A DNA stretch of 45,898 bases, from contig PWXL01000132.1 in NCBI GenBank assembly GCA_003561145.1, positions 1-45,898 on the forward strand, given 5' to 3'. A model generated the notes under the pieces. The model saw only the letters and a program-made list of their open reading frames with translations. It ran no database searches and was not told the origin of the DNA. This stretch comes from Candidatus Atribacteria bacterium. GTDB taxonomy: Bacteria > Atribacterota > Atribacteria > Atribacterales > Atribacteraceae. Positions 1 to 45,898 of the stretch are shown here, in pieces (positions within the stretch are counted from its first letter, which is position 1; each line of letters begins with the position of its first letter). The position numbers and the translations under genes are program-made.

Positions 1-146
1 CCGCCAACATTCGAGAATCATTTATTACCGACTCAGATGTTTAAAAAGGAGGTGTACTGTCCCTCCCTGGGAAAACGGTTTTTTCCCGTTCCGTTTTATG
101 CTATGCTACATAAATCCTTTCACTGCTGTGTCTTGAGGTAGGGGCC

Positions 147-197
147 ATGCGCGCAAAGGATAAGATTGAAGAAGTTGTGAAAGCGGTGGTTTCATGA
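147..197 (+). CDS. Possible 16-codon leader ORF (MRAKDKIEEVVKAVVS) overlapping the lysC start
   Basis: ATG at 147 preceded by GAGGTAGGGG; its TGA stop (195-197) overlaps the lysC ATG at 194 as ATGA. Confidence 0.35.
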   Translation: MRAKDKIEEVVKAVVS

Positions 198-1435
198 GTT
201 TTATAGTGCAAAAGTACGGTGGATCATCAGTGGCCGATCTTGAAAGAGTTCGCCATGTCGCTTTCCGCGTCAAGCAATACTGGGAACTTGGACACCAACT
301 GGTGGTTGTGGTTTCAGCTATGGGAAAAACCACCGATCAACTTTTACACATGGCATTTGAAGTACATCCAAGACCTCCTGAACGGGAATTGGATATGTTG
401 CTGGCTACTGGAGAGCAAATATCTGTATCTTTGTTATCAATTACTCTGGATGCTCTCGGTATTGACTCCATATCCCTGACAGGAGGACAAGCTGGTATAA
501 TAACAAGTGATTTTTACACCAGGGCCAAGATTTTACGTATTCACAGTGCTCGCATCCGTTCTCATCTTGCAGAGGGAAAAGTAGTGATTGTGGCCGGTTT
601 TCAGGGAAAAACCTCCAACGAGGATATTACAACCCTCGGGAGAGGCGGAAGTGATGCCACGGCGTGTGCTTTGGCAGCGGCTCTCGGTGCCGATTTTTGT
701 GAAATATTCACGGATGTGAACGGCGTATTTACAGCTGATCCGCGTATAGTTTCCCAGGCACGCAAAATTCACCGTATTTCATATGACGAAATGGCTGAAA
801 TGGCCAGTCTCGGTGCAAGAGTTCTGCAACTGCGGGCTGTTGATTTTTCGCAAAAATACGGGGTACGGGTTCACGTGCGCTCGACCTTCAGTGAAGAAGA
901 AGGTACCTGGGTTGAAGAGGTGGATACAATGGAGGAGGTAAAAGTGAGGGCGATCACGCATAGTCGTGATTTAGTAAAAGTTGTTTTATTGGGGGTACCG
1001 AATGAACCGGGAGTGGCTGCCCGAATATTTAAGGTGCTCGCGGAAAATATGGTTTCAGTGGATATGATTATTCAAAGCGAGGGGAGTGAGGCACAGAACC
1101 AGAAGGATTTTGCTTTCGTGGTTTCCAAGGAAGACGAAAGGAAAACACGCGGAGCTCTTTCTGACCTGGGGAGAGTGCTCCTCTTTCAGGGGCAGAAATT
1201 TGACGATTCCGTGACCAGGGTTTCAGTTGTAGGGGTAGGAATCATGAGTGATTCATCCATTGCTCACCGCATTTTCCGGATACTGGGAAAGTGCGGGATA
1301 AATATTGACATGATCAGTACGTCGAATTTGCGTATATCATGCCTCATACCTGCTGAGCGAATGGAAGACGCTGTGCGGGCCTTACATGGAGAGTTTTTGG
1401 AAGATGAAGAGGTGACATTGAATGAAGACTTTTAA
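194..1435 (+). CDS. lysC: Aspartate kinase with C-terminal ACT domains
   Basis: N-terminal VQKYGGSSVAD, GRGGSDATA, and ACT-type C-terminus (GVPNEPGVAARIF, GVGIMSDSSIAHRIF); followed by asd. Confidence 0.95.
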   Translation: MSFIVQKYGGSSVADLERVRHVAFRVKQYWELGHQLVVVVSAMGKTTDQLLHMAFEVHPRPPERELDMLLATGEQISVSLLSITLDALGIDSISLTGGQAGIITSDFYTRAKILRIHSARIRSHLAEGKVVIVAGFQGKTSNEDITTLGRGGSDATACALAAALGADFCEIFTDVNGVFTADPRIVSQARKIHRISYDEMAEMASLGARVLQLRAVDFSQKYGVRVHVRSTFSEEEGTWVEEVDTMEEVKVRAITHSRDLVKVVLLGVPNEPGVAARIFKVLAENMVSVDMIIQSEGSEAQNQKDFAFVVSKEDERKTRGALSDLGRVLLFQGQKFDDSVTRVSVVGVGIMSDSSIAHRIFRILGKCGINIDMISTSNLRISCLIPAERMEDAVRALHGEFLEDEEVTLNEDF

Positions 1436-2438
1436 TGTAGCGCTTGTTGGTGTAACCGGTGCAGTAGGGAAAGAGATGCTTTCCATCTTAGAAGAAAGGA
1501 ATTTCCCCGTTGAAAAACTTATTCCTTTGGCTTCTGCCCGTTCACGTGGGAAGACGGTTGTTTTTCGAGATAAAAAAATACCGATTCAGGTGCTGGGAGA
1601 AGCACATTTTTCCGGCATAGATATTGTGCTTATGAGCGCAGGAGCCGGGGTGAGCAGGGAATACGCCCCGCAAGCGGCAGAGGCCGGATGCCTCGTTATA
1701 GATAATTCCTCAGCTTTTCGCTTGGAAGAAGACATTCCCCTGGTGGTTCCGGAAATCAACCCGCAAGCTGTCTACAGGGACCGGGTTCGTAATATTATAG
1801 CCAATCCGAATTGTACGACGATCATCTCGGTGCTTCCCCTGAAACCCCTGCATGATCACGCTCAGGTTACGAGAGTTATAGCTGCCAGTTATCAGGCAGT
1901 GTCAGGAGCAGGTGCTCAAGCCATGAGAGACCTTGAGAATCAAGTATGTAACTACGTAGAAAAAAAAGAACCGATAACGCAAAATTCAAGCCATCCCTTT
2001 GCTTTCAATCTCATTCCGCGAATTGACAAGGTGCTTGATAACCTTTATACAAGGGAAGAGATGAAATTGGTGTGGGAAACACGTAAAATATTAGGGGATG
2101 ATTCCATACGTGTCACAGCGACCTGTGTGCGGGTACCGGTATTTCGCTCCCACTCTGTAGCTATGACGGTTGAAACACAACATCCGGTGAGCAGAGATAC
2201 AGCTCTGAAGCTGTTCAAGGGATTTCCCGGTTTAACAGTGGAAGATGATCCGCTGAACGATATCTATCCCATGCCGCTTTATGCATCAGGACAGGATTCC
2301 TGCTTCGTGGGAAGAATAAGAGAAGATATTTCAGCTCCTAACAGTATACATATGTGGGTTGTTGGGGATCAACTGCGCAAAGGAGCAGCTCTCAATGCTG
2401 TTCAGATAGCGGAATTGGTGGCGGCTGAGGCCCAGTAG
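1422..2438 (+). CDS. asd: Aspartate-semialdehyde dehydrogenase
   Basis: GVTGAVGKEML nucleotide-binding start, NPNCTTI catalytic Cys motif, VSGAGAQAM; overlaps lysC. Confidence 0.95.
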   Translation: MKTFNVALVGVTGAVGKEMLSILEERNFPVEKLIPLASARSRGKTVVFRDKKIPIQVLGEAHFSGIDIVLMSAGAGVSREYAPQAAEAGCLVIDNSSAFRLEEDIPLVVPEINPQAVYRDRVRNIIANPNCTTIISVLPLKPLHDHAQVTRVIAASYQAVSGAGAQAMRDLENQVCNYVEKKEPITQNSSHPFAFNLIPRIDKVLDNLYTREEMKLVWETRKILGDDSIRVTATCVRVPVFRSHSVAMTVETQHPVSRDTALKLFKGFPGLTVEDDPLNDIYPMPLYASGQDSCFVGRIREDISAPNSIHMWVVGDQLRKGAALNAVQIAELVAAEAQ

Positions 2439-2456
2439 AAGAAGTATTGCAACAAA

Positions 2457-2542
2457 GCGAGAGTGGCGGAACCGGCAGACGCGCTGGATTTAGGATCCAG
2501 TGGCCAAAAGCCGTGCGGGTTCAAATCCCGCCTCTCGCACCA
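2457..2542 (+). tRNA. tRNA-Leu (anticodon UAG)
   Basis: Acceptor stem GCGAGAG/CTCTCGC, anticodon stem CTGGA/TCCAG with loop TTTAGGA (TAG at 2491-2493), long variable arm, GGTTCAAATCC T-loop, encoded CCA. Confidence 0.95.
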
Positions 2543-2551
2543 GAAGTCATC

Positions 2552-2597
2552 TACCAGAAAGTATGGGTCGCATTTTCCTGCTTTCTGGTATTTTATT
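2552..2597 (+). terminator. Candidate intrinsic terminator after tRNA-Leu
   Basis: Perfect 10-bp inverted repeat TACCAGAAAG (2552-2561) / CTTTCTGGTA (2581-2590) followed by TTTTATTTATT; long loop and AT-rich stem. Confidence 0.6.
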
Positions 2598-2633
2598 TAT
2601 TGTTCACAACAGACCCCGCTTCCGGGGAATTGA

Positions 2634-4613
<1,980 letters not shown>

Positions 4614-4627
<14 letters not shown>

Positions 4628-5873
4628 AGAGGAGAAAAAACGTTTACGCTGCTCGTTCTGCGGTAAAAATCAAGCAGAAGTGAGCAAACTGATAGCAGGG
4701 CCCGGTGTATACATCTGCAATGAATGTGTGCATCTTTGTGAAGAAATAGTCAGAGAAGACAGGAAAAACAAGCATACCGATTTTCACCTGGAAGACCTCC
4801 CCGTCCCTCATGCCATAAAGGATTTTTTGGACCAGTATGTGGTTGGGCAGGACAAGGTAAAAGTAGTTCTGGCAGTAGCTGTATACAACCATTATAAGCG
4901 TATACTTTGTCCACAGGACCAAGATGAAGTGGAATTAGAAAAAAGTAACGTCCTCCTGATAGGACCAACCGGTTCTGGAAAGACCTTGCTTGCGAGAACG
5001 CTGGCGCGTATGCTCGATGTTCCTTTTGCCATTGCCGATGCCACAACACTCACTGAAGCAGGGTATGTAGGAGAAGATGTAGAAAATATCCTCCTGAGGC
5101 TTCTGCAGAGCGCCAACTTTGACATAAAACGCGCGGAAAAGGGAATTGTATACATTGATGAAATCGACAAAATAGGGCGTAAAGCCGACAGTCCTTCCAT
5201 TACCAGGGATGTTTCAGGTGAAGGCGTGCAACAGGCGCTGCTGAAAATTCTTGAAGGTACAGTAGCCAGCGTACCTCCTCAGGGCGGCAGGAAGCACCCG
5301 CACCAGGAGTTTATAAAGGTAAACACGGAAAACATATTGTTTATCTGTGGAGGTGCCTTTGTGGGCTTGGAAAAGATCATCGCTTCTCGGCTCAAAGAAA
5401 AAAAGATAGGTTTCGGGGCTGAGGAGTACAAGCCGGAACATACCTCCGATAATGTTTTGCACGAAGTGCAACCGGAAGATTTACTCAAGTATGGCATGAT
5501 TCCGGAATTTGTGGGACGGATTCCCGTCATATGTGCGCTGGATCAATTAAGCGAAGATGACCTTGTTCGAATCCTTACCGAAACAAAGAATAGTCTCGTG
5601 AAACAATACCGTAAGCTCTTCGAGCTTGAGGGAGTCAAACTCGATTTCACGGAAAAAGCGCTGCGTAATATTGCACGAAAAGCGATGAGCAGAGGAACCG
5701 GAGCACGGGGACTGAGAACCATAACAGAGAGGATTATGACCGACCTCATGTTCGAGATTCCTTCCCGTAAGAACGTAAAAAAAGTACTTATCAACGAGGA
5801 ATTGATCGATCAGGGAGAGTACGTGCATTTGCTGGATGATGAAAACAATGACGTTGAAGAACAGCCGGCGTAA
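4614..5873 (+). CDS. clpX: Clp protease ATP-binding subunit ClpX
   Basis: C4 zinc finger [16 protein letters not shown], Walker [26 protein letters not shown]. Confidence 0.98.
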
Positions 5874-5886
5874 TGGTGGGACAACT

Positions 5887-8535
5887 GTGAACACACAACT
5901 TTCACAGCGTTACGATGCTTCCCGGACAGAGAAAAAGTGGTACCGGTTTTGGGAAAACGAAGGCTTGTTTACCCCTTCGGAGAAATCAAACAAGCCTTCG
6001 TTTTCTATCGTGATACCGCCTCCGAACGTGACCGGGTTTTTGCACATGGGACATGCCCTCAACCTTACCCTGCAAGATATTCTTACCCGGTACAAGAGGA
6101 TGCAGGGTATGCTTACCCTTTGGCTTCCGGGGACAGATCATGCGGGAATTGCCACCCAAAACGTGGTTGAGCGTCAATTGGCCGCAGAGGGGACAAGTCG
6201 CCATGAGCTCGGGAGAGACCTTTTTCTTCAAAGGGTATGGGACTGGAAAGATACATACAGGAAGCGTATCGTGAATCAATTGAAGCGTATGGGGGCTTCC
6301 TGTGATTGGAGCAGGGAGCGTTTTACCATGGATGAAGGTCTTTCCTCTGCCGTTAAAGAGGTCTTTATCCGCCTCTTTGAAGAAGGATTAATATACAGAG
6401 ATACCTACATCGTGAACCGGTGCCCGCGTTGTGAAACAGCCCTTGCCGATATAGAAGTGGAACACCGCGAAGTATCCTCTTTTCTGTATTTCGTGCGCTA
6501 TCCAATTGTGAACAGGGACAACCGGTTTCTCGTGGTAGCAACTACCAGGCCGGAAACAATTCTGGGTGACGTAGCATTGGCCGTGCATCCTGATGATGAG
6601 CGATACAAGGGGGTGAGTAAGAGCAGGGTTTTTCTTCCCCTCTTGGAGAAAGATGTTCCTGTCATCACCGACCCCTATGTTGATATGGAGTTCGGGACAG
6701 GAGTTTTGAAAATTACACCTGCCCACGATATGTTCGATTTCGAATTGGGGCGGAAACATAACCTCCCGTGCCTGCAGGTTATTGACTCAAAGGGGTATAT
6801 GAACGAACAGGCAGGAGATTGTGCCGGTCTCAGTCGTGATGAATGCCGGGAAAAGGTACTCACGCTTTTGGAAAAGAAAGGATTGTTGGAGGACACACAA
6901 GCCTTCACTCATTCTGTAGGTCATTGTTACAGATGTAACACTGCCGTGGAGCCTTACGTATCAAAACAGTGGTTTGTCAGAATGAAAGAGCTTGCAGCAC
7001 CTGCAATCCAGGCAGTTGAGAAAGGGGAAACCGTTTTTATTCCGGAGCGTTGGTCGAAGGTGTATTACGAGTGGATGAATAATATCCGTGACTGGTGCAT
7101 CTCAAGGCAGATATGGTGGGGACATCGTATTCCTGTGTATTACTGTGATGCCTGTGGCACAACGTTTGCCCATCGTGGCTCTCCTTCCGAGTGCGTTGAT
7201 TGCGGAGGAACAGTGAAGCAGGATGAAGATGTTCTTGATACCTGGTTCAGCTCTGCCCTCTGGCCATTTTCAACCTTAGGATGGCCGGAAAATACCCGGG
7301 ATGTGCAGGTATTCTACCCTACTTCGGTTTTGGTTACCGGTTTTGACATAATTTTCTTCTGGGTAGCAAGAATGATCATGATGGGGCTCAAGTTTATGGG
7401 GGAAGTGCCCTTTCGCGAGATATATATAACTCCGTTAGTCCGGGACGAAGCGGGAAAAAAAATGAGTAAATCCGCAGGAAATGCCCTTGACCCGCTTGAG
7501 GTCGTCGAACGTTACGGTGCAGATTCCCTCCGTTTTTCCCTTGCATGGCTTACCATACAGGGAAGAGACATAAGCCTTTCCATGAACCATATTGAGGCGG
7601 CAAGGAATTTCATGAATAAATTGTGGAATGCCTCTCGATTTGTGTTCATGAACCTGGAGGGATTTGTTCCCTTTCCTCTTGAAAAATGGGAGGAATCTTA
7701 TGAACTGAAGGATCGCTGGATCCTTTCCCGCTTGGACACCGTCATTCACTCAGCAAATATGTCTCTTGCCGGGTACGCGTTCGGAGACTACGTTAGGAAA
7801 ATCTATGACTTTGTGTGGGGTGATTTTTGCGATTGGTACATTGAGCTCGCCAAGGCGGACCTGTATCAGGAGGGTGATCGCGAAAAAAGAAATCGCACCC
7901 AAAATGTGCTGGTTTTTCTCCTGGACCGGATACTCCATCTTCTTCACCCAGTCATACCGTACATAACCGAGGAAATATTCACCCACCTTCCGACCCGGAA
8001 GATGGACAGCCTGATGGTGAGTAGATGGCCGGTTGAAAGGGTGGAATTCGCTGAAGATGAAGATGGTTCCTTGATGGAACGTGTACAGGATATAATCCGT
8101 GAAATACGATTCTTGCGAGCTGAATTGTCCGTTTCACCGGCAAACACCTGCAGGGTGAATGTGCACTTTTCCGATTCCCTTCTTACAGGAAATGTGGAGA
8201 TCTTTCGTCCCTATATTGAACAATTGGCAAATTGTGAGATACTGGTTAATGGAAAGGGAGAGAAATCCGGCATGGCTACCGGGCGGGTGCCGGGAGCTGA
8301 CTTGTTTATGGAGGTCGAGGGTTTTATCGAGGTGGAAAAAGAAGTGGAGAGGCTGGAAAAGAAACTGGATGGTCGAAAAAAAGATCTCTTCAGAGTACGC
8401 AGTCGTCTCGGTAACCCTAAATTCTTAGAACGCGCTCCTGAAGAGGTTATTCAAAGAGATGAAGTACGTAGCCGGGAATTGGAGCGCGAGAAAGAGAGAC
8501 TCGAAAAACTGATAGAGGGTATAAAAGGCTTATGA
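5887..8535 (+). CDS. valS: Valyl-tRNA synthetase
   Basis: PPPNVTGFLHMGHAL, KMSKSAGN, DWCISRQIWWGHRIPVY, C-terminal coiled coil. GTG start at 5887 preferred over the upstream ATG at 5836. Confidence 0.97.
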   Translation: MNTQLSQRYDASRTEKKWYRFWENEGLFTPSEKSNKPSFSIVIPPPNVTGFLHMGHALNLTLQDILTRYKRMQGMLTLWLPGTDHAGIATQNVVERQLAAEGTSRHELGRDLFLQRVWDWKDTYRKRIVNQLKRMGASCDWSRERFTMDEGLSSAVKEVFIRLFEEGLIYRDTYIVNRCPRCETALADIEVEHREVSSFLYFVRYPIVNRDNRFLVVATTRPETILGDVALAVHPDDERYKGVSKSRVFLPLLEKDVPVITDPYVDMEFGTGVLKITPAHDMFDFELGRKHNLPCLQVIDSKGYMNEQAGDCAGLSRDECREKVLTLLEKKGLLEDTQAFTHSVGHCYRCNTAVEPYVSKQWFVRMKELAAPAIQAVEKGETVFIPERWSKVYYEWMNNIRDWCISRQIWWGHRIPVYYCDACGTTFAHRGSPSECVDCGGTVKQDEDVLDTWFSSALWPFSTLGWPENTRDVQVFYPTSVLVTGFDIIFFWVARMIMMGLKFMGEVPFREIYITPLVRDEAGKKMSKSAGNALDPLEVVERYGADSLRFSLAWLTIQGRDISLSMNHIEAARNFMNKLWNASRFVFMNLEGFVPFPLEKWEESYELKDRWILSRLDTVIHSANMSLAGYAFGDYVRKIYDFVWGDFCDWYIELAKADLYQEGDREKRNRTQNVLVFLLDRILHLLHPVIPYITEEIFTHLPTRKMDSLMVSRWPVERVEFAEDEDGSLMERVQDIIREIRFLRAELSVSPANTCRVNVHFSDSLLTGNVEIFRPYIEQLANCEILVNGKGEKSGMATGRVPGADLFMEVEGFIEVEKEVERLEKKLDGRKKDLFRVRSRLGNPKFLERAPEEVIQRDEVRSRELEREKERLEKLIEGIKGL

Positions 8536-9149
8536 TTCGATTATTGAGAAAAAAAGACCCTGTTGAGCTAGTGGTTTTCCTTTTAGGCTGTTTTCTTGTG
8601 GTCATGGTGGCTTTTTTTGTGGCCAGGGGAGATTTGGACGCCTATACCGATTACCTGATGGGCAGCAGTTTCGGTATGGAAACAATTTCCGAGGAACAAC
8701 GGGCGAGAGAGCTTGTGGCTGAACTTGAAAGAAGGGACGATGCAGTGCCTGCAGAGGAAACAGTTCCTGTGCCACCAACAGAGGAAGTTGCACCACCTGC
8801 TGTAGCTGAAGTTTCCCCACCTTCTTTTCCAGAGGTTGCAGAAGATCCCCCTCCCGCGCCGGCGGTAAGAGTTGTTGAGGCTCCTCCATCGACTCCCGCC
8901 GTTACCCAACCTGAAAGAGAATTACAACCGGTTGAAGGAGAATACTATGTACAGTGTGGAGCGTTCGGCCAGCGGGCTAACGCCGAACGCATGGCGGAAA
9001 CTTTGCGGGAATATGGATTGAATCCCGTTATCCTGCAGGAAGGGAATATTCACAAAGTACAGATAACCGGTTTTCCAGGCATGGACGAGGCGAGAGCAGC
9101 TGTACAAAGGCTGCAGCAACAAGGTATCGAAGCTTTTGCGGGGCGATAG
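8532..9149 (+). CDS. SPOR-domain membrane protein
   Basis: Single N-terminal TM helix, P/E/V-rich linker, C-terminal SPOR-like domain (YYVQCGAFGQRANAERMAETLREYGLNPVI). Confidence 0.75.
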   Translation: MIRLLRKKDPVELVVFLLGCFLVVMVAFFVARGDLDAYTDYLMGSSFGMETISEEQRARELVAELERRDDAVPAEETVPVPPTEEVAPPAVAEVSPPSFPEVAEDPPPAPAVRVVEAPPSTPAVTQPERELQPVEGEYYVQCGAFGQRANAERMAETLREYGLNPVILQEGNIHKVQITGFPGMDEARAAVQRLQQQGIEAFAGR

Positions 9150-9167
9150 AGCAAGGAGGGGCACACC

Positions 9168-9524
9168 ATGACGTTGCAGGAAATCAAGGATATTTTAGAA
9201 GCTGAAGTACTGGTTGGCGGGAACAAGGATCTGAAAGCAGAACCTTCATCGGCCTGCGGAAGCGACCTCTTGAGTGATGTGTTGGCTTTTTCCAAGGAGA
9301 GGTCCCTGCTGTTGACAGGATTGACAAACCCTCAGGTGATTCGCACAGCTGAAATGAGCGACCTGATAGGCATTGTTTTTGTAAGGGGGAAGCGTCCGGA
9401 TTCTGCCACACTCGATTTGGCCGGAGTGAAAAAGATCCCTATATTGGCTCCCCGCCTCCCCATGTATGAAGCATGTGGGAGGTTGTATCGAAGTGGGATC
9501 AGAGGGTGCAGCGAAGTGAAGTGA
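9168..9524 (+). CDS. DRTGG-domain protein (first of two)
   Basis: About 118 aa resembling stand-alone DRTGG proteins (CGSDLLSDVLAF...GIVFVRGKRPD...IPILAPRLPMYEACGRLY); gene context. Confidence 0.65.
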   Translation: MTLQEIKDILEAEVLVGGNKDLKAEPSSACGSDLLSDVLAFSKERSLLLTGLTNPQVIRTAEMSDLIGIVFVRGKRPDSATLDLAGVKKIPILAPRLPMYEACGRLYRSGIRGCSEVK

Positions 9525-9988
9525 TGGCAGACCGTGACCCTCTTTATGAAGTATCCAGAGAAATAGTGGGAGCTGATTTTCAGAGTTCCGGGGATATCTC
9601 GGGAGAGCTGAAAAAGATATTGCTCCAGGCGGGATTCCCGCCTCCTTTTATCCGCCGAATTGTTATTGCAGCTTATGAAGCTGAAATGAACGTTGTGATT
9701 CATGCTTTCAAGGGAACATTTACCACGGTGATTTATCACGACAAGGTACATATCAACATCAATGATGAAGGACCTGGTATACCGGATCTGGAATTGGCCT
9801 TTCAGGAGGGGTATTCGACGGCTCCCCCTCATGTCCGTGAGTTGGGTTTTGGTGCTGGGTACGGCCTCTCAAACATGAGAAAATGTTCAGATGCCCTGGA
9901 AATCGATTCCCGTGTTGGAGTGGGAACCCGGGTAAGCATGGATTTTTTAGTCAACTCACAAAGAGATGGTGCTGAAGTTGAGAAATGA
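9524..9988 (+). CDS. RsbW/SpoIIAB-like ATP-binding (HATPase_c) protein
   Basis: N-box AAYEAEMNVVIHA, G1 NDEGPGIPD, G2 GAGYGLSNMRK; no DHp domain; ATG at 9524 overlaps the upstream stop (TGATG). Confidence 0.85.
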   Translation: MADRDPLYEVSREIVGADFQSSGDISGELKKILLQAGFPPPFIRRIVIAAYEAEMNVVIHAFKGTFTTVIYHDKVHININDEGPGIPDLELAFQEGYSTAPPHVRELGFGAGYGLSNMRKCSDALEIDSRVGVGTRVSMDFLVNSQRDGAEVEK

Positions 9989-11354
9989 TTTTTTTCATTC
10001 TGTTCTCCTTGATGAAGAAAAATGCAAGGGATGTACACATTGCATTCGCCGGTGTCCCACAGAGGCTATTCGGGTCAAGGGTGGAAAAGCGAGGATAGAT
10101 GAGGAACGATGCATAGACTGTGGTGAATGTATACGTACCTGTCCGAACCATGCAAAATATGCCCAAACAGATCCACTGGATGCCATTCAGCGGTTCAAAT
10201 ATTCTATTGCTCTTCCTGCACCTGCCTTCTATCCCCAGTTTCCACCAAGCATATCTATAGGCAAGCTTATTAACGGATTATTGAGTCTTGGATTTCATGA
10301 GGTATTCGAAGTAGCGAGGGGAGCAGAAATACTCGCTGAAGAAATTAAAAAATATCTTTTGTCAAAGGATATACCCAAACCGGTTATCTCTTCAGCTTGT
10401 CCGGCTGTAGTCAGGATGGTCGAAGAGAAGTTTCCTTCACTCACCGGAACCTTGCTTCCCCTTGATACCCCCTTGGGTATAGCTGCACATACTGCGCGGT
10501 TACGCGCCATGAAAAAAGGCTACCACTCGGAAGAGGTAGGCGTTTTTTTCATTACCCCCTGTCCGGCGAAGGTGACGGAAGTGAGGCAAAGCAGTGACGA
10601 TAAGGGCAGGATTGATGGTGCGATTTCCATTTCCCAGGTCTATTCCCGCATCATAAATATACTGGATGAGCTCGATGAACAGTCAAGCCTGCAGCTGGCA
10701 AGCTGGAAAGGAATCGGCTGGGCCCGTTCAGGAGGAGAACAGGAATCTCTCAATGAAGGGGAATATGTGGCAGTGGATGGAATCCACAATGTGATGTCTG
10801 TGTTTGAAAAGATTGAAATGGGAGAATTATCAGGCGTTCTGTATTGTGAAGCCCAAGCGTGTGTGGGGGGATGCATCGGTGGGGTTCTGGGCGTGCAGAA
10901 CCCTTTCTTGTCCAAGGTTAATGTTCAGCAACTGGTTAAAAAATACCCTGCATATCGCGAGTTGGAGGATCGTGAGTGGAAGGAGCTGGTTCGGGAAAGA
11001 GTTTTCCTTCGCCGCCATCCTTTCGTGGCAAGTGACGTTTTAAAGCTTGATACCGATTATCGTAAGGCATTAGAGAAATATCAGACTATTGAGAATATAT
11101 TGGAAAACCTTCCCGGTCTTGACTGTGGAGCTTGCGGTTCTCCCACCTGCCGGGCGCTGGCAGAGGATGTGGTTCGTGAAAAAGCACAAGAGATAGATTG
11201 TCCGTTTTTACTTCGTGAAAAAATGCTTGGATTGTCCCGGGAGATCTTTGACCTTGCAAGCAAGGTTCCCCAAACCATGAATGAAGAAAGGGGAATGCAA
11301 AAAATTGAAAGTAATCCAGATCGTGGAACCTCTGAAGGCAAAAGTGGTGGTTAA
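9966..11354 (+). CDS. [FeFe]-hydrogenase-family protein, HydS-like putative sensor, with C-terminal CX2CX4CX16C Fe-S motif
   Basis: Two N-terminal 4Fe-4S motifs (CKGCTHCIRRCP, CIDCGECIRTCP); H-cluster-like L1 SSACPAV, L2 TPCPAKVTE, L3 EAQACVGGCIGG; C-terminal DCGACGSPTCRALAEDVVREKAQEIDC. Confidence 0.85.
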   Translation: MVLKLRNDFFHSVLLDEEKCKGCTHCIRRCPTEAIRVKGGKARIDEERCIDCGECIRTCPNHAKYAQTDPLDAIQRFKYSIALPAPAFYPQFPPSISIGKLINGLLSLGFHEVFEVARGAEILAEEIKKYLLSKDIPKPVISSACPAVVRMVEEKFPSLTGTLLPLDTPLGIAAHTARLRAMKKGYHSEEVGVFFITPCPAKVTEVRQSSDDKGRIDGAISISQVYSRIINILDELDEQSSLQLASWKGIGWARSGGEQESLNEGEYVAVDGIHNVMSVFEKIEMGELSGVLYCEAQACVGGCIGGVLGVQNPFLSKVNVQQLVKKYPAYRELEDREWKELVRERVFLRRHPFVASDVLKLDTDYRKALEKYQTIENILENLPGLDCGACGSPTCRALAEDVVREKAQEIDCPFLLREKMLGLSREIFDLASKVPQTMNEERGMQKIESNPDRGTSEGKSGG

Positions 11355-11658
11355 GGGGGATTTAGGGGAGACAGAAATAACCGGAGGCTATTGTGGAGAC
11401 CTCCTGAGTGATTGTATAGCCAACGCTACCGAAGGGAGTGGATGGATCACTATACAATCACACCCCAATACCGTGGCGGTGGCTGTTCTGGTAGGTATGG
11501 CCTGTATTGTTGTGACAAACAGTCAGGATATTGGGGAACCCACTGTCCAGCGTGCCGTGAAAGAAGGGGTAACGCTTTTAAGCACGCCACTTACCAGCTA
11601 CCAGGCGGTGGCGGTACTTTCAGGGCTTGGGGTTCCGGGCACCAGGAAGCATGGGTGA
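11281..11658 (+). CDS. DRTGG-domain protein (second of two)
   Basis: YCGDLLSDCIANA...IVVTNSQDIGEPTVQRAVKEGVTLLSTPLTSYQAV; TTG at 11305 is an alternative start. Confidence 0.7.
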   Translation: MKKGECKKLKVIQIVEPLKAKVVVKGDLGETEITGGYCGDLLSDCIANATEGSGWITIQSHPNTVAVAVLVGMACIVVTNSQDIGEPTVQRAVKEGVTLLSTPLTSYQAVAVLSGLGVPGTRKHG

Positions 11659-12391
11659 GAGGACATTCCGCGCAGATCTCCATATTCATTCTGTTTTATC
11701 ACCCTGTGCCGAACGAGAGATGCTCCCACACTGCATTGTGCTCGAGGCGGTGGAAAAGGGTCTGGACATTATCTCAGTAACCGATCATAATAGCGCTGAA
11801 AATGTCGCCGTAACGGTGGCGCTGGGCAACCGTTTCGGTGTGTGGGTAATCCCTGGTATGGAAATTGAGACGCGGGAAGAAGTTCACCTTTTATGCTTTT
11901 TCCCCTCTCTGAAAGAACTGAACGGCTTTGCCGGTTTCATTTCCGAACACCTTCAGAGGCTTTCCCTTGACGAGAACCTGTGGGGGCAGGAGTGGGTCAT
12001 CGATGTGGAGGGCGAAATAAAGGAAAAAAAAGATTACCTGCTTACCCATACACTGAATCTTTCCCTGGAGGACGTATGTAAGAATGTTTACAGTGGAGGG
12101 GGTGTTGTCATTCCCTCTCATGTAGACCGTACCGCCTACAGTATCATTCATGTCCTCGGCTTCATTCCTCCCCAATTACCGATACAGGCTGTGGAAGTTT
12201 CCCGCCGCACATCAACTCAAGAAGCCATTGCAACCCTGAATCTAGAGGGGTATGCAATTCTACGTTTTTCCGATGCCCATTCCTTAACCGACGTAGGCTC
12301 TGCGTATTCAACATTGTATATGGAGGCAACCCGCTGGGAAGAATTCAAAATGGCTCTCGAGGGAAAGAAGGGCCGAAGGGTCACCTCTTGA
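11651..12391 (+). CDS. PHP-domain metal-dependent phosphoesterase-like protein
   Basis: ADLHIHSVLSPC, SVTDHNSAEN, GMEIETREEVHLLCFF, IPSHVDR, SDAHSLTDVG. Confidence 0.88.
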   Translation: MGERTFRADLHIHSVLSPCAEREMLPHCIVLEAVEKGLDIISVTDHNSAENVAVTVALGNRFGVWVIPGMEIETREEVHLLCFFPSLKELNGFAGFISEHLQRLSLDENLWGQEWVIDVEGEIKEKKDYLLTHTLNLSLEDVCKNVYSGGGVVIPSHVDRTAYSIIHVLGFIPPQLPIQAVEVSRRTSTQEAIATLNLEGYAILRFSDAHSLTDVGSAYSTLYMEATRWEEFKMALEGKKGRRVTS

Positions 12392-12481
12392 TCCTTCCTC
12401 TGCTTTTCTTCCTGTAATAGAGTATCCTGAATCCTGTTTTCAAAAATATTTTAAATAAAGTGGTGTTCCCTCTTCCCTTTT

Positions 12482-12529
12482 GTGGTAGATGGTGGTAGAA
12501 TGTGGGTAATTGTGGGGGAATGGGGGAGG
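12482..12529 (+). promoter_or_regulatory. Putative MraZ operator: direct repeats at 10-bp spacing
   Basis: GTGG at 12482, 12492, 12502 and 12512, degenerate GGGG at 12522, merging into GGGGGAGG before the mraZ ATG. Confidence 0.75.
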
Positions 12530-12535
12530 CAGCCC

Positions 12536-12967
12536 ATGTTTTTGGGACAGTATCAACATTCCGTTGATAGCAAGGGAAGGATTATCATCCCCAACGAATT
12601 CAGGAAAGAACTCTCTGCCACCCTGTATCTTACCCGGGGATTGGAGAATTGCATATTTGTGTTCAATCAGGATGTCTGGGAAAAGCTGTATCAGGGGATT
12701 GCCTCCCTGCCCCTGACTCGCAAAGAAGGACGCAGTTTCTCCCGTGTATTCCTGGCCAACGCCTCCTCAACCAATCTCGATTCCCAGGGAAGGATCATGC
12801 TTCCCCGTTCCCTCCGTGATTATGCCCACATTGAAAAAAACTCCATGATCGTTGGAGTAGGCACAAGAGTTGAAATTTGGTCGGAAGATGTATGGAAGAG
12901 TTACTCAGATGATGTACAGGAGAAGTTCGAGGAGATAACCGAGGGCATCATTGATTCAGGCATTTGA
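12536..12967 (+). CDS. mraZ: Transcriptional regulator MraZ
   Basis: MFLGQYQHSVDSKGRIIIPNEFR and second AbrB-like half STNLDSQGRIMLPRSLR; precedes rsmH. Confidence 0.95.
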   Translation: MFLGQYQHSVDSKGRIIIPNEFRKELSATLYLTRGLENCIFVFNQDVWEKLYQGIASLPLTRKEGRSFSRVFLANASSTNLDSQGRIMLPRSLRDYAHIEKNSMIVGVGTRVEIWSEDVWKSYSDDVQEKFEEITEGIIDSGI

Positions 12968-12974
12968 TGCAGAG

Positions 12975-13877
12975 ATGTTTCATCGTCCTGTAATGGTGGA
13001 TGAGGTATGTTCTTACCTGCTTACGAGGAAAGACGGTATATACCTGGACGCCACGGTGGGAGACGGAGGCCATGCTCGAGCTATTTTGGAAAAGACAGAA
13101 GGACAGGCGTACGTGTTGGGGATAGACCGGGACCCTGAGGCACTGGAAAGGGCATGGAAGCGGCTTCATAATTTTTCCGGACGATTCAAACTTCTTCATG
13201 GGGTTTTCTCATGTCTTTCTGAATTGCTTCATGAAGCGGGGGTCGGGGAGGTGAACGGCGTACTGTTTGACCTGGGGGTTTCGTCTGCGCAACTCGATCT
13301 GAAAAATCGGGGGTTCAGCTTTCGGCAAGAAGGTCCCCTGGACATGCGCATGAACCCTCTGGATACGCTCACAGCTTTTGATATTGTCAACAGTTTTTCT
13401 GAAGATGAATTAGCGGATGTATTTTTTTACCTGGGTGAAGAGCGGTATTCACGGCGTATCGCACGGGCTGTCTGCCGGGCCAGGGAAAGAACTTTGGTGC
13501 AAACAACCACAGAGCTTTCCGATATCATTTGCCGGGCAATACCGGGAAAAAGGGGAAAGATACATCCAGCTACCCGTATTTTTCAGGCGTTACGTATCCG
13601 GGTGAACAGGGAATTGGAAGAAATGGACTCGGGGTTGAGAGAGGGAAAAAATGTTTTGCTGGAAGAAGGAGTTATGGTGGTGATCAGTTACCACTCCTTA
13701 GAGGACAGGCGGGTAAAAATTTTTTTTCGTGCTGAGCCGGACTTTGATACTTTGACCAAAAAGCCGCTTGTTCCATCTTCCCGTGAACGAAAAGAAAACC
13801 CTCGAAGCCGAAGCGGAAAGTTACGGGCAGCTCGCAAGAAAACAAGGAAAGAAGGTGAGGTACAATGTCACGGCTGA
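12975..13877 (+). CDS. rsmH: 16S rRNA (cytosine(1402)-N(4))-methyltransferase
   Basis: MFHRPVMVDEV, DATVGDGGHARAIL, FDLGVSSAQLD, PLDMRMN, SYHSLEDRRVK. Confidence 0.97.
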   Translation: MFHRPVMVDEVCSYLLTRKDGIYLDATVGDGGHARAILEKTEGQAYVLGIDRDPEALERAWKRLHNFSGRFKLLHGVFSCLSELLHEAGVGEVNGVLFDLGVSSAQLDLKNRGFSFRQEGPLDMRMNPLDTLTAFDIVNSFSEDELADVFFYLGEERYSRRIARAVCRARERTLVQTTTELSDIICRAIPGKRGKIHPATRIFQALRIRVNRELEEMDSGLREGKNVLLEEGVMVVISYHSLEDRRVKIFFRAEPDFDTLTKKPLVPSSRERKENPRSRSGKLRAARKKTRKEGEVQCHG

Positions 13878-14197
13878 AACAATTTATGTTTCTTTTCTTC
13901 CTCATCTTTATGGCTCTTGCCTATTTAGCTACTCAAGCAAGACTTGTCGAGCGAGGTTTTTCTGTAGATGTCAAGCGAACGGTCGTGGAACAACTGGTAG
14001 CCGAGAGGGACCGGTTGGAAATGAAAATTGCCCAGGCTTCTTCCCTGGAGCGTATTGAGGAAATTGCAACCGGTACTTTAGGTATGGTTCCTCCCGGTGA
14101 GACTCTGTATTTAGCCTCTGGGGGAAGCTCCGTCTCAGCCGGCGAGGGAGACAGGCAACTCGCTCAGGCTCTTACAGGCGGGGAGAGGGGGCGATGA
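13865..14197 (+). CDS. ftsL: FtsL-like cell division protein
   Basis: Small single-TM protein with coiled coil between rsmH and the transpeptidase gene. Confidence 0.7.
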   Translation: MSRLKQFMFLFFLIFMALAYLATQARLVERGFSVDVKRTVVEQLVAERDRLEMKIAQASSLERIEEIATGTLGMVPPGETLYLASGGSSVSAGEGDRQLAQALTGGERGR

Positions 14198-15888
14198 GCC
14201 AAAAAAAATTTATTCTTCGAGCGAATTTTCTGGTTTTCGTCTTTCTTCTCCTGCTGGCTTACGTAGGATTCAGGCTCTTTACCATACAGGTGGTGCAAGG
14301 AGCTGCCTTCAGAGAAAGAGCGAATTTTATCAGGTTCAAGATGGAAGATCTGCTTCCCAGCCGAGGGAGAATTCTTGACCGTTCTGGGGAAATCCTGGCC
14401 CGCGATACAGAAGCGATCTCAATATATGCCCTTCCTCCCGTGATCGAAGATGTTCACCATACTGCGAAAATACTTGCCACCGTTCTCAATCGTTCAGAAG
14501 AAGAAATGCTTGTTCTTTTGGAAAGCAGCCTCACTTTTGTTTGGATACAGCGTAAAGTGCCGCTGTACATGGCGGAAGACCTCATGGCGGCGAATGTGCG
14601 TGGTATCGAGTGGAGGCGGGAAAACTACCGGTTTTACCCTCAATCACCTCTCTTGAGTAACCTCATTGGTTTTGTCGGCACCGATCACCGTGGTCTCGAA
14701 GGTGTGGAATACTCTTTCAACGAGAAATTAACCGGTGAAGTAGGCTATATCACGTATGAACGGGACGCGACAGGCCGGGAAATACCGGGAAGTACAGGCT
14801 TTTTACAACCGGAACCCGGTTTAGATGTTTTTCTTACCATTGACTCTTCAATCCAATTTTTCGTTGAGAGAGCTCTGGACAACGCCATGGAAAACACGGG
14901 TGCGAAACGGGGAGTGGTTATCGTTAACAATCCCCGCAATGGTGATATTGTAGCCATGGCTTCCCGCCCTGCCTTTAATAGCGATAGTTTTTGGGCTTTT
15001 CCCGCAGAAAGTTGGAAAAACCTGGGCATCGGCCTGGTATTTGAACCTGGTTCGACCTTAAAACCCCTGCTCATGGCCGCTGTTTTGGATGAGAACCTCG
15101 CGTACCTGCAGGAAAGGTTTTTTTGTCCCGGCCATATAATGGTGTATAATCATCGGGTACGTGATGTCAAGGCTCATGGTGACATTGCGCTGAGAGACAT
15201 CGTTGCCGATTCTTGCAACGTGGGAACGATTATACTGGCAAAGCGCTTGGGGGAAGAAAAACTCTATCGCTATTTCAGCGGTTTCGGCATCGGACAAAAG
15301 ACAGGAAGCGGGCTCATTGGAGAAGAATCCGGGCTTTTGCGGCGCCCGCAGGATTGGTCGGCGCTATCCATTGGAGCAATACCCATCGGACAAGAAATCC
15401 TCGTGACCCCCTTACAGCTCCTCAGCGCATTATCAGGGGTAGCCAACCGGGGAATGCTCATGCGGCCGCGCATTGTATCCAGGATTGTTACTCAGGAGGG
15501 GAAAATAGTGGAAGAATTTCTTCCCTCACCGGTGGATCGGGTTGTTTCTCCGGAGTCGGCCATGTTAACTCTTGAGATGATGTTGCGGGCGGTTGATGAG
15601 GGAACAGGAAAGAGGGCGGCTGTGGCTGGGTACAGGATAGCCGGAAAAACCGGTACCGGTCAGAAAATCGGCCCGGACGGTAGATATATGCGCAATGCGT
15701 TCGTCTCTTCATTTGTAGGTTTTTTCCCCTATCCCGATCCGGAATACGGCATTGCAGTGATACTGGATGAGCCACAGGGGGAATATTATGGCGGGACTAT
15801 CGCTGCTCCTGTTTTTCGAGAAATAGCTCAGGAGATTATCGCTCTCAAGGGCATTCGACCGGAGGATGTGGAGGTACAGACATTTTGA
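14194..15888 (+). CDS. ftsI: Class B penicillin-binding protein, FtsI/SpoVD-type, without PASTA domains
   Basis: N-terminal TM, PSRGRILDRSGEILA, STLKPLL (SxxK), SCN, KTGTGQ. Confidence 0.92.
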   Translation: MSQKKFILRANFLVFVFLLLLAYVGFRLFTIQVVQGAAFRERANFIRFKMEDLLPSRGRILDRSGEILARDTEAISIYALPPVIEDVHHTAKILATVLNRSEEEMLVLLESSLTFVWIQRKVPLYMAEDLMAANVRGIEWRRENYRFYPQSPLLSNLIGFVGTDHRGLEGVEYSFNEKLTGEVGYITYERDATGREIPGSTGFLQPEPGLDVFLTIDSSIQFFVERALDNAMENTGAKRGVVIVNNPRNGDIVAMASRPAFNSDSFWAFPAESWKNLGIGLVFEPGSTLKPLLMAAVLDENLAYLQERFFCPGHIMVYNHRVRDVKAHGDIALRDIVADSCNVGTIILAKRLGEEKLYRYFSGFGIGQKTGSGLIGEESGLLRRPQDWSALSIGAIPIGQEILVTPLQLLSALSGVANRGMLMRPRIVSRIVTQEGKIVEEFLPSPVDRVVSPESAMLTLEMMLRAVDEGTGKRAAVAGYRIAGKTGTGQKIGPDGRYMRNAFVSSFVGFFPYPDPEYGIAVILDEPQGEYYGGTIAAPVFREIAQEIIALKGIRPEDVEVQTF

Positions 15889-17387
15889 AGGTGGGTACAC
15901 TTGCAGAAATCCTCATAAACCTTTCCAGCGCAATAAAAAACGCAGAGGAAACACTTACTGGATTGGCGGTTGATTCCCGCCTGGTCCGGCCGGGCTATGT
16001 TTTTTTTGCAGTTCCGGGAACCAATACTGATGGTCATCTTTTTATACCACAGGCAGTGGAGCGCGGTGCAGTGTGTGTCGTTTTGCAGAATTCCACCTCC
16101 CTCCCACCACCAGAGACAAATGTTTCATGGATTCTCGTAGACGACAGCCGCCGTGCCATGGCTCAGGCGGCTGCACATTTTCATGATTACCCCTCAAAGA
16201 AAATGCGGATTATCGGCGTGACGGGGACAAACGGGAAAACAACAACGTGCTTTTACCTGCACAACATATTGGAGGAAGCCGGTTTTCCTGCGGGCCTTCT
16301 CACAACCGTTAAGAACCTGGTTGGGAACGAGGAATTTGAGGCCGTCAATACTACCGAAGAATCATTACATATCTATCAACGCTTGAAATCAATGGAAGTC
16401 AAAGGAATGAACCATGCCGTGATGGAAATATCTTCCCATGGACTGGCACTGGGAAAAGTGGACGGTATGCATTTCAGTGCAGCTATTATAACCAATATCA
16501 TACCGGAGCACCTGGAATTTCATGGAAGCTTCGAACACTACCTGAACAGCAAAAAATTGTTACTACAGATGATTGGGGGTAACTGCGATACAACATATAG
16601 CCGCATGATAGCAGTGAACCGGGGCGATGCTCACGCTTTTGGTATGGTTGAGCAGTCGGGACTGCCCTTCATCACTTTCGGTCTCACGCGAGAAGCAGAA
16701 GTTCGAGCGGAAAATATCCATAATTGTATCGACGGTTCCACTTTCATCCTGGTAAGTCCGTGGGGTGATATACCCGCTGCTGTTGCTTTACCGGGTTCCC
16801 ATAATGTATGTAACGCATTGGGTGCCGCCGCCTTAGCTCTTGAATTCGGTATTGATATTCAAGTGGTTGGCAGAAGTCTACTCAAGAGCGAACGTGTGCC
16901 TGGTCGCTGGGAAAGGGTACTGTGCGGGCAGCCATTCGAGGTAGTGGTTGATTTTGCCCACAATTGGCACGGACTTGAGCGCACACTTACGTTGATTCGG
17001 GAGGTATCACATGGAAAAGTGATTACGGTATTCGGGTGCGGAGGGGAGCGGGACATTCGTAAGAGACCGTTGATGGGAGAGGTAGCAGCGCGGTACAGTG
17101 ATGTGTGCATTCTTACCGCTGATAACCCCCGCCATGAAGATCCACTTGAGACGGTAAAGGGCGCTCTCGAGGGCGTGGAACGTGTTGCTGAAGAGAAAAC
17201 AGTGCACAGAATTGTTCTCTTGGACCGTACAGAAGCCATCCAGGCGGCTCTTTCCTTGGCGGAAGCTGAAGACGTCGTTTTCCTCGCAGGAAAAGGTCCG
17301 GAAAGACTGCAAATTTATGCTGATACAGTGGTTCCACATAATGATGCGGAGGTAGCACGGCGTTATTTGAAAGGAAAAGCGAGTTGA
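15885..17387 (+). CDS. murE: UDP-MurNAc-tripeptide synthetase MurE, probable meso-DAP type
   Basis: GVTGTNGKTTT, EISSHGLAL, DNPRHEDP. Confidence 0.95.
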   Translation: MKVGTLAEILINLSSAIKNAEETLTGLAVDSRLVRPGYVFFAVPGTNTDGHLFIPQAVERGAVCVVLQNSTSLPPPETNVSWILVDDSRRAMAQAAAHFHDYPSKKMRIIGVTGTNGKTTTCFYLHNILEEAGFPAGLLTTVKNLVGNEEFEAVNTTEESLHIYQRLKSMEVKGMNHAVMEISSHGLALGKVDGMHFSAAIITNIIPEHLEFHGSFEHYLNSKKLLLQMIGGNCDTTYSRMIAVNRGDAHAFGMVEQSGLPFITFGLTREAEVRAENIHNCIDGSTFILVSPWGDIPAAVALPGSHNVCNALGAAALALEFGIDIQVVGRSLLKSERVPGRWERVLCGQPFEVVVDFAHNWHGLERTLTLIREVSHGKVITVFGCGGERDIRKRPLMGEVAARYSDVCILTADNPRHEDPLETVKGALEGVERVAEEKTVHRIVLLDRTEAIQAALSLAEAEDVVFLAGKGPERLQIYADTVVPHNDAEVARRYLKGKAS

Positions 17388-18787
17388 GATTTCAGCTGAC
17401 CGATGTACTCCGTTTGACGGGGGGAAAAGTAGCTGCTCCGGGAGACGCCTCTGTATTTAACGGGGTAGTTTCCGATAGCAGGGAGTGCCGTGCAGGGTCT
17501 CTTTTCGCTGCGTTGAAAGGGGAAAAGACAGACGGGCACTTGTATCTCAAAGAGGCCCATTCACGAGGAGCTGCGGGAGCCTTGGTTGAAAGGGGAAATA
17601 GTGCGCTATCAGGTTTCGTGCAAATTCAAGTGGAAAATACCTTGCCTGCACTCCTTTCCCTGGGAAGATGGGCCCTGGACACATTGGGTGGACACCGAAT
17701 TGCATTTACCGGAACCGTGGGAAAAACCACCATAAAAAATTTTTTTCTCCACCTTCTTTCCGGCCATTTCTCCGTTGAAGCCACTCCGCACAGTTACAAT
17801 ACGCCGTTGGGCATAGCTCTCTCCTTTTGCGGTTTTCGTGAGGGAAGCCGGTTGTTTCTTGTAGAGGCCGGCATCAATGCTTTGGGAGAGATGCAGGAAC
17901 TCTACTCAGCCATTCGGCCACACACGGTTATACTCTCTCCCATCGGTGAAGGGCACCTGGAGGGTTTACAAAGTGTCGAGAGAGTTGTGCAGGAAAAGAT
18001 CCAGCTTGTGGGGAAGGGAGTAGAGCGGGTATATGTCCACGCTGACAACCTGCAGTGGGATGAAATACGGTCCTTGTGCCAGAGGCCTGGGAGGGAAGTA
18101 TACTGTTACGGTGGAAACACCTCTTTGCGTATTGAGAAGTATATTTTTCATCCTGATACAGTGCGTTCCTCAATTCACTGTGTTGTCTTCGGCTCAACCC
18201 TTGAGATAGATCTTCCCTTCATATCCCCTCAGGCCTCGGAATTACTGCTCCCCGCGCTTCATTTTGCCCTCGAATCTGGAATGAGCACACCGGAAATACA
18301 AAGACGGGTTTCCGCTTTTCTGCCTTCCCGGGGCCGGGAGAGGTTGTATACGGTGAAGGGGGGAATCGTTATTGACGATACATACAACGCCAATCCTGTT
18401 TCAATGCGCAAGAGTCTTGAAATATTGCCTCTTTTTCAGCGGAGGGGATATGAAACCTGGGCGGTCTTGGGCGATATGCTTGAACTGGGAAGAGCCAGTG
18501 AGAGTGCTCACCAGGAGGTGATCCGAACCCTTGTTGGATTGGGAATAGACAAAACGATATTGCGAGGAAGCCTTTTCCACAGGGCAGCCGACCGTGTATT
18601 GTCACAGGAACAAGGGGGCGGTGGGATATTTGTGGCTTCTTCTCACCGCGAAGTAGAAGGGATCCTCCATGAACATTTAGGTGAAGCTGAAAAAAAATGG
18701 GTTGTTTTATTCAAAGGGTCCAGGGGAATGCGCATGGAAGAATCAATTCCACAATTTTTGCAAGAGGACCTTTCTGATGCCGGTTGA
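17384..18787 (+). CDS. murF: UDP-MurNAc-tripeptide--D-Ala-D-Ala ligase
   Basis: TGTVGKTTIKNF, DDTYNANPVSMRKSLE, LGDMLELG. Confidence 0.95.
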   Translation: MRFQLTDVLRLTGGKVAAPGDASVFNGVVSDSRECRAGSLFAALKGEKTDGHLYLKEAHSRGAAGALVERGNSALSGFVQIQVENTLPALLSLGRWALDTLGGHRIAFTGTVGKTTIKNFFLHLLSGHFSVEATPHSYNTPLGIALSFCGFREGSRLFLVEAGINALGEMQELYSAIRPHTVILSPIGEGHLEGLQSVERVVQEKIQLVGKGVERVYVHADNLQWDEIRSLCQRPGREVYCYGGNTSLRIEKYIFHPDTVRSSIHCVVFGSTLEIDLPFISPQASELLLPALHFALESGMSTPEIQRRVSAFLPSRGRERLYTVKGGIVIDDTYNANPVSMRKSLEILPLFQRRGYETWAVLGDMLELGRASESAHQEVIRTLVGLGIDKTILRGSLFHRAADRVLSQEQGGGGIFVASSHREVEGILHEHLGEAEKKWVVLFKGSRGMRMEESIPQFLQEDLSDAG

Positions 18788-19739
18788 AAGCTTCGTGTAT
18801 GGCGGTTTTTTCCTCGCTTTTTTAGTGAGTGCGGTTCTTTTTCCGTTTTTTATTTCCTGGCAAAAGCGCCGCAGGGTAGGTCAAAAAATTAAGAAGGAAG
18901 GTCCCGATCTTCATCTCCATAAAGAAAATACCCCGAGTATGGCTGGAGTAGTCATCGTTGTATCCCTTATTCTCACTATTGTGCTGTTGGGGAGGGATAC
19001 ATCGATACCCACAGGTGGCATTATTGTAGTGGTTGCTTTTTTCACGCTGGGTTTTTTAGATGATGTTCTCAAAAACTTTTTCAACCGTCCATGGGGGTTG
19101 AAAGCCCGGGCCAAATTTACTTTCCAGCTTCTTTTGAGTGGAGCTGTGATGGGATGGGGAATACAATTTTTCCCTGCCAGGGTAGGTGTGCCCTTTTCAG
19201 AGAGGATATGGGAATTCCACCCCGTACTTTTCTTTTTTTTTGGAGTATTCGTTTTGGTGGCTTCGTCCAACGCTTTTAACATTTCCGACGGGCTGGATGG
19301 TCTTGCGGGGGGATGTGGAACACTGTCATTTTTGTTTTGGGGATGGTATTTTATCCAAAGAGGCGCACCATCCTTGTCATTGCTGAGCTTTTCCATAGCC
19401 GGAGCTGTTTTTTCTTTTCTCTGGTATAATACCTGGCCTGCTCGTATATTTATGGGTGATTCCGGTTCTTTGAGTCTGGGGGCGTTACTGGGTTTTTTAG
19501 CCCTGGCATCCGGCGAATCGTTGCTTTTGGTGCTATGCGGCTTGGTATTTGTGATTGATACTTTCTCAGTAATCATACAGGTTCTTTCTTATAAAATCAG
19601 AAAAAAAAGAATATTTCTTATGAGTCCCTTTCACCACCACTTGGAGCTGGCCGGCTGGAAAGAACCCCAGGTAACTGTGCGGTTCTGGATGATACACGGA
19701 CTGGGGGTGTTCCTCGCTCTTGTAAGCGCGGGAAGGTGA
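18777..19739 (+). CDS. mraY: Phospho-MurNAc-pentapeptide transferase
   Basis: Polytopic; NTPSMAG, FLDDVLK, NAFNISDGLDGLAGG, FMGDSGSLSLGA, SPFHHHLELAGW. Confidence 0.95.
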   Translation: MPVESFVYGGFFLAFLVSAVLFPFFISWQKRRRVGQKIKKEGPDLHLHKENTPSMAGVVIVVSLILTIVLLGRDTSIPTGGIIVVVAFFTLGFLDDVLKNFFNRPWGLKARAKFTFQLLLSGAVMGWGIQFFPARVGVPFSERIWEFHPVLFFFFGVFVLVASSNAFNISDGLDGLAGGCGTLSFLFWGWYFIQRGAPSLSLLSFSIAGAVFSFLWYNTWPARIFMGDSGSLSLGALLGFLALASGESLLLVLCGLVFVIDTFSVIIQVLSYKIRKKRIFLMSPFHHHLELAGWKEPQVTVRFWMIHGLGVFLALVSAGR

Positions 19740-19743
19740 AAAT

Positions 19744-21063
19744 ATGGCGGTTTTTGTTCTTGGTTTAGGAAGGACCGGGTTCAGTGTCTGCCGGTTTTTT
19801 TTGCAAAAAGGAGAAAAAGTAGTAGCCTATGATGATGCTCTGCCCGTTGAAAAAATTCCCAAAGAGTTGGCAGAAAATACCCGGTTTACTTTTTCTGTCC
19901 CCGGGAAAGGAGAACGTTATGAAGAAGCGGTAGTAAGCCCCGGTATCGCTTCTTCTCATCCCCTGATCCATATTCTGGAACAGTCAGGTATTCCACTGGT
20001 GAGCGAGATCGAGGTAGCTTGCAGGGAGATTTCCTTTCCACTCATCGGTGTCACCGGCTCACAAGGAAAAAGCACCACTGTATCGCTGCTGGGGGAATTT
20101 TTACGAGAACACGGCTTGAAGGTTTTCGTGGGCGGGAACCTGGGAATACCTCTGTGTGATATTTCCGGTGGGTTCAAAAGCTATGATTGGGGAGTGGTCG
20201 AACTCAGTAGCTTTCAGTTGGAGAGGACTTTTACCGCCCGGTTCCACATAGCAGGCATCGTGAACATTTTTCCGAATCATCTGGACCGTCATGGCACCAT
20301 GGAAAGGTATGCTGAAGCAAAGTACAGGATTTATGACAACCAGTCACGTGATGATTATTCGCTCCTCAATGTGTGTCGACCCGCTTGGCAATCTCCTCGA
20401 ACACGGTTTCTCAAGTCCCGCTCTCTTCTTTTTGCAGCTTCAGGCCGGCTTTTCGAAGGAGCGTATATCAGCGGAAATCGTCTGGTGTTAGTACTCGATG
20501 GAAAAAAAACAGAAATCACACTGGAGAGGTGGTCCTTGACGGGACGGCACAATCTCGAAAACCTGGCTTTCGCGGCACTCGCCGCCAGCATAGCAGGTGT
20601 CCCGGGCCAGACACTGGAACGTGTATTGCCTTCCTTTCGCAGTCTTCCCCACCGTATCGAGTTTGTGAGGAAAAGAGACGGGGTGAATTATTACAATGAT
20701 TCTAAGTCTACAACTCCTTCTGCCACAAAAGCAGCGGTTGACTCCTTGAGCGGGCCGATAATCCTGTTGCTGGGAGGCAGAGGGAAAAGCCTTGATTTTT
20801 ACCGGTTGCAGGAAATATTGGCGGGAGGGAAAGTAAAAAAAGTGATTCTCTTCGGTGAGGATCGCTTGAGAATAGCGGAATTTCTCCCTTCATCTCTTCC
20901 CCGGGAGATAGTGAAAGGACTACCTGATGCGGTAAAGATTGCCGCCGCTTCGGCGGTGAGTGGAGATCAGGTTCTTTTATCCCCTGCTTGCACCAGCTGG
21001 GATGGATACCGGGATTTTGAACAGCGAGGCGAACACTTCAGGAGGTTGGTTGATGGATTCTGA
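19744..21063 (+). CDS. murD: UDP-MurNAc-L-Ala--D-Glu ligase
   Basis: GVTGSQGKSTT, NIFPNHLDRHGTMERY, YYNDSKSTTPSAT, LLLGGRGK, SPACTSWDGYRDFEQRGEHF. Confidence 0.95.
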   Translation: MAVFVLGLGRTGFSVCRFFLQKGEKVVAYDDALPVEKIPKELAENTRFTFSVPGKGERYEEAVVSPGIASSHPLIHILEQSGIPLVSEIEVACREISFPLIGVTGSQGKSTTVSLLGEFLREHGLKVFVGGNLGIPLCDISGGFKSYDWGVVELSSFQLERTFTARFHIAGIVNIFPNHLDRHGTMERYAEAKYRIYDNQSRDDYSLLNVCRPAWQSPRTRFLKSRSLLFAASGRLFEGAYISGNRLVLVLDGKKTEITLERWSLTGRHNLENLAFAALAASIAGVPGQTLERVLPSFRSLPHRIEFVRKRDGVNYYNDSKSTTPSATKAAVDSLSGPIILLLGGRGKSLDFYRLQEILAGGKVKKVILFGEDRLRIAEFLPSSLPREIVKGLPDAVKIAAASAVSGDQVLLSPACTSWDGYRDFEQRGEHFRRLVDGF

Positions 21064-22216
21064 GGGTGTTGATGTCCATAAACTGAAATCTTTTTTCAGA
21101 GATGAAAAAGGGTACCGCTGGTGGTGGGATACCGATCCTCTCCTTTTCTGGTCTGTAATAGGTTTACTATCCATTGGAGTGGTCATGGTTTTCAGTTCCA
21201 GCATGACCACGGGCTTGTACGCTTACGGTGACCCCTTTTTTTTCCTGAAACGGCATGCGGTAGGGTTGGTATTTGCTTTTTTAATTTTTATACCAGTGAG
21301 TTTCATGGAATTAAACCTCTTGCGTCGATTCAGCAAAAAATTTCTGGTATTTTCCTTTATTTTGCTTGTCCTTGTTTTTATACCCGGTTTAGGAAGAGAA
21401 GCAGGAGGCTCTTTTCGCTGGCTGGTGGTGGGATTTCTTACATTCCAGCCTTCGGAATTGGCCAAGCTTGCAATTGTCCTGTATATGGCGGATGCCCTTG
21501 TTGTGTATCCACACCGTGCGCAAGATTTTTTGTATGGTGTAGTTCCCTTTCTGGTTGTGGTAGGAGGTATGTGTCTTCTGGTGCTGTTGGAACCCGACCT
21601 TGGAACGTCATTATTTCTTCTTCTTATTACCTTTATTATGCTTTTCCTTGGTGGGCGCCGCATAATGCATCTTCTTCTTCCGGTTATCATTCTCATTCCG
21701 CTGGGGCTTTTTTTGATCTTTTTTGGAGGAAATGTTTACTGGAGAACACGTATCGAAGCTTTTTTGGATCCGGAAAGCGATCCCCTGGGACGGGGTTTTC
21801 ACATTATTCAGTCACTCATAGCTTTCGGATCGGGAGGCATACTGGGCAGGGGTTTGGGAGAGAGCCGGCAAAAATTCTTTTATCTTCCAGACAGGCATAC
21901 CGATTTTATATATGCTATTATCGGAGAGGAATTGGGTTTCGTGGGAACCTCAGTCGTCCTTATACTTTTTGGAATGATTTTATGGAGGGGTTGGCATATA
22001 GCGAAGAGGTGTCAGAATGAATTTCTGGGGCTTCTCGCCATGGGTGTCACGGCCAGTATTTTTCTCCAGGCGGCGATCAACCTGGGATCGGTATTGAAGA
22101 TCATTCCTGTTACCGGTATAACTCTTCCCCTGGTGAGCTACGGGAACTCTTCGCTTTTGATCACGCTTATTATGGTGGGAATATTATTCAATATCGCTGG
22201 ACGAGAGAAGGGGTGA
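21053..22216 (+). CDS. ftsW: SEDS-family glycosyltransferase FtsW
   Basis: Polytopic; FQPSELAKLA, LLEPDLGTS, LPDRHTDFIYAIIGEELGF, PLVSYGNSSLL. Confidence 0.93.
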   Translation: MDSEGVDVHKLKSFFRDEKGYRWWWDTDPLLFWSVIGLLSIGVVMVFSSSMTTGLYAYGDPFFFLKRHAVGLVFAFLIFIPVSFMELNLLRRFSKKFLVFSFILLVLVFIPGLGREAGGSFRWLVVGFLTFQPSELAKLAIVLYMADALVVYPHRAQDFLYGVVPFLVVVGGMCLLVLLEPDLGTSLFLLLITFIMLFLGGRRIMHLLLPVIILIPLGLFLIFFGGNVYWRTRIEAFLDPESDPLGRGFHIIQSLIAFGSGGILGRGLGESRQKFFYLPDRHTDFIYAIIGEELGFVGTSVVLILFGMILWRGWHIAKRCQNEFLGLLAMGVTASIFLQAAINLGSVLKIIPVTGITLPLVSYGNSSLLITLIMVGILFNIAGREKG

Positions 22217-22219
22217 TAC

Positions 22220-23299
22220 GTGCGCAGAATTTTTATTTGCGCCGGGGGAACAGGTGGTCATGTCTATCCTGCTTTGAGCTTGGCTTGGGAACTCTCCCGG
22301 CGAGCCGGTTTTGATGTCTGGTTTGTTGGGACCCGCAGAGGAATGGAAGGACGTTTGGTGCCCGAGGCGGGATTCGTTTTGAAATATATTCGAGCGCGTG
22401 GTTGGGACCGAAGCTGGGGGAAAAATTTTTTCCGCATGGCAAGTGACAACTTCTGCGGATTCTTTCAAGCGTGTGCCCTCCTTCTTCGATACAGGCCTGC
22501 GGGGATCCTATGCATGGGAAGCTACGTTTCTCTCCTTGTCGCATGCTGGGCGCGCCTTTTCCGGATACCCGTCTTTGTTCATGAACAGAATGTATTTCCG
22601 GGTTTAGCCAACAGGATGGTTTCCCGCTGGGCACAGAGAGTATATATTTCTTCTGAAGACTCGTTGGATTATTTGGAAAATCGGGATACAATTTATTTAA
22701 CAGGTAATCCGTTGCGACCGAATGTTCTTGGATGGAAAGGGAGAACGGAAGAAGCACGGAAACTCCTTGGCTTGAATTCTCAGCGTTCTACAGTGCTCGT
22801 TTTTGGCGGGAGCCGGGGCTCATCGCTGATAAACCACACCTTTATGAAGGCATGGGAAGAACTGGTTCATTTAAACATCCAGGTGATACATGTTACGGGT
22901 CCTGAAGAAATCAGCCGGGTGAAGGAATTTTCCCGTCCGTTCTCAGGACAATACTTTGTGTATGATTTTCTCGGGGAACCAGGTCCCGCTTACGCGGCGG
23001 CTGATGTTGCAGTATGCCGTGCAGGCGCAAGCACGACATTTGAATTGTTGTGGTTTGGACTCCCTGCGGTTATGATACCTTTTGAGAAGGCAACTGAAAG
23101 CCATCAAAAATATAACGCCCTTTGGCTTAAGAAAAAACAGTCAGCGGAGATTATCTGTGAAGAGGATCTTACTCCTCGCACACTTGCCAAAGCGGTACGG
23201 ATACTGTTGCAGGGGAGACGTGGAGAAGGAGGAGAATTACCCGGCAAAGCGGCTGAAAAGATCGTAGACTCCATCATTGAGTTTTTTCAAAAGGGTTGA
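22220..23299 (+). CDS. murG: UDP-GlcNAc:lipid I N-acetylglucosaminyltransferase
   Basis: AGGTGGHVYPALSLA, HEQNVFPGLANR, VCRAGASTTFELLWFGLPAVMIPF. Confidence 0.96.
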   Translation: MRRIFICAGGTGGHVYPALSLAWELSRRAGFDVWFVGTRRGMEGRLVPEAGFVLKYIRARGWDRSWGKNFFRMASDNFCGFFQACALLLRYRPAGILCMGSYVSLLVACWARLFRIPVFVHEQNVFPGLANRMVSRWAQRVYISSEDSLDYLENRDTIYLTGNPLRPNVLGWKGRTEEARKLLGLNSQRSTVLVFGGSRGSSLINHTFMKAWEELVHLNIQVIHVTGPEEISRVKEFSRPFSGQYFVYDFLGEPGPAYAAADVAVCRAGASTTFELLWFGLPAVMIPFEKATESHQKYNALWLKKKQSAEIICEEDLTPRTLAKAVRILLQGRRGEGGELPGKAAEKIVDSIIEFFQKG

Positions 23300-23359
23300 A
23301 CTCTTGATGAGTCAACCCGTCAGTGAGCACTTATGACTCACTCGCGACTCTCGACTCAT
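23293..23359 (+). repeat. Structured GACTC-rich intergenic inverted repeats between murG and murC
   Basis: GGGTTGA (23293-23299)/TCAACCC (23312-23318); ATGAGTC (23307-23313)/GACTCAT (23353-23359); GTGAG (23323-23327)/CTCAC (23337-23341); GACTC three times. Confidence 0.7.
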
Positions 23360-23398
23360 GGTATGAACGGGCATCTTAATGTATGAGGAGGAAACACG

Positions 23399-24778
23399 TT
23401 GGATACGAAAGCACTCCAACTGCCTTGCGCCCTGTTTTTTATAGGAATAGGCGGAACAGGTATGAGCGGCCTTGCCCTCATAGCCAACGGTATGGGGTAC
23501 GAGGTAAGCGGCTCGGATATTGCTGAAAGTGAAACCACCATCCGTTTGCGGGAACGGGGTATTCAAGTATATGTCGGACATTGTCGGGAACGGGTGCGCT
23601 CCAGCCAAGCGGTTATTGTTTCCTCCGCTATACCTCCTCATAATGAGGAGCTGTGTGCAGCCCGGTTACTGGGGATACCTGTCATACACCGGGGGGAAAT
23701 GCTTGCGTTTCTTCTGAACACAAAAAGGGGCATTGCCATTTCGGGGACGCATGGAAAGACCACCACGACATCCATGATCTCATTGCTGTTGGAAATCGCC
23801 GGGATGAACCCGACTGTTTTAATTGGTGGTGAACTTGAGGATATCGGGGGAAACGCAAAAAACGGAGAAGGGGAATATTTTGTTGCGGAAGCAGATGAAA
23901 GCGATGGTTCTTTTTTGCAGCTTCGCCCTTACTGTGGCATTATCACCAATATCGAGGATGACCACTTGGAACACTATGGCGATATGGAAGGTGAGATCAA
24001 GGCGTTTCAACGATTTTTGAACCAGATTAAACCTGAGGGGTTTGCCGTGGTGTGTGCTGATCACCCCAATGTGCGATCTATAATGGGGCACAGTGGCGTG
24101 CGCTACATCAGCTACGGTATTACAAGTGTGGATGCGGATTTTCAAGCTACCCTTTTGAGTGAAAAGCCGAGCGGGTACACCTTTAAAGTTGTGAACGGAA
24201 AAAAAGCCATCGGGCATTTTGAGATCAATATTCCAGGTGTTTTTAATGTGCTGAATTCGCTCGCTTGTATTTCAGTCGGATTGAACCTTGGCATACCCTT
24301 GGTGGCTATCTGCGAGGCTGTAGCCTCTTTCAGTGGGGTAAAACGCCGTTTTGAGAGAATAGGGGAAATACATGGGGCATTGGTGGTAGATGACTATGCT
24401 CATCATCCCACGGAAATGGACGCCGTTTTACAAACAGCTCTGACACGTGGCCGGGAGAGGGTAATTGTCATTTTCCAACCTCATCGGTACACCCGTACCT
24501 ATCGCCTTTTTCGGGCGATGGCCAGAACACTGCTTAAGGCTCACCGTGTTATGCTGTTGCCGGTATATTCGGCGGGAGAGGAACCCATAGATGCAGTCTC
24601 GTCACAGCTTGTACTCGAAGAACTGCAAAAGAGCGGATTTCAAGAGGCTTACCTGGCTGAAAGCCTGGAAGAAGCGGCGCGTGAAGTTGAAAAATGGCTC
24701 AGGCCCGGAGACCTGGTCATCACTATGGGAGCCGGAGATGTATGGAAGATCGGCACGTATTTGTGTGCGAAAGCGTAA
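23399..24778 (+). CDS. murC: UDP-MurNAc--L-alanine ligase
   Basis: IGIGGTGMSGLA, SGTHGKTTTTSM, EADESDGSFL, VDDYAHHPTEM, FQPHRYTRT; TTG start. Confidence 0.96.
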   Translation: MDTKALQLPCALFFIGIGGTGMSGLALIANGMGYEVSGSDIAESETTIRLRERGIQVYVGHCRERVRSSQAVIVSSAIPPHNEELCAARLLGIPVIHRGEMLAFLLNTKRGIAISGTHGKTTTTSMISLLLEIAGMNPTVLIGGELEDIGGNAKNGEGEYFVAEADESDGSFLQLRPYCGIITNIEDDHLEHYGDMEGEIKAFQRFLNQIKPEGFAVVCADHPNVRSIMGHSGVRYISYGITSVDADFQATLLSEKPSGYTFKVVNGKKAIGHFEINIPGVFNVLNSLACISVGLNLGIPLVAICEAVASFSGVKRRFERIGEIHGALVVDDYAHHPTEMDAVLQTALTRGRERVIVIFQPHRYTRTYRLFRAMARTLLKAHRVMLLPVYSAGEEPIDAVSSQLVLEELQKSGFQEAYLAESLEEAAREVEKWLRPGDLVITMGAGDVWKIGTYLCAKA

Positions 24779-25674
24779 AAACTCTGGAAAATCGTTTTTT
24801 GGGGATTGATGGTTTTCAAGTAACATATAATTCCCTCTTGAGAAATTTCACCACATGGAAAATAGGTGGGCCCGTATGGGCCATGATATGGGTTCCTGAC
24901 ATCACTTCTTTCATGATAACCACTGCAGCCCTTGATGAAACCGGTATTCCATGGAGAATTCTGGGTAAAGGTTCCAATGTTCTTTTTCCAGACACAGGAT
25001 ACCAGGGAGTGATTGTGAGACTGGCAGGAGAATGCGCCCTGGTTCGCCGTCCCAAAACTACCTTGTTGGAGGCGGGAGGTGGTACAACACTGGCTCGAGT
25101 GGTCAGTGTTTCTTTACAAGAGAGTCTCAGCGGAGGGGAATTTCTTGTTGGTATTCCCGGAACAGTGGGAGGAGCACTTATGGTCAATGCCGGCTGTTTC
25201 GGGAGGGAAATCGGTGATTTGGTCGAATCTGTTTTGGTCAGGGACAGGAAGGGGAAGATACACTGGCTGGAAGGAGAACATGCCGGGTTTTGTTATCGTA
25301 ACTCTTTTTTACGAGACGGCAGGTTTTCGGTTATGAAAGCCCGCTTTCGTTTTACCGCTTCTTCTGCGGACCGGGTGAGGGAGCGCATTCGGAAATTCAA
25401 TAGAATTCGTAAGCTTACGCAACCAGTAGGAGAGCACTCCGCGGGATGCGTATTCAAAAACCCTGAGAAAGAATTTGCCGCAAAAATTATTGATTCGCTG
25501 GGTTTGAAAGGGTTACGGTCAGGAGACGCTCAGGTTTCACCAAAGCACTCAAATTTTATCATCAACAGAGGTACTGCAACTGCCCGGCAAGTTCAATTTC
25601 TTATGGAGTGGGTCAGGTCGGAGGTATACCGTTCCAGGAAGCTCTTACTTGAAAACGAAATAGAGGTTTGGTAA
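24742..25674 (+). CDS. murB: UDP-N-acetylenolpyruvoylglucosamine reductase
   Basis: NFTTWKIGGP, GKGSNVLF, GIPGTVGGALMVNAGCFG, HSAGCVFKNP, VSPKHSNFIIN. Confidence 0.93.
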   Translation: MEDRHVFVCESVKTLENRFLGIDGFQVTYNSLLRNFTTWKIGGPVWAMIWVPDITSFMITTAALDETGIPWRILGKGSNVLFPDTGYQGVIVRLAGECALVRRPKTTLLEAGGGTTLARVVSVSLQESLSGGEFLVGIPGTVGGALMVNAGCFGREIGDLVESVLVRDRKGKIHWLEGEHAGFCYRNSFLRDGRFSVMKARFRFTASSADRVRERIRKFNRIRKLTQPVGEHSAGCVFKNPEKEFAAKIIDSLGLKGLRSGDAQVSPKHSNFIINRGTATARQVQFLMEWVRSEVYRSRKLLLENEIEVW

Positions 25675-26390
25675 TGGGCTTGCATAAAGCACGGTTGTTT
25701 TTTAGTATTTTACTTGTATATACCATTCTGGGCTTTCTTGCCTGGTCGGTATTCAGCCTGCTTATGCGGACGGATTTGTTGAAAGTGAAAACTATAGAGG
25801 TAACTGGAGTCAACCGGGTGGATGAGGGATATGTGATCGCCATGGGTGGTATTGAGGTTGGAGCGAATATATTCAGTATTCGCCCCTGGGAGGTGGAAAG
25901 ACGTATTGAGAGAATACCGGAAATAAGAAATGTTTCTGTGAAGAAGATATTTCCTCGCCAGGTTATGATAGACATAGAGGAACGCATCCCTTACGCACTG
26001 TTGGTCGTTGGAAATACCGGTTACTGCGTTGATGTTGACGGGGTTGAAATAGCGTGCTTGCCCGGAGAAAACGAGCAACTTCCCCGTTTGTGGATGGATC
26101 GTTATGAAGCAGGATGGCTTCTTGACGGCTTGGAACAGGTTCGGGTATGGAATGCAGAGTTCAACACCCCTCTCCAGGGGATCAAAGTGGAAGATGAAAG
26201 GTTGTTTATTTTAAAATTGCAAAATGATATATTTATCAGGAGCGAAGGACCGCAAAACTTGAGAGAGAAGTCAACTCTGCTCAAGCCTCTCCTTCGTGAG
26301 GTTCAGGTTAAGGCGCTTCAGGTAGGAGGATTTGATTTGAGGATGCGGAGGGATATCGTACTGATTAGAAGCGAGGGTGAAGAGTATTGA
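25674..26390 (+). CDS. ftsQ: FtsQ/DivIB-type division protein with POTRA domain
   Basis: N-terminal TM, POTRA-like VKTIEVTGVNRVDEGYVIAMGGIEVGANIFSI; between murB and ftsA. Confidence 0.88.
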   Translation: MGLHKARLFFSILLVYTILGFLAWSVFSLLMRTDLLKVKTIEVTGVNRVDEGYVIAMGGIEVGANIFSIRPWEVERRIERIPEIRNVSVKKIFPRQVMIDIEERIPYALLVVGNTGYCVDVDGVEIACLPGENEQLPRLWMDRYEAGWLLDGLEQVRVWNAEFNTPLQGIKVEDERLFILKLQNDIFIRSEGPQNLREKSTLLKPLLREVQVKALQVGGFDLRMRRDIVLIRSEGEEY

Positions 26391-27652
26391 GGTTCCTGCC
26401 TTCCTTGGACGGGAATCCCCCCGTTATTGCCGCAGTGGATATGGGAACCAGCAAGGTGTGTACCTTGGTTGGCCAACCCCGAAGCGGAGCTATCGAAATA
26501 CTCGGGATAGGCATGAGTGCTTCCCAGGGAATCCGTAAAGGGAGAGTAGTCAACATAGAACGAGCTACCTACGCGGTACGGGAGTCTATGTCGTTGGCCA
26601 TGGAAGTGGCAAAACGGGAACCAAATATAGTGTGTGTCGCTGTAGCCGGTGACTATATTACTTCTATTAACCTTGAAAATGAGGTGATATTGAGCCGGGG
26701 CGGAAGAGAAATTACAAAAAGAGAAGTTGACAAAGTTGTGGAAGGTACTCGTGCGCAATCTTCCACAGGCGAGACCAGGGTTTTACACTTGATCCCACAG
26801 GAGTTTTCCGTAGACGATCAGCATGGTATTGCTGACCCCGTTGGCATGATAGGAAGTGCTCTGCGTGCCCGTGTGCACCTGGTGACAGCGCAGGAAACAC
26901 AGATTATGAATTTAGGAAAATGCTTTCAGCAAGTTGGAATTGAAATAGCGGCACTTGCTTTTCAGCCCTATGTAGCCGCTTTATCCGTTCTCACACCAGC
27001 CGAGAAGGAAGCAGGTGTTCTGCTGGTGGATTTGGGTGGTGGAACTACGGATATGGCTATGTTTTACGAGGGTTCTATATGGTATTCAGGGATAATACCT
27101 TTGGGGGGAGAGCATATTACTTCAGATCTGGCGGTCGGGTTACGCACTTCACGGGAAGAAGCGGAAAAGATTAAACTTCGTTACGGTTCGGCATTCAGTA
27201 AATATATAGAACCCGAAGAGATCATTGAAGTCAAAGATATGGGTATGTCTTCTTTGCATACGGTGCGCCGCAAGTTTGTATGCGAGGTTATAGAAGCGCG
27301 TGTTCGGGAAATTTTAGCCATTCTGAGGGGGGAACTCCGATCAACAGGTTTAGGGCGCTTTTTAAGGGGAGGAATAGTACTGACGGGGGGGTCATCCCAG
27401 CTTGAGGGATTGGCTGATTTCGCCTCCACCGCCTTAAAAGTACCTGTCCGCTTGGGTTCTCCGGAAAGCCAAAACTATGTAGGCATGGTGCAAACGATCG
27501 CTAGTCCCGTTTTTTCCACTGTCTGTGGCCTGTTAGATTATGCGGTGAGTGGAACGGGAAGAGAAAGGTTTCGTTATCATCACCCGGTTGGTCCAGCAGG
27601 AAAAGGACAGAAAATGATAAATTGGTTGAGAGATTTTTTCATGATGGGATGA
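26387..27652 (+). CDS. ftsA: Cell division protein FtsA
   Basis: AAVDMGTSKVCTLVG, LLVDLGGGTTDMA, IVLTGGSSQLEGL, C-terminal amphipathic MINWLRDFFMMG. Confidence 0.95.
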   Translation: MRFLPSLDGNPPVIAAVDMGTSKVCTLVGQPRSGAIEILGIGMSASQGIRKGRVVNIERATYAVRESMSLAMEVAKREPNIVCVAVAGDYITSINLENEVILSRGGREITKREVDKVVEGTRAQSSTGETRVLHLIPQEFSVDDQHGIADPVGMIGSALRARVHLVTAQETQIMNLGKCFQQVGIEIAALAFQPYVAALSVLTPAEKEAGVLLVDLGGGTTDMAMFYEGSIWYSGIIPLGGEHITSDLAVGLRTSREEAEKIKLRYGSAFSKYIEPEEIIEVKDMGMSSLHTVRRKFVCEVIEARVREILAILRGELRSTGLGRFLRGGIVLTGGSSQLEGLADFASTALKVPVRLGSPESQNYVGMVQTIASPVFSTVCGLLDYAVSGTGRERFRYHHPVGPAGKGQKMINWLRDFFMMG

Positions 27653-27670
27653 GGGACGGAGGGTGCGGTT

Positions 27671-28723
27671 ATGGCAACGGATAAGAAGAACATATATAAC
27701 GATGGAGTTGTGATTAAGGTTATGGGTGTTGGTGGCGGTGGTGGGAATGCTGTCAACCGAATGGTTAAGAGTGGTTTAAAAGGTGTTGAATTTGTAGCGA
27801 TGAATACCGACGCCCAGGTCCTGAGAGAGTCACTTGCAGAAACAAAAGTTCAGATAGGAAAGAAACTGACCAGGGGGTTGGGAGCCGGCGCTAATCCGGA
27901 AATAGGCAAACGAGCGGCTGAAGAGGACAGAGATGATATATTTAAGGTGCTGGAAAATACCGAGATGGTTTTCATCACTGCCGGAATGGGGGGAGGTACG
28001 GGTACAGGCGGCACTCCGGTTGTGGCTTCAATCGCCAGGGAACTTGGTATACTCACCATAGCGGTTGTAACCCGGCCTTTTTCTTTTGAGGGTTCAAGAC
28101 GTTCGAGACAAGCGGTCGAGGGGATTGATCTCTTGAAAGAGGCCGTTGACACACTCATCGTTATTCCTAATGACCGTCTCTTGCAGATAATAGATCCAAG
28201 CACTTCAATTGGAGAGGCATTTCAAATGGTGGATGATGTATTGCTCCAGGGGGTTCAGAGCATTTCTGATCTTATCAATGTTCCAGGAATTATTAATCTG
28301 GATTTTGCTGATATTCGCACCATCATGGCCAATGCAGGCACATCGCTTATGGGTATAGGCAGGGCGACTGGTGAAAACAAGGCAGTGGATGCTGCCCGTA
28401 CTGCTGTATCAAGCCCTCTACTGGAAACTGCTTTCAAGGGGGCTCGCGGGGTTCTCTTCAACGTCACCGGCGGCCCCAGCCTCGGCCTTTTGGAGGTGAA
28501 CAAGTCAGCCGAAATTATTTGTGGAGCGGCTTCTGAAAGCGCGAACATTATATTTGGAGCCGTTATCGACGAGAACATGAAAGACGAAATGAAAGTCACT
28601 GTAATCGCTACAGGATTTGAAACGGAAGAGAAAGATGAAACAGGAGCTGATGAAGAAGCAGAAGTGGCAGATGCCTTTTCTTTTGATGATTTGGATGTGC
28701 CTGCTTTTATGAGAAAAAAATAA
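27671..28723 (+). CDS. ftsZ: Cell division protein FtsZ
   Basis: [42 protein letters not shown]-terminal peptide [12 protein letters not shown]. Confidence 0.98.
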
Positions 28724-28724
28724 G

Positions 28725-30401
28725 ATGAGCATAGACCCCGTAATTCTTTTGCAGCGGGAACGGGGGATGTCACTTACCGCTAAACGGGGTGATCGTTTCT
28801 TCGGACTGTGTTTTCCCGGTCCCTATAGTTTGGGGATAGCGAGTTTGGGGATTCACGCGGTTTTAGAAACTGTTTATCGGCTTCCTCGTTGGAGGCCTGA
28901 ACGTTTTTTCCTTGATACGGGAGACGTATCATTAGAGAGCCGCTCTTCCTTGCGTTTTTTTAACGTTGCCGGCTTTTCCCTGGCCTTCGAGCGGGACATT
29001 TTCGGGATGATCCAGATGTGTTCCCGTGCCGGTATTCCCCTCTATTCCACCCAGCGCACATCTACCCATCCCCTCGTGGTTGTGGGAGGGGCTTTTGCTA
29101 CTCTGAATCCGGAAGTTGCAGCATCGTTCGCTGATCTCATGATTATCGGGGAAGCAGAATCAGTCATACCTTCACTCCTCCGGAAATTGGAAGACTATCC
29201 CGACGAAGTACACAACCGTTCGGAGGTATTGGAAAGAGTGGCCGGCCTTCCTTCCGTGTTGGTCCCGGCATTAACCAGGCCGGTCTATAAAGGAGCAGAA
29301 CTCGCTGGTTTTACACATTCTGATAGCCGGACTTCCATTAAGGTCAAAAGAGCAGTGAGCGACTTGACGGGATCACCAACGTCCAGTTTGTTTGTGACTC
29401 CGGAAAGCCATTTCGGGGCAACGGCCTTGTGTGAACTCAATCGGGGGTGTTCGCATCAATGCCGGTTCTGCGCGGCGAGCATTGTCTATCGGCCTCTTCG
29501 TCATCGCAGGACTCACTTGGTGAAAGAAAAGGTGACGATGCTTTCCGAGCTCTCTTCACAAATGGGATTTGTTGGATCCGATATCTTATCACATCCTCAG
29601 TTCGGGGACATACTCGAACATGCCCGGAAAGAGAACATGAGTGTGACCTGTTCCTCGCTCTCATCCAGGTCTTTGTGGGAAAAACCCGAAATGGTCGGGT
29701 TGTTGGCTGATGCAGGGGTAAAGACCGCAACGCTTGCGCCGGAGAGTGGGTCTTTTTCAAGCCGGCGTGTACTGGGCAAAAATCTTACCAACCGAGAATG
29801 GATTGAACTCTTAGATTTTATATTGAATAAAAAACAAATGAAAGTTAAACTGTATTTTATGTTGGGAAAGCCGTGGAATGGTCCAGAAGATGACCTCTCG
29901 TTTTTGGCAACAATAGCAGGGGTGGCGCGGGAAACAGGTAAGATTTCAGTTTCCTACAGTTTTTTTGTTCCGAAACCCCAGACACCATTTGAAGAGATTG
30001 CGACACTATCCTTTAGTGCTTGGAAAAAAGAACGAATGGTATTCGAAAAAGGTATGCAAAGGATAGGCATTGAATATTCAGGAGAGAGTCCCCGCCTTGC
30101 CTGGATCGAGTTGATACTGGCCCGCGGGGATCGACTGCTGGGAGAGAAGCTATCCGGCTTGTGCAACCATCAAGGTATATTTAGACAGGCTTCCTGGCGG
30201 TCATTATTGGAGGACATCGGCCGGGATTGGGAAGAGTGGCCTCGTCGTCCCTGGAAAGGCATGATACGACCTTGGGATGTCGTGGAATCCGGGGTTGATG
30301 CGGAATATTTACGAAAAGAAAGAGAGAATGCGGACAGGGCAATACCAGCTCCTCGCTGTCCGGGCCAGGGCTGCATTGCTTGTGGAGTATGCAAAACATG
30401 A
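28725..30401 (+). CDS. Radical SAM protein resembling B12-binding-domain radical SAM families
   Basis: N-terminal Rossmann-like region, radical SAM motif CSHQCRFC, C-terminal CPGQGCIACGVCKT Cys cluster. Confidence 0.8.
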   Translation: MSIDPVILLQRERGMSLTAKRGDRFFGLCFPGPYSLGIASLGIHAVLETVYRLPRWRPERFFLDTGDVSLESRSSLRFFNVAGFSLAFERDIFGMIQMCSRAGIPLYSTQRTSTHPLVVVGGAFATLNPEVAASFADLMIIGEAESVIPSLLRKLEDYPDEVHNRSEVLERVAGLPSVLVPALTRPVYKGAELAGFTHSDSRTSIKVKRAVSDLTGSPTSSLFVTPESHFGATALCELNRGCSHQCRFCAASIVYRPLRHRRTHLVKEKVTMLSELSSQMGFVGSDILSHPQFGDILEHARKENMSVTCSSLSSRSLWEKPEMVGLLADAGVKTATLAPESGSFSSRRVLGKNLTNREWIELLDFILNKKQMKVKLYFMLGKPWNGPEDDLSFLATIAGVARETGKISVSYSFFVPKPQTPFEEIATLSFSAWKKERMVFEKGMQRIGIEYSGESPRLAWIELILARGDRLLGEKLSGLCNHQGIFRQASWRSLLEDIGRDWEEWPRRPWKGMIRPWDVVESGVDAEYLRKERENADRAIPAPRCPGQGCIACGVCKT

Positions 30402-31108
30402 AGAAAACAGTCCAGGAAAGTCTTGCAGAAGTATTGAACAGGGTCGAAAAGGCAAAGGTTCATTCAGGTCGTTCTTCTGATACTGTTCGACTGGTTGCTG
30501 TAACAAAGGGTGTGGGATTAGATACAATACAGCAGGTCGTACAAGCTGGAGTGAAGGATTTGGGGGAAAACCGCTGGCAGGAATTCAGAGATAAATTTCT
30601 TTCAGAACATTCAATAGCTGTTCGAACAATACAGTGGCATTTTATCGGGAGACTGCAGAAAAATAAAGTGAAACATGTGGTCCCATCAATGTGCTGCATC
30701 CACTCACTTGACCGCTGGGATCTCGCTGGTGAAGTTGAACGGCGTGCGGTTCAGGAAGGAAAAAGTCCTTTTCCTGTTTTTGTTCAGGTCAATATGACCG
30801 GTAACCCTGCTCAGGGTGGGGTCAAAGAAAATGAACTCTTTACTTTTTTAGAAAAACTCACAGCCTTGGAAGGTCTCAAGGTATGCGGGTTTATGACGAT
30901 AGCACCCTTATGTCAAGAAGAAAAGAAGACAAGGAATATATTTTCCCGCCTGCGGGAGGTAAGAGATATGGCCCGGCAGAGGAAGCTGCCTGGAGGAGTG
31001 CCCGGGGAGTTGTCAATGGGGATGAGTGACGACTATGAATGGGCGGTTCAGGAAGGTGCGACCATTGTACGGCTGGGACGGGCACTTTTTGGCGAAAGGA
31101 GGCCATGA
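30398..31108 (+). CDS. YggS-family PLP homeostasis protein
   Basis: LVAVTKGV, DLGENRWQEF, WHFIGRLQKNKVKHV, LSMGMSDDYEWAVQEGATIVRLGRALFG. Confidence 0.95.
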   Translation: MKKTVQESLAEVLNRVEKAKVHSGRSSDTVRLVAVTKGVGLDTIQQVVQAGVKDLGENRWQEFRDKFLSEHSIAVRTIQWHFIGRLQKNKVKHVVPSMCCIHSLDRWDLAGEVERRAVQEGKSPFPVFVQVNMTGNPAQGGVKENELFTFLEKLTALEGLKVCGFMTIAPLCQEEKKTRNIFSRLREVRDMARQRKLPGGVPGELSMGMSDDYEWAVQEGATIVRLGRALFGERRP

Positions 31109-31915
31109 TTGACCACTTCAATTATGGTTATGGGATGCGGTAACATGGGAAGTGCGATAGCGAAAGGACTGGTAAGAGCCGGGAGGCATAAAACAGAGCA
31201 CTTGGTTCTGTATGATATTGTGTGGGATAAGGCCCGGGCTCTTGGAGAAGCACTGGATATAGCATGGATACGTAACATTGACCAGCTGGAAAATCCGCCG
31301 GAGTATCTCTTTATTGCAGTGAAACCAGCGGATTTTCCGGATACTGCTGAAATTTTGGGAGAATGGCATAAGAGTGTTTTTCTCTCGGTCATGGCCGGTG
31401 TGGCAATAAAAGATGTGGCTTCCTGCCTGGGAGGGGAGAAAGGGATTGTCCGATTGATGCCGAACCTGTGTGTTGAGGTTGGTGAAGGTGTTATACCCGT
31501 TTGTTTTTCGCCATCGCTTGATATTGCCCGGCAGGAAGAGGTGTTATTCCTCCTATCCTCCCTGGGATGGGTTTTCGAGTCAGTGGAAAGTGAAATTGAT
31601 TCCCTTACCGCGTTAGGAGGGAGTGGACCTGCTTTTATCTCGCTTTTTGTGGAGGCCTTGATGGATGGAGGAGTTTACTGTGGACTCAACTGGGAAAAGG
31701 CCTTGAAGGTAACTCTGCAGACCATGCTGGGTACCGCTATTTACCTGAAGGAGTCCGGCATGCATCCGGGAGCTTTCAAGAATGCTGTGGCTTCTCCCGG
31801 GGGCACCACCATAGCGGGATTACGTAAGATCGAAGAGGGCGGGCTGCGAGCAAAAATCATGCAGGGTGTGGAAGCCGCTTACCGGAGGGCATCGAAAACC
31901 AACGATGGGGAGTGA
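31109..31915 (+). CDS. proC: Pyrroline-5-carboxylate reductase
   Basis: VMGCGNMGSAIAKGL, AVKPADF, RLMPNLCVEVGEG, ALGGSGPAFISLFVEALMDGGV, VASPGGTTIAGL. Confidence 0.95.
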   Translation: MTTSIMVMGCGNMGSAIAKGLVRAGRHKTEHLVLYDIVWDKARALGEALDIAWIRNIDQLENPPEYLFIAVKPADFPDTAEILGEWHKSVFLSVMAGVAIKDVASCLGGEKGIVRLMPNLCVEVGEGVIPVCFSPSLDIARQEEVLFLLSSLGWVFESVESEIDSLTALGGSGPAFISLFVEALMDGGVYCGLNWEKALKVTLQTMLGTAIYLKESGMHPGAFKNAVASPGGTTIAGLRKIEEGGLRAKIMQGVEAAYRRASKTNDGE

Positions 31916-31920
31916 CACTC

Positions 31921-32517
31921 ATGACCTTAAAACCGGAAGAGATCCTTGAATACGAATTCAACCGCGCTTTCAGGGGGTACAGTGAAGGTGAGGTGAATGA
32001 ATTTCTTGAGGAGATGGCAGCCCAATGGGAAGATCTCCTGCAGGAAAATGATCAACTGCAAAAGGAATGCGAAGAATTGAGAAGGCAGGTATCAGAGAGC
32101 AGGCAATACGCCGCCAAGCTGGAAGTAAGTTTAGAAGAGTGGAAAAAAGAAGGTGAAGTGGAAAAAGAGCTGGCTCGCCGTGAGTCACAAATGGTACTGA
32201 AAGAAGCGCAGCTGAAATCCCGGCAGATCATTGAGGAAGCTTTGCGTCAAAAAAAGGAGATTGAAGCGGGATATAGCGAAGCGAAAGAAAAATACAACGC
32301 TTTCCTCATCCGGTTTAAGTCTATTTTACACACTTTTCTCCAATCTGTTGAGTGGAAAGAAAAGGAATTGAGAGAAGAATTCACACAACCACCTGATGCA
32401 ACGTCCTCGCCGCATCCCCAAGAACAGAAAAGCGGCGAAGGCCACGCTTCTCCCCGTGAAGAGATTTCAAGATTTTCCCTCGATGACTTTCGTGATGAAG
32501 ATTACAAGGAAAGCTGA
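31921..32517 (+). CDS. divIVA: DivIVA-domain protein
   Basis: LKPEEILEYEFNRAFRGYSEGEVNEFLEEM followed by coiled coil. Confidence 0.9.
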   Translation: MTLKPEEILEYEFNRAFRGYSEGEVNEFLEEMAAQWEDLLQENDQLQKECEELRRQVSESRQYAAKLEVSLEEWKKEGEVEKELARRESQMVLKEAQLKSRQIIEEALRQKKEIEAGYSEAKEKYNAFLIRFKSILHTFLQSVEWKEKELREEFTQPPDATSSPHPQEQKSGEGHASPREEISRFSLDDFRDEDYKES

Positions 32518-33014
32518 TGCAGGGTCTTGTACTGTTGAGGAAAACCATCCTTTTTTTCTTACTCGCTTTTTTACCTGTTTTTCTAATGGATCAGCTCACC
32601 AAGAGTTGGGCCTTGCAGAATCTTCCTCATACCCCGATTGTTGTGATAGAGGGTATTTTTGAACTCAAAATCCGCAGGAATTACGGGAGCGCTTTTGGGC
32701 TGTTCAGTTTGGATCCGGCGTGGTATGTGTTGATAGCAATTGTTGTTACGGTGGTTTTTCTCTGGTTTTTGAAAAGAAGAAGCGACAACCCCAGGGGTCT
32801 TTTAGCGGGCGGGAGCGGCCTCTTCCTTGCCGGGGTATGGGGGAATCAACTTGACCGCTTGCATTACGGATACGTAGTCGATTTTTTAGAACCTTCGTTT
32901 TGGCCCACTTTCAACGTTGCGGATCTTGGCATAACCATTGGACTGATACTGGTGGTATGGGATTTTTGGAGAAGGGAATATTACAGTGAGGAGAGAGAAG
33001 ATACAGGTCTATGA
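32517..33014 (+). CDS. lspA: Lipoprotein signal peptidase
   Basis: DQLTKSWA, RRNYGSAFGLF, GNQLDRLHYGYVVDFLE, FNVADLGITIG. Confidence 0.95.
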   Translation: MQGLVLLRKTILFFLLAFLPVFLMDQLTKSWALQNLPHTPIVVIEGIFELKIRRNYGSAFGLFSLDPAWYVLIAIVVTVVFLWFLKRRSDNPRGLLAGGSGLFLAGVWGNQLDRLHYGYVVDFLEPSFWPTFNVADLGITIGLILVVWDFWRREYYSEEREDTGL

Positions 33015-33891
33015 CGAGGGTTTCTGCCGGTTGGATACTTGGCTGGCCAAACAATACAACGATATTTCGCGTTCCGTTCTGGCACGGCTCATCAGGAAAG
33101 GTCATCTTCGTGTCAACAGACAAGCGGTGAAAAAGGCAAGTTACCTGGTCCGGCCAGGAGATGTTTTGGAAATACACTGGCCCGCTGAAGACTGCAGTAC
33201 TCCACTCCCCGAAAGACTTCCGCTGGATGTTATTTTTGAGGATAATGACATAATTGCTGTAAACAAGAGGGCCGGAATGATCGTTCACCCGGTGACACCC
33301 TTCCAAAGAGGAACCCTGATCAATGCTTTACTTGGTCATAAAATCAAACTTTCCCGCTACGGATTACCAATGAGGCCGGGTATTGTCCATCGTTTGGATA
33401 AAGATACATCCGGTGTCCTGGTGGTGGCCAAAACTGATAATGCATATATACATCTGGTTCGGCAATTCAAGGAGAGGGCGATGGGAAAAATATATCTGGC
33501 TGTTGTTCGGGGACACTTCAAAGGAGCTCAATCCATTGAATCCCGCATTGGACGAAGCAGAACTCAGCCTCGCTTGATGAAAACCCTTCCACGTGGAGGA
33601 CGGGAGGCGCTTACCCGGGTGTGTGTTCTTCGAACGGGAAGAGACCATAGTTTGCTGTTGGTTCAACCGGAAACCGGTCGTACCCACCAAATTCGTGTTC
33701 ACTTGAGCTCTCAGGGTTTTCCCCTGGCCGGGGACAGAGACTACGGTGGGCCCTCACATGATGAATATTTTTCGCGTCATGCACTGCATGCCTTCTCTCT
33801 TTCCCTGCTCCATCCTGTAAATGGAAAGATGTATCACTTTTCCGCGGCCCTTCCCCGGGATATGGGCGAATTCATACGCGATATGCTATAG
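32986..33891 (+). CDS. rluD: RluD-family pseudouridine synthase
   Basis: S4-like N-terminus, PGIVHRLDKDTSGVLVVAK, GRTHQIRVHLSSQGFPLAGDRDYGG. Confidence 0.94.
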   Translation: MRREKIQVYDEGFCRLDTWLAKQYNDISRSVLARLIRKGHLRVNRQAVKKASYLVRPGDVLEIHWPAEDCSTPLPERLPLDVIFEDNDIIAVNKRAGMIVHPVTPFQRGTLINALLGHKIKLSRYGLPMRPGIVHRLDKDTSGVLVVAKTDNAYIHLVRQFKERAMGKIYLAVVRGHFKGAQSIESRIGRSRTQPRLMKTLPRGGREALTRVCVLRTGRDHSLLLVQPETGRTHQIRVHLSSQGFPLAGDRDYGGPSHDEYFSRHALHAFSLSLLHPVNGKMYHFSAALPRDMGEFIRDML

Positions 33892-35619
33892 TTACCTGGT
33901 TTTTTTCCTTCCTGGACGGATAAGTTCAGGGGGTATGCCGGGTTGAACAATCAAGCTCTTTTCATGTCGATAGGTTACTTTCCCTATTCCTGCACCGGGA
34001 ATAAAGCGGAGATACTTGACACGGGTAAATAGTATTTCTGCTTTTGCAGACATCCGGGCAGGAGAATACTGAGCGGCAACACGGGCTGCCCGTTCTATAT
34101 CAGGATCAATTGATTCGTCAAATGAGGAAATTTTCAACACCACATGGGAGCCGGGCAGATCCTGTACGTGGAACCAGTAATCCCCTTTCGCAGCGATTTT
34201 GGATACCAAAATATGGTTGGCATGCTCATTTCTGCCTATCAATATTTCGTTACCCAGGGGAGTGCGGTAGCGCTCAATGGTAGGTGTTGCACTTGAAAGA
34301 CCATGTGTCTGGGTGTGTTCCTGTATTTCTTCTTTTTCAGGCGGTTTTTCGTTTTCCAGGAGGGCTCGTTTTTTTTTCTCCAGGCGCTTGAGAGTATCAT
34401 TTAAGTGTCTATTGCGTTGCAGTGCTTTTCGATACCGGCGGAAGTATTTTTGCATATTGCCCACCCTGTCTAATTTTGGATCCAAGGGAATTATTACGTT
34501 TTCAAGGGTATCGGAAAAAAGGTTGGTCAGTGTGACACTGTCCGGCCCTTCTTTGAAATCTGGTAAGTCCGTATATACTTTCAATAACTCCCCGGACGTT
34601 TGAAGACGCTTAAGCTCGGCGGGTGGGATCATCAAGGCGTTGACTTTTTCCTTCTCTTTGCGAAGGTATGATAGCTCTTTCTGCATAAATGCTTTTCTTT
34701 GTTTCTCTGCTTGCATATGTTGTGCCCAATAGCGGGTTTCCCGGTGAAGGAACTCAATGGACTCGTTCATGGTGGAATATGTCTGGGCGGGTGGAGAGGG
34801 AAAGAGAGAGGTTGGGAACCAGGCAATCCCCAGCGGACGGTCGTTGCCTGGATCACGGTACACACCAACCCGGTAAGATTTTTCACATAAGGGCTTTATA
34901 AGATCTTTAAGAACCAGGGATGCGTTTTCAGAAGAAAAAACCGGATCTTTCCCAGGCATGATTTTCTCTACACAAGCTCGGGCCAAGAAGGGTCCAACTC
35001 CATCTACTTCATGCACAAGCCAGGATACCAGTTCTTCCGCCGTGGGAAAATAATGTTTTTCCCCGGGTCCATCGAAAACGAAGTCAATGGGGTCTCTACA
35101 CAGTCCCCGTTGCGGGGGAAGGCGGTACGGGTGTCCGGGAAGAACGGTACGGTACCGGCTCATGCTTTCCGGAACATGCCGGAAAGCCCCCAATATTTGG
35201 TGTTCAGCCTGCCCGGAAGCAAGGATGCAATTAGCGTTGCGACCGGTCAGCTCTATAAAAAGTGAAAAATTGGTGTGGAGCCCCCACAGCTTGAGATTAG
35301 AGAGAGAGACTTTCATTATTCGGTCCCAGCCAAGCTGTTCAATGGCACCTATTGATGCACCGCTCAGGTATTTATTCAATATTCGTTCCCAACCGGTTCC
35401 CGTAAGTTTCTCTCCGGATGGTTTCTCCTGTGAAATGAAAACACCGCTCATGTCTGGTTTGAGAGAAATAACCAAATAGCTTGATACCCCACGGTGATGA
35501 AGCTGAAAAACAGTTTCCCTGTGAGGAGTGACAATCACGCGCTGTATCCGCGAATTATGGCAGAAAACTTCCAATTCCTCAATCAGAGTTCGCAATGGAA
35601 TGCCTTCAAGGGTTCTCAT
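33892..35619 (-). CDS. rqcH: RqcH/NFACT-family protein (Rqc2 homologue)
   Basis: N-terminal NFACT-N (TLEGIPLRTLIEEL, NLKLWGLHTNFSLFIELTGRNANCIL), coiled coils, NFACT-R (EILIGRNEHANHILVSKIAAKGDYWFHVQDLPGSHVVLK). Confidence 0.93.
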   Translation of the reverse strand: MRTLEGIPLRTLIEELEVFCHNSRIQRVIVTPHRETVFQLHHRGVSSYLVISLKPDMSGVFISQEKPSGEKLTGTGWERILNKYLSGASIGAIEQLGWDRIMKVSLSNLKLWGLHTNFSLFIELTGRNANCILASGQAEHQILGAFRHVPESMSRYRTVLPGHPYRLPPQRGLCRDPIDFVFDGPGEKHYFPTAEELVSWLVHEVDGVGPFLARACVEKIMPGKDPVFSSENASLVLKDLIKPLCEKSYRVGVYRDPGNDRPLGIAWFPTSLFPSPPAQTYSTMNESIEFLHRETRYWAQHMQAEKQRKAFMQKELSYLRKEKEKVNALMIPPAELKRLQTSGELLKVYTDLPDFKEGPDSVTLTNLFSDTLENVIIPLDPKLDRVGNMQKYFRRYRKALQRNRHLNDTLKRLEKKKRALLENEKPPEKEEIQEHTQTHGLSSATPTIERYRTPLGNEILIGRNEHANHILVSKIAAKGDYWFHVQDLPGSHVVLKISSFDESIDPDIERAARVAAQYSPARMSAKAEILFTRVKYLRFIPGAGIGKVTYRHEKSLIVQPGIPPELIRPGRKKTR

Positions 35620-35636
35620 AGTTACTTTCGAGTTCG

Positions 35637-35665
35637 TTGACAGGATTTGTAATATTCAATACTAT
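35637..35665 (+). promoter_or_regulatory. Candidate sigma-70/SigA-type promoter upstream of yicC
   Basis: TTGACA (35637-35642), 17-bp spacer, TACTAT (35660-35665); in the divergent rqcH/yicC intergenic region. Confidence 0.6.
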
Positions 35666-35721
35666 TATATATTATTCTTCAAAGGGGATAACAAGCTTCT
35701 ATCCAGTAAAGGGGATCTTTG

Positions 35722-36594
35722 ATGAACAGTATGACTGGTTTTGGTTTCGCGGAAGGCAATGGAGACCTGGGATTTTACAGGGTGCATATGAAAAGTTTGA
35801 ACCATAGATTTTGCGATGTCCATCTCCGCTTTCCCCGCGAACTCGCTATGTGGGAAGAGTCACTCATGGCCTATATACGGGAAAGGGTATCCCGCGGAAA
35901 GATAGAAGTACGTATCAATTTTGAGCCCAGGACCGAAGCTTTTTCTGTAGAAACCAACACCTCTCTTGCCCGTTCTTTTCTTGAGGGGTTGCGCCAGATT
36001 TCACAGGACCTTCATATTCCTTTTGAGCCGGACTTAAAGATCCTGCTGCAAGTCGGAGAAATCATACAATTGAAAAAAGACGATCAGCAATGGAATGAAG
36101 AGTGGAAACACTTTCTTTTTCTGCTTGATGAAGCTTTTCACTCTTTCCAAACATTCAGGGAAAATGAGGGTAAAGCCTTACAAGACGATCTGCAGAATCT
36201 GTTGCACAGGATACATGAGAGTATCCGGGCAATAGAAATGAATGCCGGTGAAGTCAAGGAGAGCTACCGTAAAAAACTCACTCAAAAAGTTCAGGAGATA
36301 CTGCCGCATTCTCCTGTCAACGAAGCACTGTTAGCGCAGGAATTAGTGTACTACGTGGAAAGAAGTGATATCCACGAAGAGATTATCCGTATGAGTTCTC
36401 ATCTCGCCCGAATGGAAAAACTTCTTTCTCAAACAGGTGCCGTGGGGAGGGAGCTCGAGTTCGTCTTGCAGGAAATGAACCGGGAGGTGAATACCATCGG
36501 TTCTAAAACTGGAAGTGCTGCCATCTCATCTTTGGTGATCGACATGAAGTCCGTTTTGGAAAAGATGAGGGAACAGATCCAGAATGTGGAGTGA
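35722..36594 (+). CDS. YicC family endoribonuclease
   Basis: MNSMTGFGFAEG, VHMKSLNHRFCDVHLRFP, C-terminal REVNTIGSKTGSAAISSLVIDMKSVLEKMREQIQNVE; upstream of gmk. Confidence 0.95.
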   Translation: MNSMTGFGFAEGNGDLGFYRVHMKSLNHRFCDVHLRFPRELAMWEESLMAYIRERVSRGKIEVRINFEPRTEAFSVETNTSLARSFLEGLRQISQDLHIPFEPDLKILLQVGEIIQLKKDDQQWNEEWKHFLFLLDEAFHSFQTFRENEGKALQDDLQNLLHRIHESIRAIEMNAGEVKESYRKKLTQKVQEILPHSPVNEALLAQELVYYVERSDIHEEIIRMSSHLARMEKLLSQTGAVGRELEFVLQEMNREVNTIGSKTGSAAISSLVIDMKSVLEKMREQIQNVE

Positions 36595-37166
36595 AGCGCA
36601 TGCCGGGACTTGTTTTTATCGTCTCTGGTCCTTCGGGTGTAGGTAAAAGCACACTTCGGAAAGAGGTCATGTCCCGCTGTGACAATTTGAAATACTCGGT
36701 TTCATACACGACACGTCCTCCACGCAAGGGAGAGCAGGAAGGAGTTGATTACACCTTCATTTCTCATGATACATTCACAAAGATGAGGGATGAGGGCAAA
36801 TTTGCCGAGTGGGCAAGGGTTCATGGCAACTATTACGGAACGCCGATTGAACCTATTGTACGCTGGACAGAAGAGGGTTTTGACGTAATTCTCGAGATTG
36901 ATGTTCAAGGTGCAATGCAGGTAAAAAACTCTTTTCCTGAAGAAGTATTTGTTTTTATTGCTCCTCCTTCACTTGCTGATCTCGAAAAAAGGTTGCGTTG
37001 GCGAAAGACTGACCATGAAGATGACATTTTACTGCGCATGACACATGCCCATCTTGAGCTTGACGCCGTTCGTGATTACAATTACCTGGTTGTCAATGAG
37101 CGGCTGGAGGAAGCTGTAAAAAAATTTCATGCCATTATTCTTGCAGAGAGATGCAGGATTCGGTGA
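36591..37166 (+). CDS. gmk: Guanylate kinase
   Basis: VSGPSGVGKST, YSVSYTTRPPRKGEQEGVDYTF, YYGTP, DVILEIDVQGAMQVK. Confidence 0.97.
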   Translation: MKRMPGLVFIVSGPSGVGKSTLRKEVMSRCDNLKYSVSYTTRPPRKGEQEGVDYTFISHDTFTKMRDEGKFAEWARVHGNYYGTPIEPIVRWTEEGFDVILEIDVQGAMQVKNSFPEEVFVFIAPPSLADLEKRLRWRKTDHEDDILLRMTHAHLELDAVRDYNYLVVNERLEEAVKKFHAIILAERCRIR

Positions 37167-37200
37167 TGAGAAGCAAAGTATATGCAGGGAGGTGACTCGA

Positions 37201-37398
37201 ATGTTGGACATTGACACATTGGTTGATAAAACCGGCAATCGATATGTACTTGCAACCATTGTTGCCAAAAGGGCAAAGCAATTAAACGAAGGGGCGACCC
37301 CAATGGCTCCTATAGAGGGAATTCATAAACCTCTCTTTATTGCTCTACAAGAGATCCAAAAGAAAGAGGGTTCCATGGAACTGGCAGAAGAGTCATGA
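37201..37398 (+). CDS. rpoZ: RNA polymerase omega subunit
   Basis: KTGNRYVLATIVAKRAKQL, KPLFIALQEI; between gmk and coaBC; GGAGGTG SD before ATG 37201. Confidence 0.9.
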   Translation: MLDIDTLVDKTGNRYVLATIVAKRAKQLNEGATPMAPIEGIHKPLFIALQEIQKKEGSMELAEES

Positions 37399-38612
37399 TA
37401 TTTCATCCCCCTGACTTCTGGGACGGCCGGAAAATATTATTTGGTGTCAGTGGCGGTGTCGCAGCCTATAAATCAGCGAGCGTGGTGAGTGCCCTGGTTC
37501 GTGGAGGGGCCGAGGTGCGTGTGGTAATGACGCGACATGCCATGAAGCTTGTTGGACGAGCCACCTTCGAAGCCTTGAGCGGTAAGCCTGTGTACAGTCG
37601 TGTTTTTGGAGAAGGGGGAGAGATTCACCACATTACCGCTGTGAGAGAAAGCGATTGTGTTTTCGTGGCACCGGCTACTGCAAACCTCTTAGGTAAAATG
37701 GCTGCTGGTATAGCTGACGATTTGTTGAGTACCCTGATACTGGTGGATGAAAAAAAGGTGGTGCTAGCCCCTGCGATGAATACCGGAATGTGGGAGAGCA
37801 CCGCCGTTCAAGAAAACCTGATACGTCTGCGTGAGCGGGGTATACGGGTCATTGAACCCGCTGAAGGGTGGCTTGCCTGCCGTGAAACAGGGAAGGGAAG
37901 AATGCCCGACCTGGAACCGCTGCTGGAGGAGTTGTATTGTCTGTTACATAGTCCGCGTTTGCTGGAGGGAAAAAAGGCTTTGGTGATATCCGGTCCTACC
38001 CGGGAGTGGTTGGATCCTGTGCGTTTTTTATCCAACCCTTCGAGTGGGATAATGGGAGGATCTTTTGCAGGGGTATTACGGGCTCATGGAGCCGATGTGC
38101 GGATGATCAGCGGACCGGTTGCCGGCAGACAACCGGTAGGGATTCAGGTGACAGAGGTGGAAACAGCCACAGAAATGGCTCAAGCAGCAGAAAAGTTTTT
38201 TCCCTGGTGTGAAATATGTATAATGGCCGCCGCAGTGAGTGACTACAGGCCGGTTACATGCTCTCCCAAAAAGATGAAAAGGGGGAAAAGTGAAGAAATG
38301 ACAGTAACTTTAGCTGCCAATCCTGACATTCTTGCCCTATTGGGAGCAAGAAAAGGTGGAAGGGTATTGGTGGGTTTCTGTGCCGAGACCGAAGAGGAAG
38401 CCTTGTTGACCGAGGGAAAGAGAAAACTCAAGGAAAAAAATGCGGATTGTATGGTGTCCAACCTGGTGGGCGGACATGGTGAGGGCTTTGGCATGGTACC
38501 AGTGAGAGGGGTGCTTCTGGACCGGTTTGGAAACCACGTTCCCATTCAGGGCACCGACAAATTTTCTTTGGCCGAAACGGTTGTTTCTCGTGTAGCGTCC
38601 CTTTTGCAGTGA
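37395..38612 (+). CDS. coaBC: Bifunctional phosphopantothenoylcysteine decarboxylase/phosphopantothenate-cysteine ligase
   Basis: FGVSGGVAAYKSASVVSAL, PAMNTGMWE, GWLACRETGKGRM, ISGPTREWLDPVRFLSNPSSG, AAAVSDYRP. Confidence 0.96.
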   Translation: MIFHPPDFWDGRKILFGVSGGVAAYKSASVVSALVRGGAEVRVVMTRHAMKLVGRATFEALSGKPVYSRVFGEGGEIHHITAVRESDCVFVAPATANLLGKMAAGIADDLLSTLILVDEKKVVLAPAMNTGMWESTAVQENLIRLRERGIRVIEPAEGWLACRETGKGRMPDLEPLLEELYCLLHSPRLLEGKKALVISGPTREWLDPVRFLSNPSSGIMGGSFAGVLRAHGADVRMISGPVAGRQPVGIQVTEVETATEMAQAAEKFFPWCEICIMAAAVSDYRPVTCSPKKMKRGKSEEMTVTLAANPDILALLGARKGGRVLVGFCAETEEEALLTEGKRKLKEKNADCMVSNLVGGHGEGFGMVPVRGVLLDRFGNHVPIQGTDKFSLAETVVSRVASLLQ

Positions 38613-40648
38613 TTTCTCCACGATCTTCCTCCTCAGAGCCCCTGGTTGAGGTAGCGGTTCCCCTCCCGGTATTTCAAAGTTTTACGTATAGACTTCCAGA
38701 TGACATGGCGGGATCAGTTCGGGAGGGAGATGTAGTAGAGGTGACCGTAGGAAAAAAATTAACACGTGGTTGTGTTATCGGTTTCCCGGACCGGGTACAA
38801 CAAACCTTTACCATCAAGAATGTGGTGGGGCGTTATCCATGGCGGTCGCTTGCACCCTGGCAATTATCTTTAGCCCGTAGTGTTGCGATGGATAGTTTTT
38901 CTCCCTTTGGTGAAACATTAAGTTTATTTATTCCAAGTGTCAATGCTCCCTGGAGGCAGGATGCTCAAACACGTGTTTTCCCTACCGAAACAACCTGTCA
39001 GGAAATGAATGAATCACTGCTTCCGGTGAGTGGCACAAACTTGTTGTTATTCAGGGAAGCAGCGGGTGTCAGTAGAACCAGGATCGCCACCTTGATTAAC
39101 AGGAACACACTCCGTGTCGAGCCGGAATCCTTCGATCCGCTCCCTCTGCCGACTTTTCCTCGTGAAATTCCACGCTGGTGGAAGATCCCGTTCCGTGAAG
39201 AGCGGGAGGTGTTCCTGGGTGATAGAATAAATGAGTCGATACGCAAAAGTCAGAAAATGGTTGTGATATTTCCTGACCGGCATTCTCTCTCATGGGGGCA
39301 GCATTTTCTCACGGAAAAATTCCCAACAGTGAAGCTGGTTGTTTTTCACGGAAAACAAACCCCCCGTCAACGTTTTGTACTGGCCAAAAGGGTTGAAGAG
39401 GGGGATTACCAGGTGTTGGCCGGTACGCACCCCGTACTCTTTTTTCCTGTAGGAGAATCCTATAATCATATTGTGTTTGATCCGGAGGAACGCGGGCATT
39501 TTTCCGACCGCTCTCCCCGTTATAGCTCACTCCGGGTGTTGTTGGAAAAAATCCGTCTCACCGGCGGGAGATTAGATGCAGTCGGTGTCGCACCTGACAT
39601 CACCATGGCTCACTATCTTTCCGAGGGTCGGTTTCGTGTTGAAAAAACCTTCATACAAGCAAAAGCGAAAAGAGTAAATACCATCTTACAAGGGGAGCTC
39701 AAAAAACCGCTCACACTTGCTTTGCGTAAAGAGATGGCACAGGTAATTTCAAGGCAGGGAACAGCCGTCTTGTGGGTTCAAAAAAAGGGATATTCCCCGG
39801 CACTGGGGTGCCGGGATTGCGGTTTTTTTTATATGTGTCCGCACTGTGAGGTGGCTTACCGCTACTACAAAAATAAGAGTGTTCTGAATTGCTCTTTGTG
39901 TGGAAGGGAGTGTCTCAGTGATGACCGTTGTCCTTCCTGTGGTGGAGCATGGCTTACACCCTGGGGACAAGGCGTAGAGCGCATGGTTCATGAAGTACGC
40001 AGGAGTTTTCCCGGTACAAAGGTTGTGCAGGCTGAAGGTGAAGGTGGTTTCAGTGAAAAAGAGATACCATTCGGTACAGGAGTGATTGTTGTAGGAACTG
40101 AAGCTGTATTGAGGGAAACACTTCTCCGGCGGTCCCTGCTTTTTGCCGTTATATCTCTTGAAGAATGGGTTGTGCTTCCTGATTACAGGGTAAAATCGAT
40201 ATTTTACCAGAAAATTCGAAAAGCGCTCACCTGGTTGGGTCGGGATGTGAAGGGGGAAGCGGTCTTTTTCATCCAGGTTTCACCACACTACCACCATGAA
40301 GCGGATAACGTATTATCTTCTCCCGGAGAGTTTTTCATGAAAGAGCTTACCCACCGCAAGCACCTGCAGTATCCACCCGTTTTTTCAATTCTCAGGGTAG
40401 TGGCTACCGGGCGGAATAGTGACGCTCGGCAACGGGTTCTAAGAAAAGCGAGAAAAAGTCTTGAAAATGATGGGTTTCGGGTTTTCGGTCCTCTTCCTTC
40501 GGCAGGTACTCGCCGGGAAGGAGTTTTTTCCGATGAACTGGTTATTCAATATGCTCATCAAAGCCTGGAGAAACTCTATTCTCTTGTTGCCTCTGCTTTT
40601 CCGGCTCGAAGGGTAACGGGGATTCGGATAGATTTTGAACCCGACTGA
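38609..40648 (+). CDS. priA: PriA-family primosomal protein with degenerate helicase motifs
   Basis: N-terminal VEVAVPLPVFQSFTYRLPDDM, zinc-binding region CRDCGFFYMCPHC...CSLCGRECLSDDRCPSC, C-terminal YPPVFSILRVVATGR...GPLPSAG; between coaBC and def. Confidence 0.88.
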   Translation: MISPRSSSSEPLVEVAVPLPVFQSFTYRLPDDMAGSVREGDVVEVTVGKKLTRGCVIGFPDRVQQTFTIKNVVGRYPWRSLAPWQLSLARSVAMDSFSPFGETLSLFIPSVNAPWRQDAQTRVFPTETTCQEMNESLLPVSGTNLLLFREAAGVSRTRIATLINRNTLRVEPESFDPLPLPTFPREIPRWWKIPFREEREVFLGDRINESIRKSQKMVVIFPDRHSLSWGQHFLTEKFPTVKLVVFHGKQTPRQRFVLAKRVEEGDYQVLAGTHPVLFFPVGESYNHIVFDPEERGHFSDRSPRYSSLRVLLEKIRLTGGRLDAVGVAPDITMAHYLSEGRFRVEKTFIQAKAKRVNTILQGELKKPLTLALRKEMAQVISRQGTAVLWVQKKGYSPALGCRDCGFFYMCPHCEVAYRYYKNKSVLNCSLCGRECLSDDRCPSCGGAWLTPWGQGVERMVHEVRRSFPGTKVVQAEGEGGFSEKEIPFGTGVIVVGTEAVLRETLLRRSLLFAVISLEEWVVLPDYRVKSIFYQKIRKALTWLGRDVKGEAVFFIQVSPHYHHEADNVLSSPGEFFMKELTHRKHLQYPPVFSILRVVATGRNSDARQRVLRKARKSLENDGFRVFGPLPSAGTRREGVFSDELVIQYAHQSLEKLYSLVASAFPARRVTGIRIDFEPD

Positions 40649-40697
40649 ACAATACAACAGTGGCGGGTATATATTGAGAGTTGGAAAGGAATGTGTA

Positions 40698-41201
40698 ATG
40701 TTTGATCGGGAGATTCTTATTTACGGAAATGAACTGTTGCGTGAAAAAGCTCAACCCGTAGAAGATATTGATAGTAACGTGCTCAGTGTGCTTGAGACCA
40801 TGAAAAGATTGATGAGAGAGGCTTCTGGTATAGGTTTGGCTGGGAACCAGGTTGGTGTCTTGCAAAGGATCATTACCTTGGTGAACCCCGATTCAGGCGG
40901 AGAAATTTCTTTAATCAATCCTGTTGTGGTGAATCAGGGAAGCAGCAAGGAGAAAAGTGAGGAAGGATGTCTCAGTATACCGGAGGTTTTTGCGAAAGTA
41001 GAACGACCAAGTGAGATTCTTGTTCGCGGGCTTACGCCGGAAGGGCAAGAAAGAGAGCTTGAAGCACGGGGACTTTTCGCACGGATTCTTCTGCACGAAA
41101 TTGACCATTTGGATGGTGTTCTCTTTGTAGACCGCTTGACGCCTGCCCGGAGGCTTTTGCTGGCTGGAAAATTGAAAAGATTCTCGCAGGAAAGGAGATG
41201 A
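40698..41201 (+). CDS. def: Peptide deformylase
   Basis: GIGLAGNQVG, EGCLSIP, LLHEIDHLDG. Confidence 0.95.
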   Translation: MFDREILIYGNELLREKAQPVEDIDSNVLSVLETMKRLMREASGIGLAGNQVGVLQRIITLVNPDSGGEISLINPVVVNQGSSKEKSEEGCLSIPEVFAKVERPSEILVRGLTPEGQERELEARGLFARILLHEIDHLDGVLFVDRLTPARRLLLAGKLKRFSQERR

Positions 41202-41213
41202 AAAATCATAAAG

Positions 41214-42161
41214 GTGGTTTTTCTGGGAACGTCGAATTTCGCTGTACCAGTATTGGAATCGCTCGCCGCGGGGGAACACCGGGTGCTGGGGGTGATTACC
41301 CAGCCTGATCGTCCACGCGGGAGAGGAAAGAAACTCACTCCATCGCCGGTGAAAACAACAGCCCAAAAATTTGGCTATCCAGTATGGCAACCGGAAAATG
41401 TGAATAACCCGGAATTTCTCAAGTTTTTAGCAGGCGTTGCACCGGACGCATGCGTCGTTGCTGCGTATGGGCAAATTTTGCGTCTTTCCCTGCTTTCGCT
41501 CGCACCCTATGGCTGTATCAATCTTCATGCATCATTGCTTCCATCCTACCGGGGAGCAGACCCTATCCGATGGGCACTCCTCAAGGGTGAAAAGGAAACA
41601 GGTGTAACCGTAATGCAGATGGATGAAGGCGTCGATACCGGTCCTATTCTCGCTAAGAAAAAAGAAAAGATATATCCTTCAGATGACAGTCAGTCTCTTA
41701 CCGAGAGACTGAGCAGAATCGGCGGACAACTTGTAGTTGATACCCTGTCATGCCTGGAGAAGGGTAGAATCACAACGAGGCCCCAGAACAACGAAGGGTC
41801 ATCTACGGCTCCTCGTATTGCGAGGGAAATGACTCGAATAGATTGGAGTGAGGACGCTGATCGTATCCTCAACCGCATTCGGGCACTCTCTCCATCACCA
41901 GGAGCATTTACCGTGCTGAGAGGTAAGCGGGTGCAAATATTCGAGGCATCCGTTTGGAAAGGACCCTCTCCTGTTGAAGGCCAAGAAAAAAAGGAACCGG
42001 GTACAATTATTCGAGTAGTAAAGGAACAGGGTCTCGTGGTGAGGGCTGGAAAAGGTACTGCTCTCCTGCTTCACAGACTTCGGCCGGAAAGCCGCAATAC
42101 CCTGTACCATTATGAATTTTGTGCCGGCTATCGTATTGAAGCGGGAGAAACATTTGAATAG
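41214..42161 (+). CDS. fmt: Methionyl-tRNA formyltransferase
   Basis: VFLGTSNFAVPVLESL, VAAYGQILRLSLL, CINLHASLLPSYRGADPIRWALLKGEKETGVTVMQMDEGVDTG; start uncertain. Confidence 0.95.
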   Translation: MVFLGTSNFAVPVLESLAAGEHRVLGVITQPDRPRGRGKKLTPSPVKTTAQKFGYPVWQPENVNNPEFLKFLAGVAPDACVVAAYGQILRLSLLSLAPYGCINLHASLLPSYRGADPIRWALLKGEKETGVTVMQMDEGVDTGPILAKKKEKIYPSDDSQSLTERLSRIGGQLVVDTLSCLEKGRITTRPQNNEGSSTAPRIAREMTRIDWSEDADRILNRIRALSPSPGAFTVLRGKRVQIFEASVWKGPSPVEGQEKKEPGTIIRVVKEQGLVVRAGKGTALLLHRLRPESRNTLYHYEFCAGYRIEAGETFE

Positions 42162-42173
42162 GAGGTGAGAGGC

Positions 42174-42857
42174 GTGTTTTTCCTTCCCTTTGATTTCACC
42201 TTTATATTTCTTATCCCTGCCTTGATATTAGCCCTATATGCCCAGAGCAGGGTTAAAGGAACATACGAGACACTCTCACGCCGGCGAGCTGTTGCCGGAA
42301 TGATGGGGTTCGAGGTGGCGCGCCTTCTTACGGAAAGAATGGATTTGGATTTACGTATCGAGGAAATCAAGGGGACATTGAACGACCATTATGACCCTTC
42401 CCGCGGTGTTTTGAGACTTTCAAGTTCGGTAGCCCGGGGGTATTCGATTGCCGATTACAGCATCGCGGCCCATGAAGTGGGCCATGCTTTGCAGAAGAAG
42501 GATAACTACGCGGGCTTTACGGTACGTTCATTTCTAGTACCGGTTGCCGGTTTCGGTTCTCAGCTTGCTTTACCGCTCTTCTTTTTCGGATTTCTTTTTG
42601 CATTTCGTCCCTTGATGGATATCGGTATCATATTTTTCAGTGCGGCCGTTCTTTTCCAGCTCGTTACTTTACCGGTTGAATACAACGCAAGCAGCAGGGC
42701 GTATCAGGTTTTGGATAGCGCGGGATTAGTAGCGGCAGAGGAACGCCCACTGGTCAAAAAGATGCTGAACGCCGCTGCCCTTACCTATGTCGCCGCAACA
42801 GCCATGGCCGCTTTACAATTGGTGAGACTTTTATTTTTACGAGGGGCACGCCATTGA
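42174..42857 (+). CDS. YugP-like membrane zinc metallopeptidase
   Basis: Hydrophobic N-terminus, AAHEVGHALQ, C-terminal TM segments, LPVEYNASSRAYQVL; GTG start after GGAGGTG. Confidence 0.88.
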   Translation: MFFLPFDFTFIFLIPALILALYAQSRVKGTYETLSRRRAVAGMMGFEVARLLTERMDLDLRIEEIKGTLNDHYDPSRGVLRLSSSVARGYSIADYSIAAHEVGHALQKKDNYAGFTVRSFLVPVAGFGSQLALPLFFFGFLFAFRPLMDIGIIFFSAAVLFQLVTLPVEYNASSRAYQVLDSAGLVAAEERPLVKKMLNAAALTYVAATAMAALQLVRLLFLRGARH

Positions 42858-44203
42858 AAAATACCGGGCTGTTCCCGGTTCGCCAGGAAGCATGGAAGAT
42901 TCTGAACAAGATATTCTCCGGTAAAATCATTTTCCTCGATCAGGAATATTCCCGCCGGATACAGTCTCATGAAATGAATTCCGTTGACCGCTCTCTCCTG
43001 GTAAACCTGCTGAGGGGAGTTGTGAAATTTCATTGTCATCTCGATAATGTGAGTAGACGGTTTCTGGAAAACCCGGATCGCCTCCCTCCAACGTTGATGA
43101 ATCTCCTTCGTTTGGGAATATACCAGTTACTTTTCCTTGAAAGAATACCGGCCTATGCGGTTGTCAACGAGGCGGTTCAAACGGCGTCAGCAGGGGGCCT
43201 GAAGCGCTTTTGCGGTCTTGTGAACGCTGTACTCAGGAAAATATCCCTCAAAAGAGAACAATGGAAACAAGAAGCCGTACAGTGGGGAGTGTGCCTTCCG
43301 CAATGGATTGAATCACAATGGCGGAAAAGGCTGGGGAGTGAAGAATTTCGTATGTTGTGTCATTCTCTTGCTTCTTCTCCCGTATTGTATGTAAGAGCTG
43401 CTTCTCCAGGTGTGGCGAGGCAGGATGTGGCGAGGTGGCTTTTCTCGCAGGGTATACAAAGCAGGGAGCACCCCGTGTTCCCCCTTGCTCTCGGAGTACA
43501 GGCGGATTATACTACCCTGCATATTTTACAGTCGAAACGACCGGGATTCATATATATACAGGATCCAGGTTCTCAACTGGCTGTGGATATTCTTGCTCCT
43601 CAAGCCGGCGAGAGAATAGTTGAGATAGGGAGCGGTGTGGGAGGTAAAACTTCGCTCATGGCTCTCATGATGGGAGGCAAAGGAACGCTCAAGGCCGTAG
43701 AACCGGATTCTAAAAAAGTACACACCTTGAACAAACTTATTTCTGAAATCGGGGTAGAAGAAATTGTAGAGGTGATACATGCACCGGTGGAACAAGCCCT
43801 GCCACATGCAGAGGGGTGGGCCGACCGTGTCTTGGTGGATGCGCCCTGTTCGGGTTTTGGTACCGTACGGAGGAACCCTGAGGTAATTTTGAAAACGGAA
43901 AGAATTGCTGAATTCTCGGCTCAGAAACAGCTACAGATGTTGAAAGGAGCCTCTCTTTTGGTGAAGAAAGGGGGGATGATGGTATACTGTGTGTGTACTT
44001 TGACCCGGCAAGAGACTATAGACGTGATACATTGTTTTGAAGAAGAGAAGGAGAATTTTCAGAGGATAAACAATACAGGTGACCGGCTTTTTCCACTGCG
44101 GTATTCGCATCTGGTGACGGAGGGAGGGGCTGTCGAGTTATGGCCCCACCAGCATGATACTGATGGTTTTTTTCTGGCTGCCTGGAGGAAAAAATGGCGG
44201 TAA
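42854..44203 (+). CDS. rsmB: 16S rRNA (cytosine(967)-C(5))-methyltransferase
   Basis: NusB-like N-terminal domain, IQDPGSQLAVDILAPQAGERIVEIGSGVGGKT, VLVDAPCSGFGTVRRNPE, YCVCTLTRQE. Confidence 0.95.
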   Translation: MKNTGLFPVRQEAWKILNKIFSGKIIFLDQEYSRRIQSHEMNSVDRSLLVNLLRGVVKFHCHLDNVSRRFLENPDRLPPTLMNLLRLGIYQLLFLERIPAYAVVNEAVQTASAGGLKRFCGLVNAVLRKISLKREQWKQEAVQWGVCLPQWIESQWRKRLGSEEFRMLCHSLASSPVLYVRAASPGVARQDVARWLFSQGIQSREHPVFPLALGVQADYTTLHILQSKRPGFIYIQDPGSQLAVDILAPQAGERIVEIGSGVGGKTSLMALMMGGKGTLKAVEPDSKKVHTLNKLISEIGVEEIVEVIHAPVEQALPHAEGWADRVLVDAPCSGFGTVRRNPEVILKTERIAEFSAQKQLQMLKGASLLVKKGGMMVYCVCTLTRQETIDVIHCFEEEKENFQRINNTGDRLFPLRYSHLVTEGGAVELWPHQHDTDGFFLAAWRKKWR

Positions 44204-45201
44204 AGAGAGCAAGAATAGGTTTTTTCTTTTTTCGAACATTCGTCAATGCGTTGCTTTTCGGCATCGGGTTAGTATTGGCCGTTTACCTGGGGCTGGTTGG
44301 TTTTCAATACTACCTTTCCAGTAGTACCCTGCAGCTTCCTGATTTTCGTCAATTGGATTTGGTGGGTGCTGTGAACCAGGCCGCACAGATGGGTTTACAA
44401 ATGGAAGTCATGAGGGTTGAGAACGATCCATCCATGCCTTCCAATACGGTTTTAAGTCAAAACCCTTCTCCCGGTACAGAGGTGAAGCGAGGGCGAAGAA
44501 TACAGGTAGTAGTCAATGGAGCAGTGGGGACTGCCGAGGTGATGGCTGCCGGCACTGAGATGGCAATCGTGCCTGATGTAGTGGATATGGGTGCTCAGGA
44601 GGCACGTTATCTTCTGGAAGACGAAGGTTTTCGGATAGGAAGGGTTGTGGAGGTCACACATGATACACTTCCCGCAGGGTTAGTCATATCTCAGGATCCC
44701 CCGGCGGAAAGCAGTGTGCCCTCGGGTAACCAGGTAAATCTATTGGTGAGCAAAGGGAAAATCGAGGCGGAACCCCGTCCCGTGCAAGTGGAGGTACCTG
44801 ATGTCGTTGGACTCAAAGTTGAAGAAGCCCGCAGCCTATTGGCCCAGCGTGGCCTCCACGTTGGAAGGATAGAGGAAGTGCCCATGGCAGAACGCCATCC
44901 AGGTATCGTTATCCGGCAGACCATTGAAGCGGGAACCAATGTAACATCAGGAGAGACAGTCGGGTTAGCCGTGGCTACAGCAGTGGAGGGTTTGCAGGAA
45001 TTACGCCTGAGTTTCCCTCTTCCACAAGTTCAGGTGGATATCACTGTGGAGGTTATAGCTCAGGATGACCTTGGTGAGAGAGTTATTTATGAACGGGTTC
45101 ACCAGGGAGGAGAAACAGTGGAATTGACAGCACAAACCAAGGGACCGGGCAAGGTGACTATTTACCTCAACGGATATTACTATTGGGAGAGAGAGCTCTA
45201 A
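44194..45201 (+). CDS. Membrane-anchored protein with three PASTA-like repeats and no kinase domain
   Basis: Single N-terminal TM, repeats near STLQLPDFRQLDLVGAVNQA, IVPDVVDMGAQEARYLLEDEGF and VEVPDVVGLKVEEARSLLAQRGL; C-terminal beta-rich tail. Confidence 0.88.
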   Translation: MAVKRARIGFFFFRTFVNALLFGIGLVLAVYLGLVGFQYYLSSSTLQLPDFRQLDLVGAVNQAAQMGLQMEVMRVENDPSMPSNTVLSQNPSPGTEVKRGRRIQVVVNGAVGTAEVMAAGTEMAIVPDVVDMGAQEARYLLEDEGFRIGRVVEVTHDTLPAGLVISQDPPAESSVPSGNQVNLLVSKGKIEAEPRPVQVEVPDVVGLKVEEARSLLAQRGLHVGRIEEVPMAERHPGIVIRQTIEAGTNVTSGETVGLAVATAVEGLQELRLSFPLPQVQVDITVEVIAQDDLGERVIYERVHQGGETVELTAQTKGPGKVTIYLNGYYYWEREL

Positions 45202-45205
45202 AATT

Positions 45206-45871
45206 ATGGCACAACTCGCTCCATCCATTCTCTCGTGTGACTTTTCACGCTTACGGGATCAACTGTATGCCGCTGAGCGGGGAGGAGCGCACATCATACA
45301 CATTGACGTGATGGACGGACATTTTGTTCCTAATCTCACATTTGGACCCCTGATGGTTCAGACGGTGCGGGAAATTCTTCCCAAAGCGTTACTGGACGTT
45401 CATTTGATGATGGATAATCCATTTTCCTTGATTGAACATTTTTCTGAAGCGGGAGCGGATTGGATTACCTTTCACCAGGAAGCAGTGGCGGATTTCGACC
45501 TGGTAGTGAACACAATCCGCCGCAGCGGGAGCTCACCCGGAATAGCGCTCTGTCCGGGGACACCCGTACATGTTCTGGATGGAATGCTTGAAAAACTCGA
45601 TATGGTGCTTTTGCTTACTGTTAATCCCGGTTTTGGGGGGCAGAAGTTCATTCACGGAATGGAGAAGAAAATAGAAAACCTGCGTGATCTCATTCGATGC
45701 CGGGGTTTGTCGACTCTCGTAGAGATCGATGGAGGAGTGAATCGACATAACATAGAATACCTGGCCTCCAGGGGGGCATCAGTGATCGTTGCCGGATCAT
45801 TTGTTTTTTCCGATCACGAACGCATCGAGAAAACGGTACGAGAACTCACGCACTTGATAGATGCATATTAA
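45206..45871 (+). CDS. rpe: Ribulose-phosphate 3-epimerase
   Basis: APSILSCDFSRL, HIDVMDGHFVPNLTFGP, DVHLMMDNP, LTVNPGFGGQKFI, EIDGGVNRHN. Confidence 0.97.
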   Translation: MAQLAPSILSCDFSRLRDQLYAAERGGAHIIHIDVMDGHFVPNLTFGPLMVQTVREILPKALLDVHLMMDNPFSLIEHFSEAGADWITFHQEAVADFDLVVNTIRRSGSSPGIALCPGTPVHVLDGMLEKLDMVLLLTVNPGFGGQKFIHGMEKKIENLRDLIRCRGLSTLVEIDGGVNRHNIEYLASRGASVIVAGSFVFSDHERIEKTVRELTHLIDAY

Positions 45872-45898
45872 TTTTTTACCACTCAGGTACCAGGAGCC

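Follow-up and report, generated by a model that had tools for sequence, protein, structure and literature searches.

The window, by which we mean the whole stretch of 45,898 nucleotides analysed here, belongs to an Atribacterota assembly of 1.86 Mb in 277 contigs (78% complete), whose closest relatives among named genomes are Ca. Caldatribacterium and Candidatus Atribacteria. Upstream of mraZ it carries a cassette of five genes that encode two DRTGG proteins, DR1 and DR2, a GHKL ATPase, an [FeFe]-hydrogenase and a PHP phosphoesterase (Table 1). The five tightly packed reading frames of the original prediction are all open, with successive overlaps of 1, 23, 74 and 8 nucleotides when DR2 is read from position 11281. 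TTG 11305 is the likelier start of DR2, because relatives begin at the residue that it encodes and because AAAGGGG lies upstream; residues D40 and S43 of DR2 are counted from ATG 11281. The start of mraZ is probably ATG 12536, with GGGGGAGG upstream, 144 nucleotides past the PHP stop. Three of the predicted domain assignments were found directly by Pfam, as DR1 (DRTGG, 25.9 bits for a cut-off of 25.2), the ATPase (HATPase_c 39.2 and HATPase_c_2 37.0 bits) and the hydrogenase (Fe_hyd_lg_C 109 bits, the FeS domain PF04060 50 bits, and Fer4 domains) score over the cut-off, whereas DR2 (DRTGG, 24.0 bits) and PHP (23.8 bits for a cut-off of 26.4) fall slightly below it and are backed by motifs or fold. 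The Rfam scan of the window returned nothing except a tRNA at 2457-2539, the promoter and terminator scan gave a number of sites not above that of shuffled sequences, and the repeat search found none of note.

Table 1. Genes of the cassette, with positions in the window and the evidence for each assignment
Feature	Position	Strand	Evidence
DR1, stand-alone DRTGG protein, 118 aa	9168..9524	+	Pfam; D33 and S36 invariant; AF2 model
SpoIIAB/RsbW-like GHKL ATPase, probable serine kinase, 154 aa	9524..9988	+	Pfam; SpoIIAB structure match; invariant residues
Group D (M2e) putative sensory [FeFe]-hydrogenase, 462 aa, without PAS	9966..11354	+	Pfam; TamHydS residue mapping; tree
DR2, second DRTGG protein	11305..11658 (ATG 11281 possible)	+	Pfam; D40 and S43 invariant
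PHP-family metal-dependent phosphoesterase, 246 aa	11651..12391	+	Metal-ligand motifs; AF2 fold

Neighbourhood analysis confirmed that the five genes are conserved together, contrary to the outcome that would have refuted the original prediction. The cassette is present in all 25 genomes searched within the order, and its hydrogenase is 68-87% identical across the 24 other genomes (24/24), while 25 genomes of the same phylum outside the order gave distant hydrogenases only. A scan of named genomes yielded 80 loci, and those from outside Atribacterota are nearly all from Bacillota; the gene order is also kept in Parabacteroides. Full flanks were available for 56 loci outside Atribacterota, of which 44 contain all five genes and 42 have them contiguous and in order. 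Because this order recurs throughout the Atribacterota order and in most Bacillota loci, the grouping of the five genes is not a product of chance. The distance matrices of gene pairs, calculated outside Atribacterota, are correlated (r 0.89-0.95, Mantel p 0.001), as expected of genes that travel together, shared species history accounting for part of these values. Five loci (L046, L053, L054, L057 and L063) contain the ATPase and the hydrogenase only, which suggests that the DRTGG and PHP proteins are dispensable at times. In a tree of the hydrogenase, from which TamHydS was left out, the Atribacterota form one clade (100/100) among Bacillota sequences of group D type; this topology, together with the absence of the gene from the rest of the phylum, would fit a single acquisition by an ancestor of the order.

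Judging from its sequence, the cassette ATPase is most likely a serine kinase. It was predicted to be RsbW-like, and Pfam, its best match among solved structures (SpoIIAB) and the kinase residues all agree with an ATPase of the SpoIIAB/RsbW type: the N-box Glu and Asn (E52, N56) and the DxGxG residues (D81, G83, G85) are invariant among 33 aligned homologues. In three Bacillota loci (L073, L104 and L110, from Tepidanaerobacter, Tepidanaerobacteraceae and Thermosediminibacteraceae), DR1 and the ATPase are encoded by a single ORF, which argues for a direct contact between the two proteins; these fusions form one clade in the tree and may therefore stem from a single event. Locus L048 carries another fusion, of two CBS domains with the ATPase (CBS-CBS-HATPase). 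The AF2 model of DR1 (pLDDT 95.5) has a TM-score of 0.83 to the DRTGG structure 2ioj, and its nearest fold is the CBS-DRTGG region of a regulated pyrophosphatase. A STAS-like fold is ruled out for DR1, as Foldseek returns DRTGG and HprK N-terminal domains. DR2 can be aligned with DR1, and the two share an Asp-x-x-Ser motif, of which D33 and S36 are invariant in 26 homologues of DR1, and D40 and S43 in 33 homologues of DR2. The fold of DR1 is that of AF1212 and of the CBS-DRTGG family II pyrophosphatases, but the cassette proteins stand alone and differ in two other respects, since AF1212 and the ordinary DRTGG protein of the source genome (C54) have other residues at the Asp-x-x-Ser positions and contain a GDR segment that is missing from DR1 and DR2. 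The DR1 model places S36 past a strand, where a helix begins, and this can be likened, by analogy only, to the location of the STAS phospho-serine in a conserved loop (PMC8256260). We found no report of DRTGG phosphorylation.

The weak Pfam call of the PHP protein is backed by the metal-ligand motifs of the family, whose HxH, TDH, E, H, H and D/H residues are invariant, and by its AF2 model (pLDDT 97), which has a PHP fold. The nearest folds are those of EndoQ, RNase AM, TM0559 and 2yb1, an AMP-binding PHP protein of the CV1693 type; they share fold and metal ligands with the cassette protein but are ~13-20% identical to it. As these neighbours cleave nucleotides or nucleic acids, and as the nearest fold to DR1 and the CBS-CBS-HATPase fusion point in the same direction, the cassette could be a nucleotide-signal module, in which PHP would hydrolyse an adenine nucleotide or dinucleotide bound by the DRTGG proteins, and the hydrogenase and the ATPase would report redox and energy state, without any protein phosphorylation. 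We consider this unlikely: it leaves the conserved kinase residues of the ATPase unexplained, and the GDR segment, which ordinary DRTGG domains have, is missing from the cassette proteins.

The hydrogenase was predicted to be a HydS-like sensor, and residue mapping and the tree both assign it more specifically to group D (M2e), the kind represented by TamHydS of Thermoanaerobacter mathranii (PMC8163306, PMC10407848, PMC13104023). TamHydS has been purified and studied as a group D/M2e enzyme with sensor-like biochemistry and has an HATPase neighbour (PMC8163306); an AraC-family regulator was also named beside it by Land et al., and its C-terminal cluster is not reduced by H2 (PMC13104023). The two proteins have the same domain layout, and no PAS domain was detected by Pfam in the cassette hydrogenase. 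The H-cluster residues C145, C199, C299 and C303, as well as K202 (Lys358 in CpI numbering), are present and invariant in the 80 loci, and the position of CpI C299 is occupied by alanine (A144 here), as in TamHydS. The group D proton pathway is kept, E258, E295, S255 and D271 corresponding to TamHydS E252, E289, S249 and D265, and so is the C-terminal Cx2Cx4Cx16C cluster (C387, C390, C395 and C412); PF04060 is present. The numbering differs from that of TamHydS by a constant 6 in the N-terminal part and the H-domain and by 8 in the C-terminal domain. At the TamHydS positions taken from PMC10407848 and PMC13104023, C20, R30, K35, R42, K58, S249, E252, D265 and E289, and in the C-terminal domain D378, C379, S384, E392, D393, D403 and C404, are all matched, the sole mismatch among the charged and signature positions that we mapped being R32, which is a lysine. 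The M353 and M497 positions are occupied by Thr and Gln (Ser and Leu in TamHydS), both of which are common in the group D set. Group C HydS proteins (TmHydS, R. albus HydS, HfsB) have a similar H-domain and C-terminal FeS domain, and a sensor function was also proposed for them, but they end in a PAS domain that is absent here; a Ser/Thr phosphatase partner was described for R. albus HydS (PMC6776011). In the tree, the group C and group A proteins that the source genome also encodes fall outside the group D-type set. In the Greening scheme, group D sequences were taken out from within group C (PMC10407848), and a 2024 study of Atribacterota listed FeFe groups A3 and C only (PMC11227167). HydF scores above the cut-off in three genomes (G005, G010 and G012) and was not found in G000 and G001, both of which are incomplete.

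TamHydS works in both directions at a low rate (PMC8163306, PMC6984386), and every H-cluster ligand is kept in the cassette protein, which could thus be a slow metabolic or redox-buffering enzyme that the four other genes assemble or regulate locally, without signalling output. The loss of the cysteine at CpI position 299 argues against this possibility, as does the composition of the cassette, which is devoid of electron-transfer subunits and in which a kinase-like ATPase and DRTGG proteins travel instead; we find it improbable. The hydrogenase should be able to bind H2 at its H-cluster but, since the proton-relay cysteine is an alanine, appears slow by build, and would therefore act as a gauge rather than as a metabolic enzyme. 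The proposal that it senses H2 or redox state is well supported, H2 being the presumed input. To our knowledge, H2 sensing inside a cell has been shown for no group D hydrogenase.

In established partner switching, a STAS protein is the substrate of a GHKL kinase, and a serine phosphatase is the third component (PMC8256260). The order has homologues of the two enzymes: the cassette ATPase, and a SpoIIE phosphatase that is present in 25/25 genomes, each time beside a group C HydS (in the source genome, a separate protein with PAS, encoded on contig C152 with the phosphatase). In contrast, none of the order's 12 good genomes gave a match to STAS (PF01740), and the overall count is 3 of 25; control genomes do give matches, which indicates that the search works, and PF13466 is absent from four of the five genomes tested. 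The source genome is an exception, with two STAS proteins, both on contig C43, which carries STAS, SpoIIE and RsbW-type genes that were not found in the congener. In classical sigma/anti-sigma switching, which was part of the original prediction, the ATPase would hold a sigma factor and phosphorylate a STAS antagonist encoded elsewhere. SpoIIAB being the closest solved structure, and a SpoIIE-type phosphatase being encoded in each genome, such a scheme could be expected, but STAS-based switching is unsupported because of the 12 good genomes without STAS, and the ATPase scores far below the equivalog cut-offs (51 bits for SpoIIAB, cut-off 135; 25 bits for RsbW, cut-off 145); we regard it as very unlikely. 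The cassette differs from RsbW/SpoIIAB-STAS-SpoIIE systems in having DRTGG proteins in the putative operon instead of STAS. The most suggestive of our observations is that, in the good genomes, the kinase and the phosphatase arms each adjoin a sensor-type hydrogenase in a STAS-free background. Both arms may converge on the DRTGG proteins.

The original prediction also stated that related neighbourhoods occur near [FeFe]-hydrogenase genes in anaerobes, and this is indeed the case in Bacillota, where the cassette usually precedes group A hydrogenase genes and further Fe_hyd_lg_C proteins are usually encoded within ~8 kb downstream. In Moorella sulfitireducens, for example, it is followed by genes for a thioredoxin-like 2Fe-2S protein, a second HATPase, a 2Fe-2S protein, a NuoF-like protein and HydA, and in Parabacteroides distasonis only a second HATPase follows, according to profile matches. 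As noted originally, no NuoE, NuoF or HydA genes follow the cassette in the window, the remaining Fe_hyd_lg_C genes of the source genome being on contigs C101 and C152. Within the Atribacterota order, the succession SPOR, DR1, ATPase, hydrogenase, DR2, PHP, mraZ is maintained wherever the short loci reach, and the 7-8 kb read in two single-contig genomes comprise valS, SPOR, the cassette, mraZ and rsmH. A functional tie to cell division, which the conserved SPOR and mraZ neighbours and the place before the dcw cluster might evoke, is scarcely credible, since elsewhere the cassette precedes hydrogenase genes or, as in Parabacteroides, adjoins unrelated genes; for the same reason, its position before mraZ looks like inherited synteny.

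On balance, we believe that the five genes form a self-contained H2/redox-sensing cassette, composed of a probable hydrogenase gauge, a kinase-type ATPase, its proposed DRTGG partners and a PHP protein that may reset the system. By analogy with TamHydS biochemistry, H2 or the redox state would set the state of the H-cluster, and a conformational change of the hydrogenase would pass to the neighbouring ATPase. The latter would act, presumably by phosphorylation, on DR1, to which it is seen fused, and perhaps on DR2. The two DRTGG proteins would fill the place that STAS proteins occupy in partner switching, with the serine of the D-x-x-S motif as a candidate phospho-site, and PHP may reset or modify the signal, either by dephosphorylating the DRTGG proteins or by acting on a nucleotide that they bind. 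A natural guess for the output in Bacillota would be the hydrogenase operon next to the cassette. A more specific and rather doubtful version of this sensing cassette is a STAS-free, H2-gated switch, in which the group D hydrogenase would gate a kinase acting on S36 of DR1 and S43 of DR2, and SpoIIE, encoded beside the PAS-containing group C HydS, would reverse this modification, so that two H2 sensors would govern opposite arms.

The locus was originally proposed as an insufficiently described system. This is fair for the cassette, and is not for the type of hydrogenase, as the group D sensor type and the HATPase neighbour of TamHydS are already known (PMC8163306). The open-access literature yielded no account of the five-gene unit or of a link between DRTGG proteins and sensory hydrogenases; priority is uncertain, as clusters of this kind may already be drawn in a subscription paper, Calusinska et al. 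2010. Three features seem not to have been described so far, namely the placement before mraZ in Atribacterota, which is not beside group A hydrogenase genes as for TamHydS, the background without STAS and the motif of the DRTGG proteins.

How sensory [FeFe]-hydrogenases relay their signal is an open question, all the more so for group D, which has not even a PAS domain, and the authors of the TamHydS work themselves wonder by what means transduction occurs (PMC8163306). With the cassette, four specific proteins can be named as partners and two serines as candidate phospho-sites, and the absence of STAS proteins from the Atribacterota background makes the signalling question testable. If DRTGG proteins are indeed the partners of the kinase, a common and poorly understood domain would gain a function.

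The cassette varies in composition between loci. At one (L048), the plain ATPase is replaced by a CBS-CBS-HATPase fusion, and at five others (L046, L053, L054, L057 and L063) the cassette is reduced to the ATPase and the group D hydrogenase, with no DRTGG or PHP gene detectable at these reduced loci. Three of them (L054, L057 and L063) have a further Fe_hyd-type ORF of ~640-650 aa within ~2 kb downstream. Locus L144 (NZ_OY725779.1) is labelled as a Parabacteroides distasonis plasmid, yet it carries gyrA and appears to be chromosomal. In the hydrogenase of its cassette, Phe replaces C299 (CpI numbering), but the ligand cysteines are retained.

HydF gave no match over the cut-off in the whole genomes, each ~80% complete, of the window's organism (G000) or its same-genus relative (G001), despite the presence of other hydrogenases in both. 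The group D gene occurs twice in G023, as very similar copies on contigs C68 and C74 of an assembly with 8% contamination, which probably represent mixed strains.

On a single contig of G000 (C43, L115; GC similar, 0.475), a strong RsbW-type HATPase is encoded together with a SpoIIE protein and two ORFs, of 115 and 808 aa, that contain STAS domains. This set is limited to the window's own genome and is absent from G001; it represents either acquired genes or a stray contig. The group C HydS is directly followed by a SpoIIE-type phosphatase at L003, and each of the 25 genomes from the order has this pair (L003 and L116-L140).

Positions of the HydS-phosphatase pair and of the ATPase fusion
Feature	Locus	Coordinates
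Group C HydS (571 aa, with PAS) and SpoIIE-type phosphatase	L003 (G000, contig C152)	6708-10394
CBS-CBS-HATPase fusion	L048	613-1518
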